Source: Thermoproteota archaeon (GTDB taxonomy: Archaea; Korarchaeota; Korarchaeia; Korarchaeales; Korarchaeaceae). Taken from it: a stretch of DNA of 51,951 nt. A program made the translations under genes and the position numbers. Shown here piece after piece: positions 1 to 51,951 of this stretch; the stretch's first letter is position 1; every line of letters starts with the position of its first letter. The notes under the pieces are model-generated. The model saw only the letters and a list, made by a program, of their open reading frames with translations, was not told the origin of the DNA and searched no databases. The stretch is from NCBI GenBank assembly GCA_015522685.1, contig WALU01000005.1, positions 1 through 51,951 of the forward strand, in the 5' to 3' direction.

Positions 1-678
1 AAATATATCTTCTGTTGCATAATCCGAGAAAGCTCCCTTGTTATCCCGCACTCTCACTTTAACTGCGTATGTTCCTTCTTTGGAATATATGTGAGTGATT
101 CTTGTTAGGTTTGATCCACTTATCTCTTTTCCATCACCAAAGTCCCAATAGTAAGCTACTACTTGACCATCTGGATCTACCCCTTCAGCAACAAAAGTCA
201 CCTTCTTTCCAAGTTCCACGGGATTAGGTGATATTTCTTTCAATTCAACGATGGGATTATAATTAGATTTCTTAATACCTACTGTAATTACCTTGCTTGT
301 ACTTTTGTAGCAAACGTCTTGAACAGTTAAATTAACTAGATAAGTCCCATATTCACTATAGGTATGCTTAACTACTATCTTAAATAGAGAATCTCCTACC
401 CTAGACCACGTTCCTCCTTTCTTCAGAGTGGTACCGTCGCCTAGGTTCCACACCCAATCTTGTACTTTGTTTCCTGATAAAGAGTTAGTATCTAACTTAA
501 CAGTCCCAATTAATTCCACAGTTTTTCCATATATTTTAGAGATAGACATCTCAATGATTTCCGGAAATTTATCAACGGAACAGTCTACAGCCGGGCATCC
601 TGTATCAGCCGAAACATTTAACGTCAGCAGCATAAGCGCCAGAACAGCTAATGCAACGATTATTTTTGTTGCTCTCAT
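1..678 (-). CDS. Secreted PKD-repeat protein, partial
   Basis: The gene is read from the ATG at 678 and stays open to the window edge, giving 226 codons; the C-terminus lies outside. Residues 1-24 form a signal peptide (MRATK, then a hydrophobic stretch ending LNVSA). Two PKD (immunoglobulin-like) units follow, each with the signature W-x-(L/F)-GDG: WNLGDG near residue 80 and DPDG...YYWDFGDG near residues 172-186, each followed by HTYSEYGTY or HIYSKEGTY. PKD repeats usually mediate adhesion or spacing in cell-surface or secreted proteins. A TATA-like box 25 bases upstream predicts a leaderless mRNA. Substrate and anchoring cannot be judged without the C-terminus. Confidence 0.85.
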   Translation of the reverse strand, partial: MRATKIIVALAVLALMLLTLNVSADTGCPAVDCSVDKFPEIIEMSISKIYGKTVELIGTVKLDTNSLSGNKVQDWVWNLGDGTTLKKGGTWSRVGDSLFKIVVKHTYSEYGTYLVNLTVQDVCYKSTSKVITVGIKKSNYNPIVELKEISPNPVELGKKVTFVAEGVDPDGQVVAYYWDFGDGKEISGSNLTRITHIYSKEGTYAVKVRVRDNKGAFSDYATEDIF

Positions 679-700
679 CAGATGATTTGCCAAGTAGCCC

Positions 701-710
701 TAAATAAAGG
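701..710 (-). promoter_or_regulatory. TATA-like box of the PKD protein gene
   Basis: On the minus strand this reads CCTTTATTTA, about 25 bases before the ATG at 678, the spacing expected for an archaeal leaderless transcript. The rest of the 679-903 gap is AT-rich and contains only this box and the inverted repeat at 740-752. Confidence 0.5.
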
Positions 711-739
711 TTAGTACACTTCCCCTTATATCATTCTAA

Positions 740-752
740 TGAAACTGTTTCA
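740..752. repeat. Short inverted repeat upstream of PKD gene
   Basis: TGAAAC-T-GTTTCA is a perfect 6+1+6 inverted repeat, 30 bases upstream of the TATA-like box of the PKD gene. Its size and place would suit a dimeric regulator site, but a chance occurrence in AT-rich DNA is possible. Confidence 0.3.
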
Positions 753-903
753 GTAATAATATCTCATTACTTAGCTATTATTTACAATGATCTAATCTCT
801 TCATCTATAATATAATAAATATTTATTAAACTTTATTGGAGAATATGGCTAGTCAGCCATTGCCTACAAATAAGAGTAGTCAAGGATTAGATAAGGAAGA
901 GAA

Positions 904-2070
904 CTATATCCTATTTTCAAGGGGGGTGTATCTCGTCTCCATTGGGCCTATATATAGAGCTCTTGGTCTTATTAGAATATTCTGTTCCCAATATTCGAGC
1001 ACATGGCCTATCCATCCCGAGATTCTAGAGATAGCAAATATCGGAGTGAATATTTCCGTGGGAATTCCGAGCATATAGTATACTTGGCCTGAGTAGAAGT
1101 CCATATTGGGGAATATGCCTTTCCTCCCAAGTAACTCTATCATGATCTCTTCTACTTCTAAAGCTGTGTTAAGCAGAGTCTCTTGACCAGTCTCCTTAGC
1201 TAACATTCCTATATATTTCTTAAGAATTCTGACCCTAGGATCGTAAGATTTATACACCCTGTGACCAAATCCCATTATTCTCTCCTTTCTCTCAATCTTA
1301 GCCTTCACATACTCCCTAGCATTCTCTGGTGAACCTATTTCCATCAACATCTTCAAAGCCTGCTCACTAGCTCCGCCATGAAGAGGACCCTTAAGAGCAG
1401 AGATGCCAGATATTACAGCAGAATATAAGTCAGAGAGAGTTGAGGCAGTGACTAGGCATGCAAAAGTGGATGCACTAAAACCATGGTCTGCATGCAGTAT
1501 CAACGTTATATCCATTAGCTTGGCTTCTATACTGTTAGGTTCCCTACCCCATATCATATATAGAAGATTAGCTGCATGACTCAGATCCTTCCTTGGATGT
1601 ACTATGTCTTTATTTTCCTTCATTCTGTAATAGTATGCCATTATAGCAGGCATTTTTGAGAATATACGCATTGCTATTCTTAGATTCTCAGCTCTTCTCT
1701 CATGAATGTGCTGGCCCCATATGGAAGGAAGGTCCGAATCAAATGGACCTAGAGCTGCGACCCCCGTCTTTAGTATATCCATAGGATGAGCATTTTTAGG
1801 AAGCTTGTTTACTATATCAACTACTTCCTCAGGTATTTCTCGCTCAGTAACTAAGTTTTCTTTAAATTCGCTAAGTTCCTTCTTATTAGGTAGCTTTCCG
1901 AACCATAGAAGGTAGGTAACTTCTTCAAAGGTAGAATGCTCAGCTAAATCTTCTATCGAATAACCTCTGTAGAGAATTTTTCTCCTTTCATCATCAATGT
2001 AGCTAAGAGATGTCTTAGCCACATAAATACCCTTAAGACCAGTGTAAACAGGAGAAGCCTCCGGCCCCAA
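904..2070 (-). CDS. gltA: Citrate synthase
   Basis: Condenses acetyl-CoA and oxaloacetate to citrate, the entry step of the citric acid cycle (cytoplasm). The 388-residue product has the archaeal/short-type citrate synthase length. Active-site motifs are in order: LILHADHGFSAST and GPLHGGASEQAL (His), MGFGHRVYKSYDPR (His and Arg), and PNMDFYSGQVYYMLGIP with the catalytic Asp. The start used is TTG at 2070, giving MGPEASPVYTGLKG; a TATA-like CTTATAAG lies only about 15 bases before it, so the true start could be a little further in. Mrp follows 160 bases... in the same direction downstream lies only the PKD gene. A related 2-methylcitrate synthase activity cannot be excluded from sequence alone. 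Confidence 0.93.
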   Translation of the reverse strand: MGPEASPVYTGLKGIYVAKTSLSYIDDERRKILYRGYSIEDLAEHSTFEEVTYLLWFGKLPNKKELSEFKENLVTEREIPEEVVDIVNKLPKNAHPMDILKTGVAALGPFDSDLPSIWGQHIHERRAENLRIAMRIFSKMPAIMAYYYRMKENKDIVHPRKDLSHAANLLYMIWGREPNSIEAKLMDITLILHADHGFSASTFACLVTASTLSDLYSAVISGISALKGPLHGGASEQALKMLMEIGSPENAREYVKAKIERKERIMGFGHRVYKSYDPRVRILKKYIGMLAKETGQETLLNTALEVEEIMIELLGRKGIFPNMDFYSGQVYYMLGIPTEIFTPIFAISRISGWIGHVLEYWEQNILIRPRALYIGPMETRYTPLENRI

Positions 2071-2120
2071 GCAAGATCGCCTTATAAGGTGAAGGAAAAA
2101 GAGGAAAAAGACTATTAAAC

Positions 2121-2960
2121 TTAGCTCTTCTCTTGATCCTGTGAGAGAAGTTCTTCTATTTTATCTACCACATCCTTGAAGGCGTGAGATACAGGATTAC
2201 CTGGGTCTGCTATAACTATAGGTATTCCCTTATCAGTAAACTCTACTACTTTAGGATCTATTGGTATCGTGCCTAGGAGGGGAACTCCTTCCTCCTGAGA
2301 CAGCTTTCTCCCGCCACCTGTTCCAAATATCTTTACTTTCTCGCCGCCTGGACATATGAAATAACTCATATTTTCTACTATGCCAAGTGGTTTATATTTG
2401 AGCTTTTGCACCATATGAATAGCTCTTCTCACATCCATTAGAGATATCTCCTGAGGAGTTGTTACTAGAATAACTCCATGTAAAGGAATTAATTGCATAA
2501 CACTTAGAGGCTCATCTCCGGTTCCTGGAGGAAGATCGACAACTAAGTAATCTAAATCTCCCCACTGGACATTTCTTACGAATTCATCGATGGCTTTAGC
2601 TTTTAGAGGCCCTCTCCAGATAACAGGATCTCCTTCCCTAAGCATTAGGCCTATGGACATAACCTTCATCTTAAGCGGCCCTTCTGCTGGAATTATTCCC
2701 TCATCTGTAGCGTAAATGGGTACTTTTAATAATCCAAGAGCTTTTGGGACATTTGGGCCAGTTATATCTGTATCTAAGACCCCAACAGAATAACCTTTTT
2801 TAGCCAACTCAGATGCTATATTTACAGAAACAGTTGTTTTACCGACTCCACCCTTTCCGCTCATTATGGCTATCCTTCTCTTTATCTTCTTGACATTCTC
2901 AGGAGGTTGGGGGATACCTGGAGATTTAGATGGTTGAAAATTAGCCTTTATATTGCTCAT
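2121..2960 (-). CDS. Mrp/NBP35-family P-loop ATPase (Fe-S carrier)
   Basis: A MinD/Mrp-type ATPase of 279 residues, a family that carries iron-sulfur clusters to target apoproteins. The deviant Walker A motif MSGKGGVGKTT is at about residues 33-43, followed by DTDITGPNVP and the Walker B region VVDLPPGTGDEP. Family members usually carry a CPxC pair after MSYF that bridges a 4Fe-4S cluster in the dimer; here that spot reads FICPGGEK, so the second cysteine is missing. The gene lies 50 bases upstream of citrate synthase in the same direction and could share a transcript. ATP binding looks intact, cluster carriage is less sure. Confidence 0.85.
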   Translation of the reverse strand: MSNIKANFQPSKSPGIPQPPENVKKIKRRIAIMSGKGGVGKTTVSVNIASELAKKGYSVGVLDTDITGPNVPKALGLLKVPIYATDEGIIPAEGPLKMKVMSIGLMLREGDPVIWRGPLKAKAIDEFVRNVQWGDLDYLVVDLPPGTGDEPLSVMQLIPLHGVILVTTPQEISLMDVRRAIHMVQKLKYKPLGIVENMSYFICPGGEKVKIFGTGGGRKLSQEEGVPLLGTIPIDPKVVEFTDKGIPIVIADPGNPVSHAFKDVVDKIEELLSQDQEKS

Positions 2961-3000
2961 GATTGCACCAAACTAAATGCCTTACATTGAGTAAAAAAGT

Positions 3001-4098
3001 TTATCTCAAGTAGATCCTAGCGGGAACATATGGAAGTAGGTAATTGCCCCTTCTCCGTATGCCAAATGATATTAACTGACCATTTTTTAACGGGTGATCA
3101 AGTATCTTCTTCCATGAGCCTTCGTAAATCCATAAACCTCCAAGTACGCCTTTGTCACTGATCCAGTATTCTGTCCCTACTTTCGCTATCTCAGCCCATC
3201 CTATAGGCGGGCCTGGCGGTAAAGCCCTATGAGATCCTATCTCTTGCAGACTAACATCAGCTTTGCCTGTCCCTCCCTGTCTCTTTACCCTTCCAAATGT
3301 TAGCTTATCAGAAAGCGATATTATCTTTCCTTGGACAATTATTCTAGGCTTGCTTCTAGCTGGTATTTTTGCCCCCATGAGGGCTATGGCCATTTCTTTA
3401 GCACTACCAAATCTCTCCCAAGGGTTAGAGCTTAATGCCTTCTCCAAAACATATCTTAAATGGCCTGAGATTCTCTTTGGTATATCTTGTGGCCCAATAC
3501 TACTCTCAGGATCTATTCCTGAGATCAGGAATAGTAAGAGAACTCCTATGGAGTATATATCGGCTTCAGGTGATACCTCTCCCTTCATAAACTCTAGAGC
3601 ACTCCATCCCGGAGTTCCTGCCATTGATCTCCCTCCAATAGCTCTAGCTATGCCTAAGTCTATGAGGACTGGATGAAGGGGCTTAGGAAGTATTATATTA
3701 TCTGGTTTTATATCCCCATGGACAATACCGAATGAGTGGATCTTCTCCAATGCCGATAGAATTCCAAGAGCTATTCTTATAGCGTCATTCTGGGTAGCTC
3801 TTCTACTAGAGAAGGCTTTATCTAATGTATAACCAGGGATATATTCCTCAACTAAAGCGGATAGGTAGGGAATCCATTCTATGAATGCAACTATGTTATC
3901 ATGGGGGAAGGGTTTTGATAATTCCTCTAATGTAATGGCTTCCTCCTTTATCAGCCGTCTTGCCAGTTCATCTTCTTTTGGCAGCTTTATAATTACTAGC
4001 TTATCCTTACTCATAGCTAACAATACTTCTGCGAAACCACCTGACCCTAATTTCCTTATGATCTTATAGATTGAATTTTTGCCCTTAATGCTCCTCAT
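3001..4098 (-). CDS. Eukaryotic-like Ser/Thr protein kinase with C-terminal FHA-like domain
   Basis: Predicted cytosolic protein kinase, 365 residues. Kinase motifs: glycine loop GSGGFAEV (18-25), ATP-binding Lys38 in VIIKLP, hinge EEYI (84-87), catalytic loop HGDIKPDN (127-134, with Gly for Arg of the usual HRD), metal motif DLG (147-149, Leu for Phe), and activation segment AGTPGWSALEF. Residues about 255-350 resemble a degraded FHA domain (LTFGR, YWISDKG, PLKNGQLISFG), which in the family binds phosphothreonine. No membrane segment is seen. It overlaps the membrane FHA gene before it by ATGA, so the two are translated together and probably act together. The glycine in place of the catalytic-loop Arg suggests it needs no activation-loop phosphorylation (inference). 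Confidence 0.88.
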   Translation of the reverse strand: MRSIKGKNSIYKIIRKLGSGGFAEVLLAMSKDKLVIIKLPKEDELARRLIKEEAITLEELSKPFPHDNIVAFIEWIPYLSALVEEYIPGYTLDKAFSSRRATQNDAIRIALGILSALEKIHSFGIVHGDIKPDNIILPKPLHPVLIDLGIARAIGGRSMAGTPGWSALEFMKGEVSPEADIYSIGVLLLFLISGIDPESSIGPQDIPKRISGHLRYVLEKALSSNPWERFGSAKEMAIALMGAKIPARSKPRIIVQGKIISLSDKLTFGRVKRQGGTGKADVSLQEIGSHRALPPGPPIGWAEIAKVGTEYWISDKGVLGGLWIYEGSWKKILDHPLKNGQLISFGIRRRGNYLLPYVPARIYLR

Positions 4099-5189
4099 AT
4101 ACTAGGGACACCCAAGTCTTCCTCTTCGCCTGAAACGAATCTTAGTCTTACGACCTCTGCTATATCTATTATAGTCCCATTTGCTAGCTTAATAGATTCA
4201 TTCCTTACCAGCTTTCTTCCATTAACCCATGTACCATTTAAGCTGCCTAGGTCCCTTATAAAATAGCCTTGAGATGTCCCTTTTATCTCAAAGTGCCTCC
4301 TCGATATGTAATCTAGGTCCTCGTCAGAGATATACCCAGCGAAGTCCCTCCTACCAAAAGTCCTAATTCCTATTCTTAAAGTAATAGAGAGCCCGTTAGG
4401 ACCTATGAGTTGGGCACCTCTCTTCTTTTTAGGTAACGGTATCTCCTCCCATTTGCTTACTTCCCTCGGATGTATAAGCTTTCTTTGAGAAGGAGCTTCG
4501 GCCTCTCTTGGAAGTTTTTCTTCGAATATAGGGCTGCTCTTAACTTTCTCAGGCTCTACTTCTATTTCAGCTCTCGATAGAGAATTAGTAATAGTTATGA
4601 GTATTATGATCGCTAGTAATGTTATCGCTGCAGATATAGAAATAGATGCATAGATAGTTAATGGTCCTATGAGGAGTAGGGTAGATCCTATCTTAAGATT
4701 TATAGAGTTCAGAAGTGATCCCATCTTATAAAAGCCATACACTATTGATAGAAAAGTAGATAGAGATGTAAGTATTGCTATTAGTAGTAGAACTGACCAA
4801 TCAGGCAAGCTGCTTATGACAGATAGTGGGTCCTTCATTATCTTGGGTAGGAAAGAGTATGTTATTGTGATAAAACCGACGAAGAAGATAATTGATGTTG
4901 CTACTCCATATTTTATAATTCTTTGAATTAAGCAGAAGGATTCATCTAATCCTTGGCACACCACTCCCCATCCTTTATAGATTAAGAAGATGGAGGCTAG
5001 GGCTATTAGGAGAGATAGGATACCAGCAGCCTCGATAGAGTACGCTGATATGGATACTTGACCGATACCTCCTTCCACGGGTATACTAGGTTCTTCTATA
5101 CTGATAGCAACCAGAGGAATTAGGATGGATACTAGCATTAGGATTAAGGAATTTCTGAGGAGCTTGATTCCTAGGGGAAGGTCTTTCAT
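4095..5189 (-). CDS. Membrane protein with C-terminal FHA domain
   Basis: A 364-residue protein with roughly six hydrophobic segments in its first 200 residues (about 10-30, 50-70, 90-113, 130-152 and a long stretch at 165-200) followed by a charged linker and a canonical FHA domain at about 275-355. FHA landmarks are RTFGRRDF, ISRRHFEI and GSLNGTWVNGRKL, which include the Arg, Ser-x-x-His and Asn residues that contact phosphothreonine in the family. It is the first gene of a two-gene operon with the protein kinase, and is a good candidate for a kinase anchor or substrate at the membrane (inference from the overlap). Nothing in the membrane part identifies a transport function. Confidence 0.85.
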   Translation of the reverse strand: MKDLPLGIKLLRNSLILMLVSILIPLVAISIEEPSIPVEGGIGQVSISAYSIEAAGILSLLIALASIFLIYKGWGVVCQGLDESFCLIQRIIKYGVATSIIFFVGFITITYSFLPKIMKDPLSVISSLPDWSVLLLIAILTSLSTFLSIVYGFYKMGSLLNSINLKIGSTLLLIGPLTIYASISISAAITLLAIIILITITNSLSRAEIEVEPEKVKSSPIFEEKLPREAEAPSQRKLIHPREVSKWEEIPLPKKKRGAQLIGPNGLSITLRIGIRTFGRRDFAGYISDEDLDYISRRHFEIKGTSQGYFIRDLGSLNGTWVNGRKLVRNESIKLANGTIIDIAEVVRLRFVSGEEEDLGVPSI

Positions 5190-5226
5190 ATAGGATCAGG
5201 AGGTATATGGAATCGTTAAGTAAAAA

Positions 5227-6924
5227 ATGTACTCACCTGAGCTGGTGGAAAAATTGAAGGTAGACATAGCTCTGATACATGCTCCAAGTGTATATGATTT
5301 CAGAGATAGATATTCATATGCCTCCATTATAAGCGAAGTAGTTCCTTCTCTCTTCGTCTTTGATATGATCCCTTATGGGTTCCTCACTTTAGCTACATAC
5401 CTAGAGAGGAGTGGCTATAAGGTTGGGATATATAACCTTGCATCTAAGATGCTTAGAGATAGAAATTTTAATGTGGGGAGGTTCATAGAAGGTTTAGATG
5501 CAGATATATATGGGATAGATCTTCACTGGCTTGTTCATGCGCATGGCTCCATAGAGGTAGCTAGAATAATCAGGAAATATCATCCAGATAGTAAGATCGT
5601 GTTAGGTGGGCTTTCTTCGACATTCTTTCGCCATGAGATAATCAAGAAGTATGACTTCATAAATGCCATACTGTTGGGAGACAGTACTGAGCTTCCCTTT
5701 CTAAGGTTTGCGAGGGAAGGACCTGAGAATACACCCAATATCATCTGGAGAAATAAGGAGGGGAAGATAAGAGAAAATCCGATAATATGGGTACCAGAAT
5801 CCCTCGATGATTTTCAGATAGATCATAAGTTTCTAGTGAAGAATCTCATGAGGTGCCGCGACATATCGCTTGGAGCTCCCTTTTGCTCTTTCATAGAGGC
5901 TCCGATATCTGCTGTTCTAACTGTAAAAGGATGCTCTTTTAATTGCATTACATGTGGAGGATCAAAAACAGCATATAGAGAGTTCTTCGCTAGATCTAAT
6001 TTGGCCCTGAAATCTCCTAAGGCAATAGCTGATGAAGCTCAAGGAATAGCAGATATGTCATCCATGCCCATATTCTTCATTGGAGATTTGAGGTATGGTA
6101 ATAGAGTAAAAGAAGTTTCTCAACTACTAAAAAAGCTGAATCTGGATAATGAGTTAATATTCGAGTTCTTCTCTCCTCCATCGAGGGAAACTCTTAAGCT
6201 GTTGAGGGAGACTTCACATAGAGTCTACCTGCAAATCTCACCTGAGAGTCCTGTTGATGAAGTCAGAATGAATTTTGGAAGGCCTTATAATAACAAATCC
6301 CTAGAAAGGATGATAAGGCATGTTGATGAACTGGAATTTGATAGATTAGATCTCTACTTCATGATAGGTCTTCCAAAGCAAACACCAGACCATTCCCATC
6401 TGGTGGCGAAATACTTCTCTAGAGTTAGAGAGATATCAAAAAGAGTAAATGCTTTTGTATCCCCTTTAGCACCTTTTATCGACCCGGGGAGCAAGGCTTT
6501 CATGCATCCAGAGGTTTTTGGCTATGAGATACTGTTCAGGGATTTTGAAAAGTATAGAGAGGCGCTTACATCGTACCATTGGAAATATTCCCTGAACTAT
6601 AGAACTTCCTGGATGAGCAGGCAGGATATCGTCGATTCTTCACTAACGGCATATGAGGAATTAAATAAGGTTAAGTTAAGCGAGAGAATGATACCTGAAG
6701 AAGCTTATGAATTAGCTAAGGAGAGGGTCTTGCTGGATAAGAAGGTGCTAGAAGCTGTAGAGAAAGGTGAGTCTGTGCAGGAACTTAGGGATAAAATGGA
6801 AAATTTAGCTATTATTATGGATTCAGAAGTTAAGAAATCATTTTCTCTCTACCCAACAAGAGACTTAGTTCACTGCTTGAGGAATCCTTTAGTCAAGAGA
6901 ATCGCAAGTATACTGATACACTAA
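5227..6924 (+). CDS. B12-binding-domain radical SAM protein
   Basis: A 565-residue enzyme with an N-terminal cobalamin-binding-like Rossmann domain (about residues 10-165; PYGFLTLATYLERSGYKVGIYN, cut here by family convention into a helix after IPYGFLTL) and a radical SAM domain from about 225. The cluster motif is KGCSFNCITCGGS, C-x3-C-x2-C. SPESP and MIGLPKQTP are typical of the radical SAM barrel. The His of the classical base-off B12 motif (DxHxxG) is not obvious. It resembles, from memory, the archaeal Ta0216-type family of such proteins, whose reaction is unknown to me. It ends tail to tail with the next radical SAM gene, overlapping by 4 bases. Confidence 0.8.
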   Translation: MYSPELVEKLKVDIALIHAPSVYDFRDRYSYASIISEVVPSLFVFDMIPYGFLTLATYLERSGYKVGIYNLASKMLRDRNFNVGRFIEGLDADIYGIDLHWLVHAHGSIEVARIIRKYHPDSKIVLGGLSSTFFRHEIIKKYDFINAILLGDSTELPFLRFAREGPENTPNIIWRNKEGKIRENPIIWVPESLDDFQIDHKFLVKNLMRCRDISLGAPFCSFIEAPISAVLTVKGCSFNCITCGGSKTAYREFFARSNLALKSPKAIADEAQGIADMSSMPIFFIGDLRYGNRVKEVSQLLKKLNLDNELIFEFFSPPSRETLKLLRETSHRVYLQISPESPVDEVRMNFGRPYNNKSLERMIRHVDELEFDRLDLYFMIGLPKQTPDHSHLVAKYFSRVREISKRVNAFVSPLAPFIDPGSKAFMHPEVFGYEILFRDFEKYREALTSYHWKYSLNYRTSWMSRQDIVDSSLTAYEELNKVKLSERMIPEEAYELAKERVLLDKKVLEAVEKGESVQELRDKMENLAIIMDSEVKKSFSLYPTRDLVHCLRNPLVKRIASILIH

Positions 6925-7751
6925 TCCTCCGGAATAAAAGCATCTACTAGTTCATCTGGTATAGAACAACATGCAAATACTTTATTCAGTTTCAAGGAAT
7001 AATGAGGATTGGCTATTCTATCAACAGCTCCTAAGACAAGCGAATCCATCTTTTTTTTCAGCCATGGAGGCCTCATGCACCCCAAGCTAACTTTAGACAC
7101 CTTAGATAGAATATCAACAGCATTCCTAACCTCTTTAGGAGTAGGTGGCTTCTCATTACTTAGAGGAGTGCCGGTTGTTGGTATAAATGCAAGTATTACT
7201 GTCCTATCGATACCAAGCTCTCTAATAGTGTAGGAAGCCTCCTTAATCCAGTCAGCAGTTGAGCCTGGGAGCCCTACGACCATATGAGGAACCACATTCA
7301 CTGATTCATTTAAAAGTAGTTCCATCCCCCTCACAAAAATCTCTGGGTCTACATCCAATCCTTTAGATCTGGATATAGCTTCCTTATCTAGTATTAATTC
7401 ATAATCAGCTATATCTACTCCAGCTTCTGATAGCATTAAAGCCTCTTCTTTTCTTACCACCCCCGTATGAACGCTAATTAGATATCCTATCTCCTTTAGT
7501 TCCTTTAATGCCCCTAAGAACGGTTTTATGGGTAGCTTTCCACTCTTTGTAAGTCCGCCGCTCACGAGCATGCCTCTAGCCCCACTTCTCCAGTAATGCC
7601 TTCCCAATCGAACGAGCCCCTCTGGGGTCGTGGCTGGAATCATACCATTTAGCCACCTCCCTTGGCACATAGGGCAGTTTAGAGGACAAAAATGACCGGT
7701 AAGGCTTACTTCAATGAATTTCTTCCTAGGAAAGAAGCCTAATGTATTCAA
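6921..7751 (-). CDS. Radical SAM protein, possible lipoyl synthase subunit (LipS1/LipS2-like)
   Basis: A 276-residue radical SAM protein with C22-x3-C26-x2-C29 (HFCPLNCPMC) for the 4Fe-4S cluster, then GGLTKSGKLP and MVVGLPGSTAD. Near the C-terminus LGCMRPPW and ACC give extra cysteines that could hold a second cluster. It starts at a TTG preceded by GGAGGTGA nine bases away, and its first 26 bases overlap the end of the upstream radical SAM gene. Adjacent pairs of short, biotin-synthase-like radical SAM proteins are the hallmark of the archaeal two-subunit lipoyl synthase LipS1/LipS2. That identity is inference from the pairing and size; I did not decide which subunit this is. A different sulfur-insertion role is possible. 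Confidence 0.6.
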   Translation of the reverse strand: MNTLGFFPRKKFIEVSLTGHFCPLNCPMCQGRWLNGMIPATTPEGLVRLGRHYWRSGARGMLVSGGLTKSGKLPIKPFLGALKELKEIGYLISVHTGVVRKEEALMLSEAGVDIADYELILDKEAISRSKGLDVDPEIFVRGMELLLNESVNVVPHMVVGLPGSTADWIKEASYTIRELGIDRTVILAFIPTTGTPLSNEKPPTPKEVRNAVDILSKVSKVSLGCMRPPWLKKKMDSLVLGAVDRIANPHYSLKLNKVFACCSIPDELVDAFIPED

Positions 7752-8643
7752 GTGATCTTCTCACCTCCTTGCGAGTGATCTCCCACATGTCCTCCAAGAG
7801 CTTCTTGCTTGGAAAATTATATATGGGGCCTTTAGGTCTCTCATTATAGAAAGGTCGATTACAGAAAGGACAACCACTTGTCAAGAATGCCTCTTTATAG
7901 TCATCTGGGTCCGTTCTAATTATCTTTTTTAGGGGGATTCCTTCGCTCAGGAAGTAGCGGACAATTTGAAGGAACCTATAATATTCAAGTGGAGGGGGGC
8001 TTCTTCTCTCCATAGGAGTCCCTTTCACTGGGGTGAAGGAGAATAGGGCTATACTCGCTTCAAGTTCTTGTATTTTGATCATCAGCTTGATGGCATCTCT
8101 TGGATCTTCATCCATACCAGCTATTAAGTGAACATAGACATGGTTTTTACCAAAAACCTTTAGAGCATTTCTTATATAAGTCATATAAGAGAGCCAAGAA
8201 CTTGGCTTTCTCACCTGTTTAAAGATCCTAGGAGACATTGCATCTAAGCCTACTCCGATCATTTCTGAGTATTTTGAGAGTTCTTTTAATACATCTAAGC
8301 TAACAGGATTTATAGAAATAGAAACAGGTACATCAAATAGAGATGAGATTTCTTTTACCTCTCTCCAAAAATACTTCTTTAAAGTTGATTGTATACATAT
8401 CCTCTTGAACCGCCATTGTCCTCTGATAGCATCTTCTAGGTTTATAATAGGCCATTTAAGATGAGAGAGCATTCCTTCATTGGTCCACTGAGGACAAAAC
8501 GCGCATCTCCCTAAACATCCTCCTTGAGTCAATAAGTAAGCTGTAGTGGGCTCTACACTAAGCTTTAACCTTGAAGCTCCTAGCTTAGCTAGAGTTCCTA
8601 TAGAGGCTCTAATGCTTATAGGCATGGGCTTGGTGGCTAACAT
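7726..8643 (-). CDS. Radical SAM protein, partner of the preceding one (LipS1/LipS2-like)
   Basis: A 305-residue radical SAM protein whose cluster motif GGCLGRCAFC gives C43-x3-C47-x2-C50. A second cysteine pair near the C-terminus (SGCPFCNRPFYNERP) may hold an auxiliary cluster, as sulfur-inserting radical SAM enzymes need. The middle carries GVGLDAMSP and LIAGMDEDP, the usual barrel strands. It is the upstream member of a translationally overlapping pair, so the two polypeptides are probably made in equal amounts. The pair resembles LipS1/LipS2 lipoyl synthase, often mis-annotated as biotin synthase. No lipoate acceptor (GcvH or E2) gene is in the window, so the assignment rests on architecture alone. 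Confidence 0.6.
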   Translation of the reverse strand: MLATKPMPISIRASIGTLAKLGASRLKLSVEPTTAYLLTQGGCLGRCAFCPQWTNEGMLSHLKWPIINLEDAIRGQWRFKRICIQSTLKKYFWREVKEISSLFDVPVSISINPVSLDVLKELSKYSEMIGVGLDAMSPRIFKQVRKPSSWLSYMTYIRNALKVFGKNHVYVHLIAGMDEDPRDAIKLMIKIQELEASIALFSFTPVKGTPMERRSPPPLEYYRFLQIVRYFLSEGIPLKKIIRTDPDDYKEAFLTSGCPFCNRPFYNERPKGPIYNFPSKKLLEDMWEITRKEVRRSLEYIRLLS

Positions 8644-8703
8644 TATGATAAGGGTATATTAAAATCTTTTAATATTTTAAGGGATACTGAAGCCAGTGAT
8701 TTG

Positions 8704-10563
8704 ATGAAGAGTGGCTGGACAGGTAAGATCCTCAGGATAGATCTCTCTCGAAGAAAGAGTGTTGTTCAAGATTTGGATCCTAAAGTGGCTGTGGAATTCT
8801 TGGGGGGGAGAGGGCTTGCAATAAAGACCCTTTGGGATGAGCTGCCGCCCGGCACAGATCCTTTATCTCCAGATAATCCCCTGATATTTGCTACAGGTCC
8901 ATTGACAGGAATAACAATGCCAAGTAGCGGTAAAATGGTTATCGCAGCGAAATCTCCCTTAACCGGTGGCTATGGAGATGGGAATATAGGAACGAAGGCA
9001 TCTATACAGCTCAAGAAAGCAGGCTATGATGCAATAATTGTGACTGGCAAGGCCGACGATCACTCAATGATAGCAATAAATGATGGTAATATTGAGATAG
9101 AACCTGCTAAAGATTTATGGGGCTTAGATACATATAAGGCCCAAGACGAGCTTGAAGCTCGGTATGGAAAGAATTCAGGTATCCTTGTGATAGGACCTGC
9201 TGGTGAGAACCTAGTTAAGATATCTGTAGTTACATCTGAGAAGGGGAGAGCAGGTGGAAGGCCCGGAATAGGCGCTGTAATGGGTTCAAAGAATCTTAAA
9301 GCCTTGGTGATAACGGGATCCAAGGAAATACCTCTCGATAATCCTAGGGAGGTAATTAGATTAGGAGCTGAGGCATTCAAAGATGTGAAATCCAAAGAAA
9401 GTTATGATTTTTGGATTAGGCAAGGAACAATGGCTACAGTCGAATGGGCCAACGAAAATAGCGCTCTGCCCACTCATAACTTCAATGAAGGAGTATTTGA
9501 TGGATTTGAAAAGATAGGCGGGAACTCCATGGAGAGGATATATAAAGTCTCTCAGAAAGGATGTCCGAACTGCAATATGCCATGTGGTAATATAACAGAG
9601 ATAAGGGAGGGGCCATATCAAGGAAGAAGAACGGAAGTAGATTATGAGAATGTAGCTATGAATGGATCGAACTTAGGTATAGATGATATGAACTGGGTTA
9701 TGACACTTAACCTTTACGCTGATGAGATGGGATTAGATTCTATCAGCATGGGATCTACTCTAGCCTTCGCTACAGAGGCCGTTGAGAGAGGTCTTATAAG
9801 CAAGGAGGAGATTGGTGTCAATTTAGAATGGGGTAATGGTCCCGCAATGCTGGAGATGGCTAAGAAAATTGCAAGCAGAGATGGATTTGGTAATGTACTT
9901 TCTGAGGGCGTTGCTTATGCAGCAACTAGGTTAGGTAGAGAAGCTAACAAGTTTGCTATACATGTGAAGGGATTAGAAACCAGTGCCTATGACTGTCATG
10001 CTTACATAGGAATGGCATTAGCTTATGGAACCAGTCCTATAGGGGCTCATCATAAAGATGCATGGTTCATCTCTATAGAAGTAAGAGAAGGAAGGAGTAT
10101 AGCCAGTAAGGAGAGAGTAGAAAAGCTGGTCTGGATGCAAAATGTAAGAGGTGGCTTCTTTGAGAGTGCTGTGGCTTGCAGACTTCCATGGATAGAATTA
10201 GGATTAGATTTAGAGTGGTATCCGAAGTTCCTCAAAGCAGCTACAGGATTAGATTATACATGGGATGACTTGTATACAATATCAAATAGGATATACTCGC
10301 TTATAAGAGCCTTCTGGATAAGAGAGAAGGGAGGGTGGAGCAGAAGCATGGATTACCCACCAATCAGGTGGTTTAAGGATCCTCTTACCAAGGGACCGCT
10401 AGCAGGGACGAGGCTAGACAGAGAATCTTATGATAAGATGCTAGATTGGTACTATGAGATAAGAGGATGGCATGGAAATGGTATACCTAAAAAAGGCACC
10501 TTAAAGAACCTCGGCTTAGAATTCGTGATACCTCAGCTGAGGAAAGTAGTAAATCTAGAATAA
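8704..10563 (+). CDS. aor: Tungsten-containing aldehyde:ferredoxin oxidoreductase
   Basis: Oxidises aldehydes to carboxylates and passes electrons to ferredoxin, using a tungstopterin and one 4Fe-4S cluster (cytoplasm). The product is 619 residues from the ATG at 8704; a TTG directly before it is also open. Cluster ligands are visible as GCPNCNMPCG (Cys 287, 290, 294) with the fourth at Cys 492 in VACRLPW, closely matching the spacing in the Pyrococcus furiosus enzyme. N-terminal landmarks include GWTGKILRIDL, FLGGRGLAIKTL, TGPLTG and GGRPGIGAVMGSKNLKA. An AT-rich promoter-like stretch lies at 8655-8680. A Pyrococcus-type ferredoxin and MoeA/MoaB genes are 6-10 kb downstream. Substrate class within the AOR family is not resolved. 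Confidence 0.93.
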   Translation: MKSGWTGKILRIDLSRRKSVVQDLDPKVAVEFLGGRGLAIKTLWDELPPGTDPLSPDNPLIFATGPLTGITMPSSGKMVIAAKSPLTGGYGDGNIGTKASIQLKKAGYDAIIVTGKADDHSMIAINDGNIEIEPAKDLWGLDTYKAQDELEARYGKNSGILVIGPAGENLVKISVVTSEKGRAGGRPGIGAVMGSKNLKALVITGSKEIPLDNPREVIRLGAEAFKDVKSKESYDFWIRQGTMATVEWANENSALPTHNFNEGVFDGFEKIGGNSMERIYKVSQKGCPNCNMPCGNITEIREGPYQGRRTEVDYENVAMNGSNLGIDDMNWVMTLNLYADEMGLDSISMGSTLAFATEAVERGLISKEEIGVNLEWGNGPAMLEMAKKIASRDGFGNVLSEGVAYAATRLGREANKFAIHVKGLETSAYDCHAYIGMALAYGTSPIGAHHKDAWFISIEVREGRSIASKERVEKLVWMQNVRGGFFESAVACRLPWIELGLDLEWYPKFLKAATGLDYTWDDLYTISNRIYSLIRAFWIREKGGWSRSMDYPPIRWFKDPLTKGPLAGTRLDRESYDKMLDWYYEIRGWHGNGIPKKGTLKNLGLEFVIPQLRKVVNLE

Positions 10564-10634
10564 ATTATATGTAAATAAGGCTCCTAGATAAGCCAAGATG
10601 TATCTTAGAGATGGATTAGAATACAGAAATAGGG

Positions 10635-11324
10635 CTAAGAATGAGCTTGCAATAATGCCTGAGGTTGGTGGTGGATAAAGAAGTTATAAGCTTTGGATAT
10701 AGAGGAGTAGATGACCCCTGCTATAATAGGAGGCCATTCCTCCCTTCTTATTTCTCCTATTTCTATCTTACTATTTCTCAATTGTTTAACCATTGTTCTT
10801 ACCTTTCCTACTTCTCTAAACCAATGAGCATCGCTTCCCCCAATCCCTGGTATTCCAGATTTCTCAGAAAATATTTTGGCTTTTCTATTATTCCAAGAGG
10901 GAGTTCTACCATTTTCTACTTCTATGAAATCTACCTTATGGATGATCTTTTTAGTGTATTCACCAAGCGCCCCCCTTCTCTTCCTATCGAACGGATGAGG
11001 TATTGTTGTTATACCTCCTTGCTCTTTAATGAGATCTATAGTCTCCTCAGGACTGAGGCCTTTCTTTATCTTCTCCGTTAAAAAAAGTCCTATTATGTCC
11101 CCTCTACTAGTTTTTACTTCTTCTCCCACTATCACCGTTATATCAATGTCTGAAAGTTTAGCCTCTTTTATCATCTCTAGTGCCCCCTCTATCTCATTGT
11201 GATCAGTAATCGCTATTACCTTAAGTCCTTTCTTAGATGAAGCCTTTAGAATATCTTTAGGGCGGCTCATGGAATCTCTAGACCAATAAGTATGTATATG
11301 AAAGTCTGCCCACATATCCTTCAT
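10635..11324 (-). CDS. PHP-domain phosphoesterase
   Basis: A 229-residue stand-alone PHP domain, the metal-dependent phosphoesterase family related to histidinol phosphatase and the polymerase-associated PHP. Metal-binding motifs are DFHIHTYWSRD near the N-terminus, AITDHNEIEGA, VIVGEEVKT, TTIPHPFD and GGSDAHWFREVGKV. Small proteins of this type in archaea act on nucleotides or phosphosugars, but the substrate cannot be read from sequence. It follows the 137-residue conserved gene by 11 bases on the same strand and is likely co-transcribed. The 70 bases between its stop and the AOR stop show nothing notable. Confidence 0.82.
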   Translation of the reverse strand: MKDMWADFHIHTYWSRDSMSRPKDILKASSKKGLKVIAITDHNEIEGALEMIKEAKLSDIDITVIVGEEVKTSRGDIIGLFLTEKIKKGLSPEETIDLIKEQGGITTIPHPFDRKRRGALGEYTKKIIHKVDFIEVENGRTPSWNNRKAKIFSEKSGIPGIGGSDAHWFREVGKVRTMVKQLRNSKIEIGEIRREEWPPIIAGVIYSSISKAYNFFIHHQPQALLQAHS

Positions 11325-11335
11325 CTCTTTACTCT

Positions 11336-11749
11336 TTATATAGAATATTCCATTCCCTCACTGCCCTTCTTCTGCTCAGTAGGAGCTGGAAGTGAAGGCA
11401 AAGGTGGAGGGACCCCGACAGATCGACAAAGCAAGACTGCTTCCGAAAAACCTGCTGTATAAACGCTCTGAATAACTGGTTGAGGTATCTTACCTGACTT
11501 AAGGTCCTTAATCAACCTCTCTATTTCATCTTTCTTACCACTCACGAGGATTCTTCCTTCCACTGTTATCCTAGCAATAGAAGGTTGGTACCCTATATCC
11601 AAGAGAAACATTCCCTTAGCCTTTTCGCCAGATCCTTCTATCTTACCCACATTAATATTCATTGATATCTGTAAATTCCCTGGCAGAGGATCTTCAGGCT
11701 CAACAAACCTCTCAGCCTGAACACTCGTTACCCTAACTGCTATATTCAT
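11336..11749 (-). CDS. Conserved hypothetical protein, possibly SecB-like fold
   Basis: A 137-residue soluble protein without signal peptide or membrane segment. It has alternating polar/hydrophobic strands (NLQISMNINVGKI, GMFLLDIGYQPSIARITVEG), a short Lys/Glu helix (KKDEIERLIKDLKSGK), then a proline-rich tail VGVPPPLPSLPAP and charged end. The strand-rich core followed by VIQSVYTAGFSEAVLLC and a proline segment recalls small archaeal proteins with a SecB-like chaperone fold; I am not sure of this. It is the first gene of a pair with the PHP phosphoesterase and sits head to head with the 86-residue gene. Confidence 0.6.
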   Translation of the reverse strand: MNIAVRVTSVQAERFVEPEDPLPGNLQISMNINVGKIEGSGEKAKGMFLLDIGYQPSIARITVEGRILVSGKKDEIERLIKDLKSGKIPQPVIQSVYTAGFSEAVLLCRSVGVPPPLPSLPAPTEQKKGSEGMEYSI

Positions 11750-11841
11750 GCTTATCTATCTCACCTCTTACATGAGCCTTTTAATCCTGTCCCTTAGGTG
11801 AAAGTTTTTCGCTATTATGCACCATCCTATGCGGCGATGAC

Positions 11842-12102
11842 ATGAAGGCCAGGAAGAGAGATATTGAAGATGAGGAAGAATTCATTCCAGTTAAGATAGT
11901 AACAGCCGCTATAAAGGCCATGCCACCTGTAACATTAGCTGATGAATTAGCTAAGGCTGATCAGGAGCACCCCAAGTATGAGGACGCGGTAGATAGTTCA
12001 GAGATGAGAACCTTCGTGCTAGGGTATTCTAAAGAGAGAGGCCTCAGAGCATATGAAAACTGGTTGAGATTTAATTCCAAGATCAAGGAGACCTCCTTTT
12101 AA
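11842..12102 (+). CDS. Small hypothetical protein (86 aa)
   Basis: Not recognised. The product is 86 residues, highly charged (KARKRDIEDEEE at the N-terminus) and probably all helical, with a PVTLADELAKADQEHP segment and a C-terminal RGLRAYENWLRFNSK. It has no cysteines or membrane segment. The ATG at 11842 follows two short blocked frames, and the stop is 17 bases before the inositol-phosphatase-like gene on the same strand, where GAGG acts as that gene's ribosome binding site. The spacing argues for a real two-gene transcript, but the protein could be lineage specific. Confidence 0.6.
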   Translation: MKARKRDIEDEEEFIPVKIVTAAIKAMPPVTLADELAKADQEHPKYEDAVDSSEMRTFVLGYSKERGLRAYENWLRFNSKIKETSF

Positions 12103-12119
12103 TTTTTGAGGGGAGTTCC

Positions 12120-12884
12120 ATGCTGACAATAGAGGATCTCGTGAACTTAGCTTTAAGAATAAAGGAGAGAGCTCGCACTTACATTGGAGCGGATAAGGAG
12201 TTTTCCTACATAAGCGCAGGCGGCGATACCGCTAGAGCTATAGATGAGGCTGCTCAAGAGGAGTTATCTAAATGGCTAACTGAAAGGAGAGGCTATCCAG
12301 ATATATTAAGCGAAGAAAGCGGCCTTATAAGGGGGAAGGAGCAAGGCGTCTTGCTAATAGATCCAATAGATGGAAGTTCGAACGCTGATAGAGGGATCCC
12401 CTTTGCTTGCGTGTCAATAGCTTATTCATCTTCCTACTCCCTCAAGTTTCTAAGCAAGGCTGTTATCCTTGACATATTTAGGGAGGACCTCTATTATGCC
12501 GAGAAGAGTTCAGGATCGTTTAAGAATGGATCTAGAATCAAGGTTAGGAAATTTAGAGGTACTCCTGTAATATATGCCCCCTGCCAGCCCGATGATCCTC
12601 TTATTAGAAGAACGACATTAAAGCATATAGCTAGGAGGGATCTGGGCTCTATAGCTCTGGGTCTCACTTACGTTGCAAGTGGCCAGATAGATGTTCTTAT
12701 TGATTTGAGGAATAATTTAAGAGTAGTAGACCTAGCTGCCGGTCTTCTCCTAGTTAAGGAAGCAGGTGGATCTGTTTATGTAAATACTATGAGCATAAGG
12801 GGATTGAAGAGATCCCTTTCTGTAGTAGCTGGAACTAAAGAGGCTATTAGAAGCTTAATGATTCCATCATTAGAGGAGCTATAA
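12120..12884 (+). CDS. Inositol monophosphatase / fructose-1,6-bisphosphatase family protein
   Basis: A 254-residue metal-dependent sugar-phosphate phosphatase. The family metal sites are all present: SEESG near residue 61, LLIDPIDGSSNADRG at about 79-93, and VVDLAAGLLL at about 205-214, standing for the WDxAAG motif. In archaea such enzymes hydrolyse inositol-1-phosphate and fructose-1,6-bisphosphate, serving compatible-solute or lipid synthesis and gluconeogenesis. The LVD/VVD variant of WDxAAG is common in divergent members. It is probably co-transcribed with the small gene upstream and ends 3 bases before a tRNA gene on the opposite strand. Confidence 0.87.
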   Translation: MLTIEDLVNLALRIKERARTYIGADKEFSYISAGGDTARAIDEAAQEELSKWLTERRGYPDILSEESGLIRGKEQGVLLIDPIDGSSNADRGIPFACVSIAYSSSYSLKFLSKAVILDIFREDLYYAEKSSGSFKNGSRIKVRKFRGTPVIYAPCQPDDPLIRRTTLKHIARRDLGSIALGLTYVASGQIDVLIDLRNNLRVVDLAAGLLLVKEAGGSVYVNTMSIRGLKRSLSVVAGTKEAIRSLMIPSLEEL

Positions 12885-12887
12885 TGA

Positions 12888-12960
12888 AGCCCCGGGGGGG
12901 ACTTGAACCCCCGACCTGCCGCTTACAAGGCGGCCGCTCTGCCGATTGAGCTACCAGGGC
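12888..12960 (-). tRNA. tRNA-Thr (anticodon TGT)
   Basis: A 73-base cloverleaf: acceptor GCCCTGG pairs with CCGGGGC (one G-T), D arm GCTC/GAGC, anticodon stem GCCGC/GCGGC with loop CTTGTAA (anticodon TGT, reads ACA), T arm GGGGG-TTCAAGT-CCCCC. No intron and no encoded CCA. Confidence 0.96.
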
Positions 12961-13022
12961 CAATTCTTAGTTCAGCCAATTTAAATATAAGTTTTGATTT
13001 GCTTTGATCAAAATCAAATTAA

Positions 13023-14411
13023 TCAGCATTTATCTGTATGTTGGTTTCTTCTTAGATTGAATTCCTTATGTACTAATCTCACGGCTTCTTCTCCATCTTC
13101 ATCAGCAACTACGAAGGATATATTTGTCTCTGATGATCCCTGAGATATCATCTTAACGTTTATCCCCTTTGATGAAATTGCCCTAAATACTCTAGCTGCT
13201 ACGCCAGGAGTTCCTCTCATTCCGGAGCCAATAGCAGCTACGACGGCACAGTTCCTATCAAGCAGAACTTCTCTAAAGATGGGGCCGAGCAGTTTCGTCT
13301 CTACTAAAGCTCTAGCCTTACCAACTTCCTTTTTACTGAGGACTATTGAGATATCTGACTCTGATATGCTCTGGGATATCATAAGGATATTCAGCATATT
13401 TTCACCTAGTAGAGAGAAAAGCTTGGCTGAAGTACCTGGTCTTCCGATCATACCTGTCCCTTTAACAGTTAAGATCGACACATTTCTCATCAATTCCACG
13501 GCTTTAACTACATTCTCCTCAATCACGCTTCTTCTAGAGATTAATGTACCCTGGCATCTCTTATTATAGAAGTTTCTTATCCTCACAGGGGTATTTGTGG
13601 TTATAGCAGGCTCTAAAAAACGAGGATGCATATTTTTGGCGCCAAAGTGAGCTAGCTCTATTGCCTCCTGATAGGATGCCTGTTTTATTACCCTAGCATC
13701 TCTCACAATCTTGGGATCAGCAGTCAATAGCCCATCTACATCGGTCCACAGCCATACTTCCCTAGATTCTAGAGATGAGCCAAGTAGAACTGCAGTAAGA
13801 TCGCTTCCTCCTCTGCCTAGCGTAGTTATTTTCCCCTCTTGAGATACTCCAGAGAATCCAGCAACTATTGGTAGCATGGAGTCTATGATAGGGAGCAGCT
13901 TCTTTCTGACGTAGGTCTTAGTAGCCATTAGAAGGGGGTTTGCCTCGCCATGAAAGTCATCTGTTATTATACCTGCTTCTCCACCCGTGAAGAATCTAGC
14001 TTTGATCTTCTTCTTATTCAATAATTCTGTGAGAATCTCGCCCGACAGATTCTCTCCTAAGGAAGAGATAAAATCCATGAGTCTAGGTGTTATTTCCCCT
14101 GTGTATGTAATCCCTAATAGGACCCTCTCAAGTTTCCTGAGTTCTTCCTTTACATTATCGCAGTTAAGTTCTAATTCTTCGCATATACCTAGGTGCCTAT
14201 CTCTTATTTTACTTAAGATCTCCATGACCTTACTCTCCTTTCCACTGGCTGCCAGCCCTCCAAGCATTAGGAGATCATCAGTAACGCCTTTCATAGCAGA
14301 TACTACTGCCACAATTCTCTCTTCATTTACATTCTCCGCTAAGTATTCAGATACCTCTAAGATATCGGAAGAGTCTTTGAGAATGGACCCTCCAAACTTC
14401 ATAACTAGCAA
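13023..14411 (-). CDS. lysC: Aspartate kinase
   Basis: Phosphorylates L-aspartate, the first step toward threonine, methionine and lysine. The 462-residue protein starts with the kinase signature VMKFGGSILKD, carries VVSAMKGVTD and GRGGSDLTAVLLG (substrate and nucleotide sites), and ends with two ACT regulatory domains (about residues 310-460; VKGTGMIGRPGTSAKLF and AIGSGMRGTPGVAARVF), so feedback control by an end-product amino acid is likely. The start is TTG at 14411, six bases after a GGTGA; an ATG at 14402 is the alternative. It overlaps the end of homoserine dehydrogenase by 7 bases, making a two-gene operon rather than the fused ThrA form. Confidence 0.95.
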   Translation of the reverse strand: MLVMKFGGSILKDSSDILEVSEYLAENVNEERIVAVVSAMKGVTDDLLMLGGLAASGKESKVMEILSKIRDRHLGICEELELNCDNVKEELRKLERVLLGITYTGEITPRLMDFISSLGENLSGEILTELLNKKKIKARFFTGGEAGIITDDFHGEANPLLMATKTYVRKKLLPIIDSMLPIVAGFSGVSQEGKITTLGRGGSDLTAVLLGSSLESREVWLWTDVDGLLTADPKIVRDARVIKQASYQEAIELAHFGAKNMHPRFLEPAITTNTPVRIRNFYNKRCQGTLISRRSVIEENVVKAVELMRNVSILTVKGTGMIGRPGTSAKLFSLLGENMLNILMISQSISESDISIVLSKKEVGKARALVETKLLGPIFREVLLDRNCAVVAAIGSGMRGTPGVAARVFRAISSKGINVKMISQGSSETNISFVVADEDGEEAVRLVHKEFNLRRNQHTDKC

Positions 14412-15418
14412 GGTTTCTCACCTCTCATATACATCTTCAGCTCTACAAGATCCCTTATGAGGGCCGCTGCCGTCTCTCTCCCCCCTGCTCCTTTTCCAAC
14501 GAGTGTATGTCTTCCAGATATTTCGGCCGTAAAAGACACGGCATTTAAAGCATCTGAAACTGCTAGAGGATCACTTTTATCTATCTCCTCAGGCTGGACC
14601 TTTAGATCAGAATCATCAGCAGAAGCGATCAGTCTTATTGTTTTTCCCTTGAAGAGTAGCTCTTTAGAGATCTCTACATTTCTGATACCCTTCACTCTCA
14701 CATCATTCATAGTAACTCCAAGATCCATGGCCCAATTGGATAATATAACGAGCTTAGCTGCCGAGTCCCAGCCATCTATATCAGCGCTAGGATCAGCTTC
14801 CGCATACCCAAGTCTTCTCGCTTCTTCCAATGCTATCCTAAAGGATAAACCTTCCTCCATTCTATTAAGTATGTAATTGGAAGTTCCATTTATAACACCT
14901 CTTATAGAGAGTATTCTCTCCCCAGATAAGCACTTCTTCACGAACCTCAAGAAAGGCGTACCCCCACCAACTGCTCCGCTAAAGAGGAGCTTAAGCCCTT
15001 TATTTCGGAACATTTCAAGAAGAGCCGGCATTTCCCATGCTAGAGGACCTTTATTTGATGTTATCACATGTTTCCCTGATATGAGGGCTGCTTTTAAGTA
15101 AGATAGACTAGGTTCCCCATTCGTTAGGTTAGAAGGAGTCACATCCACCAATACCTCAGCGTCAATCTCCCTCACTAAGCCGGCGGATTCCATATCAACT
15201 TCATCAGGATGTCCCTCAAGGGTCCCTCTTTCTTCCTTATACCTAATGAGGCTCCCTGTATCTATCCCTTCAGGATTATATATCCTAGCTTTGGAGTTAG
15301 CTACCGCCACAATTGATGGATTTATCCCATAACTCTCGTATAAATCTCTTCTTTCTATCTTCAGCTGTTCAAGGAAAGCTCTGCCAACAACGCCTAACCC
15401 TAAGAGGATAAGTCGCAT
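14405..15418 (-). CDS. hom: Homoserine dehydrogenase
   Basis: Reduces aspartate semialdehyde to homoserine with NAD(P)H. The 337-residue product has an N-terminal dinucleotide fold (LILLGLGVVGRAFL), VLVDVTPSNLTNGEPS, the catalytic-loop SNKGPLAWEMP, the family signature GAVGGGTPFLRFV, INGTSNYILNRME and a conserved GYAEADPSADIDGWDSAAK. It lacks an ACT domain, as in short archaeal forms, so regulation probably rests on the downstream aspartate kinase. ATG at 15418 is the only good start. It is divergent from tatA across a 126-base region with a TATA-like AAATAAATA for tatA. Confidence 0.95.
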   Translation of the reverse strand: MRLILLGLGVVGRAFLEQLKIERRDLYESYGINPSIVAVANSKARIYNPEGIDTGSLIRYKEERGTLEGHPDEVDMESAGLVREIDAEVLVDVTPSNLTNGEPSLSYLKAALISGKHVITSNKGPLAWEMPALLEMFRNKGLKLLFSGAVGGGTPFLRFVKKCLSGERILSIRGVINGTSNYILNRMEEGLSFRIALEEARRLGYAEADPSADIDGWDSAAKLVILSNWAMDLGVTMNDVRVKGIRNVEISKELLFKGKTIRLIASADDSDLKVQPEEIDKSDPLAVSDALNAVSFTAEISGRHTLVGKGAGGRETAAALIRDLVELKMYMRGEKPC

Positions 15419-15544
15419 AATGCTCTTTAGTCCCTTGATACAAAAAAGTTGCTCATCACCTTGATCGAAAGTTCCTAGAGGAAAATTGATGTATATTTAG
15501 AAATAAATATATTTGTGTATGGCAAATCTAAATGGGTGATATGA

Positions 15545-15883
15545 TTGCTATCTACCATGGCTCAAGTTTCTCTCAAGCTCATGCAATTTGGACCTATTGG
15601 ATGGTCAGAACTTCTATTAATAATCCTGATAGCTCTCTTGCTCTTTGGACCTAGAAAACTTCCTGAATTAGCCAGATCTATGGGTGATGCGATAAACGAG
15701 TTTAGAAAAGCTAGCAGTGGCATTACTACTAGTGGAGAGGAAGAGAAAAAGGAAAAGAGTGAATCTAAAAAGAGTAACGAAATAAGGCAGCTAGCCTTAA
15801 ACCTTGGTATAGATGTGACAGGAAAGACCGATGAAGAGCTGATGGAAGAGATAAAATCCCTAGCAAAGAAAGGAAAAGCCTAA
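15545..15883 (+). CDS. tatA: Twin-arginine translocase subunit TatA/TatB
   Basis: Forms the pore element of the Tat system, which moves folded proteins with twin-arginine signals across the membrane. It has 112 residues: a single membrane helix (GWSELLLIILIALLLF), the hinge FGPRKLPELARSMGDAI, an amphipathic helix, and a charged tail EEEKKEKSESKKSNE. The start used, TTG at 15545, sits 5 bases after GGTGA; the ATG at 15557 is an alternative. TatC lies just downstream on the opposite strand with 6 bases between stops, so the two are neighbours but not an operon. The tail after residue 75 ends with a short helix-like segment of unknown role. Confidence 0.93.
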   Translation: MLSTMAQVSLKLMQFGPIGWSELLLIILIALLLFGPRKLPELARSMGDAINEFRKASSGITTSGEEEKKEKSESKKSNEIRQLALNLGIDVTGKTDEELMEEIKSLAKKGKA

Positions 15884-15889
15884 TTCTTT

Positions 15890-16705
15890 TTATCTCGGTC
15901 TGTACATTTTTTTAGCGATCCAATAGGAGAGAGCATATAGCATTATGAAGGGAACAGACAAAGCAGTCATGGATACTGGAGTAGGATCCGGTGTTATTAT
16001 AGCCGTGAAGACTGCTATACCAAAAATTACATATCTCCAGTTCTTTTTCAGTATCTGAGGAGTTATTAGGTCAAGATATGCAGCTAACCCTATGAGAAGT
16101 GGAAATGTGAAGGATAAGCCAGTAGTTAGCATCCCTAATATTGCAAAGGAGAAAAACTCCTTAACAGAGAATATCAACTCAACCCCTCCAAGAAGGTAGA
16201 GCCATGATAGGAAGAAGAATGTAAAAGGAAGTACAACGTAGTATGCGTAAATAATCCCTGCTGTAAACAGTATCAGAAATCCGAGAGAAAAAGGCACCAT
16301 TACTTTTTTCTCCCTTTCCTCTAATGCAGGCCCTAGATATTCATAAATCTGTTTTGCTATATAAGGAGATGCTATTATGAGCCCTATAAGGAAGGAAAGT
16401 TCAAGTATTATTTCTATAGAATCGAGCCAGCTATGAGCTATCAATTGGACTGTAAGATTCTTAACCCTGAAGAAGGAAGCTATTGGTCTGATAATGGGAT
16501 TATCCACATTTGTTAAATCATATTGCATTTTTTTCATGAGATAGAAAACAAGGGGAGTATATCCCTGCAAATTATTATTAAATAATTGAGCAGGAATTAT
16601 CACTGCTATACCAGATGTTATCAAAAGTAGTATTATTATTCTTCTTAGCCTCTCAAGAAGCTCAATAATGTGCTCTTGCAGTGGTGCTTCTCTATTCTCC
16701 GCCAA
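15890..16705 (-). CDS. tatC: Twin-arginine translocase subunit TatC
   Basis: The signal-peptide receptor of the Tat pathway, an integral membrane protein of 271 residues with six predicted helices. The cytoplasmic N-terminus holds LQEHIIELLERLRRII, the first loop is long, and the conserved cytoplasmic segment YEYLGPALEEREKKV with PF follows helix two. The ITPDPTPVSMTALSVPF motif near the last two helices is a family hallmark. The start is TTG at 16705. The first periplasmic loop (about residues 45-90) is longer than in bacterial TatC. It faces moeA head to head across 62 bases. Confidence 0.93.
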   Translation of the reverse strand: MAENREAPLQEHIIELLERLRRIIILLLITSGIAVIIPAQLFNNNLQGYTPLVFYLMKKMQYDLTNVDNPIIRPIASFFRVKNLTVQLIAHSWLDSIEIILELSFLIGLIIASPYIAKQIYEYLGPALEEREKKVMVPFSLGFLILFTAGIIYAYYVVLPFTFFFLSWLYLLGGVELIFSVKEFFSFAILGMLTTGLSFTFPLLIGLAAYLDLITPQILKKNWRYVIFGIAVFTAIITPDPTPVSMTALSVPFIMLYALSYWIAKKMYRPR

Positions 16706-16736
16706 CTCAAACTCACTGAAGCTATAGATAGGAAAG

Positions 16737-16750
16737 CTAATTTATAGATT
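16737..16750 (+). promoter_or_regulatory. TATA-like box of moeA operon
   Basis: CTAATTTATAGATT is centred about 25 bases before the ATG at 16768, so the moeA mRNA is predicted to be leaderless. Confidence 0.5.
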
Positions 16751-16767
16751 AACACCATTCTTCTCTG

Positions 16768-18009
16768 ATGAGTCGAATTTTCAAGAGTCTAACTAGTGCT
16801 GAGAATGCTCTCGAGAAGTTTTCTGGCTATATTCCTAGCATAGCAGCTGAGGAATTACCATTAAAGGATGCGTTAGGGAGGGTTTTAAGGGAAGATATTC
16901 ATTCACCAATGGATATACCCCCTTTCCACAGGGCTGCATTTGATGGATATGCTGTTAGATCGGTAGATACATTCGGTGCTTCTAGGAATAATCCTATAAC
17001 GCTCAAAGTTATAGGGGTTATCAGACCAGGAGACCAAGAGCAATACAATTTAGGTGAGCTAGAGACTGTAGAGATAGCTACTGGTGCTTACCTGCCTAAT
17101 AGAGCCGATGCTATAGTCCCTTTAGAGTATTCTAAGAGAGTTGGCGAGTTCGTGGAGGTAATAAAGCAGGTATCTCCTGGCGCTAACATCGATAGGAAAG
17201 GAAGTGATATAGAGAAAGGTACGCTAGTATTGAAGTCCGGAACTTATTTAGGTCCCTTTGAGATGCTCCTCCTCTCCTCGCTTAACATTACTCATGTCAG
17301 GGTAGCTAAGCTGCCGAGGATATCTGTGATAAGCACGGGAAATGAGTTAGTTGAGTTAGGATCTAAACTAAAAATGGGCCAGATAATTAATTCAAATATG
17401 TATATGGTATCTTCTCTACTTAATGGATTGGCTGAAGTTATATATAGAGGAATAGCTAGGGATGATGAATCCTCCTTAAAATCTCTGATCTCAGAGAGTT
17501 TGGAGGATGATCTCATAGTCACATTGGCCGGCACGAGCGTTGGTAAGAAAGATTTAGTACCTAAGGTAGTGGAGGATGTAGGTGGGATTATAATAGTCCA
17601 TGGATTGAGTATAATGCCAGGAAAGCCCACGCTTATTGCCATAATAGGAGAGACTCCCTTAGTAGGATTGCCAGGAATGCCTGTTTCTACTTCTGTATCT
17701 GCCATAGAGATACTCCTCCCAATCGTGAGTAAAATGCTAGGAATTAGGGGTGAAATCGTCTGGCCTAAAATCAGGGCGAAGTTGTCAAGGAGAATAGCAT
17801 CAAGGCCTGGTGTAAGGCATTATGTTAGAGTTAAGCTCTCCAAGAATAATGGGGAGGTAATAGCAACTCCTGTTAGAGTTAGTGGATCTGGCATAATAAG
17901 CTCACTTATTAAAGCCGATGGATTTGTCATAGTTCCGGAAAATGTTGAGGGATATGAAGAAGGACAAGAAGTTCAAGTATTAGTTTATAGGAGGTGGTTA
18001 GAGCTATGA
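16768..18009 (+). CDS. moeA: Molybdopterin molybdenumtransferase MoeA
   Basis: Inserts molybdate or tungstate into adenylated molybdopterin. The 413-residue protein has the full MoeA domain order: ALGRVLREDI, DIPPFHRAAFDGYAVRS, EIATGAYLP, the MogA-like domain with ISTGNELVELG and IIVHGLSIMPGKPT, then VGLPGMPVSTS and a C-terminal beta-barrel. In the MogA-like domain the usual SGGTSVG appears as LAGTSVGKKD. It overlaps the second MoeA gene by ATGA, forming an operon. With a tungsten aldehyde oxidoreductase in the window, tungsten is a likely metal. Two MoeA paralogues are common in archaea and may differ in metal choice. Confidence 0.93.
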   Translation: MSRIFKSLTSAENALEKFSGYIPSIAAEELPLKDALGRVLREDIHSPMDIPPFHRAAFDGYAVRSVDTFGASRNNPITLKVIGVIRPGDQEQYNLGELETVEIATGAYLPNRADAIVPLEYSKRVGEFVEVIKQVSPGANIDRKGSDIEKGTLVLKSGTYLGPFEMLLLSSLNITHVRVAKLPRISVISTGNELVELGSKLKMGQIINSNMYMVSSLLNGLAEVIYRGIARDDESSLKSLISESLEDDLIVTLAGTSVGKKDLVPKVVEDVGGIIIVHGLSIMPGKPTLIAIIGETPLVGLPGMPVSTSVSAIEILLPIVSKMLGIRGEIVWPKIRAKLSRRIASRPGVRHYVRVKLSKNNGEVIATPVRVSGSGIISSLIKADGFVIVPENVEGYEEGQEVQVLVYRRWLEL

Positions 18010-19970
18010 GAAAGGTCTTTAGAGAGCTTACAAATTTAGAACATGCTTATGAGATACTAATGAAATATGAACCACCGCGTAGCATAGAAGAAGTCCCATT
18101 AACCGAAGCTATAGCTAGGGTCCTAGCAGAAGATGTTATATCTGATGTTGATGTTCCTGGGTTCGATAGATCGGCCTTAGATGGATATGCCGTGAGGGCA
18201 GAGGATACTTTTTGGGCAGATGAAGAAAATTCAGTTAAACTGGAAGTAAAAGGTAGGTCTGCAGCAGGTCATCCATTTAATGGAGAAATTGGAGAGCTAG
18301 AGGCTATAGAGATAGCCACCGGAGCCCCTCTTCCAAGAGGAGCGAATGCAGTAGTTATAGAGGAAGATACAGTAAGAGAAGATGATTTACATATACTCGT
18401 CTTAAGAGCTGTATCTCCTGGTGAGAACATACATGGAGCTGGTTCAGATATAAGAAGAGGAGAAACTGTCGTATATCGAGGCACCATCCTCTCAGCTAGG
18501 GAGATAGGAGCTTTAGCTGCCGTAGGCAGAGAAAAAGTGAAAGTATATGCTAAGCCCAAGGTAGGCATATTCTCAACAGGTGATGAGCTAGTTAGTCCAG
18601 GAGGGAGGTTGGACTTCGGAAAGATTTACGATGTAAATTCTTATACTATCTTCAGTTCCATAATTAGCGATGGAGGTGCACCTGAGAGATTAGGAATTTT
18701 ACCAGATAAATACGATCAGATGAAAGAGGAAATAGAGAAGGCTCTAGAGAAATATGATCTTTTGCTCCTTTCAGGTAGCACCAGCGTCGGAGCTGGAGAT
18801 GTTATGTACAGAATATTGCAGGAACTCGGTCCTCCAGGAGTTTTGGTTCATGGTATAGCAATACACCCAGGAAAGCCTACTGTAATAGCCGAAGCAAGAG
18901 GTAAGCTTATAATAGGCCTTCCTGGGTATCCTACAAGCTCTCTCTCCATATATCAAGCTCTAGTATCTCCAATTATTAAAAAGTGGAGCGGTAGATCTAT
19001 AGAAGGGCCCCAAACTATTGAAGCCATTGCTGCTGAGAGGATATTTGGTGAGAAAGGGAGAAAGGATCTATTACCAGTCCACGTGATAAAAGATGAGGAG
19101 TTCCTAACATTTCCAGTCCCTACGGGATCAGAAGCGATAACTACCCTTTCTAGGGCAGATGGATATATAATAATGGAAAAAAATCAGGAGATAGTAGAAG
19201 AAGGTGAAAAGGTATCAGTGCATCTTTACAAGGGCACCAGAATCTCAGATATATCAGTGATAGGAAGTCACTGCCTCGGATTAGAACTACTACTAGCAGA
19301 GCTTAGAGATAGAGGCTATCAGGTTAAGGTAGTCTTTTTAGGATCTACTGGCGGATTTAAGGCAATAGGTAGGAGGGAAGCCGATATAGCTGGTGTTCAT
19401 GCACTAGATCCCGAAACCTGGGAATATAACGTACCTTTCATGGGTAAATTCTCGCTGGAGAGTAAGGTTTCCTTAGTTAGAGGATATATTAGAGAGCAAG
19501 GGCTTATCTTACCTAGAGGGAATCCTAAGGAAATAGAATCCTTGAGAGATTTGTTAGAGAGAGACGATCTCACCTTCATAAATAGGAATAAAGGATCTGG
19601 AACAAGAATGCTCTTCGACGCATTAATTGAGAGAGAAGCTAAGGCTCTTGGCATGTCGTCCAAGGAAGCCATTAAGAGAATTAAAGGATATTGGAGTGAG
19701 GTTAAGTCTCATAGCGCCGTTGCAGCGGCGGTGTATTATGGTCTAGCAGATGTTGGTTTAGGGATAAAGACTGCCGCTGCTCTCTATGATCTCGATTTCA
19801 TTCATCTTGCTAATGAAAGATATGATTTCTTAGTAAGAAAGACTTCTTTGAGAAAGGAAGCAGTAAAGAGCTTCTTGAGTCTATTAAAAGATCCTAATAT
19901 AGTAAAAAGGCTGAATTCTCTTGAAGGAATAAACGTCGATGAATATCTCGGTCAAGTCATAGCCCTCTAA
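18006..19970 (+). CDS. moeA: MoeA fused to a periplasmic-binding-protein-like domain
   Basis: Second MoeA, 654 residues from the ATG at 18006. That ATG is preceded by GGAGGTG at the right distance, so the GTG at 17994 is less likely. Residues 1-400 are MoeA (DVPGFDRSALDGYAVRA, EIATGAPLPRGANAV, FSTGDELVSPGG, LSGSTSVGAGD, VHGIAIHPGKPT, GLPGYPTSSLS). About 410-654 is a PBP-like domain (IGSHCLGLELLLAELRDRG, INRNKGSGTRMLFDALI, HSAVAAAVYYGLADVGLGI) of the type that in ModE-like or LysR proteins senses small ligands. The fusion is known in archaea and may sense the metal oxyanion or pterin (inference). Its stop overlaps the convergent moaB gene by 14 bases. Confidence 0.92.
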   Translation: MRKVFRELTNLEHAYEILMKYEPPRSIEEVPLTEAIARVLAEDVISDVDVPGFDRSALDGYAVRAEDTFWADEENSVKLEVKGRSAAGHPFNGEIGELEAIEIATGAPLPRGANAVVIEEDTVREDDLHILVLRAVSPGENIHGAGSDIRRGETVVYRGTILSAREIGALAAVGREKVKVYAKPKVGIFSTGDELVSPGGRLDFGKIYDVNSYTIFSSIISDGGAPERLGILPDKYDQMKEEIEKALEKYDLLLLSGSTSVGAGDVMYRILQELGPPGVLVHGIAIHPGKPTVIAEARGKLIIGLPGYPTSSLSIYQALVSPIIKKWSGRSIEGPQTIEAIAAERIFGEKGRKDLLPVHVIKDEEFLTFPVPTGSEAITTLSRADGYIIMEKNQEIVEEGEKVSVHLYKGTRISDISVIGSHCLGLELLLAELRDRGYQVKVVFLGSTGGFKAIGRREADIAGVHALDPETWEYNVPFMGKFSLESKVSLVRGYIREQGLILPRGNPKEIESLRDLLERDDLTFINRNKGSGTRMLFDALIEREAKALGMSSKEAIKRIKGYWSEVKSHSAVAAAVYYGLADVGLGIKTAAALYDLDFIHLANERYDFLVRKTSLRKEAVKSFLSLLKDPNIVKRLNSLEGINVDEYLGQVIAL

Positions 19971-20469
19971 TTAGGTAGATAAGATGCGGAGCTTCAGGCA
20001 ATATTAATTTTTTCAGGGCTAGTTCTAAGCCATCTGGGGATCCAGGAAGGAGGAATATAAGGGATTTCTCGTAAGTACCGGCCATTGATCTGCTAGCTAT
20101 AGCTGCGCTACCTATTTGAGAGTAGCTCAGCCATCTGAAAAGCTCACCAAATCCAGGTATTTCTTTATCAAGAAGAGGTTTTATTGCATCTGGCGTCACG
20201 TCAGTAGGATGCAAGCCTGTTCCTCCGCTGAAGATTATAACATCAGAATCCTTGGCTGCTTCCTTCATTGCAGTTATTATCAAATCCTTTTTATCAGGTA
20301 TTACCTCTCTTCTCACTAATATATGCCCTGATTTAATAATGAGTTTCTCGGCTAGGTCACCGGATACATCTGATTTACTTTTATCTTTAAATCTTGAGGT
20401 ACTCACTATGAATAGGGAGAAAGAGACTTGTTTTGGTGCCTTGCTCTTATGTTCCATAGGAACTGACAT
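19957..20469 (-). CDS. moaB: Molybdopterin adenylyltransferase MoaB/MogA
   Basis: Adenylates molybdopterin, preparing it for MoeA. The 170-residue protein has the MogA fold with SLFIVSTSRFKDKSKSDVSG, the nucleotide/pterin motif IFSGGTGLHPTDVTPDA, PGFGELFRWLSYSQIGSAAIASRS and LLPGSPDGLELAL. ATG at 20469 is the start. It is read toward moeA and overlaps its end by 14 bases, so the three cofactor genes sit together but from two promoters. Confidence 0.93.
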   Translation of the reverse strand: MSVPMEHKSKAPKQVSFSLFIVSTSRFKDKSKSDVSGDLAEKLIIKSGHILVRREVIPDKKDLIITAMKEAAKDSDVIIFSGGTGLHPTDVTPDAIKPLLDKEIPGFGELFRWLSYSQIGSAAIASRSMAGTYEKSLIFLLPGSPDGLELALKKLILPEAPHLIYLIRGL

Positions 20470-20529
20470 ATAGTTTTAAGGAAGATTTAGCTTAATATTC
20501 TTATATCTAGCTTAACCTAAAGTAATATA

Positions 20530-20905
20530 ATGATAAATCCATTTTTCCTGAGCTAGAGGATTATCTTACTGTAATTTGCAGGTTAGAAGGAGGGAAGAAA
20601 AGACTATGAGGGTAAAAGAAGGTGAATGTATGGCTCTCTATCATTATAGATTAGGCTAGGCGTTCGTCCAGTATGAGGCTGGTTCATTATAAGAAATATT
20701 GCTGCATAGATTCGATGACCAGAGAAGAGGAGGTTGCAGTATCTACCCTTAAAAGGAGGAAGTTTTCTTTAATTTCCCAATAAAAGTACTAGGAATAGAG
20801 AGCGAAATACGGAGCTTGCTGGATAGAGTACGGAGCCGGGGAGGATACCGTTCTCAGAGTTTCAGCTTTAACCAAGTTTCTTACTAGCTGTTTCAATGAA
20901 TTTAA
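20530..20905 (+). pseudogene. Decayed DtxR/MntR-family metal-dependent repressor
   Basis: Pieces of one DtxR-type protein lie in order in different frames with stops between them: MINPFF from the ATG at 20530, PELEDYLTVICRLEGG at 20547, RLG then VRP at about 20650-20670, LVHYKKYCCIDSMTREEEVA plus VSTLKRRKF at 20673-20780, FPIKVLGIE at 20774, and DTVLRVSALTKF with TSCFNEF up to 20905. The order matches the family (winged helix ELEDYLxxIxxLE, LVHYxxYxGIxLTxEGxxxA, then KVLGI and the dimerisation helix). The recognition-helix segment after VRP is deleted. It accounts for most of the 578-base gap between moaB and ferredoxin. Family identity is by eye; no intact copy is in the window. Confidence 0.7.
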
Positions 20906-20923
20906 TCATAAATTTGAGAAATA

Positions 20924-20933
20924 TTTATATAAA
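20924..20933 (+). promoter_or_regulatory. TATA-like box upstream of ferredoxin
   Basis: TTTATATAAA is the strongest TATA match before the ferredoxin gene and would start a transcript near 20955 with a leader of about 100 bases. A weaker GTTAAATA at 21008-21015 would give a leader of under 25 bases. Confidence 0.45.
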
Positions 20934-21056
20934 GCTGGATAATAACTCAGTAGTATATATCCTAGCATATAATACTATATATAGTTAATTTATGCGACCA
21001 TAAAAAAGTTAAATAGAATTCAGATCACTATATCCAAGCCCATAGAGGTGTTGAAT

Positions 21057-21284
21057 ATGGCTAAGTACAGGATAGTTCATGATAGGGAATCTTGCATAGC
21101 TGATGGTGTGTGCGCTTCCCTATGTCCCGACAACTGGATAATAGCAGATGACGGTTTAGCCAAACCCTTGAAGACAGAGCTAGATGATCTGGGATGTAAT
21201 ATGGAAGCCGCTCAGGCTTGCCCAGTAAATATAATTCACATCTATGAGATCAAGGAAGATGGAAGCGAAGTTCAACTGATATAA
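21057..21284 (+). CDS. Ferredoxin, single 4Fe-4S, Pyrococcus type
   Basis: A 75-residue electron carrier. The motif CIADGVCASLCPD matches the Pyrococcus furiosus ferredoxin, in which an Asp replaces one cluster cysteine; here the Asp is in the same place. The third cluster Cys is in ACPVNIIHI, and the remaining two Cys (in SLCP and LGCNM) match the pair that forms a disulfide in that protein. It is therefore a plausible acceptor for the aldehyde oxidoreductase at 8.7 kb. The start chosen is ATG at 21057 after GAGGTG; GTG at 21048 overlaps that site. A T-rich stretch at 21289-21297 may end transcription. Confidence 0.93.
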   Translation: MAKYRIVHDRESCIADGVCASLCPDNWIIADDGLAKPLKTELDDLGCNMEAAQACPVNIIHIYEIKEDGSEVQLI

Positions 21285-21302
21285 AACTATTTTTCTAATT
21301 GT

Positions 21303-21629
21303 ATAGGGTGATGGGCTCCCCCAAGGTGGATGGAAGTTAGGGAGCCCCCTTCTTTCCCTCCTAGACACTCACCCCAGCTAATTGGTAGCGCCATCCGTCC
21401 ATCTTAGGGCTGCTCCCTTCCGGGCCTAACCCTCTTCGGTGGTAAAAGGGCTTATCCCATCCCTCCGGATGAGATCGCCCCACCGGTGGCCCACCAGCGC
21501 CAAGGATCATCAGTCTAGAAGGGAGAGGATTACTCCCATCCCTCCACCGCTCTTGGAGGTTACTGGTCCCAGCATTAGCCTTCCGGTCAAGGGGATGGCT
21601 GCCCCCCCAGCCCTACCCCACCACCCAGT
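21303..21629 (-). ncRNA. ffs: Signal recognition particle 7S RNA
   Basis: On the minus strand the 5' end (GGGTGGTGGG, near 21626) pairs with the 3' end (CCCATCACCC, near 21305) as helix 1 of an archaeal SRP RNA. Helix 8 is at 21407-21430 with the invariant GGCCCGGAAGGGAGCAGCC that binds SRP54. Helix 6 is at 21458-21471, CATCC-GGAG-GGATG, with a GNAR tetraloop for SRP19. The 5' domain has GGGCTGGGGGGGCAGCC. A TATA-like box sits 25 bases upstream of the 5' end. Ends are approximate to a few bases. The SRP54 gene is at 44.5-45.8 kb. Confidence 0.93.
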
Positions 21630-21645
21630 AGAAATGTATAAGATT

Positions 21646-21656
21646 GAAATAAAAAG
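21646..21656 (-). promoter_or_regulatory. TATA-like box of SRP RNA gene
   Basis: Minus strand CTTTTTATTTC is centred about 25 bases before the predicted 5' end of the SRP RNA. Confidence 0.55.
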
Positions 21657-21668
21657 GTAATAGAATGA

Positions 21669-22346
21669 TTAGTGGGAGGATAACTTCCTTACTTCATTAC
21701 CAAAGGCAATAAAAACGTCATCAGCTAACTCCGTGAATATACCTACATCTACAACCCCTGGATATAGCTTAAGTTGCTTCTCAACAGCACTTGGATCCTC
21801 TAATGGCTCACACTTAAGATCCAGTATATAGTTACCGTTATCTGAGAGAAAAATAGACCCTTCTCTCATCCTAATAATTGCTTTAGAGTCAAGAGCGCTT
21901 TCTAGAAGCTCTTTAGTCCATTCTAACCCATAAGGAAGGATTTCTATGGATAAAGGTTTTCTTGTACATAATCGATTCACTAGCTTCCTGTGATCTGCTA
22001 TTACTACATAATAATTACTATTTATCGCGAGCACTTTTTCCCTCACCAAAGCACCTCCTCCACCCTTTAGGAGGTTTAATTCACTATCTATTTCGTCAGC
22101 CCCATCTATTGTTAAGTCCGGTTTTCCATAATTTGAACCCACTACATTAAGCCCATTTTTTCTAGCAACTGACTCTATCTGACTAGATGATGGTATTACT
22201 CTAAGATCCTTAGCTAAGTTCGAAGATGCAAGTTCTTCCACAAATGTTGCGATAGTAGTTCCTGATCCAAGCCCTAATATATCAACTCCATCAACGAGAT
22301 CGAGGACATATTTAGATACTACTCTCTTTTCCATTTCAACTTGCAA
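21669..22346 (-). CDS. rpiA: Ribose-5-phosphate isomerase A
   Basis: Interconverts ribose-5-phosphate and ribulose-5-phosphate. The product (225 residues) has the RpiA motifs LGLGSGTTIATFVEEL, DLTIDGADEIDSELNLLKGGGGALVREKVLA (split here as TIDGADEID and LKGGGGALVREK), YVVIADHRKLV and VDVGIFTELADDVFIAF. The start chosen is TTG at 22346, which lies 5 bases after a GGTGA; GTG at 22355 and ATG at 22352 overlap that site. The gene follows the DRG-like GTPase with about 5 bases between. With 6-phospho-3-hexuloisomerase at 28 kb it points to pentose synthesis through the ribulose monophosphate route. Confidence 0.94.
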   Translation of the reverse strand: MQVEMEKRVVSKYVLDLVDGVDILGLGSGTTIATFVEELASSNLAKDLRVIPSSSQIESVARKNGLNVVGSNYGKPDLTIDGADEIDSELNLLKGGGGALVREKVLAINSNYYVVIADHRKLVNRLCTRKPLSIEILPYGLEWTKELLESALDSKAIIRMREGSIFLSDNGNYILDLKCEPLEDPSAVEKQLKLYPGVVDVGIFTELADDVFIAFGNEVRKLSSH

Positions 22347-22351
22347 GAGCA

Positions 22352-23518
22352 TCACCTAACTACTATCTCGACAGTATCCATATTCTCTAGAATAAAATCG
22401 GGTCCCACCTTCATAGGTGAATAGGGAAGCCTTCTGGCCCATACCTTAGCATACCTGAATCTCTCGCTGAAGGATTTATGTATGGCCTTAGCTAGATCGA
22501 TAACAGTAGATCCATGTGGTAATATCACTGCCTTTTCTGAAGGATACTTCTCATTCTTAGATTTAGTAAATATTCTGATAAGCCCCAATTCCTTCAGTAT
22601 GATATCTCCCAACTCATCTCTTGATGGTATTCCATCAGGATGGGTCACTATAGCTAGGGCCTTACCTCCAATCTTGTTTTTTAAATTCTCTATTGAAGCT
22701 TTATCATTTAGTAGATCAACTTTAGTGAGGAATATGATAAATGGCTTATATTTTTTCTCCCCAAATACGGCCTCTTCTATATCATCAAGAGTGACATAGC
22801 CTTCTATCTCTATCCATGCCCTCTCTATACCATAGAAGTGCAATATTCCTTTAATATCCTTCTCATTTCCATCGATTATTCTACCTTTATTGATTATTAT
22901 TATGGTTGGGGCTGCTTTACTCCTCTTTATCCTGACCTTTCCTCTTGGCCTCTCCAGCAGGATTCCTTTGGATTCAATAAACTTCACTAATTCCTCGAAA
23001 CGCCATGTAGGATTATCTAAAGAATCTAAGACTATCCCTAGGACATCAGCATTTCCTGCTAAGGTAACCGATAGGTTAGTAGGTCCTCCTTGTGCTTTTG
23101 GTATTATGGGAGGTACTTCCACTACTTGAATCTGAGCTCCCCTAAACTCCATCATCCCTTCCACAGGTCTGAGGGTTGAGAAAGGATTAGGAGATATCCC
23201 CACCCTAGCATTGGTTAAGGCCGAGAGTATTGTACTCCTCCCCGAGTTAGTATAACCTATAAGTACCAGTTGAGCTGCGCCTCTCTTTTCTACCATTAAG
23301 GATGGTCCTTTTGTCTTCTTATTCAATTTATGCTTTTTTATTTGTTCTCTTAGCTCAGACATTCTCCTTTTTATGAATTTTTCCATTTTCTCAGTTCCTT
23401 TATGCTTTGGAATGAGAGAGTAGAATTCCTTGAGCTTCTGTAATTTCTCCTCTGGAGTCTTTGCTTTTGAATATTCCTCCCACTTGGCTTGAGCCTCGGG
23501 AGGAATATTTGTAGGCAT
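22352..23518 (-). CDS. DRG/Obg-like GTPase with TGS domain, altered G motifs
   Basis: A 388-residue relative of the ribosome-associated DRG GTPases. Order: N-terminal helical hairpin (about 20-75), G domain (about 83-300), C-terminal TGS domain (about 315-388; AVILPHGSTVIDLAKAIHKS). G motifs are odd: the P-loop reads GYTNSGRST, with Arg where GTPases have the catalytic Lys, and the G3 site that is DLPGII in DRG reads EVPPII. The G4-like TKVDLL is kept. DRG proteins bind ribosomes and elongating complexes; this one may bind nucleotide weakly or not hydrolyse it. It overlaps MBF1 by one base (TAATG) and leads into rpiA. Confidence 0.82.
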   Translation of the reverse strand: MPTNIPPEAQAKWEEYSKAKTPEEKLQKLKEFYSLIPKHKGTEKMEKFIKRRMSELREQIKKHKLNKKTKGPSLMVEKRGAAQLVLIGYTNSGRSTILSALTNARVGISPNPFSTLRPVEGMMEFRGAQIQVVEVPPIIPKAQGGPTNLSVTLAGNADVLGIVLDSLDNPTWRFEELVKFIESKGILLERPRGKVRIKRSKAAPTIIIINKGRIIDGNEKDIKGILHFYGIERAWIEIEGYVTLDDIEEAVFGEKKYKPFIIFLTKVDLLNDKASIENLKNKIGGKALAIVTHPDGIPSRDELGDIILKELGLIRIFTKSKNEKYPSEKAVILPHGSTVIDLAKAIHKSFSERFRYAKVWARRLPYSPMKVGPDFILENMDTVEIVVR

Positions 23519-24111
23519 TATTTCTTCCTCCTCTTTTTCTTAACCTCTATGGCTTCCCCTAAGGTTATGGGCCTTGATGCTACTGGAGGCCCGTTCTCAG
23601 AAACGGCACGAGAGCTTCTTCCCAAGTTCCTTTGTATTATATTAACTTCTAATAGTTTTTCTATGTTTCTAGCTATCCCATAAGGTGGTACGACTTTCCC
23701 TGCTTCTATATTCCTCAATAGAGAGGACTTTATATTAAGAGCTGCAGCCACCTGCTCAATTGTGAGACCCAACTCTTCCCTAGTCTCTCTGATTATGCTT
23801 CCGTATCCTTCAATATAATCTACTTCTTCTATCTTTGGCCTCCTTCTTGGCAATGGTATGCCCTTTGGCTGCTTTTTTGATATCTTCCTCTTGAGAGGGG
23901 CTTGCTTTGGTTCCCTCAAATGGACTTTCGATTCTTCCTTATTTAATCTTCTTCCTCTAATCTTTCTAGCACAACTTGGGCAAACTACTGCTTTATATCC
24001 ATCCAGATCTATTATTATAGGTTTCCCAACGAATGTTCCGCCACATATTTCGCATACATAAACTTCCTCCGACAAGATCCTCCGCCCCCTAGTACAATAT
24101 GATATATTCAT
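23518..24111 (-). CDS. MBF1-like transcription factor (zinc ribbon plus HTH)
   Basis: Archaeal multiprotein-bridging-factor 1 homologue. It has a zinc ribbon at the N-terminus (VCEICGGTF...VVCPSCARKI, two C-x2-C pairs), a basic linker, and a Cro/XRE-type helix-turn-helix at about residues 105-165 (YGSIIRETREELGLTIEQVA, LRNIEAGKVVPP). MBF1 links regulators to TBP in eukaryotes; in archaea it is tied to translation and thermotolerance. The start at 24111 (ATG) gives 197 residues; a TTG at 24075 preceded by GGAGG would begin right at the zinc ribbon, as most archaeal homologues do. It heads an operon with the GTPase and rpiA and is divergent from NAC. Confidence 0.88.
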   Translation of the reverse strand: MNISYCTRGRRILSEEVYVCEICGGTFVGKPIIIDLDGYKAVVCPSCARKIRGRRLNKEESKVHLREPKQAPLKRKISKKQPKGIPLPRRRPKIEEVDYIEGYGSIIRETREELGLTIEQVAAALNIKSSLLRNIEAGKVVPPYGIARNIEKLLEVNIIQRNLGRSSRAVSENGPPVASRPITLGEAIEVKKKRRKK

Positions 24112-24151
24112 CCTTAAGGTAAACTTTAGTTTTACTAGACATGGTGATCAT

Positions 24152-24511
24152 ATGATGAGAAAGTTTAGACCTAGAGATCTTGAGAGAATGCTCAGAAGTA
24201 TGGGAGTAAAGGTTCAGAGTCTAGATGCAATAGAAGTGCTTATACGCCTCAGAGGTGGAACTTCTCTTAAAATTTCTGATCCTCAAGTATCTGTGACAAA
24301 GGTGGGAGGAGAGGAAGTTTATCAGATAATGGGTCGTGCTGAGGAGATCGTAAAGGATGAGGAAACTCAAGCATACGAGCCTTCGGAGGACGATATAGCC
24401 CTTGTATCTTCCCAGGCTAGCGTCAGTTATGAAGATGCAAGGAAAGCTCTCATTAAAGCCCAAGGAGATTTGGCTGAGGCTATATTGAAGCTTAAGGGGG
24501 AGGCTTCTTGA
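24152..24511 (+). CDS. Nascent polypeptide-associated complex (NAC) protein
   Basis: Archaeal homologue of NAC alpha, a homodimeric ribosome-bound chaperone at the exit tunnel. The 119-residue product has the NAC barrel (about 25-75, LRGGTSLKISDPQVSVTKV) and a C-terminal UBA domain (about 80-119, EDDIALVSSQASVSYEDARK). Start ATG 24152 lies 4 bases after GGTGA; the next codon is also ATG. It overlaps the HIT gene by TTGA, making a two-gene operon. Confidence 0.94.
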   Translation: MMRKFRPRDLERMLRSMGVKVQSLDAIEVLIRLRGGTSLKISDPQVSVTKVGGEEVYQIMGRAEEIVKDEETQAYEPSEDDIALVSSQASVSYEDARKALIKAQGDLAEAILKLKGEAS

Positions 24512-25038
24512 GCCCTAGGAGATTGTGGGCAGTATGGAGGATGCCTTATATAAAGCTAATTGCATCAAGGAGCAATGGAGAGTGCATATTCTGTACTTTA
24601 CCAGCAGAGAATAAAGATGAGGAGAACTTAATCCTTTATAAGTCAGATTATTGCTTTATAATACTGAATAAATATCCTTATAACCCTGGGCATTTAATGG
24701 TGGCTCCTTACCGTCATATAGCCAATTTAGATGAGCTTACAGATGAGGAAGCTCTTGACATGTGGAGATTAATTAGAATATCAATTTTAACGCTCAGAAA
24801 GGCCATGAATCCAGAGGGCTTCAATATTGGGGCTAATATAGGAAAAGATGCCGGTGCAGGATTTGAAGGACATATGCATATTCATATAGTGCCTAGGTGG
24901 AAGGGAGATACCAACTTCATGCCTGTAATAGGAAATACAAAGGTAGTCAGCGATGCTTTGAGAAATACGTACTATGAATTGAAGGAGGCGTTAGATGAGA
25001 TTTTAAAGGAGCTTCTCCTAGAGAAGTCCTCTAGATGA
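24508..25038 (+). CDS. HIT-family nucleotide hydrolase/transferase
   Basis: A 176-residue histidine-triad protein. The catalytic motif GHMHIHIVPRW (H-x-H-x-H) is at about residue 124, with CIFC near the N-terminus (a zinc-type pair seen in many HIT proteins) and NPGHLMVAPYRHIANL typical of the Fhit/Ap4A branch. Family members hydrolyse or phosphorolyse dinucleoside polyphosphates or nucleoside phosphoramidates. The TTG start at 24508 overlaps the NAC stop. The first ten residues (SPRRLWAVWR) may be extra; an in-frame ATG at MPYIKLI is the alternative. The tRNA-Pro gene starts 35 bases after the stop. Confidence 0.88.
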   Translation: MSPRRLWAVWRMPYIKLIASRSNGECIFCTLPAENKDEENLILYKSDYCFIILNKYPYNPGHLMVAPYRHIANLDELTDEEALDMWRLIRISILTLRKAMNPEGFNIGANIGKDAGAGFEGHMHIHIVPRWKGDTNFMPVIGNTKVVSDALRNTYYELKEALDEILKELLLEKSSR

Positions 25039-25073
25039 ATGTTTATTTATCTCATATCTAGAAAACATTTGGA

Positions 25074-25147
25074 GGGGCCGTAGTCTAGCTTGGTAGGATG
25101 CCGGTCTCGGGAGCCGGAGGTCCCGGGTTCAAATCCCGGCGGCCCCA
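25074..25147 (+). tRNA. tRNA-Pro (anticodon CGG)
   Basis: A 74-base cloverleaf: acceptor GGGGCCG with CGGCCCC, anticodon stem CCGGT/GCCGG with loop CTCGGGA (anticodon CGG, reads CCG), T arm CCGGG-TTCAAAT-CCCGG. A TATA-like TTTATTTAT lies about 25-30 bases upstream. No intron and no encoded CCA. Confidence 0.95.
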
Positions 25148-25210
25148 TTTCCTTAAGGAGCGTTGTATTTAGTAAAACTTATTTGAAAATCCAGACATTA
25201 TCTATTAATA

Positions 25211-25285
25211 AGCCCCGGGCGGGATTCGAACCCGCGACCTGCCGCTTACGAGGCGGCCGCTCTGACCGAGCTGAGCTACCGGGGC
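25211..25285 (-). tRNA. tRNA-Thr (anticodon CGT)
   Basis: A 75-base cloverleaf: acceptor GCCCCGG with CCGGGGC, D arm GCTC/GAGC, anticodon stem GCCGC/GCGGC with loop CTCGTAA (anticodon CGT, reads ACG), T arm GCGGG-TTCGAAT-CCCGC. Its anticodon arm is nearly the same as that of tRNA-Thr(TGT) at 12.9 kb. No intron, no encoded CCA. Confidence 0.96.
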
Positions 25286-25337
25286 ATTGATATATGCGCT
25301 GAAAAGTACTGCTATAAACTTTACTAGATGAGGGAAG

Positions 25338-25880
25338 ATGGACAATGAGGATTTAATAGTATTAGCCCTTGCAGTAGTGGCCCGAGACTTAAGCTTGGCT
25401 AAGAAGATGGCTCATTTCGCTCATGATGGAGTTCTAGAAGAGGGCGAGATGCAAGAAAAACTTAAATTACCATCAGCCGAGCTCAGGCAGCTCCTATATA
25501 GGATGCAGGATTCTAACTTAGTCGTCCAGCTTGGAACGAAGGAGGATGAGTCTGGAAATAGACTTACCTACTGGAGGATAAATAAAGATATTGCTGAGTC
25601 TTTCCTCATTAGGAGGATAAAGAACGTCCTAGATATTCTTAGAAAGAGGCGTAAAGAGGAATCTTCAGGTGAATATTATGTATGTGCCGCAGATCCAACT
25701 CATGTAAGACTTAGCTTTGATGAAGTTATAGCTAAGATGGGAGAATCCAGAGGCCTTGTATGTCCTGTATGCGGAGCTCTGCTAGAACCAGTTAATAAGG
25801 AAAAAGTACTAGAAGATCTTGACAGAATGATTGAAATATTAGAGAGAGCATTAGGTGTACTTGAAGGAGAGGCAGGTTGA
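25338..25880 (+). CDS. tfe: Transcription factor E (TFIIE-alpha homologue)
   Basis: Stabilises the open complex of archaeal RNA polymerase. The 180-residue protein has an N-terminal extended winged helix (about 1-95; GVLEEGEMQEKLKLPSAELR, YWRINKD) and a C-terminal zinc ribbon (about 113-155). The ribbon is unusual: the second half keeps CPVCG, but the first has one Cys (YYVCAADPTHVRLSF) where C-x2-C is normal, so His may serve as a ligand or zinc may be lost. A TATA-like CTATAAACTT at 25310-25320 sits about 25 bases before the ATG. It overlaps the DUF2110-like gene by 4 bases. Confidence 0.92.
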   Translation: MDNEDLIVLALAVVARDLSLAKKMAHFAHDGVLEEGEMQEKLKLPSAELRQLLYRMQDSNLVVQLGTKEDESGNRLTYWRINKDIAESFLIRRIKNVLDILRKRRKEESSGEYYVCAADPTHVRLSFDEVIAKMGESRGLVCPVCGALLEPVNKEKVLEDLDRMIEILERALGVLEGEAG

Positions 25881-26632
25881 CTAGAAGTTTTATTATACAA
25901 GAGAGAATACCTAATAGCCTTCCTTTGGAAAAGCTACTTGAAGAGCTTGGATGGGAGATCTTGGAGAGGCTTGAAGGTTTAGATACACCAGATTTAGATC
26001 TAGATTTAATAAATGGCTGGGTTCAAGTAATGATATCCGGGCCCGATGAAGTTATAGCTGAGAATTTAATTATCAAGTCCTACGGAAGAATGCCGGAGTC
26101 GGATAAATTAGAGGTAGGTAATGCCTTCAAGGGATTCATAGCCGATCTGGGTAAGGTCGGATACGGGATTTACTTTAGAGTTTCCACTCCTGGAAAAGAT
26201 GCTCTTTATCCTCTATTTAAGATGAGATCTCAGCTAGCAATGGAAAGAAAAGCACCAGTTAGGAAAATAGTAAGGGCCTATGGTCTAATCAATGATCTAG
26301 CTTTGGAACTCGAATTAATCAAGAGGGATGAAAAAGGAATATATGTATCTCTCTCCTCCAAGCAGCTATCCACAATAGAAAGCTGGGTAAGGAGAGGCGT
26401 CGACGTCTTGTTCATCGTGGGAGCAACACCCAAGCAGGTAAAGAGAGCATTACTCAGAACAGGTCATAGAAGAGATGTTAGTATTATGAGGGCATCCTTT
26501 CTATCTCACGCGCTCATCTGTAAGAAAGGGACACAGGCGAGGGGACTTATACCTAGACTTGGACCCTATCTTCCCAGAGCAACTCTCTCAATTCTCTTAG
26601 CAACAAGGGTTAAGAAGCTTCTTTCTGAATAA
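25877..26632 (+). CDS. DUF2110-like archaeal protein
   Basis: A 251-residue protein of unknown function resembling the archaeal DUF2110 family, which is often found next to TFE. The N-terminal half is alpha/beta (LINGWVQVMISGPDEVIAEN), the middle carries a GNAFKGFIADLGKVGYGIYFRV segment (cut: FIADLGKVGYGIYFRV) like a small beta-barrel, and the C-terminal half is rich in basic residues (VRKIVRAYG, KQVKRALLRTGHRRD). No membrane segment and no enzyme motif are seen. Its TTG start overlaps the TFE stop (TTGA), so its level is tied to TFE. A role in transcription or RNA binding is an inference from this link. Confidence 0.75.
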   Translation: MTRSFIIQERIPNSLPLEKLLEELGWEILERLEGLDTPDLDLDLINGWVQVMISGPDEVIAENLIIKSYGRMPESDKLEVGNAFKGFIADLGKVGYGIYFRVSTPGKDALYPLFKMRSQLAMERKAPVRKIVRAYGLINDLALELELIKRDEKGIYVSLSSKQLSTIESWVRRGVDVLFIVGATPKQVKRALLRTGHRRDVSIMRASFLSHALICKKGTQARGLIPRLGPYLPRATLSILLATRVKKLLSE

Positions 26633-26640
26633 GAGGAAGC

Positions 26641-26648
26641 TTTAAAAA
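26641..26648 (+). promoter_or_regulatory. TATA-like box of the tRNA-Ser/tRNA-Val transcript
   Basis: TTTAAAAA lies about 30 bases before the 5' end of tRNA-Ser(GCT). The next tRNA follows after only 9 bases, so one promoter probably serves both. Confidence 0.5.
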
Positions 26649-26675
26649 TCCTCCTCACATCAAGTGAGATAGGGG

Positions 26676-26776
26676 GCCGGGGTGCCCTAGCCCGGTAGGG
26701 GGCTGGCCTGCTAAAGGCCTTCTGCAGAAAGCCAGTGGCTCATTGGGCCGCGAGGGTTCGAATCCCTCCCCCGGCG
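26676..26776 (+). tRNA. tRNA-Ser (anticodon GCT) with intron
   Basis: A serine tRNA with long variable arm: acceptor GCCGGGG with CCCCGGC, anticodon stem CTGGC/GCCAG, mature loop CTGCTAA (anticodon GCT, reads AGC/AGT), T arm GAGGG-TTCGAAT-CCCTC. A 16-base intron lies one base after the anticodon (26714-26729). CCA is encoded directly after the discriminator at 26777-26779, unlike the other six tRNA genes here. Outside the anticodon region it is almost identical to tRNA-Ser(GGA) at 51.0 kb. Confidence 0.95.
26714..26729 (+). other. 16-base bulge-helix-bulge tRNA intron
   Basis: The intron AAGGCCTTCTGCAGAA sits between tRNA positions 37 and 38. CTGC of the exon loop pairs with GCAG of the intron to make the 4-bp central helix, flanked by three-base bulges TAA and AAA, the geometry cut by archaeal splicing endonuclease. 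Cutting inside both bulges leaves the 7-base loop CTGCTAA. Confidence 0.88.
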
Positions 26777-26785
26777 CCATTCTCT

Positions 26786-26858
26786 GGGCCGGTGGTCTAG
26801 AGGCTATGACGCCGCCCTTACGAGGCGGAGACCGGGGGTTCGATTCCCCCCCGGCCCA
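26786..26858 (+). tRNA. tRNA-Val (anticodon TAC)
   Basis: A 73-base cloverleaf: acceptor GGGCCGG with CCGGCCC, anticodon stem CCGCC/GGCGG with loop CTTACGA (anticodon TAC, reads GTA), T arm with GGTTCGATT. It follows tRNA-Ser by 9 bases and is probably processed from the same transcript. No intron and no encoded CCA. Confidence 0.95.
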
Positions 26859-26949
26859 TTAGGGAGAGCGAAGTTGATAAAGGAAAGAGGAGTTCTATAA
26901 CAGGAAATTTATATTACTTCCCTGATCCTAAATCGATTGGTGATCTTCA

Positions 26950-27228
26950 ATGCCAACCTACGTAATGCTAATATTATACAAGCTGAAAGAGTTAAGCGAT
27001 GAAGAAGAAGAGAAAGCTCGAAGGCAATGGGAAGATATAATGGAGGATTGGCCGCCAGAAATCAGGTTGATTGGTGTGTATGATCACGCTTGGGGGACAG
27101 AGTATAACGGAGTAATACAAGTAGAGACTGAAAGTATGGATGCATTCACTAGGTTTTGGAAATGGTTTAGAGATAAGATAAGATGGTATGCTCCCGAGAC
27201 TAAAACAATAGTGGCTTTGAAGAGGTAG
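26950..27228 (+). CDS. Small alpha/beta-barrel-like hypothetical protein
   Basis: A 92-residue protein, not recognised by name. The pattern beta (TYVMLILYKL) - acidic helix (LSDEEEEKARRQWEDIMED) - beta (EIRLIGVYDHAWG) - beta (YNGVIQVET) - helix (MDAFTRFWKWFRDKIRWY) - beta (TKTIVALKR) is that of dimeric ferredoxin-like barrels such as EthD or DUF3303 proteins. No catalytic residues are clear. It has its own TATA-like AAATTTATATTA (26905-26916) and an SD GGTGA 6 bases before the ATG, so it is a real stand-alone gene. T-rich runs in the 27229-27361 gap may terminate it. Confidence 0.75.
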   Translation: MPTYVMLILYKLKELSDEEEEKARRQWEDIMEDWPPEIRLIGVYDHAWGTEYNGVIQVETESMDAFTRFWKWFRDKIRWYAPETKTIVALKR

Positions 27229-27361
27229 TTCCTCTGACATAGCTTTATTCTTTCTTATCTACCTATTATCTATTTATTCTATCATCTTATTTAAGGATAT
27301 ATTGCTTGTCTATTTTTAATGCAAATAGAATAAAAATAAATTGGATGCTATGATATACTGG

Positions 27362-28018
27362 TCATTTCACCCCCAGCCATAGCATTATCAAAACTATTAC
27401 CACGCCCATACCAACTAAAAATAACCCATATAAGAGTTTATTCTCACCAGAGAGAGATCCTAGGAAGGCACCCATTAGGAAAAGTATGGAGAGAGTTTCT
27501 CCTAGCGATATTATATAGGACTCTATCATGTTGAGTATTCCTCTAGCTGAAAGGTAGAAAGGCATTATTAGAGATATTATTGCTAGGAAGGGTACTAGCC
27601 CGCTAGCTATTGCGACCATGATGGCCGATAGGTTTTCAGCTTTTCCGATAAGGGTTTTATCTAGATCCATAAAGACTGCCACTTCCAATTCCTTTATTCT
27701 CGAGGTCCTCTCTGCCCTCTCAGTTAAGTATGTACCCACTGTTCCTGAAATTAAGACTGCAATAGCCCCTCCTAGAATCGTGTTGATTATTATGCTTGGG
27801 TTATCTAAACCTGATATAAAACTTCCCATCAGGACACCTAATATCATGAGCAGGCTATCGAAGGAGTTAGTTACTACATACCTCCTTGCGACTTCTTCCA
27901 TCTCGCTAATCTTCGAAACCACTCTTATACTTTCTATGATATCATTAATCTTTCCCATTAAATATGAAATTAGGGAAGGTAGTTTCCTTTTTTCTCCTTC
28001 CTCTGAATCTTCTTTCAT
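27362..28018 (-). CDS. VIT1/CCC1-like membrane protein
   Basis: A 218-residue integral membrane protein from the ATG at 28018. After a charged N-terminus it has ARRYVVTNSFDSLLMILGVL, a second hydrophobic segment GGAIAVLISGTVGTYLTERAE, a charged loop SRIKELEVAVFMDLDKTLIG, and three more hydrophobic segments. The TNSFDSL and TERAERxxxIKELE signatures match the archaeal branch of the vacuolar iron transporter (VIT/CCC1) family, which moves Fe or Mn in eukaryotes. Metal ligands of the cytoplasmic domain are not evident, so the substrate is open. The frame stays open upstream into the hexuloisomerase gene, but that part is antisense to real coding sequence. Confidence 0.72.
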   Translation of the reverse strand: MKEDSEEGEKRKLPSLISYLMGKINDIIESIRVVSKISEMEEVARRYVVTNSFDSLLMILGVLMGSFISGLDNPSIIINTILGGAIAVLISGTVGTYLTERAERTSRIKELEVAVFMDLDKTLIGKAENLSAIMVAIASGLVPFLAIISLIMPFYLSARGILNMIESYIISLGETLSILFLMGAFLGSLSGENKLLYGLFLVGMGVVIVLIMLWLGVK

Positions 28019-28058
28019 TAGAACTCTATGTCTGATCGATAAGCAATCAAATAAAACT

Positions 28059-28715
28059 ATGCGCGTTAGAGTTAATTTGTTAAATAAAGTGGGATCAGTA
28101 ATAAGGGGATGTTGCATCGCACCTATCAAGGAAAAGGTAGAGAAACTTTTGGGAGTTATAGGTGAGAATTTATCAGAAATAGATGAAGAATCAACGCATA
28201 AATTTATAAAATCTCTACTTAGAACCCTAGGTGAAGGAAAAATATTTGTAGTAGGGGCTGGTAGATCTGGTCTGGTCGCAAGAGCTTTTGCCATGAGATT
28301 AATGCATGTAGGCTTTCAAGTTTACGTTATAGGCGAGACGGTCACGCCTTCTGTTAATATGGGTGATTTGATAATTGTAGTAAGTGGATCTGGTGAGACA
28401 AAATTCCCTCTATCAGCTGCTCAGGTCGCTAAAGATACTGGAGCAAGCATTGTTGCGGTTACCAGCTACCCTGAATCCAGTCTCGGGAAGATTTCCGATC
28501 TCATAGTTAGGATAGGCGGTAGGGTATTGCCTAAGGATAATAGTAGAGACTATTTTACAAGGCAGATACTTGGTATACATGAGCCACTTACTCCCTTAGG
28601 AACGCTTTTTGAGCTTAGCGCCATGGTTTACTTTGATGCACTTATAGCGGAACTTGTAGAGCTCTTAGGGAAGAGTGAGGAGGATCTTGCAAGGAGACAT
28701 GCCTCCATCGGGTAA
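28059..28715 (+). CDS. hxlB: 6-phospho-3-hexuloisomerase (SIS domain)
   Basis: Interconverts fructose-6-phosphate and 3-hexulose-6-phosphate in the ribulose monophosphate pathway, the archaeal route to pentoses. The SIS fold shows IFVVGAGRSGLVARAFAMRL, VYVIGETVTPS, IVVSGSGET and EPLTPLGTLFELSA, with a C-terminal EEDLARRHA, all like Methanocaldococcus hexuloisomerase. The start is uncertain: ATG 28059 gives 218 residues, longer than the usual 180-190; TATA-like GTTAAATAAAG at 28078-28088 lies inside, so GTG 28089 or TTG 28149 may be the true start. Its end overlaps the CCA-adding enzyme by 17 bases. No 3-hexulose-6-phosphate synthase gene is in the window. Confidence 0.9.
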   Translation: MRVRVNLLNKVGSVIRGCCIAPIKEKVEKLLGVIGENLSEIDEESTHKFIKSLLRTLGEGKIFVVGAGRSGLVARAFAMRLMHVGFQVYVIGETVTPSVNMGDLIIVVSGSGETKFPLSAAQVAKDTGASIVAVTSYPESSLGKISDLIVRIGGRVLPKDNSRDYFTRQILGIHEPLTPLGTLFELSAMVYFDALIAELVELLGKSEEDLARRHASIG

Positions 28716-30108
28716 TTTGAATAGAGTATTAGAAGAGGCCCGTAAGTTAGTTAGCCTACCTGATGATGAGAGAGAGTCTTTGAAAAGAACTTTGGGAGCG
28801 TCTATAAGCAAGATAAGAGCAGTAGTAGATGGAATGGGATTAGATGCGGAGGTAACTCCAGTAGGATCTGCAGTTAGGGATACATGGCTACCAGGTAATT
28901 ATGAGCTGGATATCTTCGTCCTCTTTCCGAAGGAAGCTGGAGATAAGTATGCCTTAGGTGAATTAATAAAGGAGATAGCCAAAAGGACATTTAGAAACTT
29001 CAGGCAGAATTATGCAGAGCATCCCTATGTGATTGTGAAATATGAAGGCTTTGATATAGATCTAGTCCCAGCCTATAAGATCAGAAAGGGAGAAAGGGTA
29101 GTAAGCTCTGTGGATAGAACACCGTTCCATAGTTCATATGTTCTATCCAAACTTAAATCTCCAGAGGAAGTCCGCCTATTGAAAGCATTTCTCAAGTCTA
29201 TAAATGCGTATGGAGCCGAGGAGAGGATAGGAGGCTTCAGTGGATATCTATGTGAGCTTTTAGTTATATTTTATGGTAGCTTCCTTGATACGATAATCAA
29301 TGCATCTAAGTGGAGACCTCCTGTTTACATAGATCCTGAGATGCATCTATCTGAGGAATATGCCTTGTCGATATTTCAGGATCCCTTGATCGTAATAGAT
29401 CCAGTAGATCCGAGGAGAAATGTGGCTGCGGCTCTTACTCTCACTCAATTTAATAGATTTAGGGTAGCTGCAAGGGCTTTCCTCATAAATCCGAACTTAG
29501 AATTCTTCAAAAGGGGATTAAAGCATGAGAAAAAGAGAACGAAAGCTAGCGTCATCGAGAAGGAACTTAAGAGGAGAGGTAGCCACTTAATTGCTGTAGA
29601 GCTAAATGGTCTTAATGATTTGAGCAGAGAACTTCTGTGGTCTCAATCGAAAAAACTAGCCAAGATTTTTAAGGATGAATTATTTAGATATGGGTTTCAG
29701 CCTATTTGGGTAGCCGGATGGACCGATGGAAGTTCTATTATAGTAGTAGCTGGCGAAGTACCTCATCTCAAACTTTCTTCTCTAGAGAAGAAGATAGGTC
29801 CTCCTGTTGGAATAAAGGATGAGGAAAAATTCTTGAGGAAATATGTACTGGGAGAAGATACCTTCGGTGGTCCATTCATTGAGGATGATAGATGGTATGT
29901 TTATAGTAGGAGGGGATATACTGAGGTTAGCATGTTACTAAGCGATTTCTTAAGGGGCAATAAGATGCCATCGCTTCTTAGGGGAAGAGCTAATGTAAGG
30001 ATATTATCCGAGAAGGAGATAGAATCGTTGAGCCAATGGGCATTGAATGAGATATGGGAGGAGCTATTTAAAGAAGAATTTTTCGTTAAATATCTGGTGA
30101 AGAGATAG
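28699..30108 (+). CDS. cca: CCA-adding enzyme (archaeal class I tRNA nucleotidyltransferase)
   Basis: Adds or repairs the 3' CCA of tRNAs; needed here because six of the seven tRNA genes lack an encoded CCA. About 469 residues. The nucleotidyltransferase core is GSAVRDTWLPGNYELDIFVLF with the DxD-type acid pair, followed by the third acid in FDIDLVPAY; then the central domain (GGFSGYLCELLVIFYGSF) and C-terminal tail domain. ATG at 28699 was chosen, but TTG 28687 after GAGGAGG is possible. It overlaps the hexuloisomerase stop by 17 bases, and its last 45 bases overlap the convergent enolase gene. Confidence 0.95.
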   Translation: MPPSGNLNRVLEEARKLVSLPDDERESLKRTLGASISKIRAVVDGMGLDAEVTPVGSAVRDTWLPGNYELDIFVLFPKEAGDKYALGELIKEIAKRTFRNFRQNYAEHPYVIVKYEGFDIDLVPAYKIRKGERVVSSVDRTPFHSSYVLSKLKSPEEVRLLKAFLKSINAYGAEERIGGFSGYLCELLVIFYGSFLDTIINASKWRPPVYIDPEMHLSEEYALSIFQDPLIVIDPVDPRRNVAAALTLTQFNRFRVAARAFLINPNLEFFKRGLKHEKKRTKASVIEKELKRRGSHLIAVELNGLNDLSRELLWSQSKKLAKIFKDELFRYGFQPIWVAGWTDGSSIIVVAGEVPHLKLSSLEKKIGPPVGIKDEEKFLRKYVLGEDTFGGPFIEDDRWYVYSRRGYTEVSMLLSDFLRGNKMPSLLRGRANVRILSEKEIESLSQWALNEIWEELFKEEFFVKYLVKR

Positions 30109-31359
30109 AAATCGAGCAGAGGACCCTAATTCCTCTTCTATCTCAAGCAACCTATTATACTTGGCTACTCTCTCCCCTCTGGCTGGAGCTCCTGCTTTTA
30201 TTTGACCAGTATTCAGGCTCACCGATAAATCTGCTATGAAGGAATCGGTCGTTTCACCTGATCTATGACTTACCATAACTGAGTATCCATTTCTCTTAGC
30301 CAATTTAGCGGCCTCTATGGCCTCAGTGAGCGTTCCTATTTGATTTATTTTCAATAGAATCGCATTAGCTGCTTTCATCTCGATACCCTTCTTCAGCAAC
30401 TTGGGATTAGAGGCAAAGAAGTCATCTCCAACTATTTGTATCCTGCTGCCAAGTACTCTGGTGAACTCAGAAAGCGATTCCCAATCATTCTCCTGAAATG
30501 GGTCCTCAATGCTTACTATTGGGTACTTTGAGATCAGTTCTCCATAGAAGTCTATAAGCTCCTTCGGAGATATTTCCATTCCATCTATTGCATACTTATC
30601 CTCCTCACTTATGTAAAACTCATTAGCAGCGCAATCTATTGATAAGAAGGCCTCTCCTTCATATCCTGCCAATTCTATTGCCTTTAAAAGCAATTCTAGA
30701 GAATCTTCCGTCCTGCTAAGCGGGGGAGCAAATCCTCCTTCATCTCCCACATTAACAGAAGATTTTCCATATTTTGATATCAGGATATCTCTAAGATCCA
30801 TATATATCTGGACACCGGCCAAAAGAGCTTCTTTGAATGAGCTGAAGTTTGAAGGAACTACCAAGAATTCTTGTATACTAAGCTTATCTCCTGCATGCAT
30901 TCCACCATTTATTATATTCATAAATGGAATCGGGAGTAGATTTGAGTCAATTCCTCCTAGGTACTTATAGAGAGGGATATTTAGCTGATTAGATGATGCC
31001 TTTGCGACGGATATAGATGCGCCTAGGATGGCATTTGCACCCAATCTACTTTTATTTGGAGTTCCGTCTAACTTTAATAAGGTATTATCTATAAGGGATT
31101 GGTTCAGGGCCTCTTTACCAATGAGAGCCGGCCTTATTATAGTGTTGACATTTCTTATTGCCTTAAGTACCCCCTTTCCGTGGAGAAACTTTCCTCCATC
31201 TCTAAGTTCGACGGCTTCCTTCTCACTCTTCGAGATACCTGATGGAATGGAAAATGTACCTTTTCCTCCTCCTTCTAAGATAGTAGTTACTTCTACAGTC
31301 GGACTTCCACGAGAGTCAAGGATCTGCCTAGCCCTAATATCATTTATTCTGAAGGACAT
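30064..31359 (-). CDS. eno: Enolase (phosphopyruvate hydratase)
   Basis: Dehydrates 2-phosphoglycerate to phosphoenolpyruvate in glycolysis and gluconeogenesis. The 431-residue protein shows ARQILDSRGSPTVEV, GANAILGASISVAKA, PFMNIINGGMHAG, VGDEGGFAPPL, metal ligands in SIDCAANEF, IEDPFQENDW and VGDDFFASNP, catalytic Lys in LLKINQIGT, and the signature SHRSGETTDSFIADL. The end after LLEIEEELGSSARF is a tail that lies antisense to the last 45 bases of cca. TATA-like box at 31384-31393 is about 25-30 bases before the ATG, suggesting a leaderless mRNA. Confidence 0.96.
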   Translation of the reverse strand: MSFRINDIRARQILDSRGSPTVEVTTILEGGGKGTFSIPSGISKSEKEAVELRDGGKFLHGKGVLKAIRNVNTIIRPALIGKEALNQSLIDNTLLKLDGTPNKSRLGANAILGASISVAKASSNQLNIPLYKYLGGIDSNLLPIPFMNIINGGMHAGDKLSIQEFLVVPSNFSSFKEALLAGVQIYMDLRDILISKYGKSSVNVGDEGGFAPPLSRTEDSLELLLKAIELAGYEGEAFLSIDCAANEFYISEEDKYAIDGMEISPKELIDFYGELISKYPIVSIEDPFQENDWESLSEFTRVLGSRIQIVGDDFFASNPKLLKKGIEMKAANAILLKINQIGTLTEAIEAAKLAKRNGYSVMVSHRSGETTDSFIADLSVSLNTGQIKAGAPARGERVAKYNRLLEIEEELGSSARFLSLHQIFNEKFFFK

Positions 31360-31418
31360 AGTATCTTGTTGAAGTATCCTTTTCTTTAATAATGATCTTT
31401 TCCTAATGGGTGATAATC

Positions 31419-32465
31419 TTGCAGGAGCCTGAAGTAGGAATCGTGAAAGATATTCTTGAGAAGCTCACTAGAGTTCCTAGAGTGACAGGAATCGAGCATA
31501 AGGTGTCTCCGATCTTAAGAGGGATCATGGAGTCCTATAGTGATGCATTCAAGGTCGATGCATGGGGTAACTCTGAGTCGATAGTTAATCCTGGGGGAAA
31601 ACCTGTAGTGATGCTGGCTGCCCATATCGATCAAATAGGCATTATAGTAAGAGAGATAACCAAAGATGGCTTTGTTAAATTTCAAGCAGTTGGATGGGAC
31701 CCAAAGGTCTTATATGGAATGAGAGTTAAGCTTCTAGCAGAAAAGCCCGTGAGGGGAATAATTAGCGTTCTTCCCCCTCATATATTCCACACATATAAGG
31801 AGCTAGCTGAGAAGAAGTTTGAAGTCAGGGATTTAGCGATTGATATAGGGGTGGAGAGTAAGGAAGAGGCTGAAAAGCTCGGAGTAAAGCCTGGGATATA
31901 TGGCATACCTGATTATGAGCCTATATCCTTGAACGATAGTTACTTTACTTCGCCAGGTCTTGACGATGCTGCTGGAGTTACCACGGTACTATACGCTATG
32001 AGAAAAGTATGGGAATTGAGAAACAAAATAGAAGCTGAGGTTCACTTCATTGCTACTATACAGGAAGAGATAGGACTAAGAGGAGCTGAGATGACAGCAT
32101 ATAGAATAAAACCTGAGATGGCTGTAGCTGTAGATGTTACTTTTGCTAAGCAGCCTCTTATGCCTAGTGAATTCACATTGAAGACCGGTAAGGGACCAGC
32201 CATCAACAAGGGCCCAATATACCACTGGGAGGTTGTAGAACTCCTAGAAAGAGCTGCTAAAGAAGGAGATATTCCTTATCAGATAGAGCCAGACTTCAAA
32301 GGTTACGGAACAGATACTTGGGCAATTCAAGTTGCTAGAGGAGGAGTTAAAACCGGATTACTTGGCCTACCCTTAAGAAATATGCATAGTCCTGTCGAGG
32401 TTATAAATCTGAAAGACGTTGCATGGGGAGGAAGCCTACTTGCCAAGTTCATTGAGGTGCTCTAA
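31419..32465 (+). CDS. M42-family aminopeptidase (TET-like)
   Basis: Cytosolic metallo-aminopeptidase of the M42 family, which forms dodecameric tetrahedra that trim peptides. Co-catalytic metal ligands are AAHIDQIG (His, Asp), GLDDAAGVT (Asp), IQEEIGLRGA (catalytic Glu pair), AVDVT (Asp) and NMHSPVEVI (His). Length is 348 residues from TTG 31419, chosen because GGTGA is 5 bases ahead; GTG 31410 overlaps that site. The same family includes proteins once called endoglucanases. It is divergent from enolase and stands alone, with pheT converging on it. Confidence 0.93.
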   Translation: MQEPEVGIVKDILEKLTRVPRVTGIEHKVSPILRGIMESYSDAFKVDAWGNSESIVNPGGKPVVMLAAHIDQIGIIVREITKDGFVKFQAVGWDPKVLYGMRVKLLAEKPVRGIISVLPPHIFHTYKELAEKKFEVRDLAIDIGVESKEEAEKLGVKPGIYGIPDYEPISLNDSYFTSPGLDDAAGVTTVLYAMRKVWELRNKIEAEVHFIATIQEEIGLRGAEMTAYRIKPEMAVAVDVTFAKQPLMPSEFTLKTGKGPAINKGPIYHWEVVELLERAAKEGDIPYQIEPDFKGYGTDTWAIQVARGGVKTGLLGLPLRNMHSPVEVINLKDVAWGGSLLAKFIEVL

Positions 32466-32475
32466 CCTAATTAGT

Positions 32476-34140
32476 CTAGCACTCATTTTTCAATCTTGGG
32501 AGAGGCATTTCAAACATAGCTACAGGTACTGAGATTCCGAGCCTAATTAGGACATCTGGGTCTACCTCGCCTATGATGCCCTTCAAAGAACCGCTTATAG
32601 TTGCTAGAGCGCATCTTCCACTCAAGAAAGGTTCTTCTTCGTAAGGTCCTACATTCATCTGAACTCCGAGATTATTAAGTAATGCCTTTAAATGAGAGTA
32701 TATATCCTCAAAGCCAACTGAATAATCAGCGAAAGCTGCTGCAATTCTCCTTTCATCTCTTGCCCGAGTTTCGTAGCCCTTATCTACTATTATAACATCG
32801 CCTATCTCAAAGATCTTTTGAGGGTATTTAGCATGAGTATTGGCAGCTAGAAAATGAAGAAGCCCGGGTATCAGGCTATCCCTTAGAACGCTATAATTTT
32901 CAGAGATTGGATTAGCTATCTGAACTACTGGCCTTTCTTTACGCCCTACGAATGAGAAGATTGCTTGCTTGCTTGTCATTACGTAGTTCAGTATCTCTTG
33001 GTATCCCATCCCGATCATCAATGTTCGCATTATTGCAGAGACTTTCTCCCTAGGATGCTTCTTACCTATGGTCATTATGTTAGGGAGTTCATATCCTAAG
33101 TTGTTTAAGCCATAGGTAGTAGCTACCTCTTCAGCGATATCAACCGGATGAAGGAAATCCGCTCTATACCCTGGAATACTCACCTCTACCCTGCTATTGA
33201 TTATCTCTGCATTAAGCCTTGCCTTATTAAGTAGATGAGTTATATCATCATCTCTAAGTGAAATTCCAACCATCATCCCAATGAACTCCGATGATGTAGC
33301 CATTTTATATGGCTTAGGCTTTGGAGTCTCTATCTCCCTACCAGGGTATTTTACTTCTAATGTATTTATCTCCCCACCTCTTTCGGCAAGAGCGGCTGCT
33401 ATTATCTCTAGTGCATAGGATATAGCTTTTAGATCAGTTCCTGTGACATCTATGAATATATCTTTCCTTCCCGGTGTTAATCTAGTTAACTCTGAATTGA
33501 TTATTGGCGGAAGGCTGAGGACCTTATCTCGAGAGTCCAGTATGAGAGGAACTAGGTTGTCTGGATTCTCTATGATATGAGCGTATTCCCTCCCTTTATC
33601 CGTCTGTTTTAGGATCTCCTTAGCTGTCATTTCTATATACTCCCCAAGAGGTGTAAAGATTACTTCATTATCGGGTCTAGCATCGTATATTATAGGCGGA
33701 ACTATCTTGGAGAAATCATGGAGCCCTATAGCTACCCTTCTTCTCTTTCTTCCTAAAGTGTCGTGTATCTTCTCTTGAGCCTCTATTAAGCCGATTAGGG
33801 ATTCTTCAGTAGATAAGTCGGCTCCTTTAATCAGAGCCGCAACTACATAAGGCCTAACTTTCTTAACTCTCTCAGTAACTCTAACCTCGAAGGCTTTTCT
33901 CCGTAAGGGGTACCTGGGAAGACCCAGCTCTATCTCCATTAGCCCTTTTATCATTCTAATGATGCCTTCTATGGTGACTAGATCCATTCTATCAGAAGTA
34001 ACCTCAAACTCGATTTCCCTCTCGCCAAAAGATTCTAAATTCACTTTAGAATAATCTAGGATCGATATTAGTTCCTCTTGAGATAGATCTATACCAAGGA
34101 GCTTGCTAAATTCTTTCCTATTTGCACTTATTATGGGCAT
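32476..34140 (-). CDS. pheT: Phenylalanyl-tRNA synthetase beta subunit
   Basis: Beta chain of the alpha2-beta2 enzyme that charges tRNA-Phe. The 554-residue archaeal form contains B3/B4 editing-type (VVAALIKGADLS, ANRKEFSKLLG at the N-terminus), the B5 region (KMATSSEFIGMMVGISLRDD with VSIPGYRADFLHPVDIAEEV, read separately), and the catalytic-like core (YQEILNYVMTSKQ, QIANPISENYSVLRDSLIPG). The start is ATG 34140 because GGTGA lies 5 bases before it; ATG 34152 overlaps that site. It follows pheS with about 13 bases between, so the two subunits are made from one mRNA. Confidence 0.95.
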   Translation of the reverse strand: MPIISANRKEFSKLLGIDLSQEELISILDYSKVNLESFGEREIEFEVTSDRMDLVTIEGIIRMIKGLMEIELGLPRYPLRRKAFEVRVTERVKKVRPYVVAALIKGADLSTEESLIGLIEAQEKIHDTLGRKRRRVAIGLHDFSKIVPPIIYDARPDNEVIFTPLGEYIEMTAKEILKQTDKGREYAHIIENPDNLVPLILDSRDKVLSLPPIINSELTRLTPGRKDIFIDVTGTDLKAISYALEIIAAALAERGGEINTLEVKYPGREIETPKPKPYKMATSSEFIGMMVGISLRDDDITHLLNKARLNAEIINSRVEVSIPGYRADFLHPVDIAEEVATTYGLNNLGYELPNIMTIGKKHPREKVSAIMRTLMIGMGYQEILNYVMTSKQAIFSFVGRKERPVVQIANPISENYSVLRDSLIPGLLHFLAANTHAKYPQKIFEIGDVIIVDKGYETRARDERRIAAAFADYSVGFEDIYSHLKALLNNLGVQMNVGPYEEEPFLSGRCALATISGSLKGIIGEVDPDVLIRLGISVPVAMFEMPLPRLKNEC

Positions 34141-34153
34141 AGGTCTCACCATA

Positions 34154-35644
34154 TTATACTAAGAGAGCCTTTCTGAGATATTCGAGATTTTGAGAATGAA
34201 GTTCTCTTATATCATCCAATCCAAGCCTTATCATGGCTAACCTCCCAATTCCTATCCCCCAAGCAAGAGCTTGAACTCTAGGATAATCATATCCCATAGA
34301 AATGAGCATTTCTGGCCTGAAAAGGCCAGAACCGGCTATTTCTATCCATCCCATTTTTTTGTGCCTCACATAAGCCTCGACACTAGGCTCCGTAAAGGGA
34401 AAGTAAGCTGGCTTGAACCTAACCTCCCTAAATCCTAGTTGCTTAGCGAATTCTGCTAGAAATCCCATAAGATGCCTTACATTCATATTTTTGGATAAGA
34501 CTACGCCCTCACATTGATGAAACTCTATAGCATGAGTTTTATCTAGCGTTTCTGGTCTAAATACCTTATCTATAGCAAAGATCTTACTTGGAATCTTTAA
34601 TCCTCTAGCTAAAGCTCTAGCAGATGCAGCAGTTGTTTGAGATCTTAGAATCAGTCTTCTGGCTATGTCAAAGCTCCACTTATATCCCCACCCTTTTGAG
34701 CCAGTCTTCCAACCATTCTCGTGAGTTAGCTTTACCTTCTTAATGAAATCTGAGTAACGGGAGAGATCTGCCTTAGTGGATGGAAAGGCTACTTGATAGG
34801 AATCATGCACTTCTCTCGCCGGATGATCCTGTGCCTGAAATAGAGCATCAAAATTCCAGAATTCAGCTTCAACTATGGGACTCTTAATCTCGACGAATCC
34901 CATACCTATCAGGATCTCTCTGACCTCCTCTAGAAAATAGACATAGGGGTGAGGTTTTCCTGGATATGTAACAGGAGGCTCAATTTTAACATTATAGGCC
35001 TTAAGCTTCTTTCTCTTCCAATCTCCCGTGAGAATTAGATCTCTTGTTAGCCTACCGATTTCTTCAACAATCTTTATTTCACCTCTAGCAGCGGCCAATC
35101 CCTTATCCGTTAATGCTAATTCCACTTCAGCCTCTTCAGATATTTCAATTAGTCTCCTTCTTCTCATATTTGAAGCCATATTAGGATCTATCTCATCTAA
35201 GGGTACCTTTTCTTTTGCTATTTTATTGAGTATTTTCCTCTCTGGTACTCTATCACTCATCATAATAACGATTGTACCTTCCTCTGATTTCCTCAGTTTA
35301 ATTAGCCCCTTCCTCCTTCCTTCTCCTATAGCAACATCCAGTTCATCTGGGTCCATTTTCCCCTTAAGTATACCTAAAGAGAGTCTCCCTTGTCTTCCCT
35401 TTAAGAGAAGCAGCAATTTTTCCTCCGGAAGCCCCTCCTTTAAGTGACGCCAGCCTCTTTCTGATAGGATGATATATCTCTTCCTCTCCTCCTCAATTTC
35501 AACTAATCCTTTTTCTTTAAGAAGGATGGACCATGCTGAGACTTTGCTTTTATCTAGTCCTAAATCCTCCAAGCGAGCTTTTCCTCCTATAGCGTAAAGC
35601 CTCTTTAGAAGCTCTATCTCTCCCCTAGAGAGGTGAACTTCCAT
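34154..35644 (-). CDS. pheS: Phenylalanyl-tRNA synthetase alpha subunit
   Basis: Catalytic chain of PheRS, 496 residues. The first 200 residues hold winged-helix repeats typical of archaeal/eukaryotic alpha chains (LSRGEIELLKRLYAIGGKA, LSERGWRHLKEG, LTDKGLAAARGE). The class II catalytic core follows, with motif 1 near EVREILIGMGFVEIKSPIVE (split), motif 2 TTAASARALARG...KIFAIDKVFRPETLDKTHAIEFHQCEG (seen as FRPETLDKTHAIEFHQ) and motif 3 AWGIGIGRLAMIRLG. FNFDALFQAQDHPAR-type sequence WNFDALFQAQDHPAREVHD is a PheRS hallmark. ATG 35644 starts the pheS-pheT operon. Confidence 0.96.
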   Translation of the reverse strand: MEVHLSRGEIELLKRLYAIGGKARLEDLGLDKSKVSAWSILLKEKGLVEIEEERKRYIILSERGWRHLKEGLPEEKLLLLLKGRQGRLSLGILKGKMDPDELDVAIGEGRRKGLIKLRKSEEGTIVIMMSDRVPERKILNKIAKEKVPLDEIDPNMASNMRRRRLIEISEEAEVELALTDKGLAAARGEIKIVEEIGRLTRDLILTGDWKRKKLKAYNVKIEPPVTYPGKPHPYVYFLEEVREILIGMGFVEIKSPIVEAEFWNFDALFQAQDHPAREVHDSYQVAFPSTKADLSRYSDFIKKVKLTHENGWKTGSKGWGYKWSFDIARRLILRSQTTAASARALARGLKIPSKIFAIDKVFRPETLDKTHAIEFHQCEGVVLSKNMNVRHLMGFLAEFAKQLGFREVRFKPAYFPFTEPSVEAYVRHKKMGWIEIAGSGLFRPEMLISMGYDYPRVQALAWGIGIGRLAMIRLGLDDIRELHSQNLEYLRKALLV

Positions 35645-36176
35645 TATTTATCCCTCACCTAATTACAAGTTACAATCATAAGCATGCCTGATAGCTTCTA
35701 TTGTATAACCAGTTAGTCAGCTACGAACTTGTATAATATATGTTATTCTTATCTTTAATTATCTTCATCCTCAAAATAGTGCCTAGCTTAATAAGAGGCA
35801 TCTAATGCTGTTAATACCATTCTCCTAGCTAAGGTCATAATTTCACCTTTCTTAAAGTCAGAAGCTACCAACCTTAGCCATCATCTCTTCCTTCTTCCTA
35901 CTAGGATTATCGATGAGTCTAACTAACTTTTCTTATGCCAAAATCCTCAGACTGCCTCGTTCATAATAAGAGACAGCATCTGTGGAGCAGAGTATACATG
36001 AAAGGACGCATGTAGAGATAAGCCCCACTTGAATTAGGCTAATATTATATCCTATCAATTAAGCTGAAAATTACTGGCTTATAAGCCAGTATGCAGAGCT
36101 TCTTTCTATTCTAATAAGATTTCATGATATATAAGCCTCCTTGAACTTCTTATATTACTAGTTCATCATCTATGCG
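35645..36176. other. Gene-free 532-base stretch, possible gene remains
   Basis: No intact gene is visible between pheS and the phosphoesterase. On the minus strand, protein-like fragments appear in different frames in order: QSEDFGIRK (about 35930-35960), KLVRLIDNPSRKKEEMMAKV (about 35860-35925), and DFKKGEIMTLARRMVLTAL (about 35800-35855), each cut by stops. This looks like a decayed gene, but I do not recognise the family. The right side holds an 18-bp palindrome (36073-36090) and a TATA-like ATATATAAG at 36127-36135 for the phosphoesterase gene. Confidence 0.4.
36073..36090. repeat. Perfect 18-bp palindrome
   Basis: ACTGGCTTATAAGCCAGT is identical to its own reverse complement. It lies 87 bases before the phosphoesterase ATG. 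It could be a binding site for a dimeric regulator or a hairpin stem; there is no T-run next to it that would mark a terminator. Confidence 0.6.
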
Positions 36177-36815
36177 ATGAGGTTGCTGGCTGCCTCGGAT
36201 ATACATGGAGAAATAGGAATGTTAAAATCTATGTTAGGAAGAGAAGATACCGATATCTTAGTACTAGCAGGAGATCTCTCTAACAACTCCATGGGTGAGG
36301 TGAGGGGGATACTACAAGTTGCAGGCAGGTATGGGGTGCGGGTGATGTTCATACCAGGTAACATGGACCCTCCAGACTTGCTAAATGTAGAATCTTTGGA
36401 AGGAGCTATCAACCTCCACGGCAGAGTTAGGAATGTCCTTGGATTGAATTTAGGAGGGCTTGGTGGAGGAAGCATATCTCAATTTAATACTCCTATAGAA
36501 TTCAACGAAAGAATCATTTGGAATAAATTAGATAATTTAGCCAATATTGATGTGCTAGTGAGTCATGTTCCTCCATATGGAACTAAGTTAGACGTTGTGA
36601 GGACAAGGATGCATGCAGGTTCCAAATCCCTCCTAAAGTTCCTAAAGGAGAAGCAGCCCATTCTATGTGTATGTGGGCATATACATGAATCATATGGAGT
36701 AGATTTCATTGGAAGAACTGTTTCAATCAATCCTGGCCCCCTAATGTGGGGCAGATATTCTGTTATAGAGCTACATGATGGAAACATAAAGCCCATGCTC
36801 AAGAAGCTTAGCTGA
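36177..36815 (+). CDS. Metallophosphoesterase, YfcE/MJ0936-like
   Basis: A 212-residue calcineurin-like phosphoesterase. Metal-binding motifs run in order: ASDIHGE (D-x-H), LAGDLS (GD), IPGNMD (GN-D, variant of GNHD), LVSHVPPYG, and CVCGHIHES (GH-x-H). Relatives such as YfcE and MJ0936 hydrolyse phosphodiesters in vitro; the physiological substrate is not known. It leads a run of genes on the same strand that includes an ECF transporter component and pantothenate kinase, so a cofactor-related phosphatase role is possible (inference). TATA-like ATATATAAG is about 45 bases before the ATG. Confidence 0.85.
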   Translation: MRLLAASDIHGEIGMLKSMLGREDTDILVLAGDLSNNSMGEVRGILQVAGRYGVRVMFIPGNMDPPDLLNVESLEGAINLHGRVRNVLGLNLGGLGGGSISQFNTPIEFNERIIWNKLDNLANIDVLVSHVPPYGTKLDVVRTRMHAGSKSLLKFLKEKQPILCVCGHIHESYGVDFIGRTVSINPGPLMWGRYSVIELHDGNIKPMLKKLS

Positions 36816-36852
36816 TGTTTTTATTTTGCATTCCCATATCTCCAAGATAAGG

Positions 36853-37389
36853 ATGAATGTGAGGAAGCTTACCCTCTCAGCGATGGGAGGAGCCCTTTAT
36901 GCGATAGTTGGATATATAAGCTGGCTAGGTCTCAATTTCTATGGTGTAAGATTCTGGCCTGCAGTAGTAGTACCTGCAGTTTTCGCATGCCTTTATGGCG
37001 GATGGGTCGGTGGACTATCTGCAGCCATAGGCATATTCATCTCCGATATGGTTACCCATGGAAATGCGCTTCTCAGCCTCACAGTTGGGGTTCCCTCCAA
37101 CTTCCTCGGTTTCTATGTCATAGGAGTTTTAAGCGGCGAAGATAGATATTCAGTCAAGAAGTATATCCTCGCCTCCACATTAGGCCTGATAATCGGGCAT
37201 CTAATAATAGGTTTCGGGCTTCTAGCATGGAGTCAAGTATTTCCTCTTCCATTTCAAAAGGAGATAACTCCCTTATCATTATCAGCTGCCCTTACAATAT
37301 CATTTGTAACTTTCGCTTGGGAGCTACCTTTTGCTCTGGTATTAGTCCCTCCAATAGTCTCTGCAGTTAGAAGATCATCAAGAGGGTGA
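36853..37389 (+). CDS. ECF transporter S component (vitamin-binding membrane subunit)
   Basis: A 178-residue very hydrophobic protein with about six membrane helices. The N-terminal MNVRKLTLSAMGGALYAIVG and the first-loop GVRFWPAVVVPAVFACLYGG, GLSAAIGIFISDMV are typical of energy-coupling-factor S components, which bind a vitamin and pair with a shared ATPase/T module. ATG 36853 was chosen; a TTG at 36826 would add nine residues. Ligand type cannot be read directly, but the next gene is a pantothenate kinase 4 bases away, which suggests pantothenate. No ECF ATPase or T subunit gene is in the window, so it would use a module encoded elsewhere. Confidence 0.82.
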   Translation: MNVRKLTLSAMGGALYAIVGYISWLGLNFYGVRFWPAVVVPAVFACLYGGWVGGLSAAIGIFISDMVTHGNALLSLTVGVPSNFLGFYVIGVLSGEDRYSVKKYILASTLGLIIGHLIIGFGLLAWSQVFPLPFQKEITPLSLSAALTISFVTFAWELPFALVLVPPIVSAVRRSSRG

Positions 37390-37393
37390 GCTC

Positions 37394-38257
37394 GTGTTCA
37401 TAGTAGGCTTAGATATGGGAGGAACTACTACTAAAGGAGTTCTAATTTCTGAATCAGAAATAATTGGAAAGACTATAGTAGTTGCATCAGATCCTCTCGC
37501 CGCAGCATCAGGTGCTATAGGGAAACTTGTTTCTGAGCATGGGATAAGCATTGATGATATAGAAGCTATAGCTCTCACAGGTGGCAGGACTAAGCCTCTC
37601 CCTAGAAGGATACTAGGCCTTCAAGTCAGAGAAGTTGATGAGATAGAAGCTGTGGGGAGAGGAGGGGCTTTCCTTGCAGGAATAAAAAGATGCGTCGTAG
37701 CTAGTGTTGGTACTGGAACCGCAGTGGTGGAAATCAGGATGGATGGTGGAAGATGTGAGGTGAGACATCTTGGAGGCACTGGTGTCGGTGCAGGCACTCT
37801 ACTGGGGCTGGGTAGACTTCTCCTTAGTAGGACTTCAATTGCTTCTCTAATGGATATGGCCAAGAAGGGGGATCCTAGAAATGTAGATCTTACCGTTGGA
37901 GATATAGTTGGCGGGCCTATAGGAAAGCTCGAGCCTAGTGCTACAGCATCAAACTTTGGAAAGGTTGGAGATGATGTGAGACCCGAAGATATAGCTGCAG
38001 GGCTTGTGAATATGATAGGACAAGTTATAGGAACTGTAGCATTTTTTGCAGCTAAATCTGTTAGCCTTGAGAATGAGATAGTATTAGTTGGAGGATTGAT
38101 GGTACATGATCTCATAGTTAAAGCTGCTATGAAGCCATTGAATCTATTTGATGGCCATGCGATTGTTCCAGAAGACCCACAATTCGCTACATCAATAGGC
38201 GCATCCCTTAAGGTTCTGGCTAACTTTACATCACCATTAGGTGAGAGAAACGAATAG
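37394..38257 (+). CDS. coaW: Type II pantothenate kinase
   Basis: Phosphorylates pantothenate, the first step of CoA synthesis from the vitamin. The 287-residue protein has the actin-like fold with all type II (Fumble/CoaW) motifs: GLDMGGTTTKGVL (phosphate 1), VREVDEIEAVGRGG (catalytic Glu region), VASVGTGTAVVEI (phosphate 2), LGGTGVGAGTLLGLGRLL, MAKKGDPRNVDL and ATASNFGKV, and ends VLVGGLMVHD...ATSIGASL. This order matches Staphylococcus CoaW closely. Start GTG 37394 is 4 bases after GGTGA. Most archaea instead use pantoate kinase plus phosphopantothenate synthetase, so a bacterial-type kinase is notable. Confidence 0.85.
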   Translation: MFIVGLDMGGTTTKGVLISESEIIGKTIVVASDPLAAASGAIGKLVSEHGISIDDIEAIALTGGRTKPLPRRILGLQVREVDEIEAVGRGGAFLAGIKRCVVASVGTGTAVVEIRMDGGRCEVRHLGGTGVGAGTLLGLGRLLLSRTSIASLMDMAKKGDPRNVDLTVGDIVGGPIGKLEPSATASNFGKVGDDVRPEDIAAGLVNMIGQVIGTVAFFAAKSVSLENEIVLVGGLMVHDLIVKAAMKPLNLFDGHAIVPEDPQFATSIGASLKVLANFTSPLGERNE

Positions 38258-38993
38258 AGAATATCCAAGGTACCCCTTGGTTGGTGTTGGAGGAATTTTA
38301 ATACAGGATAATAAGATTCTTTTAGTGAAGAGGAAGAATGAACCTGGGAAGGGGCTATGGGCCATACCTGGGGGTCTTGTAGAACCCGGAGAGGCAATAA
38401 AGGATGCCGTGAAGAGAGAAATTAGAGAAGAAACTAACTTAGTTGTAGATGCACTGAGACCTATAAATGCGGATGAAGTTATAGTAAGGGATAAGGAGGA
38501 AAGGATAAAGTATCACTATGTCCTAGTGGATTTTCTGTGCAAAGTCATAGAAGGAAGCCTTAAGCCGGGAGATGATGCTAAAGAAGTTAGATGGATAGAT
38601 ATAAAGAGAGCTAAGGAGCTTAATTTGACTGATTCTACTAGAAAGCTCCTGGACAAGATAATGGAAGGGTTCTTTTTAGTGATAAGGAATAGAGATGTGA
38701 AGAAAGTCCTAATGGGAGTTCCTAGAGATCATGAGCATATGAGAGTTGTTTTTGAATTAATAGATGGCTCTATTATAGTTTTTCATGAAGCCACTATGGA
38801 AAATGTATCTCGAGGGGTAGTGGAGGTTGAGATGCACCCTACAAGAAAAGCGATCTCCTTAGTGGGAATAGAATTAGATGAAAGGGAGAAAGGATATAGC
38901 AGATATCAGCTGATAGAGGAGGATAAGGGGGAAAGCGAGATAGTGGAAGAGCTAACTAACCTGCTGAGGATGGAGAGTGAAGAGAAATCATAA
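38241..38993 (+). CDS. Nudix hydrolase with extra C-terminal domain
   Basis: A 250-residue two-part protein. Residues about 12-140 are a Nudix domain with PLVGVGGILIQDNKILLVKR and the Nudix box GGLVEPGEAIKDAVKREIRE followed by ETN, complete for metal and diphosphate hydrolysis. Residues about 145-250 (NRDVKKVLMGVPRDHEHMR, IIVFHEATMENVSRGVVEVE) form a separate alpha/beta domain that I do not recognise. The N-terminal half resembles ADP-ribose or NAD(P)H-type Nudix enzymes, which would fit the nadM gene downstream. GTG 38241 is the only start before the domain, but it lies within a GGTGAG that overlaps the pantothenate kinase end by 17 bases. Confidence 0.85.
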   Translation: MRETNREYPRYPLVGVGGILIQDNKILLVKRKNEPGKGLWAIPGGLVEPGEAIKDAVKREIREETNLVVDALRPINADEVIVRDKEERIKYHYVLVDFLCKVIEGSLKPGDDAKEVRWIDIKRAKELNLTDSTRKLLDKIMEGFFLVIRNRDVKKVLMGVPRDHEHMRVVFELIDGSIIVFHEATMENVSRGVVEVEMHPTRKAISLVGIELDEREKGYSRYQLIEEDKGESEIVEELTNLLRMESEEKS

Positions 38994-39090
38994 AATTTTT
39001 CATTGGAGAAATATTTTAGGGATGAAGAGGAGTTACTCCGGGGATGTATGACCGAAAGGTACCTCTCTGACCCTCTGGCAGGTGGAATAA

Positions 39091-39639
39091 ATGAGGAAAA
39101 GAGCTTTGGTAATAGGAAGGTTTCAACCTCTTCACTATGGACACCTTCATGCATTTAGATATTCCTTGGGAAGAGCCGATGAGCTTGTTATTGCCATAGG
39201 TAGCTCTCAATACTGCTGTGTTCCTAGGAATCCTCTCTCTATTGACGAGAGGATGGAAATGCTCGTTAGAGCCCTTAGAAGAGAAGGATTTCCTTTGGGC
39301 GATATAGTAATTTCCTCTGTTCCAGATACAGAGACTCCTGAGGAAGATTGGGGTAAATTAGTTATGGATAGAGTGCCTCGCGTGGATATAGCATTTAGCA
39401 ATGATCCCGAAACCATTAAAGACTTAAGAAATGTTGGCCTCAAGGTAGAGAATATACCTTTCCTCAAGAGAGATATCTACGAAGCTACTAGAATAAGAAA
39501 ACTCATATTAGAGAGGGATTCTGCATGGAGGGAGCTAGTCCCTCTATCCGTATTGGAATTCCTTCTTGAGATAGACATGGAAGAGAGGATAAAAAACATA
39601 GCAGAAAAGTACAGGGAGGAGCTAGCTGCCAGCAAGTAA
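39091..39639 (+). CDS. nadM: Nicotinamide-nucleotide adenylyltransferase
   Basis: Forms NAD from NMN and ATP. The 182-residue protein is the archaeal NadM type: GRFQPLHYGHLHAF with the HxGH nucleotidyltransferase motif, IAIGSSQYC, NPLSIDERMEML, and the C-terminal DIYEATRIRKLIL in place of the usual ISxTxxR. It starts with ATG 39091 after AGGTGG. The 97-base region between the Nudix stop and this ATG is richer in GC than other gaps and can fold (AGAGG with CCTCT; ACC-GAAA-GGT), so a structured leader is possible. It is the last gene of the cofactor run and ends 12 bases before the convergent PIN-ATPase gene. Confidence 0.94.
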   Translation: MRKRALVIGRFQPLHYGHLHAFRYSLGRADELVIAIGSSQYCCVPRNPLSIDERMEMLVRALRREGFPLGDIVISSVPDTETPEEDWGKLVMDRVPRVDIAFSNDPETIKDLRNVGLKVENIPFLKRDIYEATRIRKLILERDSAWRELVPLSVLEFLLEIDMEERIKNIAEKYREELAASK

Positions 39640-39651
39640 GGTAGAATGTCC

Positions 39652-41223
39652 CTATTCCTTTGCCACAACTCTTAGAGCATCTGATTTGACGGCTTCCATG
39701 ATCCTTCTTCCAATAGGACTGCTCCTTGCTAATGTGACCTTACCTCTTGAATCCGCTATGAATGCTGCTATTTTTCTCTCTCCAGAGTATAAAGTAACCT
39801 CCGTCTCAGCCATAGTAGGCCCTAAATCTAGGATTATGGTATGCTTCCTCTTTCTCAATCTGTACCTGATGGGAGATTCTTCTGATCCACCTTGAGTTCT
39901 TCCGTTACCCTTAACGGGCATAACGACGACTTCCTCTCCGAAGGTATATATCTCGTACTCAATGGAATCTGTTTCAAAGTCCTTTACCAATACAACTGGC
40001 CTGGCTAAGGTTACATCCTTCATACCTGCAGGCATCTTGACGGTTATTCTGAGGCTATAAACCCTCTCTACCTTGCCATCCTTGATGAATATTACGGTGT
40101 CTACTACGTGAGGGAGAACTCCTAGATCAACTCTTCCTATGAACCTTTGAATGGCTTCTATTGGAAAACCACAATGGACAACGCCCACCATGCCTATGCC
40201 AGCTAATCTCATGTCTACAAAAATTTTGAAGTCTTGGGTCTTTCTCATCTCATCAAATATTACGTAATCTGGTCTAACTAATAGCAATAGATCAGCTGTA
40301 TTCTCAAAAGAGCCAGCAAGCCTACCATACTGGGTAACCTCTGGACCCACTTGTAGATCCCTAGGAGATTCCAAAGTCTTCACTATTCTTTCTTTTTCCC
40401 TGTAAAATTCGGCTAGGGCGCTAGCGAATGTTGTTTTACCAGCTCCTGGAGGACCTGCTATTATGATGCCTTCAGCTCTATCTTTGAGCCTATTCTTTAG
40501 CCTATCACTAAGCTCATAATCATCTAGGGTTACCTTGACAAGAGGTCTCACTGCGGTTATTTCTATCCCATCCGAGAATGGTGGAAATGCTATCAGTATT
40601 CTTACGTCCTCCAGCTGTATTACATAAGCATCTCCGTATTTTACTTCTATGAATGCATTCGGGTCCGTTTTGGCTCTCTCAAGTATTTCATAAGCTATCG
40701 TTCTTACCTCATATTCTTCCATAGGCTTTTCTGAAAGCATCACTAATCTAAACTCCCCTGGTCTCCCTTTCTTCGCCATAGGAGGAGCTCCTTCCTTTAG
40801 ATGAACGCTCATTGTGCTCTCATTGAAGAAATTGAGAAGCCTGAACTCTCCATATTCAGGTCCTATGTATATAGCATCTATTCCCCTAGCCTTCAAAGAC
40901 AGAGTTACTACTCTATCTCCAGTGATTACTTTACCTCCCAACCTTTCTGAGATTTCTGCAAGACCATCTAACCCTCTATTTTTATGCTCTTCCAATAATA
41001 TCTTCTTCACATATCCCTCCTTTTCCAAATCTCTCAACCAGACAATCTCTGTTAGCGCTCCTATGCCAAATCTATCACCACTAGAAGCCATCTCTTCTAT
41101 CTGAGACATTACTTCGGTAGGTATTACAATAGTAGATCCCTTCATTAGGGAAAGGGCTGGTTCATAGCGTAGAAGGGCTCTTAAGATGACGTCTTTACTA
41201 ATTATCAGGGTCTCTTCGCTCAT
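39652..41223 (-). CDS. PIN-domain ATPase (PINA family)
   Basis: A 523-residue archaeal protein: N-terminal PIN domain (about 1-120; SKDVILRALLRYEPAL, VITGDRVVTLSLKARG with acidic residues), a PilT/GspE-like hexameric ATPase (about 150-400; Walker A GPPGAGKTTFASALAE, Walker B PDYVIFDEMRK, VGVVHCGFPIEAIQRFIGR), and a C-terminal KH-like region (about 460-523; SSPIGRRIMEAVKSDAL). In Sulfolobus the PINA protein acts on Holliday junctions with Hjc; by homology this one may serve recombination repair. Length and order fit the family. It faces ipk head to head across 52 bases. Confidence 0.88.
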   Translation of the reverse strand: MSEETLIISKDVILRALLRYEPALSLMKGSTIVIPTEVMSQIEEMASSGDRFGIGALTEIVWLRDLEKEGYVKKILLEEHKNRGLDGLAEISERLGGKVITGDRVVTLSLKARGIDAIYIGPEYGEFRLLNFFNESTMSVHLKEGAPPMAKKGRPGEFRLVMLSEKPMEEYEVRTIAYEILERAKTDPNAFIEVKYGDAYVIQLEDVRILIAFPPFSDGIEITAVRPLVKVTLDDYELSDRLKNRLKDRAEGIIIAGPPGAGKTTFASALAEFYREKERIVKTLESPRDLQVGPEVTQYGRLAGSFENTADLLLLVRPDYVIFDEMRKTQDFKIFVDMRLAGIGMVGVVHCGFPIEAIQRFIGRVDLGVLPHVVDTVIFIKDGKVERVYSLRITVKMPAGMKDVTLARPVVLVKDFETDSIEYEIYTFGEEVVVMPVKGNGRTQGGSEESPIRYRLRKRKHTIILDLGPTMAETEVTLYSGERKIAAFIADSRGKVTLARSSPIGRRIMEAVKSDALRVVAKE

Positions 41224-41246
41224 CCCTTTAGAGAGACGATGAAGAG

Positions 41247-41256
41247 TTATAAATTA
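41247..41256 (+). promoter_or_regulatory. TATA-like box of ipk
   Basis: TTATAAATTA is centred 25 bases before the GTG at 41276, so transcription and translation probably start at the same base (leaderless mRNA). Confidence 0.5.
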
Positions 41257-41275
41257 TTACTAAGTCATCGCTTAT

Positions 41276-42013
41276 GTGTTATACGTAAAGTTAGGAGGTT
41301 CTCTCATAACTTATAAAAAAGAAGGCATGTTTTCCATTAAGGAGAACATTTTAAGAAATATTTCAAGAGAATTAAGGTCTTTTCTGAGGGATAGAATATT
41401 CTTAACCCATGGGGCTGGATCTTTCGGACATGTCCCTGTAATTAAGCATAACCTCCAAAATGGCCTTAGAAAGGGATCCAAACTGGGAGCTTCCGAAGTT
41501 ATGGTTAGGGTTAGTGAGCTGAATTCCATCGTATCAAAGATAATGTTAGAAGAAAGCATTCCAGTAGTTCCTTTCTCTGCTAGATCGGTCTTCATGAGGA
41601 GGAGAGGAAAAATTTCGTGTAATCTTCCTTTCATAGAATATCTAATAGATCATGATTTTGTTCCTTTGACTCATGGAGATTTCATACCGGACGAAGAGCT
41701 TGGTACGTACATACTCTCAGCTGATGAGATACCTATATATCTAGCTCCCCTTGGGCTCAAGAAGGTTATATTCCTAACAGATGTCCCCGGGGTCCTAGAT
41801 GAAGAAGGTAATCTCATAAAAGAGCTGAGGAGGAACTTTCTACCCAAGCTTAGGGAAGACGACTTTGATGTCACCGGAGCTATGAGAGGGAAATTATCTC
41901 ATGCCTTTAAGCTGGCGTCTATGGGTATAGAAGTTATAATAGCAGGTTACTTAAATAATGGAGATTTAAGGAGAGCGTTTGAAGGAGGATGGGGGACAAG
42001 AGTCATAATATAA
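41276..42013 (+). CDS. ipk: Isopentenyl phosphate kinase
   Basis: Makes isopentenyl diphosphate from isopentenyl phosphate in the archaeal mevalonate pathway, for ether-lipid synthesis. The 245-residue amino-acid-kinase-fold protein has VKLGGSLITYK, the catalytic HGAGSFGHVPV, PLTHGDFIPD, ILSADEIPIYLA, IFLTDVPGVLDEEG and DVTGAMRGKLSHAFKL. The His in GSFGH is the family's substrate-binding residue that sets it apart from uridylate kinases. GTG 41276 is the start; the overlapping ATG two bases earlier is blocked. It ends 21 bases before the convergent DUF655 gene. Confidence 0.95.
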   Translation: MLYVKLGGSLITYKKEGMFSIKENILRNISRELRSFLRDRIFLTHGAGSFGHVPVIKHNLQNGLRKGSKLGASEVMVRVSELNSIVSKIMLEESIPVVPFSARSVFMRRRGKISCNLPFIEYLIDHDFVPLTHGDFIPDEELGTYILSADEIPIYLAPLGLKKVIFLTDVPGVLDEEGNLIKELRRNFLPKLREDDFDVTGAMRGKLSHAFKLASMGIEVIIAGYLNNGDLRRAFEGGWGTRVII

Positions 42014-42034
42014 TTTAAACAAAAGGGTATCAAA

Positions 42035-42604
42035 TTATATTATCTCCTCCTCTTCTAAGATCTTCTTTGGAGCCACTAGAATGTAATACTTTTCGCCGCC
42101 CATTATTTCCTCTAGCACTCTTCTCACTAAGAGGCCTGCAGGATCTTTCAAACCAGTTCTCTTAGTTACATCAGAATAGCTAGAGAACAGTTTAGATCTC
42201 CTCTCTTCTAAGATCTTCATTAAAGTTTTCTTGCCGATACCAGATAGGAGCCCCAGCTGATGAAGTCTAGGGGTTATAGGAACACTTTCATTGAATAAAT
42301 TAACGAAGAACTGCTCTCCATCTTGTACTATCTTGAGGACCATTGGTTCAAGCATCATCTTAGCTGAAGGAAATAATTCCTCATAGTCTAGGTATCTAAG
42401 GAATTTGCTTACTTCCTGTCTAGGTCCCTTCCCTACATAGACTTTACTTGCTGGCACTACTGATACATTGGACTTGAGAACGAATTCCATCATTATAAAG
42501 TATCTATCTCCTATGAGCTGAACTCTTCTTCTAGCTTCATCAACGTATAGAACATAGGCCCAACTATCATGGGGCTTTCTCCTACTTGGTATATACTTCC
42601 ACAT
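42035..42604 (-). CDS. DUF655-family RNA-binding protein
   Basis: A 189-residue archaeal protein of the DUF655 family: an N-terminal OB-like beta domain (SWAYVLYVDEARRRVQLIGD) and a C-terminal helix-hairpin-helix region (LHQLGLLSGIGKKTLMKILE) that suggests binding to nucleic acid. It is conserved directly after RpoF in archaea and its job is unknown. The start used is ATG 42604, about nine bases after GCGGTG; GTG 42616 overlaps that site. It is the last gene of the long block from aIF5A. Confidence 0.88.
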   Translation of the reverse strand: MWKYIPSRRKPHDSWAYVLYVDEARRRVQLIGDRYFIMMEFVLKSNVSVVPASKVYVGKGPRQEVSKFLRYLDYEELFPSAKMMLEPMVLKIVQDGEQFFVNLFNESVPITPRLHQLGLLSGIGKKTLMKILEERRSKLFSSYSDVTKRTGLKDPAGLLVRRVLEEIMGGEKYYILVAPKKILEEEEII

Positions 42605-42628
42605 TTTCAGTAACACCGCTATTTATTA

Positions 42629-42973
42629 TTATTCTTCGAGCTTCCTCAATAAGTTAAGCATTTCCTTATACTCAGAAGAGCCTAAAAGAGGATAATCTTT
42701 ATAGAGATATACCTTAAGTTCTTCCTCTGTCCTCGGAGCGATATTCACCAATATTATAGCATGTTCTTCTTTCAAATTGAATCTCTTCATCAGCTCGTTT
42801 ACCACACCTCTTGCCTTATTAGGATCGCTCGCCTTAGTAAATTTAGAGAGATATGTGAGGAGTCTTTTCTGATCTAAGTTGAGCGCCTCTGGATGAGCAG
42901 TCCATTTGGTGAACATAAGGGCCTTTACCTCAGCGAGAGTGAGGGGTTTTCTCCCTTCATTTTCTTTCGGCAA
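42629..42973 (-). CDS. rpoF: DNA-directed RNA polymerase subunit F (Rpb4)
   Basis: RpoF pairs with RpoE to form the stalk of archaeal RNA polymerase. The 114-residue product has the HRDC-like helical core (LTLAEVKALMFTKWTAH, KRLLTYLSKFTKAS, VVNELMKRFNLKEEHAIILV, NIAPRTEEEL). TTG 42973 was chosen because GAGGAGGAG lies five bases ahead; TTG 42988, which overlaps the L21e stop, would add RRRAL. It sits between L21e and DUF655, the standard archaeal order. Confidence 0.93.
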   Translation of the reverse strand: MPKENEGRKPLTLAEVKALMFTKWTAHPEALNLDQKRLLTYLSKFTKASDPNKARGVVNELMKRFNLKEEHAIILVNIAPRTEEELKVYLYKDYPLLGSSEYKEMLNLLRKLEE

Positions 42974-42984
42974 GGCTCTCCTCC

Positions 42985-43281
42985 TCAATCCTTATGCTTC
43001 TTTAGGTGGACTGGAAGAACTATTAGATGCTTAATCTTATTTCCTAGTTTTATGTCAACTAAATAAGCATGCCCTCGCTTTCCTGTGATTACACCTATTT
43101 TCCCCTGGTATCTTCTATGGGGCATGCTTCTCCTCTCAGATGGTTCGGCGTCTATCACAACCTTATCTCTTACATTAAACTCTCTTAGATACTTAGCTGG
43201 AGACGGCCTACCTCTTTCTCTAGGGGCCTTTGAGAGGAAGCTTCTTGACTTATAAAGAAATCCAAATGATCTCCTTCCCAT
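42985..43281 (-). CDS. rpl21e: 50S ribosomal protein L21e
   Basis: Large-subunit protein shared by archaea and eukaryotes, 98 residues. It shows the basic N-terminus GRRSFGFLYKSRSFLSKAPR, YLREFNVRDKVVIDAEPSE, the conserved MPHRRYQGKIGVITGKRGHA (read in two parts) and VDIKLGNKIKHLIVLPVHL. ATG 43281 starts it 16 bases after the Pus10 stop. Operon with Pus10 upstream and RpoF downstream. Confidence 0.96.
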   Translation of the reverse strand: MGRRSFGFLYKSRSFLSKAPRERGRPSPAKYLREFNVRDKVVIDAEPSERRSMPHRRYQGKIGVITGKRGHAYLVDIKLGNKIKHLIVLPVHLKKHKD

Positions 43282-43297
43282 TTAATTCACCTCATTT

Positions 43298-44512
43298 TTA
43301 ATGACCGAATACCTCTAACACATCCAGCTCCCTACAAAAAGCTTTTTTCTCCAACACTTCTGTAACACTAGGCTTGGTCCTCCCATCATCCCCGGATATT
43401 AATTCCTTCACATAAAGACCTCCATCACATAGAACTGTTATCTCGAATGTGCTATTATTTATCTTTCTAGTTTTAACTTCATAAACCTTCCTTACTCTCA
43501 CTATATCAGCTCTCCTCCATAAAACTCTCTTAGGAGTTCTCTGCTTTATTATAGCATTGGTGAGAGTTTTCTCTATTCCATCAAGATCCTCCTCTGTAAT
43601 TCCATCTTCTACCTCAACAACAGCTCTGTAGAGCTTCTTTATATTAGGAGAACTTTCCTTTATCCTTACAACTTTATCTCTTTTAGTGAACTTCAGTTCT
43701 CTTACCTCTATAATTCCCCTCCACATAGAATTGATTTTCTTTTCAAGTAATTCTAGATCAGCGACTCTTTTTCTCGGAGAGATTACTTCCATGACAAAAG
43801 GTCTTCCCCTTCCAAGCATTCTAGCATCCACATCTTCCCTTCCAGCCCCATGTAATGTATAGTCCTCAGCTTCAAAGATATCTTTCATTATTTCGCCTAT
43901 CATTCCTTCAATGGATCCCTCTGCGATTTTTCCGGTCCTATTACATTTTTCACAGCCTTTTCCTCCACAATAAGGGCATTTTCTCCTAGATTGAGAAATT
44001 CCTCGTTTTAGCTTTCTATACCTCCCATATATGAAGATAGGAGAGACTTTAAGGAATACATTCTTCTTGGAGAAGTCGAAAGTTATAAGAACATCAGGTT
44101 CATTGCTTACTTCAGCACCTATTTCAGAAGAAAGCACTAGATCAAGCCATTTTATTAGGGTTAGCTTAACTGATTCCATATATGGGGGGTTATATCTGGC
44201 TCTTATTCTATCCTCTCTCTCGATTATTGTTGGAGGGAGTATTACAGCGGCCTTCAGGGATCTAAACTCTATCCCCCTTAGCTTATTCATAGCTTCATTT
44301 ACCATGGTATTGATGCTTTTCGGTATTAGGTTACCACATATCACGCATGGGTTTTCTCCTCCTCTGTTTAATGCTTTCAGTACTTCCCTCATGGCCGCGC
44401 CTTTGATGTAATTCGGAGCTACTAGCTTGGATCCTATGATACTACCTAAACAAAAAGGGCATAATGTGCCTTCCTCCTTTACTATCAGCAAAATTAGATC
44501 GAGGTCACCCAC
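43298..44512 (-). CDS. pus10: tRNA pseudouridine synthase Pus10
   Basis: Makes pseudouridine at tRNA positions 54 and 55 in archaea. The 404-residue protein has an N-terminal zinc-binding THUMP-like domain (CPFCLGS near residue 18, CVICGN near residue 57), further cysteine pairs CPYCGGKGCEKC, and a C-terminal catalytic domain with HGAGREDVDARMLGRGRP, where the Asp in EDVDAR is the catalytic residue. YVKELISGDDGRTKPSVTEV near the end matches the family. The GTG at 44512 overlaps the SRP54 stop by 8 bases. Confidence 0.95.
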   Translation of the reverse strand: MGDLDLILLIVKEEGTLCPFCLGSIIGSKLVAPNYIKGAAMREVLKALNRGGENPCVICGNLIPKSINTMVNEAMNKLRGIEFRSLKAAVILPPTIIEREDRIRARYNPPYMESVKLTLIKWLDLVLSSEIGAEVSNEPDVLITFDFSKKNVFLKVSPIFIYGRYRKLKRGISQSRRKCPYCGGKGCEKCNRTGKIAEGSIEGMIGEIMKDIFEAEDYTLHGAGREDVDARMLGRGRPFVMEVISPRKRVADLELLEKKINSMWRGIIEVRELKFTKRDKVVRIKESSPNIKKLYRAVVEVEDGITEEDLDGIEKTLTNAIIKQRTPKRVLWRRADIVRVRKVYEVKTRKINNSTFEITVLCDGGLYVKELISGDDGRTKPSVTEVLEKKAFCRELDVLEVFGH

Positions 44513-45824
44513 TTATGCCCATCCTCCTCATTAACCTTCTCATCTTAGCAGGAGAGGACATGGATTCCATCATCTTCTTTGCTTGTCCATAGGATTTAAG
44601 AAGTCGCCTTACATCTTTAGCAGTCACTCCGGACCCTCTAGCTATCCTTTCTATCCTACTGCCCTTTATTACTGAAGGATTTCTCCTTTCTTCCATAGTC
44701 ATAGAGTTTATGATTGCCATCCACCTCGTCATTTCCTTAGGATCTAGCTCGATGTTAGAGAACTTATTTCCTATACCTGGTATCATCTCCAATAGTTTAT
44801 CTAGTGGGCCAGCTTTCGTAAGCTGCTTTAAATAATCCCTATAATCTTCCAAATCGAACTTTCCCTTGGAAATCCTTTCTAACAGAGCTGTTTCCTTGAA
44901 AGCTTCTTCCATCCGCTTAGCCAGCTCAACTATGTTACCTCTACCTAGAAGGCGAGAAACAAAGCTATCTGGATCAAATTTCTCTAGGTCTTCCAATTTT
45001 TCCCCCGTGCCTATGAAGTATATCGGCGCACCTGCAGCAGCTACGGCTGACAATGCACCTCCTCCCTTAGCTGCTCCATCTAGTTTAGTGACTATGACGC
45101 CTCCTATCGGTATGTTCTGGGCAAAAGCCTTGGCCTGATTGAAGGCCTTTTGTCCTATCGTACCATCTATAACTAGCAGAACAAAATTCGGCTTTATTGC
45201 CCTGTAGTAATCCATTAGTTCCTTCATTAGACCTCCTTCATCCTTGTGCCTTCCTGCTGTGTCTACTAAAACGATATTATACTTTTCCTTCCTGAACTTT
45301 TCTATTCCAGATTCCATTATATCTACAGGATCTTTTGAATCTTTCCAAAATACTGGAACTTCACTTCCTACCATCTGTTCTATTTGAAGTCTTGATGCCG
45401 GTCTTATAACATCTGAAGATATAATGGCTACTTTTCCATACCTTTTCGAGAACCAGTGAGATAGTTTAGTTACAGTAGTGGTTTTCCCCGATCCCTCTAT
45501 ACCAATTATTAGTATTATATTTGTTTTCTTTCCATCTAGCTCTATTTTTGGAGGTTTCTTTCCAAGCAGGTTAGTTAATTCCTCATATAATATTTTAACA
45601 GCTAAGTCCCTCCTACTGAAACCAGAAGGGACTTCTCCTTTGAGAGCTCTTTCTTTAACCTTTTTAGAGAGTTCAAGGACAAGTTTAACGTTTACATCTC
45701 CTTCAAGGAGGGCTCTTTGGACATCTCTTAAAAAGTCCATAATAGCTGCTTCGTCTATTACTGGCCTACCTCTGAGCTTATTAACAGCATTTCTTAGGGA
45801 AGAACCGAACTTCTCTAGAACCAA
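44505..45824 (-). CDS. srp54: Signal recognition particle protein SRP54
   Basis: GTPase that binds signal peptides and SRP RNA helix 8. The 439-residue product has the N domain (1-95), G domain with GIEGSGKTTTVTKLSHW (P-loop), VDTAGRHKDEGGLMKE (G3), TKLDGAAKGGGALS (G4) and FIGTGEKLEDLEKFD, then the M domain (from about 300) with GSRIERIARGSGVTAKDVRR, which binds RNA, and a methionine-rich end (MMESM, MRRLMRRMG). TTG 45824 starts it 5 bases after the aIF5A stop. The partner SRP RNA gene is at 21.3 kb. Confidence 0.97.
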   Translation of the reverse strand: MVLEKFGSSLRNAVNKLRGRPVIDEAAIMDFLRDVQRALLEGDVNVKLVLELSKKVKERALKGEVPSGFSRRDLAVKILYEELTNLLGKKPPKIELDGKKTNIILIIGIEGSGKTTTVTKLSHWFSKRYGKVAIISSDVIRPASRLQIEQMVGSEVPVFWKDSKDPVDIMESGIEKFRKEKYNIVLVDTAGRHKDEGGLMKELMDYYRAIKPNFVLLVIDGTIGQKAFNQAKAFAQNIPIGGVIVTKLDGAAKGGGALSAVAAAGAPIYFIGTGEKLEDLEKFDPDSFVSRLLGRGNIVELAKRMEEAFKETALLERISKGKFDLEDYRDYLKQLTKAGPLDKLLEMIPGIGNKFSNIELDPKEMTRWMAIINSMTMEERRNPSVIKGSRIERIARGSGVTAKDVRRLLKSYGQAKKMMESMSSPAKMRRLMRRMGISG

Positions 45825-45829
45825 CCCTC

Positions 45830-46237
45830 TTAACCGCCACCCCCTCTAGTTCTTACAATCTTCCTCTTATTCATAGACTCCCAATACTCTACCTCAACTC
45901 CTGGCTGTAGCTTAGAGGCTAGTTCTTGATCATCCGGCATAACCATCTCGAAGGTTTCATATGTGCTCATATCCATGAGTTGAACTGTATTACTATACAC
46001 GTTGATTACTTGGGCCGTTTTTTTATCCACTATGGGTATCTCTATTAGAGCATTAGCAGGGAATATCTTAGATCTCCTAGAGCCATCAAAGATCCCCCTA
46101 GCTTCTATTCTCACTTTAGCAGCACCATGCTTTCCAGGTTTAGATTTTGAAATGCTTAGGACCTCACATGGTTCTCCGTCTAATATAATATAGCTACCCT
46201 TCTTTAATTCTCCAGCAGAACCTCTGGTCATAGACAA
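45830..46237 (-). CDS. Translation initiation factor aIF5A
   Basis: Elongation/termination factor homologous to eIF5A and EF-P. The 135-residue product contains the modification loop SKSKPGKHGAAKVRIEA, where the Lys of PGKHG is the site of deoxyhypusine formation in archaea, and an OB-fold C-terminal domain (VQLMDMSTYETFEMVMPDD). TTG 46237 gives SMTRGS; ATG 46231 is an alternative. It heads the run aIF5A-SRP54-Pus10-L21e-RpoF-DUF655. Confidence 0.96.
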   Translation of the reverse strand: MSMTRGSAGELKKGSYIILDGEPCEVLSISKSKPGKHGAAKVRIEARGIFDGSRRSKIFPANALIEIPIVDKKTAQVINVYSNTVQLMDMSTYETFEMVMPDDQELASKLQPGVEVEYWESMNKRKIVRTRGGGG

Positions 46238-46276
46238 ATTATATCCCTCCTCTTCTTTCCTTTAAAGATAAGAAAG

Positions 46277-46708
46277 TTACCTATAAGACTTCTGGAATCT
46301 TGCTCTGGCACTTCTGCCTCCATACTTCTTAGGCTCTGTCTGTCTGGGATCTCCCTTAAGTATAGTTCTATCATATTCCTTGAGGAGCTCCTTCAACTGA
46401 TCACTTCCACTATACTTCACTAATGCTCTACCTACTGCCATTCTGGTGGCGTCAGCTTGTGACATAAAGCCTCCTCCTCTAACTCTAACGTAAATATCTA
46501 TATCGGAGATGTAATTGCTTGCCAGCCAGAGAGGTTCCAATATTTTCATTCGCACGAACTCATTAGTAGCATAGACTTCCATTGGAAGCCCATTTATATA
46601 GAGCCTACCGAGTCCTTTCCTCACAACAGCCATTGCCCTTGCCATCTTTCTTCTAGAGGAGGCCAGTGCAAGTATCCCATTTCTCTTACTTTTACTTTTC
46701 CTCGACAT
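46277..46708 (-). CDS. rps9: 30S ribosomal protein S9
   Basis: Small-subunit protein uS9 of 143 residues, whose C-terminal arm reaches the P-site tRNA. It shows SRRKMARAMAVVRKGLGRLY, LPMEVYATNEFVRMKI, RVRGGGFMSQADATRMAVGR and the invariant basic end ARARFQKSYR. ATG 46708 overlaps the end of L13 by 17 bases, the usual L13-S9 coupling. Confidence 0.97.
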   Translation of the reverse strand: MSRKSKSKRNGILALASSRRKMARAMAVVRKGLGRLYINGLPMEVYATNEFVRMKILEPLWLASNYISDIDIYVRVRGGGFMSQADATRMAVGRALVKYSGSDQLKELLKEYDRTILKGDPRQTEPKKYGGRSARARFQKSYR

Positions 46709-47183
46709 ACTTTATCCCCTTCCATCCCAGTTCTTTAGATAGCCAGAGAGTGGTTACATACCCTTTTGTTTTCTTCGGTTTAAGTGAATCTATAGTGTAT
46801 TTAATGTATTCCTTCGGATCTTCCTTGAGATTTACATCCATTTTCATTCTAGAGAGTTCATTCGGTATCTCTATAAATACCTTGAGTCTCTTTATGGCTT
46901 CTCTTCCCTTTGCTTTCTTCATTGGAAGCATTCCTTTTACGGTCTTCCACACAATTCTATCGGGGGTTCTGGGTTGTATAGGAGACTTTCTAGGGCTTAT
47001 TGTACTTTGAATGGCTCTTCTAGTTCTATACTTTCTAAGAATCGTTTGAGGATTTCCTGTTATAATAGCCTTTTCTGCGTTCACTATGGCTACCCTCTTA
47101 CCCTTAAGTAGTTCTTTTGCCGCAAATGAAGAGATCCTCCCGAGAATTTTCCCCTCGGCATTTATAACTAAGTCAAATTTCAA
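46692..47183 (-). CDS. rpl13: 50S ribosomal protein L13
   Basis: Large-subunit protein uL13, 163 residues from TTG 47183. The start is set by GGTGA five bases before it and by the fit to VINAEGKILGRISSFAAKEL; ATG 47201, which overlaps the L18e stop, would put six extra residues before it. Other landmarks are ITGNPQTILRKYRTRR, TPDRIVWKTVKGMLPMKKAK and RLKVFIEIP. Second gene of L18e-L13-S9. Confidence 0.96.
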   Translation of the reverse strand: MKFDLVINAEGKILGRISSFAAKELLKGKRVAIVNAEKAIITGNPQTILRKYRTRRAIQSTISPRKSPIQPRTPDRIVWKTVKGMLPMKKAKGREAIKRLKVFIEIPNELSRMKMDVNLKEDPKEYIKYTIDSLKPKKTKGYVTTLWLSKELGWKGIKYVEEK

Positions 47184-47197
47184 ATATATCACCTTGT

Positions 47198-47560
47198 TCA
47201 TACCAGTATCTTAATATTAGAGCCTTTAGGATTCTCCTCAGCATACTCATCTAGCAAATAGGTTTTGCCTCCGGTAGCTTCTATCTTTCTCTCGGCAGTT
47301 TTTGAGAAGCTAGCGGCGGCTATCGTAGCTGGCTTATTTATCTCTCCTTCTCCTAGAACCTTACCTGGAACTATTATCGCCCTAGATTCCTCTAAATACT
47401 TGCCTATTTTCCATAAGTTAATTTCTACCCTAGCTCTAGTAGGCTTTCTAAGATTATCTGCAACGGCCTTCCATACTGCAGCATTGTTAAGCCTAGATAC
47501 CTTCTCAAGCCTGTTTATCATTCTTATCAATCTTGGATTCATTGGTCCTGTTGGCTTCAC
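47198..47560 (-). CDS. rpl18e: 50S ribosomal protein L18e
   Basis: Archaeal/eukaryotic L18e (uL15-like), 120 residues from GTG 47560: KPTGPMNPRLIRMINRLEKV, ARVEINLWKIGKYLEE, VVPGKVLGEGEINKP-type sequence IVPGKVLGEGEINKPATIAA and ILV end. GTG 47560 is six bases after GAGGAGG. An ATG at 47590 is open in frame and the frame even runs into the tRNA-Leu gene, but that part has no match to the family. A TATA-like box at 47596-47606 gives this operon its own promoter. Confidence 0.94.
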   Translation of the reverse strand: MKPTGPMNPRLIRMINRLEKVSRLNNAAVWKAVADNLRKPTRARVEINLWKIGKYLEESRAIIVPGKVLGEGEINKPATIAAASFSKTAERKIEATGGKTYLLDEYAEENPKGSNIKILV

Positions 47561-47595
47561 AATAATCCTCCTCTCACATAGAGTGACCATTACGG

Positions 47596-47606
47596 CTTTA
47601 ATAAAG
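47596..47606 (-). promoter_or_regulatory. TATA-like box of L18e-L13-S9 operon
   Basis: CTTTATTAAAG lies between the tRNA-Leu gene and L18e, predicting a start near 47576 and a leader of about 15 bases that carries GAGGAGG. Confidence 0.45.
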
Positions 47607-47613
47607 ATGTATA

Positions 47614-47700
47614 TGCGGGGGGTGGGATTCGAACCCACGAGGGCCTAACGCCCACCCGCCCCTCAAGCGGGCGCCTTGGACCTGGCTTGGCTACCCCCGC
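47614..47700 (-). tRNA. tRNA-Leu (anticodon GAG)
   Basis: An 87-base leucine tRNA with long variable arm: acceptor GCGGGGG with CCCCCGC, anticodon stem CCCGC/GCGGG with loop TTGAGGG (anticodon GAG, reads CTC/CTT), variable arm GGGCGTTAGGCCC, T arm GTGGG-TTCGAAT-CCCAC. No intron, no encoded CCA. It splits RpoD from L18e, which are adjacent in most archaea. Confidence 0.95.
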
Positions 47701-47739
47701 CTTATTCTACCTGATAACACTTCTCTTATTAAAGCTTAA

Positions 47740-48504
47740 TCATCTGATCCCATTTGATAATTCATTGAACTTGAGCTTCAGCTGATCCAATGCTTCTAAG
47801 AAAATCTCACTAGGTGTTAAAGAGCCAGTACTCTCATACCTAAGTATGATTCTGGACTGATCCCACTCCCTCTTGACTTTGCCAGGATTATTCAGCCTAC
47901 ATTTCTCGAGCTCCTCCAAGCAACCATTGTATATGGTGGGATATTCTACTTTAACAATTTTCCTCTTCTTCTTCATACAGCCGTCACATTTTGATAGATT
48001 ACATAGTTTCAATAACGATCTTTCAAATTCATACATGGGCATGAAGCTATAACCAACTGCGGCAGCTGCCTGCCATTTTGAGTGATTTTTTCCTCTTCCA
48101 ACTCTAGCTATGGCTTGAAATCTTATTCTCTGCCCTTGTCTCATTTTTATTATCGGTATTCTATTGCTAGCTGGTATGACTAGGGGGTCTGATGATTTAA
48201 GGTCCCCAGAGTATATAGTCTCAGTGGATTCTTTAGCCTCCCTTTCAAGCTCAAGGATAACAGTTCTATTGGGATCAGTTTTAACAACGTCCATGCTTGT
48301 TTTAAGGGGAATCATAGCCAATCTATGGGCTATATATTCATCGAAGAAAGGCGTTGAATTTTCAAAGAATATAACTTCATCTACCGCGAATATTGGGATT
48401 TCTGATATTATGGCTCTCCTTATGGCATTTACTAAGGTAGGCTTGGCATCTTCAATCACTAAAATGGCTTTATAGCCATTTAAATCTATAATTCTAGCTT
48501 TCAA
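47740..48504 (-). CDS. rpoD: DNA-directed RNA polymerase subunit D (Rpb3/RpoA-like)
   Basis: Assembly-platform subunit of RNA polymerase, 254 residues from TTG 48504, which lies 5 bases after GGTGA; GTG 48513 overlaps that site. Landmarks: NAIRRAIISEIPIFAVDEVI, HRLAMIPLKTSMD, VGRGKNHSKWQAAAAVGYSF and a C-terminal dimerisation helix. The ferredoxin-like insert has CNLSKCDGC and later NGCLEELEKC, enough cysteines for an Fe-S cluster as in Sulfolobus RpoD. The unknown 312-residue gene overlaps its start by 11 bases. Confidence 0.95.
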   Translation of the reverse strand: MKARIIDLNGYKAILVIEDAKPTLVNAIRRAIISEIPIFAVDEVIFFENSTPFFDEYIAHRLAMIPLKTSMDVVKTDPNRTVILELEREAKESTETIYSGDLKSSDPLVIPASNRIPIIKMRQGQRIRFQAIARVGRGKNHSKWQAAAAVGYSFMPMYEFERSLLKLCNLSKCDGCMKKKRKIVKVEYPTIYNGCLEELEKCRLNNPGKVKREWDQSRIILRYESTGSLTPSEIFLEALDQLKLKFNELSNGIR

Positions 48505-49432
48505 CTTTTTCACCTTTCTTATGCAATATTTCTACCCATGGATTGCTCAGCATTTCTTTAAGTACTTCGTCAGCCTCTTGAGCACTAGGAGGTAGTGCTG
48601 CACCTTTATTAATTTCGATCTTTTGATATGATTTTATCTCCTCGTGACCTTTAATCATTTCCGCATTTTCCTTGGAGTAAGAATTGTCACTATGCGATTT
48701 AATCCGATGTTGCTTATAATCCATTGGGTGTAAATTAAACTGATTATCAGGATATTGCCCACCTAGGAGCCTTATCATTGCTTCTAGCAGTTCTACCCTC
48801 TTTTCCAGTTCATGAAGCTTGTTCATTATTTCAAGCTGATTCTCTTCCTCCTTAACCTCCAATAAGACGGATTTCATTGATTCATGCACCGCTTTCTTCA
48901 GTTCATTGACTATTTCATTCATATATCCACCGAATTCCTTGTTGATCTTTCCCTGCTTTTCTTTAATCTCTTGATAAGTTCTTTTAACATCTTGCCTCTC
49001 TCTAATTTTTGTTCTAATTCGATTTTGATTCTTTCTTTTAGGTGTGTTAATTTCAATGGATTCATCTCTGGGATATAAATCCCTCATCGATCTTATGGTC
49101 ACCTTTGCGAGCAATCCTTCCCTTTTGATCTCATCATCCAATTCCTCTTGAAGATCTCTTAAATCTCTAGGTGGAACCCATACTTCCACTCGATCGAATT
49201 TTATACTCGCTCTCTTATGAACCAGCATCAGAGATTTTATCCAACTAAGAAAATCTCCGTCTCTATATGGATCAAATGTTATGATCAGGAGCCTAAGCTC
49301 TCTTCTTCCCCTTATGGTGATGAGTGCAGAATGTCCATCCAATCCGAGTCTTTCAAATTCTACTTTACCTGATAAGTTCTTCTTATACCAGCCTAGCAGT
49401 GTTTCAAGTTGATATATGCTCTCCCCTGGCAC
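48494..49432 (-). CDS. Unknown coiled-coil protein between S11 and RpoD
   Basis: A 312-residue protein I do not recognise. Residues about 1-125 form an alpha/beta domain (ALITIRGRRELRLLIITFDP, FDRVEVWVPPRDLRDLQEEL), 130-235 are a long charged helix likely to be a coiled coil (RTYQEIKEKQGKINKEFG, LEIMNKLHELEKRVELLEA), 240-290 are Asn/Ser/His-rich and probably disordered, and a short helix ends the chain (DEVLKEMLSNPWVEILH). No Cys pairs and no membrane segment. GTG 49432 has AGAGGT eight bases ahead. It overlaps rpoD by 11 bases, so it is translated with it. In other archaea I know, S11 is directly followed by RpoD. Confidence 0.8.
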   Translation of the reverse strand: MPGESIYQLETLLGWYKKNLSGKVEFERLGLDGHSALITIRGRRELRLLIITFDPYRDGDFLSWIKSLMLVHKRASIKFDRVEVWVPPRDLRDLQEELDDEIKREGLLAKVTIRSMRDLYPRDESIEINTPKRKNQNRIRTKIRERQDVKRTYQEIKEKQGKINKEFGGYMNEIVNELKKAVHESMKSVLLEVKEEENQLEIMNKLHELEKRVELLEAMIRLLGGQYPDNQFNLHPMDYKQHRIKSHSDNSYSKENAEMIKGHEEIKSYQKIEINKGAALPPSAQEADEVLKEMLSNPWVEILHKKGEKVES

Positions 49433-49487
49433 AGGGTTTTACCTCTCGCTATATGATCTAGTATGAAAATAAAAATTTGGGGAGAAT

Positions 49488-49889
49488 TCAGACTCTTCTA
49501 CCCCTTCTACCATGAGGTCTCCTGCATCCATCATGAGGGATAGGGGTTACATCCTCGACCCTGACTAAAATTAAACCTGATCTGGAGAATCCTCTTATTG
49601 CAGCTGTAGCACCAGGGCCAGGTATTCTGCTTTTTATCCCACCAGGAGCTCTAACTTTTACTATGAGGTGTGTTATTCCCCTCCTCTGGGCCTCCTTAGC
49701 AGCAGCTATGGCAGCTTTCAAGGCAGCATAGGGAGAGCCCTCTAACCTATCTGCATCCACGAACATGCCGCCAGAATACCTAGCTATAGTCTCAGCCCCT
49801 GTTATGTCCGTTATGTGGACTATTGTATCATTGAATGATGAGTATATATGAGCTACGCCCATTTTTCCTTTCTTTTGACTTGCAGACAT
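49488..49889 (-). CDS. rps11: 30S ribosomal protein S11
   Basis: Small-subunit platform protein uS11, 133 residues: [78 protein letters not shown] and the basic end [17 protein letters not shown] 49889 lies 4 bases after GGTGA. It follows S4 by 4 bases. The 55-base gap after its stop has a T-rich stretch (CAAATTTTTATTTTC) that could end S11 transcripts or be a TATA box for the next gene. Confidence 0.97.
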
Positions 49890-49893
49890 GCGA

Positions 49894-50412
49894 TCACCTT
49901 CCTTGATTTATCTCCTGCTTAGGGATTTCTTCCTCTAGGCATGTAGGGTGAGTACATACTACTGCTTTCTCCTCTTCTAAAGTGACAAGATACCCTGGTT
50001 GCTTTATTCTCCTGCTATTTACTCTTATATGACCGTGAGTTACCAGTTGTCTGGCCATATAAGGAGTTTTAGCAAATTCCTTCTTCCAAACAATAGTTTG
50101 CAGCCTTCTCTCTAAAAATTGATCTACAGTTAGATCAAGCAGATCATCCAGCGTTGCATTCTTACCTACAACACCTAGCCTCTGAAGCCTACTTATTATT
50201 GGTTGTACCTTAGCCCTCTCCTCCTCAGGAGCTGCAAGAAGTTCTCTAGCTACTCTCCTGTATTTCTTCGCTATGGAGCTTACTCTCCATAGCTCTCTCT
50301 TGTTTCTTAATCCATAATAACCGGCCAATCTATTTGTTTCCTCTAAAACTCTACTATCCCAAGGTTTATAGGGCCTATCATATTTCTTCCTCGGCCTCCT
50401 AGGATCTCCCAA
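49894..50412 (-). CDS. rps4: 30S ribosomal protein S4
   Basis: Primary 16S-binding protein uS4, archaeal form of 172 residues: [34 protein letters not shown], and the S4 RNA-binding domain [40 protein letters not shown] (two parts). TTG 50412 lies 4 bases after GGTGA and directly follows S13. Confidence 0.97.
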
Positions 50413-50431
50413 TCAATCACCTCTCCATTAT

Positions 50432-50884
50432 TCACTTCTTTCTCTGATAACCAGCAATTCTTCCTACTCTGCTCGTTGTCTTGGTTCTCTGCCCTCTTAC
50501 CTTCAACCCTAAATCGTGCCTTATGCCCTTCCAATTCTTTATCTTTTTCATTAGGTTTATGTCTTGAGTCATAGCCCAGCTTATGTCATCTCCGATCAAA
50601 ATCTTAGAATCGTTAGTTTTAGGATCCTTCTGTCTATTCATTGTCCACCAGGGGATCCCATATTTATCTGAATTATTTATCACGTCCTCTATTTTAGCAA
50701 ACTCCTCGTCGCTTAGCTCACCTAGTAACTTATTGGGATTAATACCAGCTTTATTCAGTATAATCTTCGCTAAAACGAAATTTATCCCCTTAACATTTGT
50801 TAGAGAAACTATTACCTGCTTAGTACCGTCCAAGGTTGTGTTGAGGAGCCTCACTATTCTCCTTAGCTCAGTAGTTTCTGACAA
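50432..50884 (-). CDS. rps13: 30S ribosomal protein S13
   Basis: Small-subunit head protein uS13, 150 residues: RRIVRLLNTTLDGTKQVIVS, LTNVKGINFVLAKIILNKAG, and the basic end GIRHDLGLKVRGQRTKTTSR. TTG 50884 is 4 bases after GGTGA, and that GGTGA is part of a hairpin (50889-50909). It is the first gene of the S13-S4-S11 run; TATA-like CTAAATATAAAG at about 50962-50973 is the likely promoter, giving a leader of some 50-60 bases that contains the hairpin. Confidence 0.97.
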   Translation of the reverse strand: MSETTELRRIVRLLNTTLDGTKQVIVSLTNVKGINFVLAKIILNKAGINPNKLLGELSDEEFAKIEDVINNSDKYGIPWWTMNRQKDPKTNDSKILIGDDISWAMTQDINLMKKIKNWKGIRHDLGLKVRGQRTKTTSRVGRIAGYQRKK

Positions 50885-50888
50885 TTCC

Positions 50889-50909
50889 TCACCTTCTCTC
50901 GGAAGGTGA
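50889..50909 (-). promoter_or_regulatory. Hairpin hiding the S13 ribosome binding site
   Basis: In the mRNA this reads UCACCUUC-CGAGA-GAAGGUGA: eight perfect pairs and a five-base loop. The 3' arm contains GGUGA, the Shine-Dalgarno sequence, with the UUG start four bases later. The 5' arm imitates the anti-Shine-Dalgarno end of 16S rRNA. Such a structure would block initiation until melted or rearranged, a common way to autoregulate ribosomal protein operons. Confidence 0.65.
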
Positions 50910-51011
50910 TATCTAATTTGTAATATAAGATTTTGCTCTCGATCACTAGAGTTATAGCACCTTGCTTTATATTTAGCATATAAAGGTCGAGGCGAGATGT
51001 ATTATTCAAAG

Positions 51012-51096
51012 CGCCGGGGGAGGGATTCGAACCCTCGCGGCCCAATGGGCCACTGGCTCTCCAGGCCAGCCCCCTACCGGGCTAGGGCACCCCGGC
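51012..51096 (-). tRNA. tRNA-Ser (anticodon GGA)
   Basis: An 85-base serine tRNA: acceptor GCCGGGG with CCCCGGC, anticodon stem CTGGC/GCCAG with loop CTGGAGA (anticodon GGA, reads TCC/TCT), variable arm GGCCCATTGGGCC, T arm GAGGG-TTCGAAT-CCCTC. It lacks the intron of its near-twin tRNA-Ser(GCT) and has no encoded CCA. Confidence 0.96.
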
Positions 51097-51142
51097 CCTT
51101 TACTTTAAAGTCCTAGTATTGGTCAATTCACCCGAGATTTAA

Positions 51143-51951
51143 CTATTGCGCACCATTATCAGGCTCATTCTTCTTCTTAGGTTTCCACATTGGCGGGTAG
51201 AGATCCCTAGGCATTACTACCCTATTTATTTCCGCTACAATTCCCTCTTCAGCTTTAACTATTTCATCTGAGTTCATGATAGATTTACCAATGGCCACTA
51301 ATTCTCCTTTAAGGGTTATTATAGCGACAGTCCTCCCTTTCTCTATGTCTTTGGTGAGAGAGCCCACACCTTTTGCCTTTAGAGAAGCTCCATAGGCTAC
51401 AGATGCCACAGCGCTATCTTTTATCACTATCTTAGGCATGTCTTTTATTGCTACCTCTAGAGGCAAGATTACTCTTCTAAGCTCGCTATCATCACCAGAT
51501 CTCTTCCACTCTTGATAGGCTTCGTATAACTGTTGAAGGGTTACGCTATTCTTCTCATCAAAAATACCGGACCTTATCCTCCTTAATTCCCTCATGCTTC
51601 CCCCAACACCCAGATATTCTCCTATATCGAAGAAGAGCTTCCTTATGTATGTCCCAGATTCTACATGCACCTTTATCAGATGGAACCTTCCTTCACTCTC
51701 CAAGAGATCAATGGAGTACACCTCTCTGATCCTCAAGCTTCTCTTAACAGCAGATTTCACCGGAGGTCTCTGAAAAATCGGACCAAGGAATCTCTTGGAG
51801 GCCTTATTTAGCTCTTCTTGGCTAACATTATCATGTATATAAAGTACACCTATGTACTCCTTATCTGAATTAGCTATAATCCTGCTTAGTTTCGTTGCGT
51901 TTCCTAGAACTACTGGAAGGACCCCTGATACCTTGGGATCTAAGGTACCAC
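51143..51951 (-). CDS. cbf5: tRNA/rRNA pseudouridine synthase Cbf5 (TruB family), partial
   Basis: Catalytic subunit of archaeal H/ACA RNPs and maker of tRNA pseudouridine 55. The gene enters from the right window edge, so the N-terminus is missing; 269 codons are visible. The first visible residues are GTLDPKVSGVLPVVLGNATK, whose Asp is the catalytic residue of TruB enzymes. VHVESGTYIRKLFFDIGEYL and GGSMRELRRIRSG follow, and a C-terminal PUA domain (about the last 95 residues; KIVIKDSAVASVAYGASLKA, GRTVAIITLKGELVAIGKS). It lies upstream of tRNA-Ser and the S13 operon, a typical archaeal place. Confidence 0.95.
   Translation of the reverse strand, partial: GTLDPKVSGVLPVVLGNATKLSRIIANSDKEYIGVLYIHDNVSQEELNKASKRFLGPIFQRPPVKSAVKRSLRIREVYSIDLLESEGRFHLIKVHVESGTYIRKLFFDIGEYLGVGGSMRELRRIRSGIFDEKNSVTLQQLYEAYQEWKRSGDDSELRRVILPLEVAIKDMPKIVIKDSAVASVAYGASLKAKGVGSLTKDIEKGRTVAIITLKGELVAIGKSIMNSDEIVKAEEGIVAEINRVVMPRDLYPPMWKPKKKNEPDNGAQ

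Follow-up and report, generated by a model that had tools for sequence, protein, structure and literature searches.

CoA is essential, and the locus described here raises the question of which CoA precursor, if any, is imported and phosphorylated by the products of two adjacent korarchaeal genes, an ECF S component and a kinase resembling type II pantothenate kinases (PanK-II). The window, i.e. the whole stretch of 51,951 nucleotides that was analyzed, belongs to a genome (G000) of the phylum Korarchaeota, represented here by 29 genomes, and within it to family f1, represented by 24. Candidatus Methanodesulfokora washburnensis, assigned to Candidatus Korarchaeia by the NCBI taxonomy, belongs to the same family. 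A sequence-only reading of the same DNA had seen in the pair a pantothenate salvage module lying within a wider cofactor locus.

The gene pair, its products and its neighbours

The pair and the genes around it are arranged as follows:

36177..36815, + strand: metallophosphoesterase (PF14582/PF00149)
36853..37389, + strand: ECF S component (ATG start, 178 aa, PF12822 E=2.4e-18)
37394..38257, + strand: type II pantothenate kinase-like enzyme (GTG start, 287 aa, PF03630 E=2.2e-24)
38241..38993, + strand: Nudix hydrolase with a C-terminal extension (PF00293 E=1e-22)
39091..39639, + strand: NadM, archaeal nicotinamide-nucleotide adenylyltransferase (NF002243, 145.6 bits vs a cut-off of 127)

A TTG at position 36826 is also a possible start of the S component; homologues begin at the ATG at 36853. 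Four bases lie between the stop of the S component and the start of the kinase, and open reading frames, Pfam matches and AlphaFold folds all agree with the sequence-only reading as to what these two genes encode. It was also right about the neighbouring phosphoesterase, Nudix and NadM genes, but the wider cofactor locus that it built on them does not hold, as the conserved core of the locus is the S component and the kinase only. The three neighbours are kept beside the pair within the genus or in part of the family only: the metallophosphoesterase is the first gene of a putative operon in the genus, with synteny within the genus only, while the Nudix gene, which overlaps the 3' end of the kinase by 17 bases, is conserved in part of the family. 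The Nudix and NadM genes look like NAD metabolism outside the conserved core, and NadM is probably a bystander to the pair. We considered both as members of a CoA locus and rejected this, since they accompany the pair in part of the family only and the nearest NCBIfam families of the Nudix protein are NMN adenylyltransferase/Nudix fusions. At 41276-42013 of the window, near the locus, lies a gene of the archaeal mevalonate pathway, that for isopentenyl phosphate kinase.

The S component is above the Pfam cut-off of PF12822 (ECF_trnsprt), the general ECF S-component family. The riboflavin-S model PF07155 also matches it, weakly (2.9e-7) and passing its cut-off, and with the NCBIfam riboflavin and folate models it stays below their cut-offs. 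By sequence it has no significant match in PDB, PanT included. Its AlphaFold model (pLDDT 91) has six helices, and the best 27 PDB matches found by Foldseek are all ECF S or M components, PanT among them; none of these 27 points to one ligand. The S-component fold is thus what it shares with PanT (PDB 4rfs, 6zg3) and with PanU of B. subtilis (PMC11487621), whereas it differs from PanT in sequence and in being a candidate importer paired with a kinase in archaea that mostly lack CoaBC. We predict that it imports pantetheine or pantothenate.

In group II ECF systems a lone S component draws its energy from an EcfT/EcfA module whose genes lie at another place in the genome. A search of the genome for such subunits had been suggested along with the pantothenate proposal, and EcfT and EcfA genes are indeed present elsewhere in it. 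EcfT genes are situated at two places, contig 24 and contig 17, and every genome of the phylum carries at least one EcfT. Contig 24 (C24, L125) carries an EcfA-EcfT pair at its edge, and this pair could, by analogy with group II systems, energise the lone S component. Contig 17 (C17, L126) holds a riboflavin-type cassette composed of an S component, its own EcfT and a fused EcfAA', and this second S component fits PF07155 far better (1.3e-31) than the one in the window.

The kinase scores 86.7 bits against the Pfam Fumble model PF03630 (cut-off 28.5), 230 bits against the NCBIfam type II pantothenate kinase model NF009842, just under its 234-bit cut-off, and 107.5 bits against TIGR00555 (cut-off 247.6). 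S. aureus PanK-II is matched in PDB both by sequence (E=1e-16) and, as the best fold match (9.5e-18), by the AlphaFold model (pLDDT 87). An acyl-CoA dehydratase activase (BcrAD/BadF) was rejected because the PanK matches are stronger (230 vs 76.7 bits, 1e-16 vs 7.5e-9). With S. aureus PanK-II (PDB 4nb4, 4m7x) and eukaryotic PANK the kinase shares the fold, the catalytic Glu, the Gly-rich motifs and an alignment over the full length, and it differs from them in its score just below the curated cut-off, in genome context and in the residue at the PANK3 Arg207 position. Glu83 aligns with the catalytic Glu (SaPanK Glu70 / PANK3 Glu138) and is invariant in 121 aligned members of the subfamily. His125 (window 37766-37768), invariant in 121/121 members including the neighbours of CoaBC, occupies the position of human PANK3 Arg207, which hydrogen-bonds pantothenate (PMC8366970). 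As this Arg is missing, we call the enzyme PanK-II-like and not a proven PanK-II; the His in its place may simply reflect variation at the level of the subfamily and not a loss of function. The invariant His125 defines a large kinase subfamily of archaea, Bacteroidales, Spirochaetes and Clostridia. It was rejected as a mark of pantetheine specificity, since kinases adjoining CoaBC carry it too; judged from the alignment, it marks the subfamily and not the substrate. No feature separating pantetheine from pantothenate was found in the residues and structures analyzed.

CoA pathway genes in Korarchaeota

Families of CoA synthesis were searched over 61 genomes with controls, and the 16 genomes of f1 that are at least 90% complete are referred to as near-complete. 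The kinase is present in all 16 of them and in 26/29 Korarchaeota genomes, the three without it being 63-86% complete. CoaD (PPAT) was likewise found in 16/16 near-complete genomes, 22 of the 24 f1 genomes being over the cut-off, and so was the archaeal dephospho-CoA kinase (DPCK, PF04019), with 23/24 in f1 overall. In the window's genome these two genes are located at:

C35:28335-28790: CoaD
C35:108985-109344: DPCK

The window's genome lacks the PPCS domain of CoaB (PF04127), as do 15/16 near-complete f1 genomes and 23/24 genomes of f1 as a whole. This is not a failure of detection, because the same model found the domain in 14/14 control genomes and in f3, f4 and f5, the sister families within Korarchaeota. 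The PPCDC domain of CoaC (PF02441) was not found in f1 except in G022; G006 and G014, the latter among the 16 near-complete genomes, each gave one short match to part of it. Incomplete assembly was rejected as the cause of the CoaBC absence, since G009, a genome of the same genus assembled in one contig, likewise has kinase, CoaD and DPCK without CoaBC, and many near-complete relatives agree with it. Two Korarchaeota genomes that do have CoaBC, G025 and G028, carry the same S-kinase pair.

The searches for PPS and PanB that the sequence-only reading had proposed found neither in the window's genome. PPS (PF02006), present in four archaeal control genomes, is absent from f1 except G022 (1/16 near-complete genomes), and PanB is missing throughout f1 (0/16). 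As PPS is absent, the archaeal PoK/PPS route is incomplete whatever the status of pantoate kinase. The absence of PPS and PanB agrees with an earlier published statement that counts Korarchaeota as one of the exceptions without PoK and PPS, the replacement not being stated there (PMC6650551). G022 is the only member of f1 with CoaBC and PPS, which are situated on one 17-kb contig (C15) of similar GC in a genome of 2.9 Mb with 6% contamination; this contig may be contamination or a late gain. CoaBC and PPS adjoin there a PF02441 frame with two stops.

The gap in the route is exactly CoaBC, which is what a pantetheine kinase activity would bypass. As CoaBC is missing while CoaD and DPCK are kept, phosphorylated pantothenate is a dead end by known enzymes. 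The pairing of kinase and S component still speaks for cofactor salvage, as originally supposed, but pantothenate is less well supported than pantetheine as its object.

Conservation of the pair and phylogeny of the kinase

The S component adjoins the kinase in 24/26 Korarchaeota loci, and the pair was found in 16 loci of other archaea, 10 of them with both genes on the same strand and 6 in a divergent arrangement. These belong to Nitrososphaeria, Brockarchaeota, Geothermarchaeota, Bathyarchaeota and further archaea, and the adjacency persists to approximately 45% kinase identity. Since the arrangement is conserved in relatives, it is not a product of chance. Kinases of the bacterial relatives (Bacteroidales, Spirochaetes, Clostridia) and of Theionarchaea have no S component as a neighbour. 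The view that a bacterial-type pantothenate kinase is rare in archaea needs to be softened, as the enzyme occurs in every near-complete Korarchaeota genome and in several other archaeal lineages. A pantothenate kinase from Picrophilus torridus, reportedly described by Takagi et al. in 2010 (cited in PMC6650551), is also said to be an archaeal enzyme from a lineage without PoK/PPS.

The kinase phylogeny, another of the checks proposed at the outset, was run with FastTree and placed the S-paired kinases together in a single archaeal group with a support of 0.93, separate from the bacterial kinases and from a group that includes CoaBC-adjacent ones. In five archaeal genomes (G027, G202, G220, G288 and G303) a kinase of the subfamily is a direct neighbour of CoaBC or lies no more than about 2 kb from it, and pantothenate kinase activity is therefore probably ancestral in the subfamily.

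Pantetheine bypass and competing readings

We favour, with moderate confidence, the reading that the two genes serve to salvage a CoA precursor by way of a pantetheine bypass. This is the most economical reading because only CoaBC is missing while the kinase, CoaD and DPCK are kept, and pantetheine is a better candidate than pantothenate for both import and phosphorylation. What the analysis shows is the identity of the two genes, their pairing and which pathway families the genomes have or lack; the substrate of transporter and kinase and the cooperation of the S component with an EcfT/EcfA module we infer. In this route the S component, powered by such a module from elsewhere in the genome, would import pantetheine (or pantethine, which would be reduced inside). 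The PanK-II-like kinase would then convert pantetheine to 4'-phosphopantetheine, and CoaD together with the archaeal GTP-dependent dephospho-CoA kinase would finish CoA, PanB, PoK/PPS and CoaBC all being unnecessary in such a bypass. If the substrate is pantetheine, the pair, CoaD and DPCK make up a complete CoA route, built on scavenged pantetheine instead of pantothenate (vitamin B5). This would explain how CoaBC could be lost, and it predicts a specific growth factor for these hard-to-cultivate organisms.

It is known that CoaA of E. coli and B. subtilis phosphorylates pantetheine and that pantethine rescues coaBC mutants (PMC11487621, PMC12570885). The likeness to our case is that a pantothenate kinase uses pantetheine and CoaBC is dispensable with pantethine (PMC12570885, PMC11487621), but in these bacteria the bypass is a side route of CoaBC-bearing cells through a type I kinase (CoaA, PanK-I), whereas f1 lacks CoaBC almost throughout and has a kinase of the type II kind next to an S component. 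The bypass is possible with some PanK types only, type III being excluded (PMC8721197). Mycoplasmas with PanK, PPAT and DPCK and without CoaBC show the same enzyme combination, which has been read as possible pantetheine salvage, but their kinases are of type III, for which use of pantetheine is not known, and they are host-dependent bacteria (PMC8721197). Given that the mechanism of pantethine uptake in bacteria is described as unknown (PMC12570885), the S component offers a concrete candidate for the import of pantetheine, and an ECF S component devoted to this compound would, to our knowledge, be the first importer of its kind. Our literature search, with most subscription papers outside it, found no paper that reports for Korarchaeota either the loss of CoaBC or a salvage of pantetheine by this bypass; the lack of PoK/PPS in the phylum is already published (PMC6650551).

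Pantothenate could still be what the S component imports if the kinase made 4'-phosphopantothenate and an unrecognised, non-homologous enzyme replaced CoaBC. The five genomes with a member of the kinase subfamily adjoining CoaBC fit this, and so do G025 and G028, in which pantothenate would suffice; moreover, steps of archaeal CoA synthesis have often been taken over by non-orthologous enzymes (PoK, PPS, DPCK; PMC6650551). However, two unknown activities, PPCS and PPCDC, would be required in every CoaBC-less lineage, and neither PF04127 nor a full-length PF02441 was found in f1 apart from G022; we regard this explanation as unlikely. It is more improbable still that the kinase acts on some other substrate and that neither gene has to do with CoA, with CoA precursors entering further down, for example by import of 4'-phosphopantetheine. 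The NCBIfam score just under the curated PanK cut-off could be taken in this sense, as could the replacement of the pantothenate-binding Arg by His125 throughout the aligned members, but the same His is invariant in the CoaBC-adjacent members as well. The invariance of the catalytic Glu83, the best matches by fold and sequence, which are to PanK-II, and the fact that no near-complete f1 genome lacks the kinase, CoaD or DPCK also argue against it.

An S component unrelated to the kinase, for instance a riboflavin importer in incidental adjacency, would account for the weak match to PF07155 and for fold matches that do not discriminate the ligand. Against this stand an adjacency that survives to the kinase identity given above and is found in several groups of archaea and also with the two genes arranged divergently, and the separate S gene of the same genome, which with its own EcfT/EcfAA' cassette is a far better fit to riboflavin. 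This explanation thus appears very improbable.

Returning to the pantetheine bypass, we propose more tentatively, as a possibility to be taken seriously, that it is a widespread archaeal pathway in which lineages that lost CoaBC make CoA only from scavenged pantetheine, through a dedicated ECF S importer and a His-type PanK-II acting as pantetheine kinase. The bypass itself is further supported by data from outside Korarchaeota. There PF04127 is missing in 18/20 kinase-bearing genomes, which were accessed by way of named loci (Nitrososphaeria, Brockarchaeota, Geothermarchaeota, Bathyarchaeota, Theionarchaea and others), completeness and CoaD status not being part of this count. In a survey of 394 archaeal genomes the kinase was present in 23/37 CoaD-bearing archaea without CoaBC vs 4/197 with CoaBC, and in 3/16 vs 3/196 when f1 was excluded (Fisher p=0.006, kinship not corrected). 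Outside f1, 13 CoaD-bearing genomes of the survey, some of them incomplete, have neither CoaBC nor the kinase, therefore other solutions exist.

Several single genomes and loci deserve mention. CoaD is present while CoaBC and the kinase are absent in the survey genomes G098, G108, G210, G260 and G361, which may use another CoA route or precursor import. Two loci of Theionarchaea (L164 and L167, in genomes of 2.8-3.0 Mb) have the kinase with no adjoining S component, and CoaBC was not found in these genomes. At two other loci, L155 and L156, from Brockarchaeota and another archaeon, the kinase is flanked by two different S-component genes, one on each side.
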